Source: an uncultured delta proteobacterium (GTDB lineage: Bacteria > Myxococcota_A > UBA9160 > JAFDET01). Taken from it: a stretch of 40,579 nucleotides of DNA. The position numbers and the translations under genes are program-made. A model generated the notes under the pieces. That model saw only the letters and a program-made list of their open reading frames with translations, had not been told where the DNA came from and made no database searches. The DNA is taken from the NCBI GenBank assembly GCA_947260035.1, contig CAMYOO010000001.1, positions 1-40,579 on the forward strand. The letters are read 5' to 3'. How positions within the stretch are numbered: position 1 is the first letter of the stretch; every line of letters starts with the position of its first letter. Shown piece after piece: positions 1-40,579 of the stretch.

Positions 1-29
1 CCGGCCCAGCGCTCCCTGCTGCATCGAGG

Positions 30-103
30 GCGCGCAGTGAGCCGCAGGCGAGCGTAGAGCGGACCCCCGCAAGGATGCGCGCGCAGTGAGCCGCAGGCGA
101 GCG
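30..103 (+). repeat. Two direct copies of a dispersed 25-bp repeat
   Basis: Bases 30-54 and 79-103 carry the same 25-bp word, which begins GCGCGCAGTGAGCC and ends AGGCGAGCG, 49 bp apart. The word recurs perfectly on the opposite strand at 29250-29274, and with one mismatch at 29654-29678, inside the large palindrome. The first copy here extends its match to 29 bp (26-54). These are intergenic and lie just upstream of the first gene. The recurrence is directly visible; that they belong to a genome-wide repeat family is inference. Confidence 0.85.
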
Positions 104-135
104 GAGGGCATTGCCCTGCCAAGGATTGCCCCTGC

Positions 136-147
136 TAGCCTGCGGAC
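136..147 (+). promoter_or_regulatory. Candidate -10 element of a leaderless transcript
   Basis: TAGCCT at 136-141 (pattern TANNNT) is followed by six bases and then the ATG at 148. No Shine-Dalgarno sequence precedes that ATG. A start point about seven bases after the -10 would fall on or next to the A of the start codon. A TTGCCC at 111-116 could be a -35, but the 19-bp spacer is long. Confidence 0.45.
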
Positions 148-447
148 ATGGCCTCTGAAGCGAAGTTCGAGCCGCGGTTCACGCTTGTGATCGTCTACTT
201 CTTCGTGGCCTTGCTGGTCTGGGGGCTGCTGCTCGCAGGGCCGGAGATGCTGGAGGCCTGGGGCGAGTTGCCCCCCGATGCGGACCCGGCCGAGGCGGGC
301 CGCGAGGCCGTGCGCAACGCGCTGCGCGGCCGCATGCCGACCGCGGCGTTGGCCGCGGTCATCAGCATGGGTGCATTGATCTGGCTCGACGTGTTGCCGG
401 GCCTGCGTCGCAAAGCCGCAGACAGGAGTCGCGCCTCGAACCGCTAG
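148..447 (+). CDS. Small two-span membrane protein, unknown function
   Basis: I do not recognise this 99-residue protein. It has two hydrophobic segments, about residues 11-31 and 64-84, joined by an acidic, Ala/Pro-rich loop (residues 33-52), and ends in a short basic tail rich in Arg. It is probably an inner-membrane protein with both ends on the same side. The ATG at 148 has no Shine-Dalgarno sequence but sits six bases after a TANNNT hexamer. Its TAG overlaps the TAG of the convergent acpP gene in a shared CTAG at 444-447. Coding potential is supported by the membrane pattern and lack of competing frames; the function is open. Confidence 0.6.
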
Positions 448-686
448 GCGCTGACCCGGGAGGCGACGTAGGTCTGCACGTCGTTCACCGTGCGAATCCC
501 CTCGACGTCGTCGTCGGGGACCTCGATGTCGAACTCTTCCTCGAGAGCCATGACCAGCTCGACCACGTCGAGGGAATCCGCCCCGAGGTCGTCCAGAATG
601 CTTGCCTCGGGTGTGACCTCCTCGGCCTCCACACCCAGCTGGCCGACCACGATCGCACGCACACGATCCGTTAGCCCTGCGCTCAT
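444..686 (-). CDS. acpP: Acyl carrier protein
   Basis: An 80-residue acyl carrier protein, the cytoplasmic carrier of growing acyl chains in fatty acid and lipid A synthesis. The phosphopantetheine site is in the motif [19 protein letters not shown], with Ser38 as the modified residue, followed by the acidic recognition helix II typical of AcpP. Length and acidic character match the family. The ATG at 686 is preceded by a strong ribosome site (GGGAGGGTGAG). It lies 93 bp downstream of the tetR stop on the same strand and probably has its own promoter. No ketosynthase or other fab gene is adjacent, so it might be a second, specialised carrier rather than the housekeeping copy; the sequence alone looks like a standard AcpP. 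Confidence 0.92.
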
Positions 687-711
687 CTCACCCTCCCACT
701 CCCGGTCTGTA

Positions 712-752
712 TTCGACTCGGGGAATTATGACTCCGGGTCACTTTTCGACTC
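712..752 (-). promoter_or_regulatory. Candidate acpP promoter region with repeated GAGTCGAA
   Basis: On the minus strand GAGTCGAA occurs twice (+ coordinates 712-719 and 745-752), 33 bp apart, with a third GAGTC between them. CATAAT (725-730) is a plausible -10, giving a 5' leader of about 30 bases before acpP. No good -35 is visible. The repeats could be regulator sites; this is inference. Confidence 0.3.
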
Positions 753-779
753 ACAGCGTCCTGGATCCGCCCTCGGCTG

Positions 780-1439
780 TCAAGCATCCGACCGGGGCTC
801 AGGCCCCTGCGCCTGGACGGTCATGCCCCGCAAGAGCAGGTCCACCGCATCCTGGAAGATCCGGTCCAGGCGGCTGCGCCGCAAGCGTCGCCGGGCCCCC
901 ACGTGCTCGGTGCGAATCAGGCCGTTGGCCACGGTCCAGAAGATGTTGGCCACCTCCCAGGGGTCGCAGGGGGCGAAGCTGCCCTGCTCCACGCCGTCCT
1001 GGACCGCGTCGGCGAGGATCCGCAGGCACTCGCTCCACAGCGAGGTGACCAGCTTGACCGCCTCCGGAGTCAGCTCGCCGATCACCTGCTGGTTTTCCAT
1101 CGCCCAGAAGATCGCGAAGTACTCCTCGTTGGCCGTCCAGTGCTCGAAGTAGAAGCGCGCGATGCGCCGGACCTGATCGACGGCGTCCCGGCCCTCGGCA
1201 CGGGCTTCGCGCATGCGCTCGGCGAAGATGTCGCCGCCATGGGCCAGCACGGCCACGTACAGGTCGGCCTTGCTGTCGAAGTAGCGGTAGAGGGTGCCCT
1301 TGGCGACGCCGGCGCCCTTGGCGATGTCGTCCAGGTTCGCCTCCACGAAGCCGTCGCGGAAGAAGACGTCGTGCGCCGTCTCGAGGATGCGGCGACGGTG
1401 GAAGGCCTTCTTGGCTTCGCGTCGGGAGACGTCGGTCAT
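780..1439 (-). CDS. TetR/AcrR family transcriptional regulator
   Basis: A 219-residue DNA-binding regulator. The N-terminal helix-turn-helix is clear: AHDVFFRDGFVEANLDDIA followed by GVAKGTLYRYFDSKADLY, the TetR signature, at about residues 20-60. The remainder is a helical ligand-binding domain with no recognisable specificity. I chose the ATG at 1439 because it overlaps the TGA of the upstream gene in ATGA, implying translational coupling; a longer frame from 1484 would add an Arg-rich tail unlike TetR proteins. It is the last member of a run that includes cysK and a carbonic-anhydrase-like gene. Its targets cannot be read from the sequence; autoregulation of this run or control of the neighbouring acpP are possible. 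Confidence 0.88.
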   Translation of the reverse strand: MTDVSRREAKKAFHRRRILETAHDVFFRDGFVEANLDDIAKGAGVAKGTLYRYFDSKADLYVAVLAHGGDIFAERMREARAEGRDAVDQVRRIARFYFEHWTANEEYFAIFWAMENQQVIGELTPEAVKLVTSLWSECLRILADAVQDGVEQGSFAPCDPWEVANIFWTVANGLIRTEHVGARRRLRRSRLDRIFQDAVDLLLRGMTVQAQGPEPRSDA

Positions 1440-1990
1440 GATTGCTCCGCGCGGGCATACTCGCGCGCGTCGTCGACGTAGCACAGGGCACGCTTGCGCT
1501 GCTCGGACGCCTCGTCGGCGCTGAGCGTGCGACGCGGCCGCGCCGGAGCCCCCATGACCAGGGTTCGCGGCGGAACCACCAGGCCCGGCGGCACCACTGC
1601 GCCCGCGGCCACCAGCGCCTCCTCACCGATCTCGGCGCCGTCCAGCACCACCGCACCGATCCCCACCAGCGCGCCGTCGTGCACGGTGCAGCCGTGCACC
1701 GTGGCCCGGTGGCCCACGGTCACCTCGTCACCGATCTGCGCTGGAAAGAGATTCCGCGTCACGTGCACCACGCTGTGGTCCTGGAGATTGGTGCGCTCCC
1801 CGACGCGGATCGAGTGGATGTCGCCGCGCACGACCGACCCGAACCAGACGCTGGAGCCGGCCCCGATCTCCACGTCCCCGATCAGCGTCGCGCCGGGAGC
1901 GATCCAAGCCTCCGGATGAATGCAGGGAAGCCGCCCCCGATACGCCAGCACACGGGGGCCGTCTCGGCCTCCCACGAGCCCTTCAGGCAC
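1436..1990 (-). CDS. Gamma-carbonic-anhydrase-like hexapeptide-repeat protein
   Basis: A 184-residue left-handed beta-helix protein of the YrdA/PaaY/CaiE gamma-carbonic-anhydrase-like family. Hexapeptide repeats run through most of it (for example [19 protein letters not shown]). The family's metal-binding histidines appear as HSVVHV, then [14 protein letters not shown]. The conserved segment [21 protein letters not shown] is typical. Members bind zinc or a related metal; physiological roles vary, and carbonic anhydrase activity is not assured. The GTG at 1990 overlaps the end of cysK by eight bases. A Cys synthase next to such a protein recalls serine acetyltransferase, also a hexapeptide protein, but the histidine pattern points to the gamma-CA family. 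Confidence 0.88.
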
Positions 1991-2942
1991 CGACGTCGTC
2001 GCTGCCCTCGTACTGGTAGGGAGCGAAGAGGTCCGTGTTCAGGTAGCGCTCGCCGAAGCTGCAGATGACCGTCACGATCAGCTTGCCCTCGTTCTCGGAC
2101 CGCTTGGCATACTCCAGCGCCGCCGTCACGTTGGCTCCGGAGGAGATGCCGCAGAAGATTCCCTCTTCCTGGGTCAGGCGGCGCGCCATGTCGAACGACT
2201 GCTCGTTGCTGACCTTGATCACGTCGTCCAGCAAGTCGGTTGCCAGCACACCCGGGATGAAGCCGGCACCGATGCCCTGGATCTTGTGGGGGCCGGGATC
2301 GCCGCCAGAGATGACCGGGCTGGCCTCGGGCTCGACGGCGACGGCCTGGAAGGACGGCTTGCGCTCCTTGAGGGCCTGGGCAACTCCGGTGATGGTGCCG
2401 CCGGTGCCGACGCCCGCCACGATCGCGTCCACCTTGCCGTCGGTGTCGCTCCAAATCTCTTCGGCGGTGGTCTTGCGGTGGATCTCGGGGTTGGCCGGGT
2501 TCTCGAACTGCTGGGGCACGAAGGCGTTGGGAATCTTCGCCGCCAGCTCGTCGGCCTTGGCCAGCGCGCCCTTCATTCCCTTGGGCCCCTCGGTCAGCAC
2601 CAGCTTGGCACCCAGGGTGCGCAGCACCCCGCGCCGCTCGATGCTCATAGTCTCCGGCATGACCAGCACGCAGTCGTAGCCCTTCACGGCGGCCACGAAC
2701 GCCAGGGCGATTCCCGTGTTGCCGCTGGTGGGCTCCACGATCACGGTCTTGCCCGCCTGGATCAGGCCGTCGCGCTCAGCGGCCTCGAACATGGCCAGCC
2801 CGATCCGGTCCTTGACGCTGGCCAGCGGGTTGTGGCTCTCGAGCTTGGCGACGACCTCGGCGCCGATCCCCCGCGTGACGCGGTTCAGCCGGACCAGCGG
2901 CGTGCCTCCGATCAGCTCGGTCATGTCGTTGGCGATCTTCAT
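1983..2942 (-). CDS. cysK: Cysteine synthase A (O-acetylserine sulfhydrylase)
   Basis: A PLP enzyme of 319 residues making cysteine from O-acetylserine and sulfide in the cytoplasm. The PLP lysine is Lys44 in [11 protein letters not shown]. The substrate loop [19 protein letters not shown], the phosphate-binding [11 protein letters not shown], the motif [11 protein letters not shown] and [12 protein letters not shown] all match CysK. I chose the ATG at 2942 because AGAGAGG lies about nine bases upstream; in-frame ATGs at 2951 and 2969 would add 3 or 9 residues with worse ribosome-site spacing. It follows truD by about 40 bp and overlaps the next gene, so it is transcribed within the lpxD-rnhB-truD run. 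CysM is the alternative, but the motifs favour CysK. Confidence 0.93.
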
Positions 2943-2982
2943 GCCCGTCATCCTCTCTCTGTCTATCACCCCGTAGAGCGGC

Positions 2983-3984
2983 TCACTCTACCACGACCCG
3001 GACCGGCTCGGCTCCGGCCGCCACCAGCAGGGCGTCCACGAAAACCGTCGCGTAGGACCCCGACGGGAGCACGAAGCGGAGCCGCAGCGCCGCGTCCTCG
3101 GCGTCGACCTGCACGTCGCGGGGCTGCACGCGCAGGGGCCGCCGCGTCCCGTGCAGCCGCACGCCCGGGGGCGGCTCCAGCGGCGAGGGGATCCCCAGGC
3201 GAGCCATGGCGGCGCGTTCGCGCCGCGCCGGCTGGCCGGCGGGCTCTACCGAGACCTTGGTGCCGAAGATGGGCCCGGTAGGGCTGATCTCGAAGGCGTC
3301 CGCGCGCGGCTGCTCGCGGACGGACGCCTCCACCAGGAAGAGCCCGCCGCTGGCGTGGACCACCGCCACGTCGCCGCGCTCGAGCCGTCCCGGAGGAATC
3401 GGACGCTCGTCGAGAACCGCGTTGAAGACCTCGGCCTGCAGGGCGGAGAGCCAGAAGCGGGCGGCACGCCGGTCCCGATCCACGCGGCCGCCGGCCAGCA
3501 GGGCTCGACCCCGCTCGGCGTTGTCGCCCTCCCGGCCGAAGCGTTGCACGCCGAAGCGGTTGGGCAGCCCATCGCGCGCCAGCGCTTCGCCGGCCGCGGG
3601 CGCGGCGGCGACGGCCTCCGGAGGGACCTCGCGCACGCGCAGGTCGAAACGGTTCCCGGCCAGGTGGCCGGTGCGCAGCTTGTGCGGGTGGCGGATCGCC
3701 TCCAGCACCCGGCAGCCGGGTAGCTCCAGCTCCAGGGCCCGCTCCGGATCCAGACCCGGGGCCGAGAACCACTGGCGCGCCACGGCATGCCGGTCCTTGC
3801 GGCCCGCGTAGCCCACGTCGCGGGGCGCCGCCTGCGCCGCCCGGGCCAACGCGCGCGCCACGCTCTCGCTGGTGACGTCGCGTTTCTCGATGTGCAGGAA
3901 CGTGTGCCCGCCCTCGCCCTTGGCGGGGTAGAGGGGGATCTCCTCCACGACGAAGTCCTCGGGAGCCTGGCGGAGTACGGGCAT
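2983..3984 (-). CDS. truD: tRNA pseudouridine(13) synthase TruD
   Basis: A 333-residue pseudouridine synthase that modifies U13 of tRNA-Glu. The catalytic Asp64 is in [18 protein letters not shown], the TruD motif. Other family signatures are GNRFDLRVR and [16 protein letters not shown], followed by the TRUD insertion domain and a C-terminal [17 protein letters not shown] segment. The start at 3984 ([17 protein letters not shown]) matches the family N-terminus. It lies nine bases after rnhB, so the two are probably co-transcribed. Confidence 0.95.
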
Positions 3985-3993
3985 GACCGCAGC

Positions 3994-4782
3994 CTAGGGG
4001 AATTGGTGCTGCGCCACCGGCGCGAAGCTGCGGCGGTGGATCGGCGACGGTCCCAGGCGGCGCAAGGCCGCCAGGTGCTCCGGCGTCGGATAGCCCTTGT
4101 GTTGGGCGAAGCCGTAGCCCGGGTGCGCGGCGTCGAGACGCTGCATGGACGCATCGCGGTAGACCTTGGCCACGATGGAAGCCGCGGCGATCGAGCCGTC
4201 CAGCGCATCGCCGCCCACGATGGCCGTCTGGGGCGTGCGCAAGCCGGGAATCGTGCGGGCGTCCACGACCACGTGGTCCGGCTCCTCGCCCAGGCCGAGC
4301 ACCGCGCGGCGCATGGCCTCGAGCCCCGCGCGGTAGATGTTCAGGCGGTCGATCTCGCGCTCGTCCACCTCGGCGATGCACAGGGCCAAGGCCTGCTCGT
4401 GGATGCGTCGGGCCAGGTCCTCGCGGCGTGCGCGGCTCACGCGCTTGGAGTCGTCGAGCCCCGGCAGGTCCACGACTTCGGGAAGCACCACCACCGCCGC
4501 CACCACCGGGCCGGCCAGCGGGCCCATGCCCACTTCATCCACCCCCGCCACCAGGCGCGCACCTTGCCGTTGCAGGCGACCGCGAAACTCGAACAGGGCC
4601 TGCACGCGCACGCGCTCGGCGAGCTCGCGCTCCCGTGCGCGGGCCAGCGTCTCGGACAGGCGCCGGGCGCCGGCTCGCGGGTCGTCGCGCAAGGCGTGCT
4701 CCAGACGCTGCCGCTGCTCCACATCGGGCGCCTCGCGCACGCGCGCGCGCAGCTCCGCCAGCGACAGCTCCTGCAGATTCAC
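3994..4782 (-). CDS. rnhB: Ribonuclease HII
   Basis: A 262-residue ribonuclease HII, which removes ribonucleotides and RNA from RNA-DNA hybrids. The acidic active site begins with Asp82-Glu83 in VAGVDEVGMGPLAGPVVAA, and continues through DDSKRVSRARRE, VVVDARTIPG and GDALDGSIAAASIVAKVYRD. The C-terminal motif HPGYGFAQHKGYPTPEH is typical. About 75 residues precede the catalytic core and look helical, like the N-terminal extension of some RnhB proteins. The GTG at 4782 overlaps the lpxD TGA in GTGA; a longer frame upstream would add an Ala/Arg-rich stretch inside lpxD. An lpxD-rnhB neighbourhood recalls the lpxD-fabZ-lpxA-lpxB-rnhB cluster of other Gram-negatives, here lacking the intervening genes. 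Confidence 0.94.
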   Translation of the reverse strand: MNLQELSLAELRARVREAPDVEQRQRLEHALRDDPRAGARRLSETLARARERELAERVRVQALFEFRGRLQRQGARLVAGVDEVGMGPLAGPVVAAVVVLPEVVDLPGLDDSKRVSRARREDLARRIHEQALALCIAEVDEREIDRLNIYRAGLEAMRRAVLGLGEEPDHVVVDARTIPGLRTPQTAIVGGDALDGSIAAASIVAKVYRDASMQRLDAAHPGYGFAQHKGYPTPEHLAALRRLGPSPIHRRSFAPVAQHQFP

Positions 4783-5810
4783 GCGTCGCCGCTCTCGCCG
4801 TCGAGCCCGTCCACGCGCTTCTCCAGCCTGCGCAGGCGCCGCAGCGCATCCGGCAGGCGCCACAGGGCCGCCATCGCCCGGTGCCAGGTGCGTTCGGCCA
4901 CGGCGGGCGAGCCGAAGACGCGCGCGCCCGCCGGCACGCTGCGGGCCACGCTGGAGCGCGCACCGACGAAGGCGCCCTCCCCCACTTCGAGGTGCCCGAC
5001 GGTGCCGGTGCGGGCCATCAAAATGGCTCGCCGTCCGATGCGCGTGCCGCCGCTCAGTCCCGACTGGGCCACCACGATGGCGTTCTCACCGATGTCGCAG
5101 TTGTGAGCCACCATGACCAGGTTGTCGAGCTTGGCGCCGCGCCGGATGCGCGTCTCGCCCAGGGAGGCGCGATCCACGGTGCTGCCGGCGCCGATCTCCA
5201 CATCGTCCTCGATCACCACACGGCCCACCTGCGGGACCTTCTCCCACTCGCCGTCGTCACCCGGCTCGAAGCCGAAGCCGTCGCCGCCCAGCAGCACACC
5301 CGGCTGCAGCGTCACCCGGTCGCCGACCCGCGTTCCCTCGCGCAGCACGCAGCCGGCGTGGATCTCGCAATCGGCGCCGACCTCCACGTCGGCGTAGAGC
5401 ACGGCGCCCGGATGAATCGCGGTGCGCGGGCCCACGCTGCTGCGTGCACCCACCACGGCGCGAGCCCCCACCGAGGCCTCGGAATGAACCCGGGCGTCCG
5501 GCGCCACCGAGGCGCCGGCATCGACGCCAGCCGCGGGCTGCAGGGGCGGGTGGAGCAGCGCCACCGCGCGCGCAAAGTCGCGGCGCGGCCGTTCGCTGCG
5601 CAGGGCCGGCCGCCCGCCGGAATCCACGCCCGCCGGAAGCACCACGGCGCCGGCCTTGCTGTCCGGCAGGCGCTCGGCCCAGCGAGCGGAGGTCACGAAC
5701 GAAAGCTCGCCCGGACCCGCCGCATCCAACGACGCGGCAGCCGTGATCTCCAGATCCCCGTCGCCCTCGGCGACCAGGCCCAGACGCTCGGCGAGCGCGG
5801 ACAGGCGCAT
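4779..5810 (-). CDS. lpxD: UDP-3-O-(3-hydroxyacyl)glucosamine N-acyltransferase
   Basis: LpxD adds the second 3-hydroxyacyl chain to UDP-acyl-glucosamine in lipid A synthesis, using acyl-ACP. The 343-residue protein has the uridine-binding N-terminal domain (GPGELSFVTSARWAERL, residues 33-49), then a hexapeptide beta-helix (about 95-290) with the catalytic His236 in VMVAHNCDIGENAIVVAQ, and a helical C-terminus. The start has an excellent ribosome site (AGGAGGT, about nine bases upstream). Its stop overlaps the rnhB GTG. The acpP gene that could supply its donor carrier is 4 kb downstream. The rest of the lipid A genes are not in the window, so the usual lpx cluster is split. Confidence 0.95.
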   Translation of the reverse strand: MRLSALAERLGLVAEGDGDLEITAAASLDAAGPGELSFVTSARWAERLPDSKAGAVVLPAGVDSGGRPALRSERPRRDFARAVALLHPPLQPAAGVDAGASVAPDARVHSEASVGARAVVGARSSVGPRTAIHPGAVLYADVEVGADCEIHAGCVLREGTRVGDRVTLQPGVLLGGDGFGFEPGDDGEWEKVPQVGRVVIEDDVEIGAGSTVDRASLGETRIRRGAKLDNLVMVAHNCDIGENAIVVAQSGLSGGTRIGRRAILMARTGTVGHLEVGEGAFVGARSSVARSVPAGARVFGSPAVAERTWHRAMAALWRLPDALRRLRRLEKRVDGLDGESGDA

Positions 5811-5835
5811 CCCGGCGTGACCTCCTACCGGTCGG

Positions 5836-6654
5836 TTAGCGCGCGAGCAGGACGGCGATCGGCGAGGTGCGCACCACGGCGGCGGCGTTGCTGCCCAGGA
5901 AGTAGTCCGTGATGCGGTTGCGGCCGAAGGCGCCCATCACGATCAGCCCTGCGCCCGCCTCGCGGGCGGCGTCCACGCTCTTCACGTCGGGCCGGCCCAG
6001 CGTCGAAGAAGCCTCGCGCACCGGCACCGACAGCGAGCCCAGCAGCCGGCGCACCTCGTCGAAGCGCGCCACGGCACGGCCCTTGTCCTTGGAGTCGACG
6101 AACACCACGATGGACTCGTTCAGCCGGCTGGCCATCTCGACGGCGGTCTTGGCCGCCAGGCGCGAGCCCGGCGATCCGTCGAAGGCCAGCAGCAGCGGGC
6201 CGGAGAACTCGGCGCCCGCGGGCACGACCACCGACGACACGTTGGTCTTGCGCAGCACGCCCTGCACGGTCGAGCCGATCAGCCCGGTGCGGTAGGGCGC
6301 ATGCTCCCCGTCGCGCCCGATCACCAGCAGGTCCGAGCTCTGCGCGCGTTCCACGATGCGGTCGTCCGCGATGCCCTGCACGGTTTCGCAGCTGGCTTCC
6401 AGGCTCTCGGCGCGCGCGCGCTCGGAGAAACGGCGCGCCAGGGCATCGGCGCGGGACTTGCGCCAGGCCTCGATTCCATCGGGCGCCGCCGGCGCGCCCA
6501 GCCCCTCGTCCGGCGAGGGACGCACATAGCGATCCTCGACCACGGTGATGCCCGAAAGCCGCGCCGACAGGCGTCGGGCCAGCGAGATCCCGAAGCGCTC
6601 CGCCGCCCCTGCGGCCTCGGAACCGTCCGTCGCGACCAGTATCGTTTCGATCAT
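5836..6654 (-). CDS. Tandem universal stress protein (UspA family)
   Basis: A 272-residue protein with two UspA domains (about 1-140 and 141-272). Each begins with the family strand (ETILVATDGSEAAGAA; LLLAFDGSPGSRLAA). The second has a complete ATP-binding pattern G-2X-G-9X-GS in IVMGAFGRNRITDYFLGS; in the first, the matching segment GRDG...GS is one residue longer, so only one domain may bind nucleotide canonically. Such proteins help survival under starvation and stress; a partner is not evident. The ATG at 6654 (MIETILVATDGSE) was chosen over an upstream start because it matches the family N-terminus and has AGGACGGG before it. It is the first gene of the lpxD run, 25 bp upstream of lpxD, and has a strong candidate promoter at 6714-6743. 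Confidence 0.92.
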   Translation of the reverse strand: MIETILVATDGSEAAGAAERFGISLARRLSARLSGITVVEDRYVRPSPDEGLGAPAAPDGIEAWRKSRADALARRFSERARAESLEASCETVQGIADDRIVERAQSSDLLVIGRDGEHAPYRTGLIGSTVQGVLRKTNVSSVVVPAGAEFSGPLLLAFDGSPGSRLAAKTAVEMASRLNESIVVFVDSKDKGRAVARFDEVRRLLGSLSVPVREASSTLGRPDVKSVDAAREAGAGLIVMGAFGRNRITDYFLGSNAAAVVRTSPIAVLLAR

Positions 6655-6713
6655 CACCCGTCCTGCCTCTTGAGCGGTCGGCGCGGCACACCAGCCGTCA
6701 CCCGATCGAGCGA

Positions 6714-6743
6714 AGGGTATGGGATTCCCCGGGGGAATGTCAA
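6714..6743 (-). promoter_or_regulatory. Strong promoter of the universal stress protein operon
   Basis: Reading the minus strand, a perfect -35 TTGACA (6738-6743), an 18-bp spacer and -10 TACCCT (6714-6719) point towards the UspA gene, leaving a leader of about 50 bases. It is the best consensus promoter in the window. A palindrome fills most of the spacer (separate entry). Confidence 0.7.
6724..6738. promoter_or_regulatory. Palindrome inside the -35/-10 spacer (candidate operator)
   Basis: ATTCCCC at 6724-6730 and its exact complement GGGGAAT at 6732-6738 flank a single G. The dyad lies between the -35 and -10 of the stress-protein promoter and 26 bp before the divergent PLP-enzyme start. 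A protein bound here could control both genes. A long spacer with central dyad is the layout of MerR-type promoters, but no MerR gene is in the window. Confidence 0.55.
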
Positions 6744-6764
6744 TCAAAGGGAGCACCCCAAAAA

Positions 6765-7829
6765 ATGGAGCCCGCCCTCTTCCGCCGCTGGCCCGTCCTG
6801 CGCGGCCGGATCCACCACCACCCGCTGCTGGAGGGGCCGACCCCGGTGAAGCCCCTAGCGCTGAAGGGCGCACCGGACGGGGCCCTGCTGGTCAAGCACG
6901 ACGAGCGCTCGTGCCCGCTCTACGGAGGCAACAAGCCGCGCAAGCTCGAGTTCGTGCTGGGTCACGCCGTGGCCCATCGCTGCCGCCGCCTGGTCACGAC
7001 GGGAGGCATCGGAACCCACCACGGGCTGGCCACCACGATCCTGGGCCGCTCGGCCGGCCTGGAGACCAGCCTGGTCCTGATCGACCAGCCGCTCACCGAC
7101 GAGGTGCGCCGCAGCCTGCTGCTGATGGAGGCCTGGGGCGCCGAGCTGATCTTCGGCCGGGACGTGAAGGGCACGGCGCTGCACGTCTCGCGGGTGCTGG
7201 CCCGCGGCGCGGCTCGTGGAGAGCGGCCCTACCTGGTGGCGACGGGAGGCTCCTCGACCCGGGGCAACTTCGGCTTCGTGTCCGCGGCCTTTGAGCTGGC
7301 CGAGCAGGTGAAGGAGGGACAGCTTCCGGAGCCGGCCGAGATCTGGGTGGCGGTGGGCACCGGCGGCACTCTGGGCGGCCTGGCGGCCGGCGTGCGCCTG
7401 GCGGGTCTCCGCAGCCGGGTGGTGGGCGTGCTGGTCACGGACATCATGGCGCCCTCCCCGCGCTCCCTGGCCCGGGCGGCGACCCGGGCGGCCGGGTCCC
7501 TGCGGCGCGTCGCCCGAGAGCTTCCGGAGGTGCGCGTGACGTCCGATGAGATCGAGCTGGTCACGGACCAGCTGGGGCCGGGCTACGGCGCACCCACCCC
7601 CGAGGCCCAGGAGGCGGTGGCCAGCGCCGAGCAGGCCGGCCTGATCCTCGAGACGACGTACACGGGTAAGTGTTTCGCGGCCCTGCGCGCGCGGGCCGAG
7701 GCCGGCCGGCTGGATACGGGGCCGGTGCTCTTCTGGAACACCTACAACGCGGTGGACGTCGAGGCCTCGGCCCCGCGCCCGCTCGATTCGAAGCGGCTGC
7801 CGCCCGCCCTGCAGCGCCGGCTGGGGTAG
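6765..7829 (+). CDS. PLP-dependent enzyme, D-cysteine desulfhydrase/ACC deaminase family
   Basis: A 354-residue fold-type II PLP enzyme. The PLP lysine is Lys57 in YGGNKPRKLEFVLG, the signature of the D-cysteine desulfhydrase/ACC deaminase group. GTGGTLGGLAAGVRLAGL is the phosphate-binding loop, and a Gly-rich TGGSSTRGNFG segment occurs around residue 157. The substrate loop following Lys57 reads TTGGIGTHHGLATT rather than the SNH motif of DcyD and AcdS, so the substrate may differ. The cytoplasmic reaction would be an elimination or deamination of a small amino acid. It is first in a plus-strand run with a GMC oxidoreductase and MATE exporter; a 15-bp gap follows. The ATG at 6765 has AGGGAG about 11 bases upstream. 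Confidence 0.85.
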   Translation: MEPALFRRWPVLRGRIHHHPLLEGPTPVKPLALKGAPDGALLVKHDERSCPLYGGNKPRKLEFVLGHAVAHRCRRLVTTGGIGTHHGLATTILGRSAGLETSLVLIDQPLTDEVRRSLLLMEAWGAELIFGRDVKGTALHVSRVLARGAARGERPYLVATGGSSTRGNFGFVSAAFELAEQVKEGQLPEPAEIWVAVGTGGTLGGLAAGVRLAGLRSRVVGVLVTDIMAPSPRSLARAATRAAGSLRRVARELPEVRVTSDEIELVTDQLGPGYGAPTPEAQEAVASAEQAGLILETTYTGKCFAALRARAEAGRLDTGPVLFWNTYNAVDVEASAPRPLDSKRLPPALQRRLG

Positions 7830-7844
7830 GGTTCCTCGACCCCC

Positions 7845-8411
7845 ATGGAACGCCCTTCGCTACCCGTTTCATTGGCCTCCCCGCTGCTCCAGGGCACCAC
7901 ACGCCGAGGCTTCCTGCGCCTGCTGGGCAGTGGGGCCGCGCTGGCCACGCTTTCCCGGCTACCGGTCGTCCCGGCCACGGCGCGCGCCGCGACGCCTGCG
8001 GCCCGTTTCTTCGACGAGCCGCAGACGGAGATCCTGACGCAGGTGGTGGAGCGCATGGTCGCCACCGGTGAGCCCGACGCTCCCCGCGTCCGCGAAAGCG
8101 GCGCCATCGCCAGCATCGATGCGCTGTGCGGGTCGCTGGCTCCCGAGCTCACGGGGCCGCTCCCGGCCCTGGTGCGTCTCGTGGAGTGGGGACCCGTGCT
8201 CTTCGAGCTGCGCTTCTCGCGCTTCACGCGCCTGACTCCGGACGAGCAGGACGCATCGCTGCGCGGCTGGATGCAGAGCCGCATCGCACTGCGGCGCACC
8301 GCCTTCCTGGCGCTTCGGAACCTGGCCATGCTGGGCTGGTACGCCCAGGACGAGAGCTGGCCCAGCGTGGGCTACTCCGGACCGCTGCTGCGTCGGAGCC
8401 CGGCACCTTGA
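7845..8411 (+). CDS. Tat-exported small subunit, gluconate 2-dehydrogenase subunit 3-like
   Basis: A 188-residue protein with a twin-arginine signal (TTRRGFLRLLGSGAALATL, residues 18-36), then an ATARAA segment that could be cleaved near residue 50. The mature part is helical and resembles the small subunit family that accompanies FAD-containing GMC dehydrogenases (gluconate 2-dehydrogenase subunit 3 type). Its TGA overlaps the TTG start of the GMC gene in TTGA, so the two are translationally coupled and very likely form a complex, with the Tat signal on the small subunit carrying the pair across the inner membrane. The family assignment rests on Tat signal, size and partner rather than a strong motif. 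Confidence 0.75.
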   Translation: MERPSLPVSLASPLLQGTTRRGFLRLLGSGAALATLSRLPVVPATARAATPAARFFDEPQTEILTQVVERMVATGEPDAPRVRESGAIASIDALCGSLAPELTGPLPALVRLVEWGPVLFELRFSRFTRLTPDEQDASLRGWMQSRIALRRTAFLALRNLAMLGWYAQDESWPSVGYSGPLLRRSPAP

Positions 8412-9940
8412 TCGCGAGCCTCCTCGAGCTGGGCGGCGACCGGGTCGAGCGCGCCGACGTCTGCGTGATCGGCTCGGGCGGGGGCGGCGCCGTCGTCGCC
8501 GCCGAGCTGTCCACGGCGGGCCTCGACGTGGTGGTCCTGGAGCAGGGCCACCACTGGACCGCGAAGGACTTCACCCAGCGCGAAGACGAGATGCTGCCGC
8601 GCCTGTTCGAAGAGGCGGGCATGCGCGCCACCCGGGACGGGTCGGTGACCATCCTGCAGGGCCGCAACGTGGGCGGCTCCACGGTGCACAACCTCTGTTA
8701 CGCGTTCCGCACCCCCGACCCGATCCTGCGCATGTGGCGTGAGGAACACGGCCTGACGTCGCTCACGCCCGAAGCCCTGGCGCCTTCGTTTGCACGCGTC
8801 GAGAAGAACCTGCGCGTGAAGCCGATCCGCGAGGACGAGATCAACACGCTGAACCGGATCATCCGGAGCGGCGCCGAAACGCTCGGCTACTCGGGCTTCG
8901 TGACGAAGCACAACCGCGAGGGCTGCGTCCAGTCGGGCTACTGCATCCTGGGCTGTTCCTACGACGCCAAGCAATCGATGCTGGTCACCTACGTGCCCAA
9001 GGCCTCGGCGGCGGGCGCGCGCATCTACGCCGACGCGCGCTGCGACCGGATCGAGGCCGAGGGCGGACGCGTGCAGCGCGTTCTGGGAAGCGCAGTGGGG
9101 CCGGACGGGACACCGCACGGCAGCATCGAGGTCAGCGCCCGCGCGGTGGTGCTGGCGGCCGGAGCCGTCGCATCGCCGGACCTGCTGCAGCGCAGCGGCC
9201 TGGGAGGAGACCGCGTGGGCCAGGACCTTCACCTGCACCCCTCGGTGATGGCGGCGGGCTTCTTCGACGAGGAGCTTCACGCCTACCGGGGCATTCCCCA
9301 GAGCTACTACATCGACCAGTTCATCGATCTGGAGAGCGATCCGCACCGCGGCTACGTCCTCATGCCGATTGCGGGCTTTCCCGTGCTGACGGCGACCCAG
9401 ATGCCCGGCTTCGGACGCGATCACTTCGCCCAGATGCGCGACTTCTCGCGCATGGCCGGGCTTCTGGTGTTGCTGCACGACCGCAGCGCCGGCCAGGTGC
9501 GGCCCGGGGACTCGCTGTCCCGCCCGCGCATCGACTACACGCTGTCGGCCGACGACCGCCGGCAACTCGCCGAGGGTCTGGTCCACTGCGCGGAGGTGCT
9601 CTTCGCCGGCGGCGCGCGCCGGGTGGTGATTCCCTTCCAGCCCGAAGCCCTGGTGCTGCAGCGAGGCGACGACCCGACCGAGATCATCCGCCGCGGTGTG
9701 CGTCAGGGCGAGATCACCATCGCCTCGACCCATCCCCAATCGACCTGCCGCATGGCCACGAGCTCCTCCCAGGGGGTGGTCAATCCCTTCGGCGAGGTAT
9801 TCGACGTGCGCGGCCTCTTCGTCGCGGACATGAGCGTCTTTCCCACCTCGCTCGGGGCGCCGCCGCAGATCACCACCGCGGCCCTCGCCGACCGAACCGC
9901 CCATCACATCCTGGCGCGCTGGCCTGAGCTCTCCGCGTGA
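8408..9940 (+). CDS. GMC family FAD-dependent oxidoreductase
   Basis: A 510-residue flavoprotein oxidising an alcohol or sugar. The dinucleotide fold is at the N-terminus (VCVIGSGGGGAVVAAELSTA), with no signal peptide of its own. GRNVGGSTVHNLCYAFRTPD is the GMC flavin loop, and the C-terminus has HPQSTCRMATSSSQGVVNPF and then the GLFVADMSVFPTSLGAPPQ segment typical of GMC enzymes. A cysteine-rich patch (GCVQSGYCILGCSYDAKQS) resembles long-chain alcohol oxidase and dehydrogenase relatives. The TTG start at 8408 is inferred from the four-base overlap with the preceding Tat subunit and from the nearness of the FAD motif; an earlier in-frame start would lie inside that gene. The substrate is unknown. 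Confidence 0.88.
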   Translation: MIASLLELGGDRVERADVCVIGSGGGGAVVAAELSTAGLDVVVLEQGHHWTAKDFTQREDEMLPRLFEEAGMRATRDGSVTILQGRNVGGSTVHNLCYAFRTPDPILRMWREEHGLTSLTPEALAPSFARVEKNLRVKPIREDEINTLNRIIRSGAETLGYSGFVTKHNREGCVQSGYCILGCSYDAKQSMLVTYVPKASAAGARIYADARCDRIEAEGGRVQRVLGSAVGPDGTPHGSIEVSARAVVLAAGAVASPDLLQRSGLGGDRVGQDLHLHPSVMAAGFFDEELHAYRGIPQSYYIDQFIDLESDPHRGYVLMPIAGFPVLTATQMPGFGRDHFAQMRDFSRMAGLLVLLHDRSAGQVRPGDSLSRPRIDYTLSADDRRQLAEGLVHCAEVLFAGGARRVVIPFQPEALVLQRGDDPTEIIRRGVRQGEITIASTHPQSTCRMATSSSQGVVNPFGEVFDVRGLFVADMSVFPTSLGAPPQITTAALADRTAHHILARWPELSA

Positions 9941-11307
9941 GCGGAGAGCTCCCGGAGATCGAGACGATCTCCGAGGAGGCCGAAGGCGGTATCACGCTCG
10001 GCGTCTGGGAGCTGGCGTGGCCGACCATGCTCTCGTTCGCCCTGCAGACCGCGGTCGGCTTCGTGGACTTCGTGATCGTCTCCTCCCTGGGCACGGAGGC
10101 GGTGGCCGCCGTCGGCGTCGCGCACCAGTTCTACTTCGCCATCTTCGCCCTGCTGGCGGCCGTGACCACGGGCACGGTGGCGCTGGTGGCGCGCTTCATC
10201 GGAGCCGGCGACGAGCGCGAGGCCGACCGGGTGCTGCGGCTCTCGGCAGCGCTGGGCGTCCTGGTGGGCGCCGTCCTCATGGGCATGGCCCCCTGGAGCG
10301 AGAACGTGGTCGCGCTCTTCGGCGTGTCTCCGGAGGTGGTGGCCCTGGGCGGCTCCTACCTGCGCATCCTGCTGCTCTTCAACGTGCCCTTCACGCTCGG
10401 CGTGGTGGTGTCCATGGGCGTGCGCGGCGCCGGCGACGTGCGCACACCGCTGCTGATCGGCGTGGTCCTCAACGTGGTGAACGTGATCTTCAACTACGGC
10501 CTGGTGTACGGCCGCCTCGGGATGCCGAAGCTGGGAACCGACGGCTCGGCGCTGGGCACCGGCATCGCGATGACCCTGGGCACCCTGATCTGGCTCGAGC
10601 TGTGGCGGCGCAACTGCCTGGTCATTCCGCGCCGCGGTTGGCTCGACGGCTTCAGCCTCGAGCGCGCCCGGCGCATCATGCGCATCGGCGTGCCTACGGC
10701 GCTGGAGCAGATCGCATTCCAGGTGGGCCTGCTGCTCTTCCTGCGCGTGGTGGCCCGCTTCGGCACCGATCCCGTTTCCGCCTACCTGATCGGGGTGCGC
10801 ATCCTGGCCTTCTCCTTCGTCCCGGGCATCGGCTACGCCCAGGCCGGCAGCACCCTGGTCGGGCAACACCTGGGCGCCGGCGACCCCGACGGCGCGGCGC
10901 GCTCGGGCTGGCGCGCCACCGGAGGCGCCATGCTGGTGATGGGTGGCGTGGGCCTGCTGATCATCGTGACGGCGCCCTGGATCGCGCGCATCTTCGGCGC
11001 CGCCGGGCAGAACACCGTCGACCTGACCGTGATCTTCATCTACATCCTCGGCGCGGTGCAGCCGCTGATGGCGATGGAGTTCGCGCTGGGCGGCTCGCTG
11101 CGCGGCGCCGGCGACACGCGCTTTCCGCTGTTCGTGATCCTCACCGGCCTGTTCGGCGTGCGTCTGGTCTCGGCCTACCTCGTGGCCGGCGTCTTCGGCG
11201 GCGGCGTGGTGGCGGTCTGGTGCTGCCTGCTCGCGGACTACGCCGTCAAGGCGACCATGCTCTCGCTGCGCTTCGCCTCCGGAGCCTGGAAACGGGTCCG
11301 CGTCTAG
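9937..11307 (+). CDS. MATE family efflux transporter
   Basis: A 456-residue protein with about 12 membrane spans in two similar halves. Typical MATE segments are WELAWPTMLSFALQTAVGFV in the first span and LRGAGDTRFPLFVILTGLFG in the second half. Such carriers export organic cations or drugs using a sodium or proton gradient. The GTG at 9937 overlaps the GMC stop in GTGA. Being coupled to a GMC oxidoreductase suggests export of its substrate or product, but this is inference. Its TAG shares a CTAG (11304-11307) with the convergent CBS gene. Confidence 0.9.
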   Translation: MSGELPEIETISEEAEGGITLGVWELAWPTMLSFALQTAVGFVDFVIVSSLGTEAVAAVGVAHQFYFAIFALLAAVTTGTVALVARFIGAGDEREADRVLRLSAALGVLVGAVLMGMAPWSENVVALFGVSPEVVALGGSYLRILLLFNVPFTLGVVVSMGVRGAGDVRTPLLIGVVLNVVNVIFNYGLVYGRLGMPKLGTDGSALGTGIAMTLGTLIWLELWRRNCLVIPRRGWLDGFSLERARRIMRIGVPTALEQIAFQVGLLLFLRVVARFGTDPVSAYLIGVRILAFSFVPGIGYAQAGSTLVGQHLGAGDPDGAARSGWRATGGAMLVMGGVGLLIIVTAPWIARIFGAAGQNTVDLTVIFIYILGAVQPLMAMEFALGGSLRGAGDTRFPLFVILTGLFGVRLVSAYLVAGVFGGGVVAVWCCLLADYAVKATMLSLRFASGAWKRVRV

Positions 11308-11753
11308 CGGCCCGAACGCGGTCCAGCTGCCTGGGCGTCGCGGGTGACGAGGTCGGCGAAGTAACGCAGCAGGTCGGTCTCGGTGAGCATCCCCACCAGC
11401 TCCTCGCCCCGCAGCACCGGCAGGCAGCCGATCTTGTTGTCGGCCATGACCCGCGCCGCCTCTTCCACCGGGGCGTCGGCATCGACGATCACCGGAGGCG
11501 CGGACATCACCTGGGAGATGTCGATCGCCTCGAGAAAAGCGCGGCGCTCCTGGCGGCGGGGGTCCAGGCTCGAGAGCGAGGCGCGCAGCAGATCGCGCTC
11601 GGAGACCACGCCCACCAGACGGCCGGCGCGCACCACGGGCATGTGCCGCACCCCGCCCAGCGTCATGATATCCTCGAAGGTCGAGAGCCGATCGCCGACA
11701 CTGATCGTGACAACCTTCTCTTCCATCACGTCGCGAACCAGGACCGGAGCCAT
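11304..11753 (-). CDS. CBS domain pair protein
   Basis: A 149-residue protein that is essentially two CBS motifs. The first is VRDVMEEKVVTISVGDRL...HMPVVRAGRLVGVVSERDLL (about residues 6-57), the second SQVMSAPPVIVDADAPVEEAA...CLPVLRGEELVGMLTETDLL (about 75-130). CBS pairs bind adenosine nucleotides and act as sensors; no effector domain is fused. The ATG at 11753 has no ribosome site but lies seven bases after TAGACT, so it may be leaderless. Only 18 bases separate it from the start of the divergent gene at 11772. Confidence 0.88.
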   Translation of the reverse strand: MAPVLVRDVMEEKVVTISVGDRLSTFEDIMTLGGVRHMPVVRAGRLVGVVSERDLLRASLSSLDPRRQERRAFLEAIDISQVMSAPPVIVDADAPVEEAARVMADNKIGCLPVLRGEELVGMLTETDLLRYFADLVTRDAQAAGPRSGR

Positions 11754-11766
11754 CCAACGGAGTCTA
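11754..11766 (-). promoter_or_regulatory. Candidate -10 of a leaderless CBS-gene transcript
   Basis: On the minus strand TAGACT (11761-11766) is followed by seven bases and then the ATG at 11753. With only 18 bp between the two divergent start codons, the hexamer also overlaps the GGAG (11759-11762) that serves as ribosome site for the plus-strand gene. One short segment therefore has to serve both genes. Confidence 0.45.
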
Positions 11767-11771
11767 CTCCA

Positions 11772-12218
11772 ATGCCGGACAGGAAAGGGAGCAAAGACAG
11801 CTCCCGAGAGAAGCGACGCACACCGTCTAGCGCCGACACGCAAGATGAGCGCGCCGCGCTGCTTCCCGAGCTCTTCCGCCGTGCCTTCACGCTGGGGCTC
11901 TCGGGAATCTTCACCACTGAAGAAGCCTTCCGACGGGCCCTGGGGGACACCGTGCCTCGGGATTGGGTGGATTTCGCCGTCGATCAGAGCGACCGGACGC
12001 GCAGCGACTTCACCGACAAGATGGCCGCGGAAATGGGGCGGGTGATCGAAAGCATGGACCTGGAGGCGATCCTGCGCAGCGTCCTGGCCGACCATCGCGT
12101 CGAGGTGAAGGCCGAGATCCAGCTCGTGCCCCGGGAGAAGGAAGAGAGCGGCCGCAAGGGCGGCAAGTCGACCGCCGCGGCCAAGGTTTCAATCGTGCGC
12201 GGCGGAGGGGGCAAGTGA
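11772..12218 (+). CDS. Conserved-looking helical protein, unknown function
   Basis: I do not recognise this 148-residue protein. It has a polar basic N-terminal tail (MPDRKGSKDSSREKRRTPSS), then a helical, amphipathic middle (LLPELFRRAFTLGLSGIF to about residue 115) and a Lys/Gly-rich tail ending VRGGGGK. The helix pattern, with FRRAFTLGL and a stretch suited to coiled-coil pairing (DKMAAEMGRVIESMDLEAIL), is loosely phasin-like, but I do not claim that. No signal peptide or membrane span is seen. The ATG has GGAG ten bases upstream. Its TGA overlaps the GTG of the next membrane protein gene, so the two are coupled. Confidence 0.7.
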   Translation: MPDRKGSKDSSREKRRTPSSADTQDERAALLPELFRRAFTLGLSGIFTTEEAFRRALGDTVPRDWVDFAVDQSDRTRSDFTDKMAAEMGRVIESMDLEAILRSVLADHRVEVKAEIQLVPREKEESGRKGGKSTAAAKVSIVRGGGGK

Positions 12219-13738
12219 GCGCAGACGAAGGCGGGCGCGGCTGGGGCGTCGTGGGCGGCGTCTTGCTTGCGGGGCTGGTCGCCTACACGGTGCTCGTATT
12301 CTACGGATTCGGGCCCTACCCCGCGGAATCACCGGTCCCCTGGTGGCAACCCCGCGGCTTCCTGGTGGACTCGGCGCTGATGGCCCCGTTCGGCGAGGAC
12401 CCGACCGGCCCCATCGCAACCTTCACCCTGCCCGCCCTGCTGCTGGCCGCCGGAGTCTGGCTCGCGACCGGGTCCGCCCTGCTGCGCGGCGCGGCCGTGA
12501 CCTGCGTCCTGAGCACCGGGCTGTTCCTCTTCTACGGGCTTCGCATGCCCGGGCCCATGATCTGGAACTTCTTCGGCTGGCGCGGCTCGGCGGTGATGAT
12601 CTGCATGGCCGGCGTGGTTGCGTGCGCCCTGGCGTCGCCGTGGCTGGCCGCCGCCTGGCTGCGCCGCGGCTGGGCCGTGCGCGCCGCGGCCTACCTGCCA
12701 CTCGCGCTGCTGGTCGTACTGATGGCCACCAACGCCACGGGAACCAACCCGGCGCTGCGTTTCAACATTTCGCCCTGGCCCGTGGTCACCGTCTTCGGCT
12801 TCGATCTGCTGGCGCCGCTGATCGCGGGGGTCCTGGCGTGCGTCGCACTGGGCTTGGCGGCCTGGCGGGTCCGGACCCGCGGCGTGGCGCTGTCGGTTCT
12901 CGGACTCATCGCCGCCGTCGCGTTGCCGATGGCATGGGTTGCCTGGAGACTGCCGGGAGGCCTCTGGATCCTGGGGGCTGCAATCTCCGCATCCGTGCTG
13001 GCCCTGGCGCTGTCGGCCCGGGCGGCCGGAAACCTCACCATGGGCGCCCGCAGCCTGGCCGGCTACGCCGCCACGGGCGCCATCCTGGTGGCGATCCCGC
13101 TCTTCGCTGGGCGCGCGTGGGCCGACCTCGACTACCGCGCCACGCGCCTCGGAAGCGCGCAGCAGGTCATCGATGCCCTGGCCACGTACTACGAGCGGGA
13201 AGGCCTCTATCCGGAGGAGTTGGACGAGCTGATCGAGATCGGCGAACTGGAGGCGATTCCGCAGCCGCGAATCGGCTTGCCGGGCCTGACGGAGGCGGAG
13301 TTCAGCTACCAGAACCTGGGCAGCGACTACCTGCTGGAGTTCGCCGCCCCGGGCTGGACCCAGTGCCACTACAGCCCGCCCTGGGACGAAGATCTCGAGG
13401 ACGAGTACTCGTTCGGCGACGAAGACGGCGAGGACGAGGAGGACTGGGAGGTCGTCGCGCCGGCCGGCCCGATTTCCGACGAGCCCCAGCTGGGCGCCGC
13501 GCTCGCCGGGCTTCCCGCGGCGGAAGAGGACGTGGAGGTTCCGGCCCCGGGCGAGGTGCCCATGGGCGCGGCCATCGCGGGCCTTCCCGAGGCCGACGAA
13601 GAGCTGGACCTCGACAGCGGCCTGGGAGCGCAGGCGGCCGGCCTGGGCGAGGCGGACGAAGTGGTGGAGCTCGACACCGACGACGGCCCCCTGCCCGGCG
13701 TCTGGTCGTGCCCCGCCAAGCCGCCCGAGCTCTGGTAA
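12215..13738 (+). CDS. Polytopic membrane protein with pseudopilin-like domain and acidic repeat insert
   Basis: A 507-residue protein of unknown function. The first roughly 310 residues hold about eight hydrophobic spans. A domain follows whose start resembles the helix of type II secretion or pilin-like proteins (RLGSAQQVIDALATYYEREG, then LYPEELDELIEIGELEAIPQP). The C-terminus has two cysteines, Cys384 (WTQCHYSP) and Cys499 (VWSCPAKPPELW), that could pair in the periplasm. Between them lies an insertion of about 100 residues, strongly acidic, with three imperfect repeats starting at residues 426, 450 and 470 (pattern GAAxAGLPxADEE). The GTG at 12215 overlaps the previous stop in GTGA. Confidence 0.75.
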   Translation: MSADEGGRGWGVVGGVLLAGLVAYTVLVFYGFGPYPAESPVPWWQPRGFLVDSALMAPFGEDPTGPIATFTLPALLLAAGVWLATGSALLRGAAVTCVLSTGLFLFYGLRMPGPMIWNFFGWRGSAVMICMAGVVACALASPWLAAAWLRRGWAVRAAAYLPLALLVVLMATNATGTNPALRFNISPWPVVTVFGFDLLAPLIAGVLACVALGLAAWRVRTRGVALSVLGLIAAVALPMAWVAWRLPGGLWILGAAISASVLALALSARAAGNLTMGARSLAGYAATGAILVAIPLFAGRAWADLDYRATRLGSAQQVIDALATYYEREGLYPEELDELIEIGELEAIPQPRIGLPGLTEAEFSYQNLGSDYLLEFAAPGWTQCHYSPPWDEDLEDEYSFGDEDGEDEEDWEVVAPAGPISDEPQLGAALAGLPAAEEDVEVPAPGEVPMGAAIAGLPEADEELDLDSGLGAQAAGLGEADEVVELDTDDGPLPGVWSCPAKPPELW

Positions 13739-13758
13739 TCGGTTAGCGTTTCCGGAGC

Positions 13759-15096
13759 ATGCCCCCCCGTCGCCTCGGTCCCGCTGAGCGCCTCTACCGC
13801 GCGCAACGCATCGGGACGACCTTTGGCCGCATCTACCTCGGCATCAAGGGCCACCAGTTCATCGCCCGGCGCCTGCGTCCGCCGGACATGCCCCAACGCT
13901 GGTCCGATCTCAATCGCCGCAGCGCCGAATCGATCTACGACGCCGCCGTCGAGCTGCGGGGAATGATCCTCAAGGGCTGCCAGTTCCTCGGAGCGCGCGC
14001 GGACGTCCTGCCCCCGGAGTACGTGCAGGTGCTGGCCCGGCTGCAGGACCGCGTCCCGCCCAAGCCGTTCCAGATCGTGCGCCGCAGCGTCGAGCAGGAG
14101 TACGGCCGGCCCCTGGAGGACGTCTTCGCCGAGTTCTCGACGCGGCCCCTGGCCTCGGCTTCGCTGGCGCAGGTGCACGAGGCGCGCCTGAAGAATGGGC
14201 GCCGCGTCGCCGTCAAGGTCCAGTACCCGGAGATCGAGAGCTTGATGACGAGCGACCTGTCCAACCTGCGCGCGCTGTTCCGGGCCGTGGGCTGGCTGGA
14301 GCGAGAGCTGGATCTGATGCCGCTGATCGACGAGCTGGCGACCCACGTGCCCAAGGAGCTCGACTTCCAGAACGAAGCCCGCAACGCCGAGCGCATGGCC
14401 GACATGCTCTCTCACCGCGACGACGTGGTGGTGCCCGAGATCGTCTGGGAGCACACCACGCGCCGCGTGCTGTGCATGGAGTTCCTGGAGGGCATCAAGA
14501 TCACCGACGTGGATGCGCTGCGCGCTGCGGGCGTGGACCCGGACCAGGTGGTCCGCATCCTGGTGGGAACCTGGTGCGAACAGATCCTGGTTCACGGGCT
14601 CTTCCACGCCGACCCGCATCCCGGCAACCTGTTGGTGCAACCGTCCGGTCCGCGCTTGTGCCTGCTCGACTGGGGACTCTCCAAGGAGCTGCCGCCGAAC
14701 TTCCGACTGGGCATCCTGGCGTTCTCGGCCGCGTTGATCCGCGGAGATGCCGAGGCGATGGTGGAGGCGTTCCTCGACCTGGGCTTCGAGACCCGCGACG
14801 GCAGCAGCGAGGGCCTGCTCGAGATCGCTCGCTTCGCGTTGGACTTCGCCCAGCGCGTGCGCGAACGGTCCTGGGCGGAGTCGCGCGCCTTCTCGCGCTG
14901 GAACGACGAGCTGGGTGCCGAGATCCGCCGCAACCCGATCGTGGTCATCCCCAGCCACGTCGTGCTGCTGGGCCGGGTGCTGGGCCTGCTCTCCGGCGTA
15001 TCGCGCAGCCTGGGCTCCAAGGTGGATCTGCTGCCGGTGGTGCTGCCCTACGTGTTCGGAGGCGGTGGCTCGGCGCCAACGCCACCGCCGGCATGA
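13759..15096 (+). CDS. ABC1/UbiB family atypical kinase
   Basis: A 445-residue ABC1 (ADCK/UbiB/AarF) protein, an atypical kinase or ATPase fold linked to ubiquinone or other lipid metabolism. Seen: Ala-rich nucleotide loop (RPLASASLAQVHEARL), invariant lysine (RVAVKVQYP), catalytic loop FHADPHPGNLLV and metal-binding LLDWGLS in place of DFG. The family KxGQ motif is altered: Lys72-Gly-Cys-Gln75, with Cys where Gly is usual. A membrane anchor is not obvious at the C-terminus. The ATG at 13759 has GGAG just upstream. The stop overlaps the next gene in ATGA. No ubiquinone gene is nearby, so the role in quinone synthesis is not supported by context. Confidence 0.9.
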   Translation: MPPRRLGPAERLYRAQRIGTTFGRIYLGIKGHQFIARRLRPPDMPQRWSDLNRRSAESIYDAAVELRGMILKGCQFLGARADVLPPEYVQVLARLQDRVPPKPFQIVRRSVEQEYGRPLEDVFAEFSTRPLASASLAQVHEARLKNGRRVAVKVQYPEIESLMTSDLSNLRALFRAVGWLERELDLMPLIDELATHVPKELDFQNEARNAERMADMLSHRDDVVVPEIVWEHTTRRVLCMEFLEGIKITDVDALRAAGVDPDQVVRILVGTWCEQILVHGLFHADPHPGNLLVQPSGPRLCLLDWGLSKELPPNFRLGILAFSAALIRGDAEAMVEAFLDLGFETRDGSSEGLLEIARFALDFAQRVRERSWAESRAFSRWNDELGAEIRRNPIVVIPSHVVLLGRVLGLLSGVSRSLGSKVDLLPVVLPYVFGGGGSAPTPPPA

Positions 15097-16034
15097 CGTC
15101 CGGGCGCGGCCTCTCGCTGGGCATCGCCTTGGGCGGACCCCGCGACCCCGGCGACGCCGCCCGCGCGCTGGTCCAGGTGGAGCGGGCGGAAAAACTGGGC
15201 CTGCATTCGGTGTGGCTGCCGGAGGGGCACTTCACACGGGGCGCCATGCCTTCACCGCTGGTGGCGCTGGCGGCATTCGCAGCGCGCACGCGCCGCCTGG
15301 TCCTGGGCACCACCTCCCTGCTGCTGCCCGTGCGGCATGCCGAGCAGGTGGCCGATGAGGTGGCGACCCTGGACCGCCTCTCGGGCGGACGCGTATGGGT
15401 GGGCTTGGGCCGGGGGTTCCGTGCACCGCTGTTCGCGGCGTTCGGGGTCTCGCGCGCCGAAAAACGCGACCGCTTCGACGCCGTGCTCGACGCGGTGCTG
15501 GAACGCTGGGCGTCCACCGCCCACGCGCCCGGGCCCCTCCAGGAGCCCCATCCGCCGCTGCTGGTGGCGGCCTTCGGACGCAAGGGGCTGCTCCAGGCCG
15601 CCCGACGCGGCCTGCCCTACCTGGCGTCGCCGCTCGAGACCCTGGCGACCCTGGAGGACAACTACGCCTACCACCGGGAACACCTGCCCGAGACGGCCGA
15701 CCCGGACGCCCTGCCCGTCGCGGTGATGCGCGCCGTGCACGTGGCGCGCGATGACGCCGAAGCGGAGCGCGTGCTGGAGGCGCTGCGCATCGAGACGGGT
15801 CGCATGGCGGGCGCGCTGCCGCCCGCCCTGGCTCGCGCGGCGGAGGGCGATGCGGAGGAGCGCGCCATCGTCGGCACTACCAACCAGGTGGTGGACCGGC
15901 TGGCGAGCTACCGCGAGCGCATCGGACTGGATCTGCTGATCGTCCGCTCCGGCGTGCCGGGCGTGTCGAGGGACGAGGCGGAGTCGGCCTTGGAGCGCCT
16001 GGCCGGAGACGTGATGCCCCGGCTGACGACGTGA
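15093..16034 (+). CDS. LLM class flavin-dependent oxidoreductase
   Basis: A 313-residue luciferase-like monooxygenase family protein with a TIM-barrel fold, using FMN or F420. Features include SLGIALGGPRDPGDAARALV at the N-terminus, GLHSVWLPEGHFTRGAMPSP, then RTRRLVLGTTSLLLPVRHA and LDRLSGGRVWVGLGRGFR, all common in this class. The substrate cannot be told. The ATG at 15093 overlaps the kinase TGA; the end overlaps the next GTG. The length is close to the usual 300-350. Confidence 0.88.
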   Translation: MTSGRGLSLGIALGGPRDPGDAARALVQVERAEKLGLHSVWLPEGHFTRGAMPSPLVALAAFAARTRRLVLGTTSLLLPVRHAEQVADEVATLDRLSGGRVWVGLGRGFRAPLFAAFGVSRAEKRDRFDAVLDAVLERWASTAHAPGPLQEPHPPLLVAAFGRKGLLQAARRGLPYLASPLETLATLEDNYAYHREHLPETADPDALPVAVMRAVHVARDDAEAERVLEALRIETGRMAGALPPALARAAEGDAEERAIVGTTNQVVDRLASYRERIGLDLLIVRSGVPGVSRDEAESALERLAGDVMPRLTT

Positions 16035-16840
16035 GCGCGCGACGGATCGGACTGGTGCTGGGGCTCGTCATTGCGTGGGCCGCGAACGCAGTGGCCGCCG
16101 GGCCCCACGTGGTCACGGTCCACGCGCTGGACGACCGCTTCGACGCGCCCGAGCGGATCCCCTCGGGCCCCACGGCCTTCGCCTTCCTCAACAAGGGCTG
16201 GCAGAGCCATCGCATGCGGGTGCTCGCGCTGCCGCCGGACCAGGATCCCCAGCTGCTGGCCGAGGCGCTGACCCGGGGCGGCGCGCTTCCGCCGGGAGTG
16301 AGCGCCCTGGGCGGCACCCTCGCCGAGCGCGCCGAGGGCGCCGCCAGCGTCATCCTGGCGCTGGAGCCCGGCCCCCACGCCCTGGCCTGCGACCTGACCG
16401 GCCAAGGCGCCCACGCAGGCCGGGCCCTTGTTCAGCCCCTGGAGGTTCTGCGCTACAACGCCGCCACACTGCCCCCGAACGATCTGGAGATCCGCCTGGG
16501 CGACAGCGAGATCGCGGCCCCGCTCGTGGTGACGCCCGGCCCCCACGCGCTGCGCATCGAGAACGCCGGCACGCGGCCCCACGCACTGGCGATCGCGCGA
16601 CTCCGCCACGGTCGCGGCCTGGGTCAGGCCCGGGATTGGCTGCGCGGAGAGACGGGACCCGCACCGATGATCCGCGTGTCCGGGACCGCGCCGCTGTCCC
16701 CGGGGCGGGCGACCCTGCTGGCCGTCACGCTGCCGGCCGGCGACTACGTCGTGTACGCGCCGATCGAAACGTCGGAGTCGACCCGCGTCGAGGACGCGCT
16801 GGTCCGCGCGCTGGCCGTCCGGGCCGAGAAGCTAGACTAG
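16031..16840 (+). CDS. Secreted protein with two cupredoxin-like repeats
   Basis: A 269-residue protein with a Sec signal peptide (RRIGLVLGLVIAWAANAVAA, cleavage near residue 23). The mature part is an internal duplication. Each half has a strand pattern like single-domain cupredoxins: PERIPSGPTAFAFLNKGWQS then HRMRVLAL, and PLVVTPGPHALRIENAGTRP then HALAIARL. The first half ends in EPGPHALACDLTGQGAHAGR, which recalls the copper-loop Cys and His, but the terminal Met ligand is not evident and the second half has no Cys there. Copper binding is therefore doubtful; a structural or carrier role in the periplasm is equally possible. It is coupled by GTGA to the LLM gene. Confidence 0.7.
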   Translation: MSARRIGLVLGLVIAWAANAVAAGPHVVTVHALDDRFDAPERIPSGPTAFAFLNKGWQSHRMRVLALPPDQDPQLLAEALTRGGALPPGVSALGGTLAERAEGAASVILALEPGPHALACDLTGQGAHAGRALVQPLEVLRYNAATLPPNDLEIRLGDSEIAAPLVVTPGPHALRIENAGTRPHALAIARLRHGRGLGQARDWLRGETGPAPMIRVSGTAPLSPGRATLLAVTLPAGDYVVYAPIETSESTRVEDALVRALAVRAEKLD

Positions 16841-16844
16841 GCCG
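16833..16844 (+). promoter_or_regulatory. TANNNT hexamer upstream of the peroxidase relic
   Basis: TAGACT at 16833-16838 precedes the ATG at 16845 by six bases, the same spacing as other leaderless candidates here. It overlaps the last codons (Leu-Asp-stop) of the preceding gene, so chance is a serious alternative. Confidence 0.25.
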
Positions 16845-17015
16845 ATGCGATTGCTCGCTCCGCTGGGCGGCCCCGTGGAATGGAACTTCCAGAAATACCT
16901 GGTGGCACGCGACGGCGAGGTCTTGGCGCGCTTCACGCCCCGCACCGTCCCGGACGATCCCGCGCTCGTGGCCCGCCTGGAGGAGCTGCTGGACGCAGCC
17001 AAGCCTCGGCCCTGA
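16845..17015 (+). pseudogene. Glutathione peroxidase C-terminal remnant (56 codons)
   Basis: A short intact frame encodes 56 residues. From residue 12 it reads EWNFQKYLVARDGEVLARF, then TPRTVPDDPALVARLEELL. This is the C-terminal part of a glutathione peroxidase, whose family motif is WNFxKFLVDRxGxVxxRF followed by TxPxxL. The N-terminal two-thirds, with the catalytic Sec/Cys, Gln and the first Trp, is missing; the DNA upstream codes for an unrelated secreted protein right up to position 16840. The Trp-Asn pair of the active site is retained. It has its own ATG and a possible -10, so a stable 56-residue product cannot be excluded. I call it a relic because catalysis is impossible without the N-terminus. 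Confidence 0.72.
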
Positions 17016-17019
17016 GGCC

Positions 17020-18222
17020 ATGGGCAGCCAAGGGCCGCTCGCCGCCTTCTGGTTTCTCTACCTGGGCGGGCTGGGGGTCTTCTTCCCCTTCTTCTCCCTC
17101 TACCTGCGCGAGAACGCCGGGCTCAGCGGCACCCAGGTGGGGCTCGTCATCGCGATGATCCCGGCGGTGGGCATCGTGGCCCAGCCGCTCTGGGGCCACC
17201 TGGCCGACCGCCGCGGAGCCCGCGCCCGGGTGCTGGTGATGCTGGCCGTGGGCGCGGCGGCGGGGCACTGCGTCCTCTACCGGGCCCAGGGCTTCGCGGC
17301 CCTGCTGTTGAGCACGGTCTTCCTGGCCAGCTTCGCCACGGCGGTGATTCCCCAGACCGTGGCGGTGAGCCTGGCTGCACTGCGCGACCCCAGCGCGCGC
17401 GCCTTCGGGCGCGTGCGCGTGTGGGGCACCGTCGGATTCCTGATCCTGGTAGTGGGCTTCCCGCGACTCCTGGACTGGTTGCAGAGCACACGGGGCTGGT
17501 CCGCGACACCCGGCGTCAGCGAGCCCGGCCTGGGCCTGCTCTTCCCGCTGACGGCGCTGCTGTGCCTGGCCGCCGCAGCCGTCGGCCTGACGATCCCGCG
17601 CGGCGGCGAGGAAGCGCTGCGCTCCCAGCGCGGCGACTGGCGCGCCTTGCTCCGTCACCGGCCGGTCATCGTGCTGCTGGGCCTGAGCGTCCTGGCCTAC
17701 CTGGCGCTGCAGGGGCCCATGGGCCTCTTTCCGCTGCTGATCCGTTCCCAGGGCGGGAGCATGGAGACCGTCGGAAACCTCTGGGTGCTGATGGTCGCGC
17801 TCGAGATCCCGCTGGTGCTCTACACGGGCGCCGCCTTGCAGCGCCTGGGACCGCGCGGCCTGCTCTTCATCGGCATCGCCGCCGGCGGCGTACGCTGGAC
17901 GGTCTGCGGCTTTGCCGAGAGCAGCACCGCCATCTACGCCGTGCAGATCCTGCACGGCGTCACCGTGGCCGGGCTGATCATCGGCGCTCCGCTCTACCTG
18001 GAGGCGGCCGTTCCCGAGCGCCTGCGCTCCACCGCCCAGGGTCTGCTGGCCATGGTCGGCGTGGGCCTGGGCGGGATCGCCAGCAACGCGACGGCCGGCT
18101 GGCTGCTCGAACACGTGGGGCCCCGGGCGCCCTACATCGCCGGCGGGCTGACCGCGTTGGCCTGCGCGGCGCTCCTGCCGTTGGTGCTGCCGCGGGCCGA
18201 ACGACCTGAGGCCTCCGTCTGA
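17020..18222 (+). CDS. MFS transporter, nucleoside/phenylpropionate permease-like
   Basis: A 400-residue secondary transporter with about 12 spans. The start FWFLYLGGLGVFFPFFSLYL and the following GLSGTQVGLVIAMIPAVGIV are typical of the LacY-like MFS group with HcaT and nucleoside permeases, as is the loop WGHLADRRGARARVLV. The second half repeats the pattern after a cytoplasmic loop near residue 200. A substrate cannot be assigned. The ATG at 17020 lies four bases after the peroxidase relic; GAGG is the only ribosome-site-like sequence. The TGA at 18220-18222 abuts the stop of the convergent gene, giving the palindrome TGATCA. Confidence 0.87.
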   Translation: MGSQGPLAAFWFLYLGGLGVFFPFFSLYLRENAGLSGTQVGLVIAMIPAVGIVAQPLWGHLADRRGARARVLVMLAVGAAAGHCVLYRAQGFAALLLSTVFLASFATAVIPQTVAVSLAALRDPSARAFGRVRVWGTVGFLILVVGFPRLLDWLQSTRGWSATPGVSEPGLGLLFPLTALLCLAAAAVGLTIPRGGEEALRSQRGDWRALLRHRPVIVLLGLSVLAYLALQGPMGLFPLLIRSQGGSMETVGNLWVLMVALEIPLVLYTGAALQRLGPRGLLFIGIAAGGVRWTVCGFAESSTAIYAVQILHGVTVAGLIIGAPLYLEAAVPERLRSTAQGLLAMVGVGLGGIASNATAGWLLEHVGPRAPYIAGGLTALACAALLPLVLPRAERPEASV

Positions 18223-18630
18223 TCAGGCCGCCAGGGGGGCGCGCCGCAGCCGCCCGAGCCCCACGGCCTGGAGCAGTGCGAAGTCGGCCACGCACAGCGC
18301 GATCACGACGACCGCCACCCGGCCGGCCAGGGTCAGTCCCAGCGGATCGAACGCGATCAGCGCCGCGCTGCCCACCACCCAGGCGACGTCCGCGCCCACG
18401 GCGAGCCGCGCCTCGAACTCGTTTATGGGAGTGCGCGCGGCGTTGCGGAACAGCAGCCACGCGAACGGCAGCAGTCCCAGCCCCACGACGGCCAGGGCCA
18501 GCGGCGGAATCCCGAGCCAGGGCCCCAGGAACGGAGCCGCCACGGCGAGCACCAGGCCCGAGACGGTCGAGAAGGTGGCGTTGGCCCGCAGAGCGAGGCG
18601 CAACAGGCGCGAGGGATCGTGGGGCTGCAT
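18223..18630 (-). CDS. Small four-span membrane protein, unknown function
   Basis: An unrecognised 135-residue protein with four hydrophobic segments (about residues 20-37, 42-60, 76-94 and 100-122) and a short basic C-terminal tail. The layout ANATFSTVSGLVLAVAAPFL resembles small integral membrane proteins found next to HxlR or MarR regulators, and the divergent gene is indeed an HxlR regulator. The ATG at 18630 has GGAGG seven bases upstream. Control by the neighbour through the shared AT-rich promoter region is likely but not shown. Confidence 0.75.
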   Translation of the reverse strand: MQPHDPSRLLRLALRANATFSTVSGLVLAVAAPFLGPWLGIPPLALAVVGLGLLPFAWLLFRNAARTPINEFEARLAVGADVAWVVGSAALIAFDPLGLTLAGRVAVVVIALCVADFALLQAVGLGRLRRAPLAA

Positions 18631-18643
18631 GGGTCCTCCGGTC

Positions 18644-18687
18644 TTGCGATTCCATGATCGAATACTATATAAAACTTAAGTAATCAA
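18644..18687. promoter_or_regulatory. AT-rich divergent promoter and operator region
   Basis: Bases 18661-18687 are almost all A/T in a 70% G+C setting. For the plus-strand regulator, TTGCGA (18644-18649) and TATATA (18666-18671) are spaced 16 bp. ACTTAAGT (18674-18681) is a perfect 8-bp palindrome, and TACT (18663-18666) pairs with AGTA (18679-18682). These dyads are good candidates for HxlR-type binding. TTGATT on the minus strand (18682-18687) may be the -35 for the membrane protein, but no well-spaced -10 goes with it. Confidence 0.5.
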
Positions 18688-18706
18688 CCGGACCGGGAGC
18701 GCCGCC

Positions 18707-19357
18707 ATGAGCCGCCGCAGCTATCGCCAGACTTGCTACGCCGCCCTGGCCCTGGACCGGGTGGGCGAACGCTGGACCCTGCTGGTGGTGCGCGAGCTGC
18801 TGACCGGCCCGCGGCGCTTCAAGGACCTGCAGGAGGCCTTGCCGGGCATGGGGCCCAACCTGCTCTCTGCGCGACTGCAGCAGCTGGAGAGCGATGGTTT
18901 GGTGGAGCGGACCCAGCTCCCACCGCCGGCGGGCGCGGCCGCCTGGGCCCTGACCGAGCTCGGCCATGAACTGGAGCCGGTGCTGCTGGGACTCGTGCGG
19001 TTCGGGCGCAACCTGGGCCTGCGTCGCCGCCGCAGCCACCACAGTCGGGCGGGCTGGGACGTGCTGGCGGCACGTGCGCTGTTCGAGCCCGACGCCGCCC
19101 GCGGCGCGGACTGCCTCTACGAGCTGCGCATCGGCGACGAGGTCTTCTGCTTCCAGGTCGAGGATGGCGAGCTCGCCACCTGGACGGGAGCGGCCCGGCA
19201 GCCCGACGTCGTGCTGACCACCGATCCGGAGACCTGGCAGCAGCTCACCCACGGAGAGCAAAGCCTCGACACCGCGCTGGAGCACCAGCGCCTGAAGCTC
19301 ACCGGCAACCGCCGCGCCGCCCGCCGCCTCGGCCCCCTCTTCGCCCAAGGGACCTGA
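18707..19357 (+). CDS. HxlR family regulator with C-terminal SCP2-like domain
   Basis: A 216-residue fusion. The N-terminal winged helix (residues 1-100) is HxlR/YodB type: YAALALDRVGERWTLLVVRE, GPRRFKDLQEALPGMGPNLL and LVERTQLPPPAGAAAWALTE. After a basic linker (LRRRRSHHS) the C-terminal part (about 118-216) looks like a sterol-carrier SCP2 domain: CFQVEDGELATWTGAARQPD, TTDPETWQQLTHGEQSL and a final LKLTGNRRAARRL. The SCP2 part may bind a lipid or hydrophobic effector. Cys10 lies where HxlR proteins often carry a redox-sensing Cys. The ATG has GGGAG eight bases upstream. The divergent small membrane protein is the probable target. Confidence 0.87.
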   Translation: MSRRSYRQTCYAALALDRVGERWTLLVVRELLTGPRRFKDLQEALPGMGPNLLSARLQQLESDGLVERTQLPPPAGAAAWALTELGHELEPVLLGLVRFGRNLGLRRRRSHHSRAGWDVLAARALFEPDAARGADCLYELRIGDEVFCFQVEDGELATWTGAARQPDVVLTTDPETWQQLTHGEQSLDTALEHQRLKLTGNRRAARRLGPLFAQGT

Positions 19358-19417
19358 CGGGACAGTCCCGCCAGTTCCGGAACCGTCAACTACCGGGACT
19401 GTCCCGTTGGTTGACGG
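19357..19417. repeat. REP-like double dyad between convergent genes
   Basis: Bases 19358-19370 (CGGGACAGTCCCG) and 19394-19406 (CGGGACTGTCCCG) are each near-perfect dyads with a single central base, and 14-bp copies at 19357-19370 and 19394-19407 are inverted relative to each other. CCGTCAAC (19383-19390) pairs with GTTGACGG (19410-19417) around the second dyad, so 19383-19417 can fold as one long hairpin. TTCCGGAA (19375-19382) is a further palindrome. It could end transcription from both sides; no T-run is present. REP or RAYT-type origin is inference. Confidence 0.75.
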
Positions 19418-19426
19418 ACGGGGCCG

Positions 19427-19813
19427 TCAGTTCGGAGTCAGAGCGAGGACAGCTCGGCGGGTACGGCGGCCGCTGAGGCCTGAGAGGAAGTCGGTCAGGC
19501 GCATCTGCCAGCCGTACTTGGCGCGCAGCGCGGCGTAGGCGGCCTCGATCTCGGCGGGATCCTCGACGATGCGGCCGGCGCCGTCGATCCAGGCCCCGGT
19601 CACGCCGCCGCGCACCGTGCACGGCGCCACGCGGATGCGCGATCCGTTGCGCAGCCGCTTCACCTTGCCGGCGTCCCCGGCGCTGAACACCCACAGGCTT
19701 CCGTCGTGCAGCGCGAACCAGACGGGCGTCTCCACGGCGCGCCCGTCGCGACGGAACGTCGCCAGGCTGATGTACGCCTCGCGGTCGAGCGCTTCCAGCG
19801 CGGCGGCCTCCAT
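19427..19813 (-). CDS. PPOX class FMN- or F420-binding protein
   Basis: A 128-residue split-barrel protein of the pyridoxamine-phosphate-oxidase-like superfamily. The start EALDREAYISLATFRRDGRA and VETPVWFALHDGSLWVFSAG match the PPOX class that uses F420 or FMN, followed by GKVKRLRNGSRIRVAPCTVR. The PGP/GA-rich loop TGAWIDGAGRIVEDPAEIEA and the end YGWQMRLTDFLSGL are also typical. The reaction is unknown; a role in reducing or protecting a tetrapyrrole is suggested only by its place at the end of the hem gene run. It starts nine bases after the Cache-like gene's stop. Confidence 0.85.
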   Translation of the reverse strand: MEAAALEALDREAYISLATFRRDGRAVETPVWFALHDGSLWVFSAGDAGKVKRLRNGSRIRVAPCTVRGGVTGAWIDGAGRIVEDPAEIEAAYAALRAKYGWQMRLTDFLSGLSGRRTRRAVLALTPN

Positions 19814-19822
19814 CCTCCCTCC

Positions 19823-20440
19823 CTACTCGTGCCGCTTGTCGGGCGCGATGCCGGGTCCCTTGGAAAGGCGCACCGCCATGCACAGCGCGCCGATGGGGCT
19901 CGATCCCTGCTCGAAGATCGGCGTGCAGACGTCCGACACGTAGGCCTGGGTGCTGTGGTCGAAGTGGATGGGCCCGATGTAGAGCTCGCCGGATTGGAAG
20001 GGCGAACGGAACTTGTCCTCTTCGCCCTGGTAGTAGTCCGAGGGCGCGGGATAGGCGGCGACCAGCGCGCCGCGCTTGTCCATGAGCAGGCCCTCGGTGT
20101 AGGTCTTGTTGCCCCGCTCGACGAAGCCGCGCAGGATGCGGCCGGCCTCGTTGGTCTGGAGCTGCTTCTTGAAGGGTGTGACCTCGCTGCTGGCCTGCCA
20201 CTCCTTGTCGCGCTTCTGGACCTCGGCGTCCGACAGCTTGAAGCCGTTCTGCGCCGCCACGGCCTCGACGATCTGGGACTTGGTCCCGACGTTCTCGATG
20301 CCCGGCGAGCGCAGCCGGATCAGCGCCAGCAGCAGGTCGGTCGCCTCCTGGACCTCCTGCGCGCGGACCGCGCCGGCCGGAGAGAGCATGGCGAGCAGCG
20401 CGGCGACGGCGACGCCTCGCGCGAGTTTCGAGCAGCGCAT
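19823..20440 (-). CDS. Secreted Cache (PDC-sensor)-like protein
   Basis: A 205-residue protein with a Sec signal peptide (RGVAVAALLAMLSPAGAVRA, cleavage near residue 27). The mature part looks like a single Cache domain: a long N-terminal helix (QEVQEATDLLLALIRLRSPG), then a sensor core with GLLMDKRGALVAAYPAPSDY, YQGEEDKFRSPFQSGELYIG, DHSTQAYVSDVCTPIFE and SSPIGALCMAVRLSKG. Such domains bind small ligands, normally outside a receptor; here there is no transmembrane or signalling domain, so it would be a free periplasmic protein. The ATG has GGAGGAGGG about ten bases upstream, inside the preceding 59-codon gene. Its ligand is unknown. Confidence 0.78.
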   Translation of the reverse strand: MRCSKLARGVAVAALLAMLSPAGAVRAQEVQEATDLLLALIRLRSPGIENVGTKSQIVEAVAAQNGFKLSDAEVQKRDKEWQASSEVTPFKKQLQTNEAGRILRGFVERGNKTYTEGLLMDKRGALVAAYPAPSDYYQGEEDKFRSPFQSGELYIGPIHFDHSTQAYVSDVCTPIFEQGSSPIGALCMAVRLSKGPGIAPDKRHE

Positions 20441-20443
20441 CTT

Positions 20444-20623
20444 CTACGAACCCTCCTCCCGGGTAAAGGTCACAAAGGCCATCGAGGGGCGCCTCGAGGA
20501 ATCCCGCATGGCGAACTGGATGCCGTCGAGCTTCCAGCCCAGCGTGGTCCACTCGTTGAGCGTCTTCTCGATCTCCTCGTCGGTGACCGTTCCCAGCTCG
20601 ATCACCTTGTACACAGTGCCCAC
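20444..20623 (-). CDS. Small DUF4177-like protein (59 residues)
   Basis: A small gene between hemB and the Cache-like gene, encoding 59 residues with start VGTVYKVIELGTVTDEEIE (GTG read as Met) and the middle NEWTTLGWKLDGIQFAMRD. The pattern (beta strand with YKVIEL, helix with a leucine, GW turn, then strand FVTFTRE) resembles the small DUF4177 family, which has no established function. The GTG at 20623 has a strong GGAGGGGG about six bases upstream. It follows the hemB stop by 24 bases and precedes the next ATG by three, so it is in the same transcript. Confidence 0.78.
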   Translation of the reverse strand: MGTVYKVIELGTVTDEEIEKTLNEWTTLGWKLDGIQFAMRDSSRRPSMAFVTFTREEGS

Positions 20624-20647
20624 GAATACCCCCTCCGCTCGCGCGCG

Positions 20648-21616
20648 CTACAGCGTCGGCGCGATCTCCTTGGCTGCGTAGGTCAGGATCCAGTCCGCGC
20701 CCGCCCGCTTGATGCCGAGCAGTGCCTCGGCCATGGCGCGTTCTCCGTCGAGCCAGCCGCGCTCGGCGGCGGCCTTGAGCATCGCGTACTCGCCGGAGAC
20801 GTGATACGCCGCCAGCGGCACGTCGAACTCGCGCCGTGCGGCGGCCAGGACATCCAAGTAGGGCAGCGCCGGCTTCACCATCAGCGCATCGGCGCCCTCG
20901 GCCAGGTCCAGGCGCATCTCGCGCAGGGCCTCGCGCGCGTTGGGGGGGTCCATCTGGTATGCGCGGCGATCGCCGAATGCAGGCGTGCTCTCGGCGGCGT
21001 CGCGGAAGGGCCCGTAGAAGGCGCTGGCGAACTTCGCCGCGTAGGAGAGGATCGCAACGTCCCGGTGCCCATCGGCGTCCAAGGCCGCGCGAATCGCCGC
21101 GACGCGACCGTCCATCATGTCCGACGGCGCCACCACGTCGGCCCCGGCGCGGGCGTGGGACACTGCCGTGGCGGCCAACCGCTCGACGCTGGGGTCGTTC
21201 TCCACCTGTTCGCCGTCCAGAACCCCGCAATGGCCGTGGTCCGTGTACTCGCACAGGCACACATCGGTCATGACGCACAGGTCGGGCTCCGCGCGTTTTG
21301 CGGCCTCGACGGCGCTCTGGACGATTCCATCGGCGGCATCGGCCCCGGAGCCGTGGGCATCCTTGGCGGCCGGGATGCCGAACAGGATCACGCCCGGGAT
21401 CCCCAGGTCGTGCACCTCCTTGAGCTCGTTCACCAGCGTGTCCACGGAGTGGCGATGAACGCCCGGCATGGACGCCACCGGCTCGCGAACGCCGCTGCCC
21501 TCCACCACGAAGAGCGGCAGGATCAGGTCGTCCCGGCGCAGGATCGTCTCGCGGCACATGCGGCGCAGCGCCTCGGTGCGGCGCAGCCGTCGCATGCGAA
21601 CGTCGGGAAAGCTCAT
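20648..21616 (-). CDS. hemB: Delta-aminolevulinic acid dehydratase (porphobilinogen synthase)
   Basis: HemB condenses two 5-aminolevulinate molecules to porphobilinogen. The 322-residue protein has the zinc cysteines 120, 122 and 130 in [15 protein letters not shown] and the two active-site lysines, Lys195 ([15 protein letters not shown]) and Lys248 ([12 protein letters not shown]). The N-terminal arm [14 protein letters not shown] is family-typical. The ATG at 21616 overlaps the stop of cobA-hemD in ATGA. Having the cysteine triad implies a zinc rather than a magnesium active site. Confidence 0.96.
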
Positions 21617-23175
21617 GCGGGTTCTCCCAGTTCCTCTTCGGCGGCGCCGCGCCGCGACGCCTCGTGAGCGACCAACGCCTCCACCAGCTCCTCGACCCCG
21701 GCCTCCTCAGGAACCACGTCCGGCTCCAGTCCCGCCTCTCGCAGCGCGGCTGCCGTCGTGGGACCCACGGCGACCAGCACGCAGCGCGAGAGGGCCTGCT
21801 GCGACTCTGCGTCGAGGAGCCCGAGGCAGTGTCGCACGGCGCTGGGGCTGGTGAAAGTCGCGGCATCGAGCCCACGCGCCAGACGCCGGCGCAGGGCCTC
21901 GGCCTGGGGCGCGTCCGGCTCCGGCGGCAGCGTGCGATATGCCAGCGGCGCATCCACCAGCGCCCCCGCAGCGCGCAGGCCGTCGGGAAGCAGCGCCCGG
22001 CCGATCTGCGACTGGGGCACGAGGAAGCGTTTGCCCGCCGGATCGATCCAACGGCTCAGCTCGTCCAGCAGGCCCTGCGCGTCGCGCCGGCCCTCCGGCG
22101 TGTGATCCACGCGCAGGCCCACGGCGCGTGCAGCGGCCGACGACGCCGGGCCGATGCACAGCACCAGCCCGCGCAGGGCATCGAGAGAATCGCCACGAGC
22201 CCGGGCGCGCTCGGCCAGAAAGCGGGCGGAGTTGGCGCTACCCAGCACCAGGGCGTCGTAGTCGCCCAGCCGCTCGAGGCAGGCGTCCAGCTCCGTGGGG
22301 TCCTCGGCCGGCTCGAAGCGCAGCATGGGCAGGTGGACCGCCTCGGCGCCCGCGCGCTCCAGCGCGTCCACCAGCACCCCGCCCTGCTCCTCGCCTCGCG
22401 TCACCAGTACGCGCCGCGAGGCCAAGGGCAGCTCCCGGGGCGCGCCGATCTGCTCCCGCACGCGCACCACGTCGCCCACGATCAACGTGGCCGGAGTGCC
22501 CACGCCCGCCTCGCGAACCCGCTGCGCCAGCTCGCAGAGCGGCGCCACCACCGTCCGCTGACGGCGCGTGCCTCCCCACATGACGGCCGCAGCCGGCGTG
22601 TCCGGGGGCCGCACGCGTCCGATCTCATCCAGGATCGTCGCCAGGTTGCGCATGCCCATCAACACCACCAGGGTGTCCGCCGCTTCCGCCAGCGCGTCCC
22701 AACGCAGCTGATGGGAGGCCACCGCGGGGTCCTTGTGACCGGTCACCACCGCAAAGGACGCGGCATGACGCCGGTCGGTCACGGGGATCCCGGCGAGAGC
22801 AGGCGCCGCCAACGCAGAGGACACCCCGGGAACCACGTCGCAGGGAATTCCCGCGTCGGCACAGGCGGAGGCCTCCTCCGCCCCGCGGCCGAAGACGAAC
22901 GGATCGCCGCCCTTCAGGCGCACCACCGTCTTGCCCTCTCGCGCCAGCTTCACCAGCAGCGCGTTGATGTCCTGCTGTTCGTGGGTCGGAGGGCCATGGC
23001 CCCGCTTGCCCACGTCGATGCGCAGCGCCGCAGGCGGAGCCAGATCCAGCAGCTCGTGAGCCGCCAGCTCGTCGTAGAGAACCGCGTCCGCAGTGCGCAG
23101 CGCCTCGGCGCCACGCAGGGTCAAGAGATCCGCCGCGCCGGGACCAGCGCCCACCAGGATGACCCGGCCGCTCAC
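21613..23175 (-). CDS. cobA-hemD: Fused uroporphyrinogen-III C-methyltransferase and uroporphyrinogen-III synthase
   Basis: A 520-residue fusion. Residues 1-245 are the SAM-dependent methyltransferase making precorrin-2 ([77 protein letters not shown]). Residues 250-520 are the HemD synthase that closes uroporphyrinogen III (for example [20 protein letters not shown] and [12 protein letters not shown]). The fusion ties uroporphyrinogen III to sirohaem or cobalamin synthesis as well as haem. Similar fusions are known in several bacterial groups. Its ATG overlaps hemC and its stop overlaps hemB, both in ATGA. Confidence 0.95.
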
Positions 23176-24092
23176 GTCGCGCTCTCGCGCAGACGGCGCA
23201 GGATCTCCTCACCGCCCGACGCCAAGGCCTGGCGGGCCGCGGCATCCCCCGCAGCCGCAGGATCGACGCCCCGTGCCGCTCCGCGCGCCGTCACGCTGCC
23301 GTCCAACGCTGCCACCAGCCCGCGGATGCGCACGCCCTCGCCCGGGTCCACCTCGGCCAGGGCGGCCACCGGCACCTTGCAGTCACCCTCCACCGCGGCC
23401 AGGAACGCCCGCTCGGCTTCGGCTGCAGCGCGCACAGCGGCATCGTCCAGGGTCCGCAGGTCGTCGGCGAGCGAGCCGTCCTCGCGGGTCTCCACGCCCA
23501 GGATCCCCTGGGTGGGCGCCGGCAGCAGCAGCTCCGGCGCAATCCGCTCCGCGATGCGATCCGCCAGACCCAGGCGGTCCAGCCCTGCGCAGGCCAGCAC
23601 GATCGCGTCCAGGTCGCCCTCGTCCAGCTTGCGCACGCGCGTGGGCACGTTCCCGCGCAAGGGCACGATCTTCAGGTCGGGGCGCGCCGCCAGAAGCTGG
23701 GCGGTCCGGCGCACGCTGCCCGTGCCGACCCGTGCGCCCTGGGGCAGATCCAACAGCCGGAGCCCCGGCGCGGCGGCGACCAGGGCATCGCGCGAATCGG
23801 CGCGCTCCGGGAAGGCCGCCAGCTTCAGGCCCGGCGCCAGCTCGGCCGGGAGATCCTTGGCGCTGTGCACGGCCACGTCGGCGCGCCCGTCGAGAAGCGC
23901 CTCCTCGATCTCCTTCACGAACAAGCCCTTGCCGCCCACATCGGCCAGTCGCGCTTCCTGCAGCCGGTCGCCGGTGGTCTGCAGCGGAACCAGCTCCGCC
24001 TCGACGCCCAGGGCCTTGCCGATGGCTCCAGCCACGCGGCGCGCTTGCACCAGCGCCAGGTCGCTGCGACGAGTGGCGATGCGAAGCTTCAT
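23172..24092 (-). CDS. hemC: Porphobilinogen deaminase (hydroxymethylbilane synthase)
   Basis: HemC joins four porphobilinogens into hydroxymethylbilane. The 306-residue protein starts KLRIATRRSDLALVQARRV and has the catalytic Asp80 in AVHSAKDLPAE. The dipyrromethane cofactor Cys238 is in VEGDCKVPVAAL, with Asp where Gly is usual (EGGC). GTGSVRRTAQLLAARPDL and PLRGNVPTRVRKLDEG are diagnostic. It overlaps hemA upstream and cobA-hemD downstream by four bases each. Confidence 0.95.
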   Translation of the reverse strand: MKLRIATRRSDLALVQARRVAGAIGKALGVEAELVPLQTTGDRLQEARLADVGGKGLFVKEIEEALLDGRADVAVHSAKDLPAELAPGLKLAAFPERADSRDALVAAAPGLRLLDLPQGARVGTGSVRRTAQLLAARPDLKIVPLRGNVPTRVRKLDEGDLDAIVLACAGLDRLGLADRIAERIAPELLLPAPTQGILGVETREDGSLADDLRTLDDAAVRAAAEAERAFLAAVEGDCKVPVAALAEVDPGEGVRIRGLVAALDGSVTARGAARGVDPAAAGDAAARQALASGGEEILRRLRESAT

Positions 24093-25408
24093 TCCGGCTT
24101 GTAGGCGTCCGGGTCGTCGTCGGCTTCGGCGCCCGGCGCGTCGGCATCGTCCAGGGCGAAGAGCACCCGCGCCGCCTCCAGGTAGGCGAGACCCTCTTCC
24201 TCTTCGCCACCCGCGCGCAGCCGCGATACCGGGGCGTGCAGCAGCTTGTTCACGATCGCGCGGGTCAGCGCCTCGACCCCGTCTCGCTGCTCGTCGTTCA
24301 GCTCCAGCTTGCGCCCGGCGCGCTCCAGCTCGGCTCGACGCACGGCCTCGGCCCGCGCGCGCAGGTGCTTGATGGTGGGCACCGCGTGCAGCGCGGCCAT
24401 CCAGCCGTCGAAGCGCTGCTGCTCGTCGCGAACGATGGCCTCGGCCAGGTCTACCTCGCGGCGGCGCTGCTCCGCGTTGGTGGCCGCGACGGCGTCGAGA
24501 TCGTCCAGGTCGTACAGATAGACGCCCTGCACCTCGTTCACGGCGGGCTCTGCGTTGCGTGGCACGCCGATGTCGATCACGAACATGGGCCGCTGGCCGC
24601 GCCCGTGCATGGACGCACTGACCAGCTCCTCACTGAGCAGCGGCGTCGAGCCGCCCACCGAGAGCAGCACCACATCCGCGCCGTGCAGCAGCTCGGGAAG
24701 CCGATCCAGGCCGTGAGCGCGTGCGCCGAAGCGCTCGGCCAGCTCGGCGCCGCGTTCGGGCGTGCGGTTGGCCACATCGAGATCGTGCAGGCCCTGGGCG
24801 CGCAGCGCCTCCACCGCGATGGCGCCCATGTCACCCGCCCCGATCAACAGGCCGCGTTTGTCTTCCAGCGATTCGAAGATCTGTCGGGCCAGGTCCACGG
24901 CGACGCGTGCCACGGAAACCGGCCGCTCGGCGATGCGGGTCTCACTGCGCACCCGCTTGGCGGTAGCCAGGGAGCGGTCGAGCAGTCTCCCCAGCACCAC
25001 CCGCGTGGCGCCGCAGGCCGCCGCCGTGCGATACGCGTCCTTCACCTGCCCCAGGATCTGCGGCTCACCCACCACCATGGAGTCCAGCGACGCAGCCACG
25101 CGGAACAGGTGCCTCATGGCCGCGGAGTCGGTGTGCTCGTAGAGGACGTCCTCCAGCTCGATCGCAGGGGCGCGCCCGGCCGCCAGCTCGCGGGTGAAGA
25201 ACGAGCGCACGCGATGACGCGCCGCTTCCAGCTGATGCGTGACCACCAGCATCTCGGTGCGGTTGCAGGTGGAGAGGAGGAAGGCCTCCTCGACCTCATC
25301 GCCGGCCACCAGCTTGCCCAGCAGGGGCTCCGGGTCCTCCACGGCGAAGCGCTCGCGCAGGTCCACCGGCGCGGTGTGGTGCGAGAGGCCGACCAGCAGC
25401 AGCCTCAC
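24089..25408 (-). CDS. hemA: Glutamyl-tRNA reductase
   Basis: HemA reduces glutamyl-tRNA to glutamate-1-semialdehyde with NADPH, the first committed step of the C5 pathway. The 439-residue protein has the nucleophile Cys48 in FLLSTCNRTEMLVV, the segment VGEPQILGQVKDAYRTA, the nucleotide fold LLIGAGDMGAIAVEAL and a long C-terminal dimerisation helix. The acidic tail (DDADAPGAEADDDPDAY) is unusual for the family. The GTG at 25408 overlaps the hemX stop in GTGA and gives the normal start MRLLLVGLSHHTAPVDLRE; a longer frame upstream is inside hemX. Confidence 0.95.
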   Translation of the reverse strand: MRLLLVGLSHHTAPVDLRERFAVEDPEPLLGKLVAGDEVEEAFLLSTCNRTEMLVVTHQLEAARHRVRSFFTRELAAGRAPAIELEDVLYEHTDSAAMRHLFRVAASLDSMVVGEPQILGQVKDAYRTAAACGATRVVLGRLLDRSLATAKRVRSETRIAERPVSVARVAVDLARQIFESLEDKRGLLIGAGDMGAIAVEALRAQGLHDLDVANRTPERGAELAERFGARAHGLDRLPELLHGADVVLLSVGGSTPLLSEELVSASMHGRGQRPMFVIDIGVPRNAEPAVNEVQGVYLYDLDDLDAVAATNAEQRRREVDLAEAIVRDEQQRFDGWMAALHAVPTIKHLRARAEAVRRAELERAGRKLELNDEQRDGVEALTRAIVNKLLHAPVSRLRAGGEEEEGLAYLEAARVLFALDDADAPGAEADDDPDAYKPE

Positions 25409-26190
25409 GCCAGGATCCCCACACCCACCACGGCGAAGAGCAGGAACGCGAAGCCCGCCACGGCGCTGGCCGCGGCGTCGCGAGCGCCCTGCTGCGCCGC
25501 GAAGCGCGCCGCCACCAGGGCGGCGTAGATCAGCCAGGCGATCCCGTTCCAGGCCTCGTGGGCCGAGCCGGTGAACCAGGCGCCGCGGGCGCCCTGCACC
25601 CACATCATCCCAGTCAGGACGCCCAGGGTGAGCAGCGGGAAGCCGACCGCCAGGGCCGCGGCGTTGATCCGGTCCAGCGTCTCCAGCGACGGCAACGCCC
25701 GTGGGCCCGCGTGGATCAGCTTGCGCTTGAGGCGCCGGTTCTCGACCAGGTAGAAGCCCCCGGCCGCGGCGGCCACCGCCAGCAGGGCCAGGCCGCTGCC
25801 GGCCAACAGCACGTGTGCGTGGGGCCAGGCCCCGGCCATCACGTCCACGTCCGGGTCGGGCGCGTGGAGCGCGGCGAAGAAGGCCGCCAGGAAGGCCAGC
25901 GGGCCCAGCAGCACCGTCAGCCCGGCCAGCCGCCCACGCCGGGCGAAGACTCCGAAGGCGATCACGCCCATCAGGGCCATGAAGGACACGGCCTGGGGCA
26001 GGTCCGTCAGGCGGGGAACCGGTTCCACGCCGTGCAGGGCGATGAAGGAGGCCGCATGGGCCAGGGCGGCGGTCCCCAGCAGGGCCAGGGCCACGCGCCC
26101 GGTGCGCACCCCGGCAATGGACAGGGACACGGCGCCGGCGAGGCCGGAGGCCAGGTAGAGCGCCGCGGCGAGCTGGAGCAGGAGAGTCAC
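25405..26190 (-). CDS. hemX: HemX/CcsA-like membrane protein
   Basis: A 261-residue protein with about eight membrane spans, in the place and with the look of HemX, the CcsA/ResC-type protein encoded beside hemA. Histidines lie in ASFIALHGVEPV, AWPHAHVLLAGSGLALLA and TGSAHEAWNGIAWLIYAALV, all typical of the cytochrome-c-assembly superfamily. The tryptophan-rich haem-handling loop of true CcsA is absent, so haem-supply regulation as in Bacillus HemX fits better than cytochrome assembly. The GTG at 26190 lacks a ribosome site but has TACCCT eight bases upstream. Confidence 0.83.
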   Translation of the reverse strand: MTLLLQLAAALYLASGLAGAVSLSIAGVRTGRVALALLGTAALAHAASFIALHGVEPVPRLTDLPQAVSFMALMGVIAFGVFARRGRLAGLTVLLGPLAFLAAFFAALHAPDPDVDVMAGAWPHAHVLLAGSGLALLAVAAAAGGFYLVENRRLKRKLIHAGPRALPSLETLDRINAAALAVGFPLLTLGVLTGMMWVQGARGAWFTGSAHEAWNGIAWLIYAALVAARFAAQQGARDAAASAVAGFAFLLFAVVGVGILA

Positions 26191-26204
26191 GGCGGCACAG
26201 GGTA
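26191..26204 (-). promoter_or_regulatory. Candidate -10 upstream of hemX
   Basis: On the minus strand TACCCT (26199-26204) precedes the hemX GTG by eight bases. It could give the hem genes a promoter of their own inside the longer run, with a leaderless or nearly leaderless mRNA. No -35 is visible. Confidence 0.3.
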
Positions 26205-26236
26205 GCGCCCAGCCCCCCTCCGGGGCCCACCGGGGC

Positions 26237-26776
26237 TCAGCGCCGCCGGAGCCGGTCCATCTGGGCCTGGATCCGGGCGGCGTCGTTGACGCTCTCGAAG
26301 ACCCGGTAGGCCTGCTCGCCGAAGAGGACGAAGCGGATCTCCTCGATCGGCGTCTCCCCGTCCATATGGCGCCGCGCCTCGTCCAGCAGGATCTCGGCGC
26401 TGCGGCGGATCGGAACCCCCGCCACACCCGCACCGATGGCAGGCACCGCCAGTGTCCGGCAGCCCTGCTCGGCCGCCAGCTCCAGGCTGCGCCGCAGGGA
26501 GGTGCGCACGCTGATCTCGTTGGCCTGGCCCCCCGGCGGCATGCTGGCGGCGTGAATCACGAAGCGGGCATCCAGGTCACCGGCGCCGGTCAGCGCGGCG
26601 TCACCCACGGCGATGGCGCCGCGAGCGTCGCACTCGGCCTGGATCTGCGGGCCGCCCTTCGCACGAATCGCGCCGGCCACGCCGGCCCCCAGAACCAACG
26701 CACTGTTCGCAGCGTTGACGATGGCGTCCACCGCCTCGGCGGTGATGTCTCCCTCCTTGAGAACGATCCGACCCAC
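26237..26776 (-). CDS. Macro domain protein, ADP-ribose-binding
   Basis: A 179-residue single macro domain. The ADP-ribose loop is visible as VDAIVNAANSALVLGAGVAG, followed by GGPQIQAECDARGAIAVGDA and AVPAIGAGVAGVPIRRSA. Relatives such as YmdB/MacroD remove ADP-ribose from proteins or deacetylate O-acetyl-ADP-ribose; which substrate is used here is unknown. The GTG at 26776 shares one base with the TAG of the previous gene (TAGTG). It stands between the gmhA pair and hemX with no obvious metabolic link to either. Confidence 0.9.
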   Translation of the reverse strand: MGRIVLKEGDITAEAVDAIVNAANSALVLGAGVAGAIRAKGGPQIQAECDARGAIAVGDAALTGAGDLDARFVIHAASMPPGGQANEISVRTSLRRSLELAAEQGCRTLAVPAIGAGVAGVPIRRSAEILLDEARRHMDGETPIEEIRFVLFGEQAYRVFESVNDAARIQAQMDRLRRR

Positions 26777-27732
26777 TAGGAAGGATTCTCCACCGCTTCG
26801 ATCACGCCGGCCGCGATCAGGGGCACGAGGATCTCGTGATGGCCCACGATCGAGTAGCCGCGCCCGCCCTTGCGGGTGGGCCGCTCCACCACGTTGACCG
26901 TCGGTCGGTACTGGCGCAGGAAGTCCAGGTTCACCGTGGTGAAGCGCTCGACCTTGTGCCCCAGGTTTCGCGCCAGGGCCAGGGCCTTGAGGAACACTTC
27001 GGGCAGGATCACCGCGGAGCCCACGTTGAAGATCACACCATCCTGAAGGGTGGCGACCACCCCGGTCAGGCGTTCGAAGTCCCGGTGGCTGGTGGCGCCC
27101 AGGGCGGCGCCGTCGGCGCCCGGATGCATGTGGTGGATGTCGGTCCCGATGGCCGCGTGGACCGTCACCGGAACGTCCAGGCGCGCTGCGGTGGCCAACA
27201 CCGAGCGCTCCTTGTGCCGGTAGGGCCCATCCACGATGGCGCGGCCGATGGCCTCGCCCATGCCCAGCCCATCCGCGTGGCCCGCGCCGATGGCGTTGTT
27301 GAGCGCTTCACCGGTCTCCCGCGCCATGCCGAAGCTGCCGTCGTCGAGCGCCGGCGCCACGTCCTCGCTGGTGCGCCCCATCATGGCCAACTCCAGGTCG
27401 TGGACGCAGCCGGCGCCGTTCATCATCAGCGCGGTGACGATGCCCCGCTCCAGCAGATCCACCACCACCGGCGCCAGCCCCACCTTGATCAGGTGCGCAC
27501 CGAAGCCGAAGAGCACGGTCTTGCGCCGCTTGTGCGCACGGGCCGTGGCCTGGATCACCAGGCGCAGGTCGCGAGCGGCCAGGATATCGGGCAACCCGTC
27601 CAGGAACGACGCGAAGCTCCGGCCGGACTCGTACGGCGTGGCCTCGTCGGCTCGCTTGACCTTGCTGAAGCGGCGACGCGCAGGAACCGTGCGGACCTTG
27701 CTGCGGTCGATCTTCGGAGGCTTCTTGCTCAC
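26776..27732 (-). CDS. Uncharacterised conserved-looking protein coupled to gmhA
   Basis: A 318-residue cytoplasmic protein whose family I cannot name. After a basic tail (SKKPPKIDRSKVRTVPARRR) it has a strand and Gly-rich turn (TVLFGFGAHLIKVGLAPVVV), a MMNGAGCVHDLELAMMGRTS segment, the run DDGSFGMARETGEALNNAI, VTVHAAIGTDIHHMHPGADG with several His, and LQDGVIFNVGSAVILPEVFL. These resemble a Rossmann-type enzyme; a distant look of deoxyhypusine-synthase-like folds crossed my mind, but I do not claim it. The GTG at 27732 overlaps the gmhA TGA in GTGA, implying coupled synthesis and perhaps a role in heptose or envelope sugar metabolism. Low-complexity is absent and the gene looks fully functional. 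Confidence 0.8.
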   Translation of the reverse strand: MSKKPPKIDRSKVRTVPARRRFSKVKRADEATPYESGRSFASFLDGLPDILAARDLRLVIQATARAHKRRKTVLFGFGAHLIKVGLAPVVVDLLERGIVTALMMNGAGCVHDLELAMMGRTSEDVAPALDDGSFGMARETGEALNNAIGAGHADGLGMGEAIGRAIVDGPYRHKERSVLATAARLDVPVTVHAAIGTDIHHMHPGADGAALGATSHRDFERLTGVVATLQDGVIFNVGSAVILPEVFLKALALARNLGHKVERFTTVNLDFLRQYRPTVNVVERPTRKGGRGYSIVGHHEILVPLIAAGVIEAVENPS

Positions 27733-28334
27733 GAAGCCGTCTCGGGATGGAGCGCGTCGTCCACCACGTCGCACAGGGCGTGCAGAGCGGTGATGTGCGC
27801 CTCCTGGATCCGGTCGGTGCGGTCCGAGGGAACCACCAGGGCCACATCGACCCGACTCGCCAGCTTGCCGCCGTCCTTGCCGGCCAGCCCCAGCGTGTGC
27901 ATTCCACGCGCCCGGGCCTCGTCCAGCGCCGCCAGCACGTTGGGCGAGTTGCCGGACGTAGAGATGGCGATGGCCACGTCGCCTTCGCGGCCGTGGGCCT
28001 GCACCAGGCGCGCGAAGACCTGCTCGAAGCCGTAGTCGTTCCCGATCGCCGTGAGATTGGAGGTATTCGCGGTGAGGGCGATCGCGGGCATCCCCGGCCG
28101 CTCGCGTCGGAAGCGGCCTTCCCACTCCGCGGCAATGTGCTGCGCGTCGGCGGCCGAGCCGCCGTTGCCGAAGAGCAGGACCTTGCCGCCCTGCGAGAAG
28201 CAGTCGATGAGGATCCGGGCAGCACGCTCCATGGCCTGGACGTGTCCGGCGGCGAACTCCTGCTTCACGCGGGCACTTTCGTTGAAAGATGCGCACAGGG
28301 CGCGTGCCAGCGGGGTCTGTTTCGGCTCCGACAT
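27729..28334 (-). CDS. gmhA: Phosphoheptose isomerase (sedoheptulose 7-phosphate isomerase)
   Basis: GmhA converts sedoheptulose 7-phosphate to D-glycero-manno-heptose 7-phosphate for the lipopolysaccharide inner core. The 201-residue SIS-domain protein has VLLFGNGGSAADAQHIAAEW, IAISTSGNSPNVLAALDEAR, LTANTSNLTAIGNDYGFEQV and RIQEAHITALHALCDVVDDA, all GmhA signatures; Glu and His in the last two carry out catalysis. The ATG at 28334 is preceded by no ribosome site but by TACGGT seven bases upstream. It heads a run reaching to the hem genes. Confidence 0.93.
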   Translation of the reverse strand: MSEPKQTPLARALCASFNESARVKQEFAAGHVQAMERAARILIDCFSQGGKVLLFGNGGSAADAQHIAAEWEGRFRRERPGMPAIALTANTSNLTAIGNDYGFEQVFARLVQAHGREGDVAIAISTSGNSPNVLAALDEARARGMHTLGLAGKDGGKLASRVDVALVVPSDRTDRIQEAHITALHALCDVVDDALHPETAS

Positions 28335-28347
28335 CGCGAAAACCGTA
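28335..28347 (-). promoter_or_regulatory. Candidate -10 of a leaderless gmhA transcript
   Basis: On the minus strand TACGGT (28342-28347) stands seven bases before the gmhA ATG, and no ribosome-binding site is visible. TTTCCC with a 17-bp spacer is a weak -35 possibility. The divergent gene at 28422 shows the same arrangement. Confidence 0.4.
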
Positions 28348-28409
28348 GGCGAGGCGCGTCGGTGGGGAAAGAGGTGCGCTCGGGCGTCGGGAGCAGAGGC
28401 CGCGGCTGC

Positions 28410-28421
28410 TATGATCGCGCG
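28410..28421 (+). promoter_or_regulatory. Candidate -10 of a leaderless transcript
   Basis: TATGAT (28410-28415), one base from the -10 consensus, is followed by six bases and the ATG at 28422. There is no room for a ribosome site between a normal start point and the ATG. Confidence 0.5.
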
Positions 28422-28853
28422 ATGGGATCCTCGCTGCGGTGGGTCGCCGCTCTCGCGCTGGTCGCGCTGGCCTGCGACGGGGGCACTTGGGCCTCGGTCA
28501 ACGACGTGGCCAGCTTCCGGGAGGTTCCAGCGCACGAGGGACTGCGGCTGGCAGCCGGTCCCGGCGCCCATCTGCTCCAGGTAGGCGCGTCGTGGAGCGG
28601 CCCGGTGTCCGGCGCGCAGATGGTCGAGCCGGACGGCCCCTGGCCGGACGCGGCGGCAGAGGCCGGCCCCGTGGTGATCCTGGCCAAGGACCCCAAGGCG
28701 GGGTACCGACTCGCGGCACGCATGGCGCGCTCCGGCATCCAAGGGGTCGTTGTCGTTTCCGACGGCCTCGACGCCTGGCGGGCGCAGCAGGAATCGCAGC
28801 CCGAAGAGGCGGACGAGATCGCGTCTTCAGGACACAACACGACGAGGGAGTGA
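28422..28853 (+). CDS. Exported rhodanese-like protein without catalytic Cys
   Basis: A 143-residue protein with a signal sequence (SSLRWVAALALVALAC) ending in Cys18, possibly a lipobox although Ala at -3 is not ideal. The C-terminal half looks like the end of a rhodanese domain (GPVVILAKDPKAGYRLAARM, ARSGIQGVVVVSDGLDAWRA). At the place of the catalytic Cys loop it reads AKDPKAGYRL, so sulfur transfer is not expected. The only cysteine in the protein is the lipobox one. Its stop is ten bases before trxA, suggesting a thiol-related or structural partner. The tail (EEADEIASSGHNTTRE) is polar. Confidence 0.68.
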   Translation: MGSSLRWVAALALVALACDGGTWASVNDVASFREVPAHEGLRLAAGPGAHLLQVGASWSGPVSGAQMVEPDGPWPDAAAEAGPVVILAKDPKAGYRLAARMARSGIQGVVVVSDGLDAWRAQQESQPEEADEIASSGHNTTRE

Positions 28854-28862
28854 GCCGAGATC

Positions 28863-29189
28863 ATGGCAGAAGTGCACGACGTCACCGATCAGAACTTCGA
28901 AGCCGAGGTGCTTCAATCCGACAAGCCGACCGTGGTCGACTTCTGGGCGGAGTGGTGCGCTCCGTGCCGCCAGATTGCTCCGATCGTCAAGGAGCTGGCA
29001 AACCAGTACGGCGACCAGGTGAACATCGTCAAGGTGGACGTGGACTCCAACCCGGCCATCGCAGGCCGCTACGGAGTGCGCTCGATCCCGACGGTGCTCG
29101 GCATCTCCGGCGGCCAGGTCGTAGACCAGCTCGTCGGCGCCCGCCCCAAGGCCGACTTCGAAGCGATGGTCAAGAAGCTGATGGCCTGA
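28863..29189 (+). CDS. trxA: Thioredoxin
   Basis: A 108-residue thioredoxin, a cytoplasmic protein-disulfide reductant. The active site is Cys32-Ala-Pro-Cys35 in VDFWAEWCAPCRQIAP; the usual form is CGPC, and CAPC variants occur in other bacteria. The cis-Pro loop RYGVRSIPTVLGISGGQVV follows. It has no signal peptide, unlike its upstream partner. GAGG-rich sequence lies upstream of the ATG. It is followed by hairpins and then the large palindrome. Confidence 0.95.
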   Translation: MAEVHDVTDQNFEAEVLQSDKPTVVDFWAEWCAPCRQIAPIVKELANQYGDQVNIVKVDVDSNPAIAGRYGVRSIPTVLGISGGQVVDQLVGARPKADFEAMVKKLMA

Positions 29190-29196
29190 GGCCGGA

Positions 29197-29219
29197 GCTG
29201 CGCACGCAGCCCCGGGGCT
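29197..29219 (+). terminator. Hairpins after trxA
   Basis: GCTGCG (29197-29202) and CGCAGC (29205-29210) form a tight hairpin. It overlaps the perfect 12-bp palindrome AGCCCCGGGGCT (29208-29219). Only a weak run of T follows (CTATTCTT). A terminator for trxA is plausible; the large palindrome next to it might do the same. Confidence 0.45.
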
Positions 29220-29226
29220 CGCGGCT

Positions 29227-29701
29227 ATTCTTGGCCGGCCGAGGCCCTTCGCTCGCCTGCGGCTCACTGCGCGCCCTCACCCAGCTCCGGAGCTCGCGCA
29301 CACTCGAATGCTTCGGGCTTGCGGGCCATAGACTCGGGCAACGCAACGGTTCGAGGTGGGGCTACGGCCAGCCTTGGCCGGCCGAGGCCACGAGCTACGG
29401 AGCCGGGGCGGTGGGTGGGGGCCCCGTGCTCAAACAGTCCTCGCCGGATGCCGCTTCGCGATGTGTTCGGATTGCGGCGGCCGGCTGCGGAACTGCGCGC
29501 GGGACCCCCACCCACCGCCCCGACTCCTTGCGTGCATCTCCTGAACACGAGGCACGCCAGGTCGCAGCCCCACCTCGAACCGTTGCGGTGCGCGAGCCTA
29601 TGGCCCGCAAGCCCGAGGCGAATGACTCCGCATGGGCTCCGGGTCTGACGAGGGCGCGCAGTGAGCCGAAGGCGAGCGAAGGGCCTCGGCCGGCTAAGAA
29701 T
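29227..29701. repeat. 475-bp imperfect palindrome filling the trxA-HAD intergenic region
   Basis: The whole stretch between trxA and the HAD gene reads nearly the same on both strands about a centre at 29464. Outer arms 29227-29278 and 29650-29701 match at 50 of 52 positions; middle blocks 29311-29363 and 29566-29618 at 49 of 53; inner blocks 29399-29426 and 29500-29527 at 26 of 28. The segments between are more diverged, and about 73 bases (29427-29499) are left as the loop. The left arm also holds CTTGGCCGGCCGAGG twice (29230-29244, 29373-29387). The right end includes the last eight bases of the HAD gene. The arms contain the 25-bp repeat also found at 30-103. No transposase, clear target duplication or convincing gene is inside. 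Confidence 0.85.
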
Positions 29702-30392
29702 TGGGCGGGTCGAAGAAGCGGACAGGCCAGCGCCTGCTGACAGCCGTGCGATACAAGAACGGGTCGGGATTGGTGACCACCGGGTGGCCCACCAGCTCGA
29801 GCAGCGGCATGTCGGTAATCGAGTCGGTGTAGAACCAGGACTTGGCCAGATCGATGCCCTGATCTTCGATGAACTGCTGGAGCCAGTAGATCTTGCCTTC
29901 CTCGAAGCAGATCGGCTCGATCACCCGGCCGGTGAACTTGCCGTCCTCCACCTCCATGCGCGTGTACAGGAAGTGGCGAATGCCCATGTGCTCGGCCAGC
30001 GGGCGCACCACGAAGCGCGTGGCGCCGGACACGATGGCCACCACGTGGCCCTTTTCGTGATGATCGCGAACGATGTCGTACGCCTCGGGGTAGATCGTGG
30101 GCGCCACCGCGTCCTTGAACCAGCGGTTCGCCTCGCGGGTCGTCGCCAGCTCACTCTGGCCCTTGAACCCCGCCATCATGTCCTTGGTCCAGCGATCGAT
30201 GTCGAGGACGCCGGCCTTGTAGCGCAGGTAGGCGCCCAGCCCCTTGACCAGATCCCAGGTACCCAGCTCGCCCTTCTCGTACTGGTACTTCACGAACAGC
30301 GTGCCCGAGTTCTCCGACAGGATGGTCTTGTCCATGTCGAAGAAGGCGCCGATCCGGGGCCCGGCATCGGGATCGCGCTTGCGGGGAGCCAT
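29694..30392 (-). CDS. HAD superfamily IB hydrolase (SerB-like phosphatase)
   Basis: A 232-residue HAD phosphatase of the IB group. Motif I is Asp19-Met-Asp21-Lys-Thr in GAFFDMDKTILSENSGTLFV, motif II is VAIVSGATRFVVRPL, and the acidic motif near the end is FYTDSITDMPLLELVGHPVV. SerB-like members act on small phosphate esters; the substrate here is not known. It lies 36 bp after rodA, so it may be in the mre transcript, though TAGAAT six bases before its ATG suggests its own start. The stop codon lies within the outer arm of the large palindrome. Confidence 0.9.
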   Translation of the reverse strand: MAPRKRDPDAGPRIGAFFDMDKTILSENSGTLFVKYQYEKGELGTWDLVKGLGAYLRYKAGVLDIDRWTKDMMAGFKGQSELATTREANRWFKDAVAPTIYPEAYDIVRDHHEKGHVVAIVSGATRFVVRPLAEHMGIRHFLYTRMEVEDGKFTGRVIEPICFEEGKIYWLQQFIEDQGIDLAKSWFYTDSITDMPLLELVGHPVVTNPDPFLYRTAVSRRWPVRFFDPPNS

Positions 30393-30404
30393 GGGGGGAT
30401 TCTA
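30393..30404 (-). promoter_or_regulatory. Candidate -10 of a leaderless HAD-gene transcript
   Basis: On the minus strand TAGAAT (30399-30404) is separated from the ATG by six C residues. No ribosome-binding site is present in the 36 bp following rodA. Confidence 0.45.
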
Positions 30405-30428
30405 TCCGACCCGCCGGGACACACCCGC

Positions 30429-31535
30429 CTAGAACATGTACCGGCGCATAGAGATGTTGAGGAGCAGCCCGATCGAGAGCAGGGAGACCAGCAGCGCCGA
30501 CCCGCCGTAGGAAAAGAGCGGCAGCGGAACGCCGATGACCGGCGCCAGCCCCAGCACCATGGCCACGTTGATGGCGGCGGGCCAGAAGAGCGTGCCCACC
30601 AGCCCCACGGCCAGCAGCGCACCGAAGTGGTCGCGGCTGTTGCGCGCGATCCAGAGGCCCCAGAGCAGCATCGACAGGTACAGGCCCAGCACGACCATGC
30701 AGCCGAGCAGTCCCCACTCCTCGGCGAAGACCGAGAAGGCGAAGTCGGTGTGCTGGGTGGGCAGGAAGTGAAGCTGGGACTGGGTTCCCTCGAGCCAGCC
30801 CTTGCCGAAGAGCCCCCCCGAGCCCACCGCGATGCGCGACTGGATCGCCTGATAGCCCGACGCCAGCGGATCCCGGGCCGGATCGATGAAGTCCAGGATG
30901 CGGCTGCGCTGGTACTCCTTCAACACGAAGAGCCACAGACCCGCCAGGGAGACGAGTCCCGCCGCGGCGACGACGCCCCAGGCGCGAGCGCGGATGCGCA
31001 CGAAGGGCAGGTACGTACACGCCACCAGCAAGGTCAGGAGCGCCACGCCCATGTCGCGCTGCAGGACGATCAGGCCGACGGGAATCGCGGCGATCAGCCC
31101 GGGCACGGCCAGGTCGCGCATCTGGGTCATTCCGGTGCCGGCCTGGCGGTGGATGAAGCGGGCCAGGGCGATCACCAAGGCGATCTTCGCCAGCTCCGAG
31201 GGCTGGAACCGGAACGGCCCGTAGGAGATCCAGGCCTGGGCGCCGCGGATCACCGGCGCCACCGCCAAGGTGAGGACCAGCAGTGCGATCGCGGCCGCGT
31301 ACACGAGCAGGGCCAGGCGTTCCAGGTGACGGTAGTCGACGATCAGGACGCTGAGCATCAGGATGCTGCCGACGCCCAGCACCAGGAGCTGTCGACGCAT
31401 CTCCGAGGCCAGCCCGCCGTCCAGGCTGGTGGTGGCCGAGTGCAGATTGGCCAACCCCGCCGCCAGCAGCAGCGTCACCAGAGCCACCAGCACCCAGTCG
31501 AAGTTCTGGATCGAACGGCGGTCAATGAGCGGCAC
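30429..31535 (-). CDS. rodA: Rod-shape-determining peptidoglycan polymerase RodA
   Basis: RodA, the SEDS glycosyltransferase that works with PBP2 in lateral wall growth. The 368-residue protein has about ten spans; signatures are AWISYGPFRFQPSELAKIAL, LLVLQ-type Asp motif LIVLQRDMGVALLTLLVACT, GYQAIQSRIAVGSGGLFGKG, QHTDFAFSVFAEEWGLLGC and PLFSYGGSALLVSLLSIGLL. The GTG at 31535 overlaps the end of mrdA by 14 bases. The gene order mreB-mreC-mreD-mrdA-rodA is the widely conserved elongasome cluster. Confidence 0.95.
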   Translation of the reverse strand: MPLIDRRSIQNFDWVLVALVTLLLAAGLANLHSATTSLDGGLASEMRRQLLVLGVGSILMLSVLIVDYRHLERLALLVYAAAIALLVLTLAVAPVIRGAQAWISYGPFRFQPSELAKIALVIALARFIHRQAGTGMTQMRDLAVPGLIAAIPVGLIVLQRDMGVALLTLLVACTYLPFVRIRARAWGVVAAAGLVSLAGLWLFVLKEYQRSRILDFIDPARDPLASGYQAIQSRIAVGSGGLFGKGWLEGTQSQLHFLPTQHTDFAFSVFAEEWGLLGCMVVLGLYLSMLLWGLWIARNSRDHFGALLAVGLVGTLFWPAAINVAMVLGLAPVIGVPLPLFSYGGSALLVSLLSIGLLLNISMRRYMF

Positions 31536-33414
31536 GGTCGCCCTCCCGCCCGGCGACCCGGGGAGCCGGGACCCGGCCCTCGAACCAGGCCGCGATCACC
31601 TGGCCGGCGATGGGCGCCGCCACCGCACCGCCGCCTCCCCCGTGCTCCACCAGGACCACCACGGCGATCTCCGGGGCCTCGGCCGGGGCGAATGCCGCAA
31701 ACCAGGCATGGTCGCGATACTTCACCGGGATCTCGTCACCCAGGTTCTCGGTGTGCTTCAGCGACACCACCTGCGCCGTGCCCGTCTTGCCCGCGACGCG
31801 CCAGCCGGGCACCCGGGCCCGTCCGCCGGTTCCCCCCGGGTCCATCACCACGGCTTCCAGGCCGCCCCGCACCGCCGCCAGCGCGCTCTCGCCCACCGGA
31901 GCGTTGCCCACCACCTTGACCGCAGGCTGCTCCACCAGCGCACCCTGGCTGTCGAACCGCGAGCGCACCAGACGCGGTTCGAGCACCTTGCCCCCGTTGG
32001 CGAGGCTCGCGAAGGAAACGGCCAGCTGGAGCGGTGTCACCAGGTTGAAGCCCTGGCCGATCGCCGCCGAGACCGTCTCGCCCTCGACCCACTTCTCACC
32101 GAAGCGCCTCTCCTTCCAGTCCATGGTGGGGACGAGGCCCGGACGCTCGCCGGGAAACGGCGCGCCGGTGCGGGTGCCGAGCCCGAAGCCGCGCGCGTAG
32201 TGCGCCATGCGGTCGATGCCCAGGCGCAGCCCGATGTTGTAGAAGTAGACGTCGCAGCTGTACTTGATCGCGTCGTGCAGATCCATCCAGCCGTGCCCCG
32301 CGCGCTTCCAGCAGCGGTAGGTGCGCCGGCCCAGCCGGAAGTGGCCCGGGCAGAAGAAGCGCTCCTTGCGGCCCACCACGCCTTCTTCCAGGGCGGCGGC
32401 CGCCACCAGCGCCTTGTAGGTCGAGCCGGGCGGGTACTGTCCGGCGACGGCGCGGTTCTGGAGGGGCTTCCTGGGATCGTCGCGCAGTGCGGACCACGTC
32501 TCGGGATCGATGCCCGCGGCGAAGTCGTTGGGGTCGAAGCCGGGGTACGAGACCAGGGCGAGGATGTCGCCGCTGCGGACGTCGAGCGCCACCACGGCGC
32601 CGGCCGGAATCGCGTCGGGCCCGGGCTCGGACAGCGCCCGGAGCGCAGCGCGCTGGAGATCCATGTCGATCGAGAGCATCACCGTGCCGCCGCGTACGGG
32701 ATTCACCTCTTCCAGCACGTCCACCTCGCGGCCGGCCACGTCGACCACGACGTTGCGACCGCCGGCGCGGCCGCGCAGGCTGGTCTCGAGCAGCGACTCC
32801 ACTCCGCTCTTGCCCACGACCTCGCCGGCTCGGTAGCCCGCGAATGCGCGGGTCTGGAGCTGTCGCTCGCTGATCTCGCCCAAGCTGCCCAGCACGTGCG
32901 CAGCCAGCGGCCCACCCAGGTAGTCGCGACGGGCGCGCACGTCGGTATGGACGCCGGGAAGCGCGTAGCGGTGGGTCTCGACCCGCGCCAGCTCCTCGAA
33001 GGCGAGATCGTCCAACAGCCGCACCGGCTGATGGAGGCGCCGACCACGCGGGTTGCCGACCTTCTCCGCCAGGCGCGCGGGGTCGTCCTCCAGCAGCTCG
33101 CCCAGCACGGACCAGGTGAGCTCCGGCTCGCGCAGCTCGCTGGGGATCACGGCTACACCGAAAGCCGGCCGCGTGGTCGCCAGGACGTCGCCGTCGCGCT
33201 CGAGGATGTCGCCGCGCGGCGCCTCGACCCGAACCGTGCGCACGAAGTTCCGTTCCGAGCGCACGCGCAGATCCTCGCCCTCGATGACCTGAAGCTGCAC
33301 CAGGCGCAGGAAGAACACCGCGAACACGACGCCGATCGCCAGCGCCAGCGCGCGCAGCGGCCCGTCCAGGCTCGAGTCCGCCCCCTGGCGGAAGCCGCCG
33401 CCCAGCCCCCCCAC
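31522..33414 (-). CDS. mrdA: Penicillin-binding protein 2 (transpeptidase)
   Basis: PBP2, the monofunctional transpeptidase of rod growth. The 630-residue protein has an N-terminal anchor (residues 20-40), a pedestal with RGDILERDGDVLATTRP, and the transpeptidase domain with Ser331-Thr-Tyr-Lys334 (PPGSTYKA), Ser386-Cys-Asp388 and Lys543-Thr-Gly545. The Ser-Cys-Asp motif replaces the usual SxN with Asp in the last place, as in many PBP2s. Its GTG directly abuts the mreD TAG. The last roughly 20 residues are basic and probably disordered. Confidence 0.95.
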   Translation of the reverse strand: MGGLGGGFRQGADSSLDGPLRALALAIGVVFAVFFLRLVQLQVIEGEDLRVRSERNFVRTVRVEAPRGDILERDGDVLATTRPAFGVAVIPSELREPELTWSVLGELLEDDPARLAEKVGNPRGRRLHQPVRLLDDLAFEELARVETHRYALPGVHTDVRARRDYLGGPLAAHVLGSLGEISERQLQTRAFAGYRAGEVVGKSGVESLLETSLRGRAGGRNVVVDVAGREVDVLEEVNPVRGGTVMLSIDMDLQRAALRALSEPGPDAIPAGAVVALDVRSGDILALVSYPGFDPNDFAAGIDPETWSALRDDPRKPLQNRAVAGQYPPGSTYKALVAAAALEEGVVGRKERFFCPGHFRLGRRTYRCWKRAGHGWMDLHDAIKYSCDVYFYNIGLRLGIDRMAHYARGFGLGTRTGAPFPGERPGLVPTMDWKERRFGEKWVEGETVSAAIGQGFNLVTPLQLAVSFASLANGGKVLEPRLVRSRFDSQGALVEQPAVKVVGNAPVGESALAAVRGGLEAVVMDPGGTGGRARVPGWRVAGKTGTAQVVSLKHTENLGDEIPVKYRDHAWFAAFAPAEAPEIAVVVLVEHGGGGGAVAAPIAGQVIAAWFEGRVPAPRVAGREGDRAAH

Positions 33415-33957
33415 CTAGAGCACCCGCTCCCGGGGCTCGACGCGAAGCGAACGCCGCCCCGGCTCGTCCTCGCCCGCCAACACGGCCGAAGCCCGCTGCA
33501 CGATCGCCAGCACCAGGGGCGCGAACAGCACGTTCAGGAGCGCGTGGATCAGCAGCCGGCGGACGAAAAGCCACTCGACCTGCAGGGGCACCTCGGTGAA
33601 GAGCCTGCCCACCCCGGCGAATCCCAGGTCGTAGGCCAGCGACAGCACCGCCACGAAGACCACCCGCGGAACCGGGCGCAGCAGGTTGAGCCGGAGGCTG
33701 GCGATGCGGGTGGCCGCGTAGGCGCCGACCAGCAGCAACGCGTGCTGCCCGAGCAATGCGCTGGTCAGGAAGTCCATCGCGTAGCCGACGGCGGCAGCCA
33801 CCAGCAGGCCCTCGACGCCGCCCACGGCGATGGCCAAGCCCACCACGCCCAGGAACACCAGGTCCGGGAACACGAAGCCCGGCGCCAGCGTCGCCAGGGC
33901 GCCCTGGATCCAGAGCGCCGCCAGGCCCAAGGCGGCCAGCCCCGGCACGCGCCTCAC
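33415..33957 (-). CDS. mreD: Rod-shape-determining protein MreD
   Basis: A 180-residue inner-membrane protein with five to six spans, small and poorly conserved as is normal for MreD. PDLVFLGVVGLAIAVGGVEG, GYAMDFLTSALLGQHALLLV and the last spans support the call, with position between mreC and mrdA decisive. It is thought to regulate MreC-PBP2. The GTG at 33957 overlaps mreC in GTGA. The C-terminus is a polar tail. Confidence 0.9.
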   Translation of the reverse strand: MRRVPGLAALGLAALWIQGALATLAPGFVFPDLVFLGVVGLAIAVGGVEGLLVAAAVGYAMDFLTSALLGQHALLLVGAYAATRIASLRLNLLRPVPRVVFVAVLSLAYDLGFAGVGRLFTEVPLQVEWLFVRRLLIHALLNVLFAPLVLAIVQRASAVLAGEDEPGRRSLRVEPRERVL

Positions 33958-34847
33958 CGGCGACCCCGTGACTCTCTGGGCAGCGCCCCTCCCTCCTCGG
34001 CGTAGAGGAGGTCCATCGTCGCGGCGCGCCAGAGCATGACGAAGACGCCCTCCAGGCGACCGAAGTCCACCGCGGGCTTCACCACGGCGGTCTGCAGCAG
34101 GTCGCCGGGCTCACCCACCTCGAGCACTTCGCCGATACGCAAGCCCTTCGGATAGGCGCCCCCCAGGCCCGAGGTGATCACGACGTCCCCCACGCGCACA
34201 TCGGAGCCGCGTACGGCGAACTCGAACTCGAGCCGCCCGTCCCGCAAGCCGCGCACGATGCCCAGCGCGCGGCTGCGCTGCACGATGCCGTCCATCGAGC
34301 TCTGGCGGTCAGTGATCAGCATGGCGCGGGACGCACGGCCGGATGTCTCGGTGACCAGCCCCGCCACTCCGCCCTCGGTGACCACCGGCATGCCCGAGCC
34401 CACGCCGTGGGTGCGACCGCGGTCGAGCAGCACCGAGCGGAACCAGGCGGACGCATCCTGCCCCACCACCTGGGCCGGCAGCATCGGCGTCTCGTACTCG
34501 CTGCGCATGGCCGCGATCTGGTCCAGGTAGCCGCTCTGCACCAGCGCTTCGCGGAACTGCAGGTTCTCATCTTCCAGCCGCGCCACCTGCTCGCGCAGGC
34601 GGTCGTTCTCACTGCGCACGGCCAGCAGTGCGATGTAGCGACCCCAGAGATCGACGGCAAAATTCGCGGGCGCGGTCAGGACACGCTGAACCGGTGCGGT
34701 CACATCCAGCAGCACGGACGCCACCATGCCGTGGTCGCGCCCCCCGGCGCGCAACGCACGACGATCCGTGACCATCGTGGCCAGCGTCAGCACCACGATC
34801 GTCGAGAAGACGAGCGGAATACGGAGTCGATCGAGAAGGTCGCGCAT
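33954..34847 (-). CDS. mreC: Rod-shape-determining protein MreC
   Basis: MreC, the periplasmic scaffold of the elongasome that activates PBP2. The 297-residue protein has one N-terminal span (about residues 8-26), a coiled coil (LLAVRSENDRLREQVARLED, about 75-105) and two beta barrels with VVGQDASAWFRSVLLDRGRT, GSGMPVVTEGGVAGLVTETS and GDVVITSGLGGAYPKGLRIG. It lies 38 bp after mreB. Confidence 0.95.
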   Translation of the reverse strand: MRDLLDRLRIPLVFSTIVVLTLATMVTDRRALRAGGRDHGMVASVLLDVTAPVQRVLTAPANFAVDLWGRYIALLAVRSENDRLREQVARLEDENLQFREALVQSGYLDQIAAMRSEYETPMLPAQVVGQDASAWFRSVLLDRGRTHGVGSGMPVVTEGGVAGLVTETSGRASRAMLITDRQSSMDGIVQRSRALGIVRGLRDGRLEFEFAVRGSDVRVGDVVITSGLGGAYPKGLRIGEVLEVGEPGDLLQTAVVKPAVDFGRLEGVFVMLWRAATMDLLYAEEGGALPRESRGRR

Positions 34848-34885
34848 GGCCCCCCAGCCCGCCGACCCGGCTCGCGATCAGGAAA

Positions 34886-36042
<1,157 letters not shown>

Positions 36043-36066
36043 CCCACGGGCCGACGCCTTCCTCTC

Positions 36067-36102
36067 TTGCTGAGGAACGCGGACCCCCTACCCTAGGCCC
36101 CC
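36067..36102 (+). promoter_or_regulatory. Promoter of the isomerase gene
   Basis: TTGCTG (36067-36072) and TACCCT (36089-36094) are spaced 16 bp, and the GTG at 36103 follows after eight bases. The expected start point coincides with the GTG, so the mRNA may be leaderless. This arrangement supports the GTG over the ATG at 36115. Confidence 0.5.
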
Positions 36103-37632
36103 GTGCTGGAAACCATGCGCCGTGGACGCCGTTGGGGAACCGCCGCCCTCGTGGTCGGAGTGGGAGGCGTATTCGTCGCCTACCTGGGCCTGGGTGGCCC
36201 CATGCAATGCACCCAGACCGCCGCCGTGATCCAGGTGGGCAACCGTCACTTCTACGCCAGCGACTTCAACCGGGTCCTGGAGCAGCAAGACCGCTACCTG
36301 CAGGAGCGCCTGGGCGAAGGCTACGACCGCCGCCAGGCGGACGAGTGGCTCAAGCAATCCACCCAGGGCACCTTGATCCGCCAGGCCATCCTGGCGCAAG
36401 AGGCCCAGCGCCTGGGCCTGGACGCCAGCGTGGGCGAGGAGCGGGCCGCAGTGAAGGCCATCCCCGGCCTGACCGACGATGAGGGCCGGGTCGACCGCGA
36501 GACCTACGAGCGCTTCTACCTCTACGAGTACGGCAGCGAGGACGCCTTCCGGCGCGTGCTGCGGGATGACCTGCTGGCGGCCAAGATGCAGCGCCTGCTG
36601 CTGGCGTCGGCCTTCGTGTCCGATGCCGAGGCCCGCGACGCGGCGCTCTACGCCGGCCAGGAGATCCGGCTCGCCTACGTGGCGTTCGAGGAGAACCCCG
36701 ACGAGGCCGCCGAGACCGTGACCGAGGAGGATGTGACCACCTTCCTGAGCACCTCGGCGGAGCGCGTGATGGCCCTCTACGAGGAGCGCCGGGACCAGTT
36801 CGTCCAGGACGAGGCGGTCCAGGCGCGCCACATCCTGATCCAGGTGGCCCCGGACGCGACCGAGGGCGAGGTAGCGGAGGCCGAGACCCGGGCTGCCGCG
36901 GCCCGCACCCGGGTCGAGGGCGGCGAGGAGTTCGCCGTCGTGGCCGAGGAGATCTCCGACGACCCCGGCTCCAAGGAGCGCGGCGGCGATCTGGGCTTCT
37001 TCAGCCGCGGCCAGATGACACCCCCCTTCGAAGAGGCGGCATTCAGCGCCGTGCCCGGAGAGCTGGTGGGGCCGGTGCGCAGCGACTTCGGCTTCCACGT
37101 GGTCCTCGTGGAGGCGCACCGGGAGGCGGGCGAGCAGACCCTGGAGCAGGTTCAGGCCGACCTGGCTCGCGAGCTGCTGGCCCAGGACCGCGCCAGTGCG
37201 GCGCTCCGGGTCCGCGCGGAAGCCCTGCGCGATGCCCAGGGCGAGAGTGGGGGCCTGGAGCAGGCGGCCCGAGACGAGGGCCTGACCCTGGAACGCACCA
37301 GCTGGGTCTCACGCCGCCCCGACGGGTTCGTGCCCGGGATCGGCGCCTCCCTGGCCCTGCAGGACGAGGCCTTCTCCCTGACCGCCGAGGCTCCGACCTC
37401 ACCTCGGATCTTCGAGGTGCAGGGCAAGCAGGTCCTGATCCAGCTGCTGGAGCGCCGTGGTCCCGAGGAAGAGGCCATGGAGCTGGCCATCGCCAACGAA
37501 CGCGAACGCCTGCTCAGCGCCCGGCGCAACGAGATCCTGGAGCAGTGGATCAACAGCCGGCGCCGCGTGCTCTCCGCCGAGGGCCAGCTCCACGTCAACC
37601 TCGCCGCCCTCGACCAGCCCAGCGGCCGCTAG
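36103..37632 (+). CDS. PpiD/SurA-like parvulin peptidyl-prolyl isomerase
   Basis: A 509-residue envelope chaperone. After a basic tail an N-terminal anchor (WGTAALVVGVGGVFVAYLGL, about residues 11-30) leads to a SurA-like chaperone domain (VGNRHFYASDFNRVLEQQDR and onward). The parvulin domain is at about 240-345: QARHILIQVAPDATEGEV, EEISDDPGSKERGGDLGFF, FSRGQMTPPFEEAAFSAVPG and VRSDFGFHVVLVEAH. The C-terminal part carries a second, more divergent PPIase-like or chaperone segment. Being membrane-anchored, PpiD is the closest model. The start is GTG 36103 (promoter spacing) or ATG 36115, which would drop four residues. Confidence 0.88.
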   Translation: MLETMRRGRRWGTAALVVGVGGVFVAYLGLGGPMQCTQTAAVIQVGNRHFYASDFNRVLEQQDRYLQERLGEGYDRRQADEWLKQSTQGTLIRQAILAQEAQRLGLDASVGEERAAVKAIPGLTDDEGRVDRETYERFYLYEYGSEDAFRRVLRDDLLAAKMQRLLLASAFVSDAEARDAALYAGQEIRLAYVAFEENPDEAAETVTEEDVTTFLSTSAERVMALYEERRDQFVQDEAVQARHILIQVAPDATEGEVAEAETRAAAARTRVEGGEEFAVVAEEISDDPGSKERGGDLGFFSRGQMTPPFEEAAFSAVPGELVGPVRSDFGFHVVLVEAHREAGEQTLEQVQADLARELLAQDRASAALRVRAEALRDAQGESGGLEQAARDEGLTLERTSWVSRRPDGFVPGIGASLALQDEAFSLTAEAPTSPRIFEVQGKQVLIQLLERRGPEEEAMELAIANERERLLSARRNEILEQWINSRRRVLSAEGQLHVNLAALDQPSGR

Positions 37633-37827
37633 CGCGGCCCCCCCTCATCGCACGACGCAACGCCGCTGGACGCCGCTCGCGCTCCCTGGCCACGCCGCGG
37701 CGCTTGACTTCCTCCGGCCCACACGCCCAGTGTCGGGGAGGCGACATCCGCTGTTGTTGCCGCCACGACAGCATCCATTCCCCACCAGTGGTACTGAAAC
37801 GTCTGCAACTTGGGTGGAAGTACTCCG
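37633..37827. other. Intergenic region before the lipoprotein hydrolase
   Basis: This 195-bp stretch has no convincing gene. TTGACT at about 37703 could be a -35 but I see no matching -10. A GGAAG (about 37815) serves as ribosome site for the ATG at 37828. Nothing else stands out. Confidence 0.4.
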
Positions 37828-39774
37828 ATGAACACCAATCCGCGCGGACTCGCGGGAGTTCGGCAGCGAGCTGGCGTTCCTAGCGTCGCTGGCGTGGTTC
37901 TGTACAAGACCGCAGCCGCCTCGAGCGGACATTTGGCAGCGGCACTGCTGCTTCTGGCGCTGTTGCCGACATTCGCGGCCTGCCAGCCGTCGGTGATTCA
38001 GGAGTACGTGAGCGTGCCGGGCTTCGTCGAACCCCACACCCCGGGCTCCGGCGACCCCAGCGAGATGCCGCCGGCCGATCGGCTCACGCAGCTCCTGGGC
38101 ACGGACATCGACCTCAACCAGGTGAGCTACGTGCGCACGACCTGGGTGAAGCAGCGCCGGCGCCACGAGCACCCTGGCCGATTGCTCGGGCCGAAACCCG
38201 GGATCGTGCTGATCCTGGTGCCGGGCCTTCCCGCCGGCGCCGCCTCGCTGGACCCGCTGGCGCGCGATCTGGTCGCGGCGTTCCGGGGCGAGCTCGAGGT
38301 CTGGGCCATCGACCGGCGCCCAAACCAGCTCGAGGACCGCCTCGGCACCGAGCACGCGCGCGCGGGCGCCTCGGGCGCCGCCCCGGAGGCGCTGGCCGAG
38401 GGCGCCCAGTTCTACTTCGCCGACACGGACCTCTTGCCGCTCGGGAACTTCCCGGGTCCCGAGGACCTGGACGTCAAGCTCGACGGCGTGCTCGATCCGC
38501 GCATGCCGCTCCCCGAGGCATCGGGGGGCACGCGGGAAGTCCTGATCCTCGAGCAGGACGACGCGCGCTTCATGGCGCACTGGGGCGTCGACACCTACGT
38601 CCGGGATTGGCGGATCCTCGTGCAGCAGGCGCGCCAGCGCGTCGGCCCGCGCGGTCTCGTGATCTTCGGCGGGCACTCCCACGGCACGACCTGGGCCTCG
38701 ATCTTCGCCGCGTACGACTTCGACCCGGGCCCCGGAGTGGACGCCGCCCATCACCTGATCGACGGCCTGGTACTGCTCGAGGGAGGCGGCGTCACGGCCG
38801 ACGGCGGCTTCGGCGTGATTGGCGACGTCGATCCGCCCGCGGACGCGCAGGAGTACCGCGCCATCGTAGAGGCGCTGGCCGCGCCTGGCGGGCCCGATGT
38901 CTTCGTGGACGACTTCGTGCTGGGCGGGGTGCCGCTCGTGAGGCTCCAGGACCTCGGACCCGCCGCCGAGATCGCGGCCCTGGCCGGCGTCTACCAGCCC
39001 GACGAGCCGGCCCTGGCCCGCCGGACCCCTGTCCTAGGCACCGGGCTGCTCTCGTTCGTATTCCCCAGCCCCGCCACGAACCTGGCGTCCGCCGGCTTCT
39101 TCCTCGACGACGACTTCCAGCCGCTGGCGACCTTCCGAGCGTCCATCGGCTTCGGCGATGACGGGCCCAACACGCTCTTCTCGCTGCCCTTCCAGGATGC
39201 GACGGGCTTCCTGCGCGAGTTCTACATCGCCGGGCCCCGGCCCGACGGAGCCTTGCGCACGTGGCAGCGCTTCGACTCCCCGGCGCTTCCGACGTGCCCA
39301 CCGCAGATCCCCGACCAGAGCCCCGGCTGTGCGCTCCTCGACAACGGGCCGCCCTCGGATCCGGACGACCCCGACGACCCGCCGCGCGAGAACGGCCTGG
39401 AGCGGGAGGTCACCGACATCGACGTCCTGCTGCGCTCGCAGTTCGAGCACCGCGCCGGCCTGGAGTGGTACTTCGGCGCCGGCCGTATCGACATCGACCT
39501 CGCCTTTGGAAACGACTCGAGCGCACTCGGCGACGAGTCCCTGCTGGCGGTGACGCAGAACGCACAGGTGGACGTCCCCGTGCTCGCCATCGGAGGATCG
39601 AACGGACTGACCCCGGAGCCCGGGTCCTTCGCCACCTATCTCGACTCGATCGCCACTCCGCTCGAGGATCAGGAGGTCGTGATCCTCGAGGGCTACGCGC
39701 ACCTCGACGTGGCGACCGCGCGCGACAACGAGGCCGTGGCGGTGATCGCCGACTGGATCGCGCGGCTCCGCTAG
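37828..39774 (+). CDS. Probable lipoprotein alpha/beta hydrolase
   Basis: A 648-residue exported protein. The hydrophobic segment AAALLLLALLPTFAACQPS ends in Cys52, a likely lipidation site. The nucleophile is probably Ser284 in FGGHSHGTTWAS (GxSxG), with a Gly/Leu-rich PGIVLILVPGLPAGAASL strand before it, and His625 in LEGYAHLDVATARDNEAV fits the catalytic histidine; Asp could not be fixed. There are inserts between core elements and a Pro/Asp-rich linker PSDPDDPDDPPRENGLERE. The substrate is unknown; an esterase or lipase-like role at the outer membrane is inference. An in-frame GTG near residue 23 would give a more normal signal length; the ATG at 37828 has the better ribosome site. Confidence 0.75.
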   Translation: MNTNPRGLAGVRQRAGVPSVAGVVLYKTAAASSGHLAAALLLLALLPTFAACQPSVIQEYVSVPGFVEPHTPGSGDPSEMPPADRLTQLLGTDIDLNQVSYVRTTWVKQRRRHEHPGRLLGPKPGIVLILVPGLPAGAASLDPLARDLVAAFRGELEVWAIDRRPNQLEDRLGTEHARAGASGAAPEALAEGAQFYFADTDLLPLGNFPGPEDLDVKLDGVLDPRMPLPEASGGTREVLILEQDDARFMAHWGVDTYVRDWRILVQQARQRVGPRGLVIFGGHSHGTTWASIFAAYDFDPGPGVDAAHHLIDGLVLLEGGGVTADGGFGVIGDVDPPADAQEYRAIVEALAAPGGPDVFVDDFVLGGVPLVRLQDLGPAAEIAALAGVYQPDEPALARRTPVLGTGLLSFVFPSPATNLASAGFFLDDDFQPLATFRASIGFGDDGPNTLFSLPFQDATGFLREFYIAGPRPDGALRTWQRFDSPALPTCPPQIPDQSPGCALLDNGPPSDPDDPDDPPRENGLEREVTDIDVLLRSQFEHRAGLEWYFGAGRIDIDLAFGNDSSALGDESLLAVTQNAQVDVPVLAIGGSNGLTPEPGSFATYLDSIATPLEDQEVVILEGYAHLDVATARDNEAVAVIADWIARLR

Positions 39775-39823
39775 ACACGAGCATCGATCGAATGAACCGG
39801 CTGCGTCCTGAAGACCTGGCTCA

Positions 39824-39859
39824 CTGTCCGCCCGTCGCCCGAAGGCTGCGGGCGGACAG
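39824..39859. terminator. Bidirectional terminator hairpin
   Basis: CTGTCCGCCCG (39824-39834) and CGGGCGGACAG (39849-39859) form a perfect 11-bp stem with a 14-base loop, in which GCC-CGAA-GGC can add three more pairs. It sits between the convergent hydrolase and sigma-factor genes. No T-run follows on either strand. Confidence 0.6.
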
Positions 39860-39877
39860 CGTGCTTCGATCCGCCGG

Positions 39878-40579
39878 CTAGGCGTCCACCTCGGCGATGG
39901 CGGTGGTGGCGGCGAACTCCGCCAGGTCGTCGCCGAAGATCGATGCGCGCAGCTTGGCCAGCGCGCGGGCCTCCAGCTGGCGCACGCGCTCGCGCGAGAG
40001 CCCCAACTTGGTGCCGATCTCCTCGAGGGTGTGGTCCTCGTTGCCGTTCATCCCGAAGCGCCAGCGCAGGATGTTGCGCTCTCGATCGGACAGCGTCTCG
40101 ACCGAGCGCTGGGTCACTTCCTGGAGCCGGCGATGGTCGATGTCACCGACGGGCGAGTGCCCTGAGGCGTCCTTCACGAAGTCGCCCACCAGCTTGCCCT
40201 CGGTGCCCCGCACCTCCGCCTCGAGGCTCACCGGATCCCGGGTGATCTGGTCCAGGCTTTCTGCCTGGGCCGGGTCCATCCCGATGGTCTCGGCCACCTC
40301 GGTCGGCGTCGGGCGCCGGCCCAGCTTGGTCTCCAGGGCGCTGGAAGCGCGGTTGTAGCGCAGCAGCGTGTCGTGCATGTGGCTGGGAATCCGGATCGTG
40401 CGCGAGTGATTCTGGATCGCGCGGATCAGCGCCTGTCGGATCCACCACAGCGCGTAGGTGGAGAACTTGTGCCCCCGCGTGTAGTCGAACTTCTCGACGG
40501 CGCGGATCAGGCCCAGGTTCCCCTCCTGGATCAGGTCCTGGAAGGTGATGCCCATGTTCCGGTAGTCCTTCGCGATGGC
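39878..40579 (-). CDS. RNA polymerase sigma-70 family factor (5' end outside window)
   Basis: The 3' part of a sigma-70 family gene, 233 codons running off the right edge, so the start is not in the window. Region 2 is complete: [20 protein letters not shown] and [20 protein letters not shown]. Region 3 is [20 protein letters not shown], and region 4 has [20 protein letters not shown] with the helix-turn-helix [19 protein letters not shown]. This is the primary or RpoS-like (group 1 or 2) class rather than ECF. The acidic 1.1 region that would mark RpoD is beyond the edge, so I assign no symbol. Its TAG lies just past the hairpin. Confidence 0.9.

Follow-up and report, generated by a model that had tools for sequence, protein, structure and literature searches.

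The gene for a universal stress protein (usp) in an uncultured delta proteobacterium is preceded by a sigma70-type promoter whose spacer holds a short dyad, and the core of this dyad is kept before usp, or before an operon containing it, in nearly all relatives compared. We estimate a probability of about 0.55 that this is a promoter with an operator-like spacer dyad, probably the site of a repressor, that descends from the promoter of an aldehyde dehydrogenase (ALDH)-usp operon, a reading drawn from sequence comparison. Below we document the position of the element, its conservation, its association with the gene and the extra constraint on its spacer.

A dyad in the spacer of a promoter facing usp

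The window is a stretch of 40,579 nucleotides. On its minus strand, positions 6743 to 6714 read TTGACA, 18 bp and TACCCT in the direction of usp, and 59 bp separate the 3' edge of the promoter element (6714) from the usp ATG (Table 1). The first-pass annotation had pointed out this arrangement together with the dyad ATTCCCC-G-GGGGAAT, and both can be read directly from the sequence. The neighbouring genes had also been named correctly, the stress protein matching PF00582 and the divergent PLP-dependent enzyme having the PALP fold (PF00291); the closest NCBIfam models to this enzyme are those of the D-cysteine desulfhydrase/ACC deaminase family, all under the cut-off. Two descriptions went somewhat too far. 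The promoter had been called a consensus one, which is right for the -35 box (6/6 positions) but overstates the -10 box, where TACCCT agrees with TATAAT at only 3/6; and the palindrome had been said to fill the spacer, which it nearly does, although it shares one base, the last, with the -35 box and stops 4 bp (6720-6723) short of the -10 box. Because of the weak match of the -10 box, a standard consensus promoter scan of positions 6000-7400 listed no promoter.

Table 1. Coordinates of the promoter element and of the genes considered with it (positions in the window).
Feature	Position	Strand	Remarks
TetR-family regulator	780..1439	-	PF00440; same cluster as usp; a weak candidate for binding the dyad
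lpxD	4779..5810	-	PF04613; next behind usp, same strand; gene order common to relatives
usp, universal stress protein of 272 aa with two domains	5836..6654	-	PF00582 in two stretches; presumed to be driven by the promoter
-10 box TACCCT	6714..6719	-	TA and final T invariant in 19 aligned sites; TAnnnT in family f5
18-bp spacer, TTCCCCCGGGGAATCCCA	6720..6737	-	Direct reading
Perfect dyad ATTCCCC-G-GGGGAAT	6724..6738	not applicable	Direct reading
Conserved core, here CCCCCGGGG	6727..6735	-	General form CCC-N-CGGGG
-35 box TTGACA	6738..6743	-	Direct reading; TTGAC invariant in 19 aligned sites; TTGC or TTGA in family f5
Divergent PLP-dependent enzyme, PALP fold	6765..7829	+	PF00291

The pattern TTGAC-N17-19-TANNNT occurs once in the window against 0.1 expected, and 7-bp odd dyads are not rare there (6 observed, 7.8 ± 2.9 in 20 Markov shuffles). 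The exact dyad is present in a single copy in the 4.58-Mb genome assembly. Two mismatches allow six further places (1 for the reversed control), all of them in or near long open frames and none promoter-like when the open frames were inspected. We also asked whether copies elsewhere in the assembly form a regulon, which is not supported: the exact dyad occurs once, and relaxed box-core-box matches number 14 and 17 against 21 and 20 for the reversed control. The only other promoter of this assembly that fits TTGAC, core and TANNNT lies at G000:C307:245-274 (locus L042), where TTGACG, a spacer with CCCATCGGGGG and TACGCT stand directly before a DUF3015 gene; it is a plausible second promoter.

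Conservation of the element across the order

We compared the locus among genomes of one order of uncultured Myxococcota, an order which we take to be UBA9160 of GTDB. The element stands before usp or an ALDH-usp operon in 72 of 75 genomes, spread over ten families, the first gene being ALDH in 30 and usp in 42. The search set held 79 genomes of the order, with G002, G018, G049 and G060 outside the count of 75. The three genomes without a site are G047, where the contig ends, G013, where the core is altered, and G065, whose fetched locus was too short but whose site was nonetheless seen in the profile and pattern searches. The 72 sites were chosen with a loose core requirement, a rule that accepts a mean of 0.4 of 72 when applied to shuffled upstream regions. 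Because of this filter, the same 72 genomes were recounted by the boxes alone, with no core requirement: exactly one promoter was found in 42 of the 44 upstream regions outside family f5 and in 28 of 28 within it, and the strict core is present in 68 of these 70. The spacer measures 18 bp in 44 sites and 17 bp in 28 (n = 72), so that the boxes have the 16-18 bp spacing of the sigma70 type and keep it in relatives; the focal -10 box agrees with TATAAT at 3/6 positions.

A sequence profile built from 19 sites was searched against 97 genomes; in 39 of them it found a single place at E < 1e-4, and these 39 include the 19 genomes used for training. All 30 loci that the profile returned lie at one of two genes, 23 at ALDH and 7 at usp. 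A match in G086 (class f12, E 0.001), which falls within a long open frame, was discarded. Family f5 gave no strong profile match; a position-weight scan revealed in it a diverged element upstream of usp or ALDH, with TTGC or TTGA as the -35 box, a 17-bp spacer, TAnnnT and the core retained.

It is CCC-N-CGGGG that is conserved, not the full arms of the dyad. The first-pass annotation had suggested looking for the dyad upstream of usp in relatives, and the core is indeed there, but full outer ATT/AAT arms were seen, among the 19 aligned sites, in the focal genus only. It had named as the refuting case a palindrome lost while the boxes are kept. This is contradicted at 70 of the 72 sites, which have the strict pattern (the exceptions are G011 and G024), but something close to it is seen in G013 (2.2 Mb) and G024 (a 2.8-Mb assembly), where box-like sequences persist around a changed core; G054, likewise a small assembly, retains the core. 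The core takes the forms CCCGCGGGG (31 sites), CCCTCGGGG (12), CCCTCCGGGG (10), CCCCGCGGG (5), CCCACGGGG (5) and rarer ones (seven). Both orientations are present, CCCGCGGGG 31 times and CCCCGCGGG 5 times in raw counts, as expected of a symmetric site. CCC and GGG are nearly fixed, and one core position varies while its partner stays, which leaves the dyad imperfect in most relatives; no clear case of compensatory change between half-sites was found in the compared sites. The centre of the core lies 9.5-11.5 bp before the -10 box in the 70 strict sites, a drift of up to 2 bp, and the distance from dyad to -10 box is kept when the spacer differs by 1 bp.

In family f7, five ALDH leaders (L022, L023, L026, L028 and L030) carry, 32-42 bp downstream of the first, a second CCCCGCGGG adjacent to the ribosome-binding region. 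As a second operator this is not significant, with 5 of 72 leaders against a mean of 1.8 and a largest value of 6 in shuffles.

Gene order points to an ALDH-usp operon

One usp orthologue each was found in 74 of the 97 genomes. The usual order in relatives is element-ALDH-usp-lpxD-rnhB-truD-cysM; usp follows ALDH directly in genomes such as G032, G003 and G041. From this common gene order we infer that the promoter was ancestrally that of an ALDH-usp operon and that the focal genus lost ALDH from it; there the gene is absent from this place and usp would be driven directly. The own genome has an ALDH 58% identical to the query, located elsewhere.

The PLP enzyme was found in 48 of the 97 genomes searched, and many of its orthologues have the same element upstream, mostly facing ALDH rather than usp. 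The idea that one protein bound here sets the levels of stress protein and PLP enzyme together is not supported by the comparison: the PLP gene neighbours the element in 19 of 72 genomes, the element is kept where that gene is not beside it, and no plus-strand promoter is listed in the divergent gap, either by the standard scan or by the stricter pattern TTGAC-N17-19-TANNNT. In several relatives (L009-L032, upstream of PLP orthologues) a gene for a CBS-domain protein lies directly upstream of the element; the CBS-domain gene of the window (11304-12095) is separated from the element by about 4.6 kb, a stretch that includes the PLP gene and other frames.

The usp spacer compared with the erpA spacer

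The promoter of erpA served as a control. This gene was matched in 87 of the 97 genomes; 30 loci were fetched, 16 of which have TTGAC-N15-19-TANNNT. Mean pairwise identities were taken over 14 genomes with both promoters (78 usp pairs and 91 erpA pairs). Spacer identity is 0.70 at usp and 0.39 at erpA. The boxes are about equally alike at both genes (-35, 0.94 at usp and 0.91 at erpA; -10, 0.82 and 0.80), partly by construction as both sets were chosen by their boxes, which leaves the spacer and flank figures unaffected. Identity of the 20-bp upstream flank is 0.33 at both, and that of the 20-bp downstream flank 0.32 at usp and 0.28 at erpA. Since the usp spacer is 70% identical where that of erpA is 39%, with flanks near 30% in both, and since its core is kept in 70 of 72 sites, we conclude that this spacer is under selection of its own. 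The strict core is found in 3 of the 16 erpA spacers.

These figures also bear on whether the dyad could be a random palindrome in a GC-rich spacer. Dyads of this size are common in the window and the outer arms are mostly unconserved, as chance would have it, so that the dyad alone would be insufficient to exclude it; but the element is conserved at the same gene in 72 of 75 genomes with its core nearly constant, shuffled upstream regions hardly ever satisfy even the loose rule, and spacer identity is far above that of the flanks. A chance origin is hardly credible.

The core in other promoters of the order

The core recurs in promoters of the order and, among those compared, is fixed only at ALDH-usp. 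The pattern TTGACN{1,8}CCNNCGGGGN{3,8}TANNNT has 124 matches in the 97 genomes, whereas its reverse has 16 and a version with the core permuted has 14; of the 124, 37 belong to ALDH/usp and 87 to other places. We inspected by eye the region downstream of 38 of these 87, and many look housekeeping, with frames that resemble ErpA, NuoA, IlvC, acetolactate synthase, GmhA, MetY, trigger factor and AspS, and some without a convincing gene. In genus g5 the profile gives a second site (E about 0.02), which in G051 precedes ilvC (L126 4102-4130) and has TTGACA, CCCCTGCGGGG and TAGCCT in the same layout as the element; strings near-identical to it occur in G006, G042, G045 and G057.

A wider set of spacers was drawn from the own genome and G003, for which 149 of 176 promoter-like matches are listed, real and chance ones mixed and with one overlapping duplicate omitted. 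Among the matches listed, the spacers are C-rich and then G-rich, and the strict core is found in 8 of the 149, two of them the ALDH/usp sites. An inverted repeat with arms of at least 4 is present in 44 of these spacers against 31.1 ± 4.4 after shuffling, a count reached by 1 of 500 mononucleotide shuffles. A different spacer palindrome, GACGCGCCGCGTC, occurs in three promoter-like matches (G000:C9:19998-20025, G003:C10:191647-191674 and G003:C32:25525-25552).

The excess over the reversed and permuted patterns, the many housekeeping-like genes and the C-to-G trend of the spacers in two genomes would all suit an intrinsic spacer element, in which RNA polymerase itself would read the step from C-run to G-run through its shape, twist or stiffness, and promoter strength would be set with no operator. 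That many other promoters are also enriched in this core speaks against an operator and fits a general spacer feature as well. On the other hand, the erpA spacers drift freely in the same genomes although their boxes are similar, which implies that polymerase does not need the core, and the core at usp is kept while the -35 box decays in family f5. We regard the intrinsic element as the main rival to the operator, though the less likely of the two.

More speculative and rather unlikely is a spacer code used by the Myxococcota of this order, in which sigma70 promoters of one class would be marked by CCC-N-CGGGG about one turn upstream of the -10 box. The mark would be at its strictest before ALDH-usp and more relaxed before ilvC-, nuoA-, erpA-, metY- and gmhA-like genes. 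Such a mark would be read by an undescribed global regulator or through a lineage-specific property of the RNA polymerase holoenzyme, and would tie the expression of stress protein and housekeeping genes together.

Candidate readers of the dyad

TetR proteins bind palindromes that overlap promoters, and a gene of this family lies in the same cluster as usp (Table 1), so the dyad might be its operator. The TetR gene is present in the fetched cluster region of 11 of 18 genomes and has orthologues in 72 of the 97. Still, with a 105-residue query and incomplete MAGs, seven genomes that carry strong sites (G008, G009, G030, G034, G038, G054 and G057) show no orthologue at a threshold of E <= 1e-20, and the gene is absent from the 14-kb cluster region of G009, where frames for usp and polA are present. 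Conversely, genomes of class f12 have the TetR protein and are without this usp and the element. Within the limits of query and assemblies, regulator and site do not go together consistently, which counts against an operator read by the linked TetR and makes this assignment improbable.

The first-pass annotation had thought of twisting activators such as MerR, and a symmetric sequence between -35 and -10 is indeed what the element shares with MerR-family promoters, where an activator on the dyad would twist an over-long spacer into register. No over-long spacer (at least 19 bp) was found: all 72 have 18 or 17 bp. In the account of mer promoter derivatives given in PMC11049809, those with 17-18 bp spacers are strong and constitutive, MerR is almost without effect on those of 16-18 bp, and it is the 19-bp promoter that is regulated. 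The spacers here are 17-18 bp instead of 19 bp, so untwisting would not be needed, and a MerR-type mechanism is very improbable.

Of what had been suggested, a repressor sitting between -35 and -10 is still the most convincing form, as judged from the sequences.

Discussion

The element is of a known kind, an operator-like dyad within a promoter spacer. Promoters with an operator between -35 and -10 are known from steric repression of the TetR, LexA or phage-repressor type. Like these, the usp promoter has a palindromic site within a normally spaced sigma70-type promoter; unlike them, it has a conserved site that is only about 9 bp long, very rich in G and C and imperfectly symmetric, with one strong site per genome. 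A comparison with the E. coli uspA promoter is by kind of gene alone: both serve a universal stress protein gene, but here the protein has two Usp domains, and many relatives have an ALDH operon. A search of the open-access literature by titles and abstract beginnings found no description of the element.

In the repressor reading that we prefer, sigma70-type boxes 17-18 bp apart would enclose, roughly a turn of the helix upstream of the -10 box, a CCC-N-CGGGG core serving as the operator of a dimeric transcription factor. The factor would most likely be a repressor that takes up the spacer and keeps RNA polymerase out, and it may release the site under a stress or metabolic signal.

Promoter spacers usually vary freely. 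The spacer before usp is nearly as conserved as the -10 box across an order of uncultured bacteria, whereas that of a control promoter drifts in the same genomes. The element offers a defined starting point for finding what regulates the universal stress protein in these little-studied bacteria, and it lets one examine whether a class of promoters can be marked by a short dyad in the spacer.

Follow-up and report, generated by a model that had tools for sequence, protein, structure and literature searches.

Between the convergent genes for thioredoxin (trxA) and a HAD-family hydrolase, an uncultured delta proteobacterium carries a 475-bp imperfect palindrome which, judged from its sequence, is a head-to-head pair of ~140-nt repeat copies around a hairpin repeat, R2. 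The copies belong to a dispersed family of intergenic repeats, most probably mobile and forming a new REP/BIME-like group, served by a putative mobiliser acting in trans. In a limited, targeted literature search for such repeats the family appears to be undescribed. Coordinates refer to the window, that is the whole 40,579-nucleotide stretch of DNA that was analysed, a contig of a metagenome-assembled genome (MAG).

Anatomy of the palindrome

The outermost inverted arms (29227–29278 and 29650–29701) are complementary at 50 of 52 positions (96 %) around a centre at 29464. A second pair (29282–29376 and 29553–29647; 78 %) contains a 49/53 block and is centred at 29464.5, and a third (29399–29432 and 29494–29527; 88 %) has its centre at 29463. 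Across the palindrome, ungapped arm identity amounts to 109/237, against a mean of 70 and a maximum of 85 after shuffling. The 475-bp palindrome reported in the first-pass annotation of this DNA is real, and its 50/52 and 49/53 blocks were recovered; the third block, given there as 26/28, yielded 25/28 in the placements tested, and the single centre proposed at 29464 holds to within 1.5 bp. Also present is the 25-bp direct repeat that had been placed in the arms (D1, 29222–29246 and 29365–29389, 88 % identity).

Each arm corresponds to one repeat unit of the B type. The left unit (29227–29367, plus strand), whose 5' edge ATTCTTGG faces trxA, matches positions 1–140 of a covariance model of the unit, R1, with 135.1 bits. 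The right, inverted unit (29562–29701, minus strand) matches the same model positions with 134.4 bits and has an orthologous copy in the sister genome. Both hold an exact match to the pattern of a 27-nt conserved core, hairpin H2, at 29247–29273 on the plus strand (0 expected in shuffles) and at 29655–29681 on the minus strand. Selection had been suggested to keep the arms equal in length, an assumption that becomes unnecessary once each arm is recognised as a single copy of a repeat whose length is fixed.

The extra copy of the unit 5' end (CTTGGCCGGCCGAGGCC, 29365–29389, plus strand) is the second member of D1, and a weak R1 match extends over 29370–29449 (18.7 bits, E 0.027); this copy is possibly the remnant of a third unit. 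The locus is thus a mosaic of unit (+), possible remnant, R2 and unit (−). It is bordered by trxA (28863–29189, plus strand; Pfam PF00085, 1.1e-32) and by the HAD gene (29694–30392, minus strand; Pfam PF12710, 7.9e-42), relatives of whose product are found in deltaproteobacterial/Myxococcota MAGs. The end of the HAD frame, at 29694, falls within the right unit, and the CTTAG of that unit gives the gene its TAG stop.

The central module R2 (29391–29535, no strand assigned) consists of a variable outer stem around conserved CCCGTGCTCAAACAGTCCTCGCCGGA ... CCGGCTGCGGAACTGCGCGCGGG. When it is aligned with 14 other copies from its own and other genomes (four genomes in all), conserved CCCGTGCTCARACAGTCCTCG and CTGCGGAACTGCGCGCGGG flank a variable loop, and the outer stem changes yet stays complementary. 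R2 is a low-copy repeat: this genome (G000) has three copies, the sister genome G002 and G027 have seven each, and G001, G035 and G040 have fewer. The flanks of the loop are very conserved in sequence, and R2 copies (L316–L327, L055) often begin ~30–65 nt past a gene 3' end, in sense orientation. R2 may be a separate functional element.

A dispersed repeat family

Searched at the DNA level with the whole palindrome, the genome gives more than 100 matches, a figure that over-counts because each unit matches both arms. With R1, ~93 units are counted in this 4.58-Mb genome at E 0.01 or better; the sister genome has at least 53, and G003 has 31 weaker ones. The consensus, ATYCTTAGGCGGCCGAGCCCCTYCGCTCGCCTWCGGCTCACTGCGCGCCCTCG-(~34 variable)-GGCTCGGGCTTGCGGGCCATAGGCTCGG-(~22 variable)-GGTAGGGCTRCGG, is ~140 nt long, its conserved blocks being separated by variable spacers of nearly fixed length. 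Most units in G000 are solo, with about nine inward-facing pairs, namely the one between trxA and HAD and about eight at other loci. Of 379 Myxococcota genomes, 34 contain the core pattern and none contains its reversed control; distant relatives have the repeat as ~45-nt units, solo or in tandem. Tandem direct arrays of the core are seen in other genomes at L207 (19–248, four units of ~68 nt) and L208 (1180–1296, three units of 45 nt).

The left end of the contig itself holds two more partial or tandem units (9–126, minus strand), with cores at 31–57 and 80–106 and model matches at 52–126 (57 bits) and, weakly, at 9–51. Several other contigs of this MAG likewise end in units or R2, repeats that probably break the assembly.

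Viral contigs, phages and plasmids gave no match to the repeat, hence there is no sign of a phage- or plasmid-borne element. The earlier suggestion of a non-autonomous mobile element is supported by the many dispersed copies and by differences in their presence, absence and orientation between close relatives. Lack of any other copy, together with lack of covariation, had been named as grounds for abandoning the first reading of the palindrome; the family is multi-copy, and its dyads covary.

Position relative to genes

With gene calls from a home-made codon-usage caller run on short-read MAG contigs, none of the 67 units with context falls inside a called gene, and within 50 bp of the 5' edge of a unit there is a gene 3' end in 33 cases and a gene 5' end in 4. 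For 11 genes at these units, the TAG of the CTTAG is itself the stop codon, and in distant relatives the core can start 0–4 nt past the stop codon.

Such a strong orientation bias, with units often abutting stop codons, is what would be expected of a functional 3'-end element, either a bidirectional terminator or an mRNA stabiliser. Each gene would carry its own 3'-UTR signal, and a palindrome would result where two convergent genes have one each. We consider this explanation unlikely. The terminator that had also been suggested finds no backing, since no intrinsic terminator (a GC-rich hairpin followed by a T-tract) was detected in 29100–29800. Moreover, a genome of 4.6 Mb has only ~93 copies, close relatives differ by gain, loss or orientation of units, and single units fold no better than shuffles. 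Finally, known mobile REPs are placed alike (PMC3733652).

Turnover between relatives

The trxA–HAD synteny is widely conserved and the content of the gap varies. In the closest genome (L077 of G002, HAD 95 % identical) the gap contains R2 and the right unit but lacks the left one, and in G003 (L078) it measures 4 bp and has no insert. At L091, L099 and L105 unrelated long inverted repeats occupy the same gap. It looks as if palindromic elements of different kinds had repeatedly landed in this convergent gap.

Another locus has + and − units in G000, and of two sister contigs one has the + unit only and the other the − unit only; these contigs may stem from two strains, because the G002 MAG has 7 % contamination. 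The unit at L221 is absent from the sister genome. An empty-site search in the sister genome returned mostly sites that were changed or had lost part of their sequence; it gave no clean empty site whose junction could be read unambiguously. The two trxA–HAD arms are mutual nearest relatives (0.83 identity) among the 101 units compared, which fits local duplication or gene conversion, so that the gene conversion proposed at the outset is plausible alongside duplication.

Inverted pairs of this kind could also be MITEs of a cut-and-paste (DDE) transposon, with the arms as long terminal inverted repeats (TIRs), for the palindromic composites of 300–475 bp share the outer ends AT(C/T)CTTAG and the two differing arm types recall left and right TIRs. 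However, most units are solo, not paired, and distant relatives have the solo or tandem ~45-nt unit. In addition, eight composites showed no sign of target-site duplication, their longest direct repeats averaging 2.75 versus 2.73 in mismatched controls, and the genes checked between neighbouring units are household or of unknown function, with no transposases among them. A MITE origin is thus very unlikely.

Covarying dyads and folding

Among 42 units, three short helices covary (8–10/17–19, 43–53/88–98 and 101–103/136–138). Position pair 9:18 is GC in 30 units and CG in 12, 10:17 is CG in 39 and AU in 3, and 49:92 is CG in 31, GC in 10 and UG in 1; likewise, 53:88 is found as GC31/CG9/AU1 and 102:137 as CG38/UA4. 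The covariation score is 0.189 versus 0.044 in shuffles (0/500) and at most 0.052 in slid controls. Cells altered on both sides number 42 versus 11 in shuffles, although such cells count related copies rather than independent events and their numbers are inflated by kinship. Pair-count and pair-type measures are weaker on the same units (26/500 and 319/500). In a set of 163 cores that includes distant genomes, compensating changes appear within the conserved 27 nt as well: pair 30:36 is CG in 156 and GC in 6, and 26:40 is CG in 91 and TA in 15 but also CA in 48 and TT in 7. The hairpin 3' of the core, of 5–13 pairs, varies in sequence among lineages and keeps its pairing. G-U (or G-T) pairs make up only one of 489 pair cells in the covarying hairpins, which argues for dyads at the level of DNA rather than RNA.

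The palindrome folded as one strand is equalled by 0 of 100 shuffles (z about −24), and on either strand the full trxA–HAD region folds much more strongly than its shuffles. Together with the covariation of its parts, this could point to one large structured RNA encoded between the two genes, as had been suggested. However, the very strong fold is due to the presence of two inverted copies and is expected of any inverted pair; single units have mean z values of −0.3 and −0.1 on the two strands, and an apparent strand preference in folding energy vanished against shuffles. The covariance models of Rfam gave no match at the gathering threshold and only miRNA-like matches far below the cut-off. 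Considering also the near absence of G-U pairs and a sister genome devoid of the left arm, we regard the RNA as extremely improbable.

An assembly artefact, in the form of a chimeric inverted duplication, would be in keeping with a fragmented MAG of 480 contigs, several of them ending in these repeats, and with a left arm known from this assembly only, but this possibility, which had been listed as a potential refutation, has next to no likelihood since the arms differ at 4–22 % of positions, the right arm and centre recur at this locus in the independent sister MAG, and pairs of the same kind exist at about eight other loci.

Mobilisation and proposed mechanism

Mobilisation by a known Y1 (RAYT) gene was considered as a candidate and is not supported. 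No units were found near the Y1 transposase genes of G000–G003, the draft genomes being incomplete, and at the Y1 locus of G022 (L240) one core lies at the far edge of the locus. The core-rich genomes G048, G169, G332 and G004 have no Y1_Tnp match, and G010 has seven such matches and no core; core content therefore does not track Y1 genes. Two Y1 genes of G000 are flanked by inverted repeats of their own, GGGACGTTCC-type at L125 (1287–1389/2292–2394) and GCAACTAAAGGGACAGTCCCTTTAGTTG-type at L126 (944–971/1926–1953). A GGGACAGTCCC repeat also adjoins some units (L016, L023, L027, L075).

We infer that mobile units spread by being copied into gene ends, where insertion would cost the gene little, as a stop codon is provided by the end of the unit itself. 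An inverted pair would form when a gap that already has one copy gains another by insertion or duplication; at trxA–HAD the right arm was probably the source of the left one, through local duplication or gene conversion. It is probably in the form of DNA that the dyads are maintained, as single-stranded or cruciform hairpins recognised by a trans-acting mobilising enzyme, as in the case of REP and RAYT, and any influence on the ends of the trxA and HAD mRNAs would be a by-product. It is possible, if doubtful, that the family is copied by a machinery so far unconnected with intergenic repeats and used across part of the Myxococcota; the conserved 27-nt core and its changing, perfectly paired hairpin would then be the recognition unit of a putative enzyme other than RAYT, or of a SINE-like process templated by RNA.

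The family adds a dispersed repeat to a large and almost uncultured branch of the Myxococcota, and for a number of genes it probably sets the stop codon and the C-terminus. Different genera share its core, but the palindrome next to it is rewritten from lineage to lineage. With a conserved anchor adjoining a dyad that changes freely, one can ask what maintains the pairing and which enzyme reads the anchor.

Comparison with known systems

Known REPs adjoin the 3' ends of ORFs, provide them with TAG stop codons and occur as HH dimers (PMC3733652). The present family resembles REP/BIME elements and REPINs in all these respects, with dozens of intergenic copies, and also in its heterodimers, tandem groups and linkage to other palindromes (PMC3733652). 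Its 93 dispersed units are mostly extragenic and near gene 3' ends (0/67 inside genes; 33 vs 4). Inverted pairs, which in a REPIN would move as one, number about nine in G000 and coexist with solos, and at one locus relatives keep only one unit or the other. Unlike REPs, which measure 20–40 nt, the unit here is ~140 nt long, has a 5' tag ATYCTTAG and contains a core of 27 nt common across genera. REPs are also recognised by a terminal GTAG or CGTC beside a hairpin, which the units do not show consistently: the outer end is CTTAG (TTAG and hairpin H1), and the inner end, on the reverse strand, is CGTAG, CGCAG, CTAAG or CTCAG next to H4, so that GTAG occurs in some copies only. Nor did the draft genomes examined yield a cognate RAYT (Y1 transposase) gene with the repeat on its flanks. 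The repeat works like REP/BIME elements and is REP-like rather than an established REP.

The TIR repeats of RAYT-like (TIRYT) transposases are similarly dispersed, self-complementary and arranged in dimers or clusters (PMC3733652). In contrast, the two Y1 genes of this genome that were examined carry GGGACGTTCC- and GGGACAGTCCC-type inverted repeats without the present unit. NEMIS/Correia elements, grouped here with ERIC and RU, are likewise intergenic, mobile-looking and of similar size range. The ERIC and RU repeats (103–168 bp) resemble our unit in size range, intergenic location and mobile appearance (PMC2759123). The unit has no Rfam match, and it is by description that ERIC and RU are set apart from it: the 140-nt unit is no end-to-end palindrome, and the long palindrome is formed by two inverted units.
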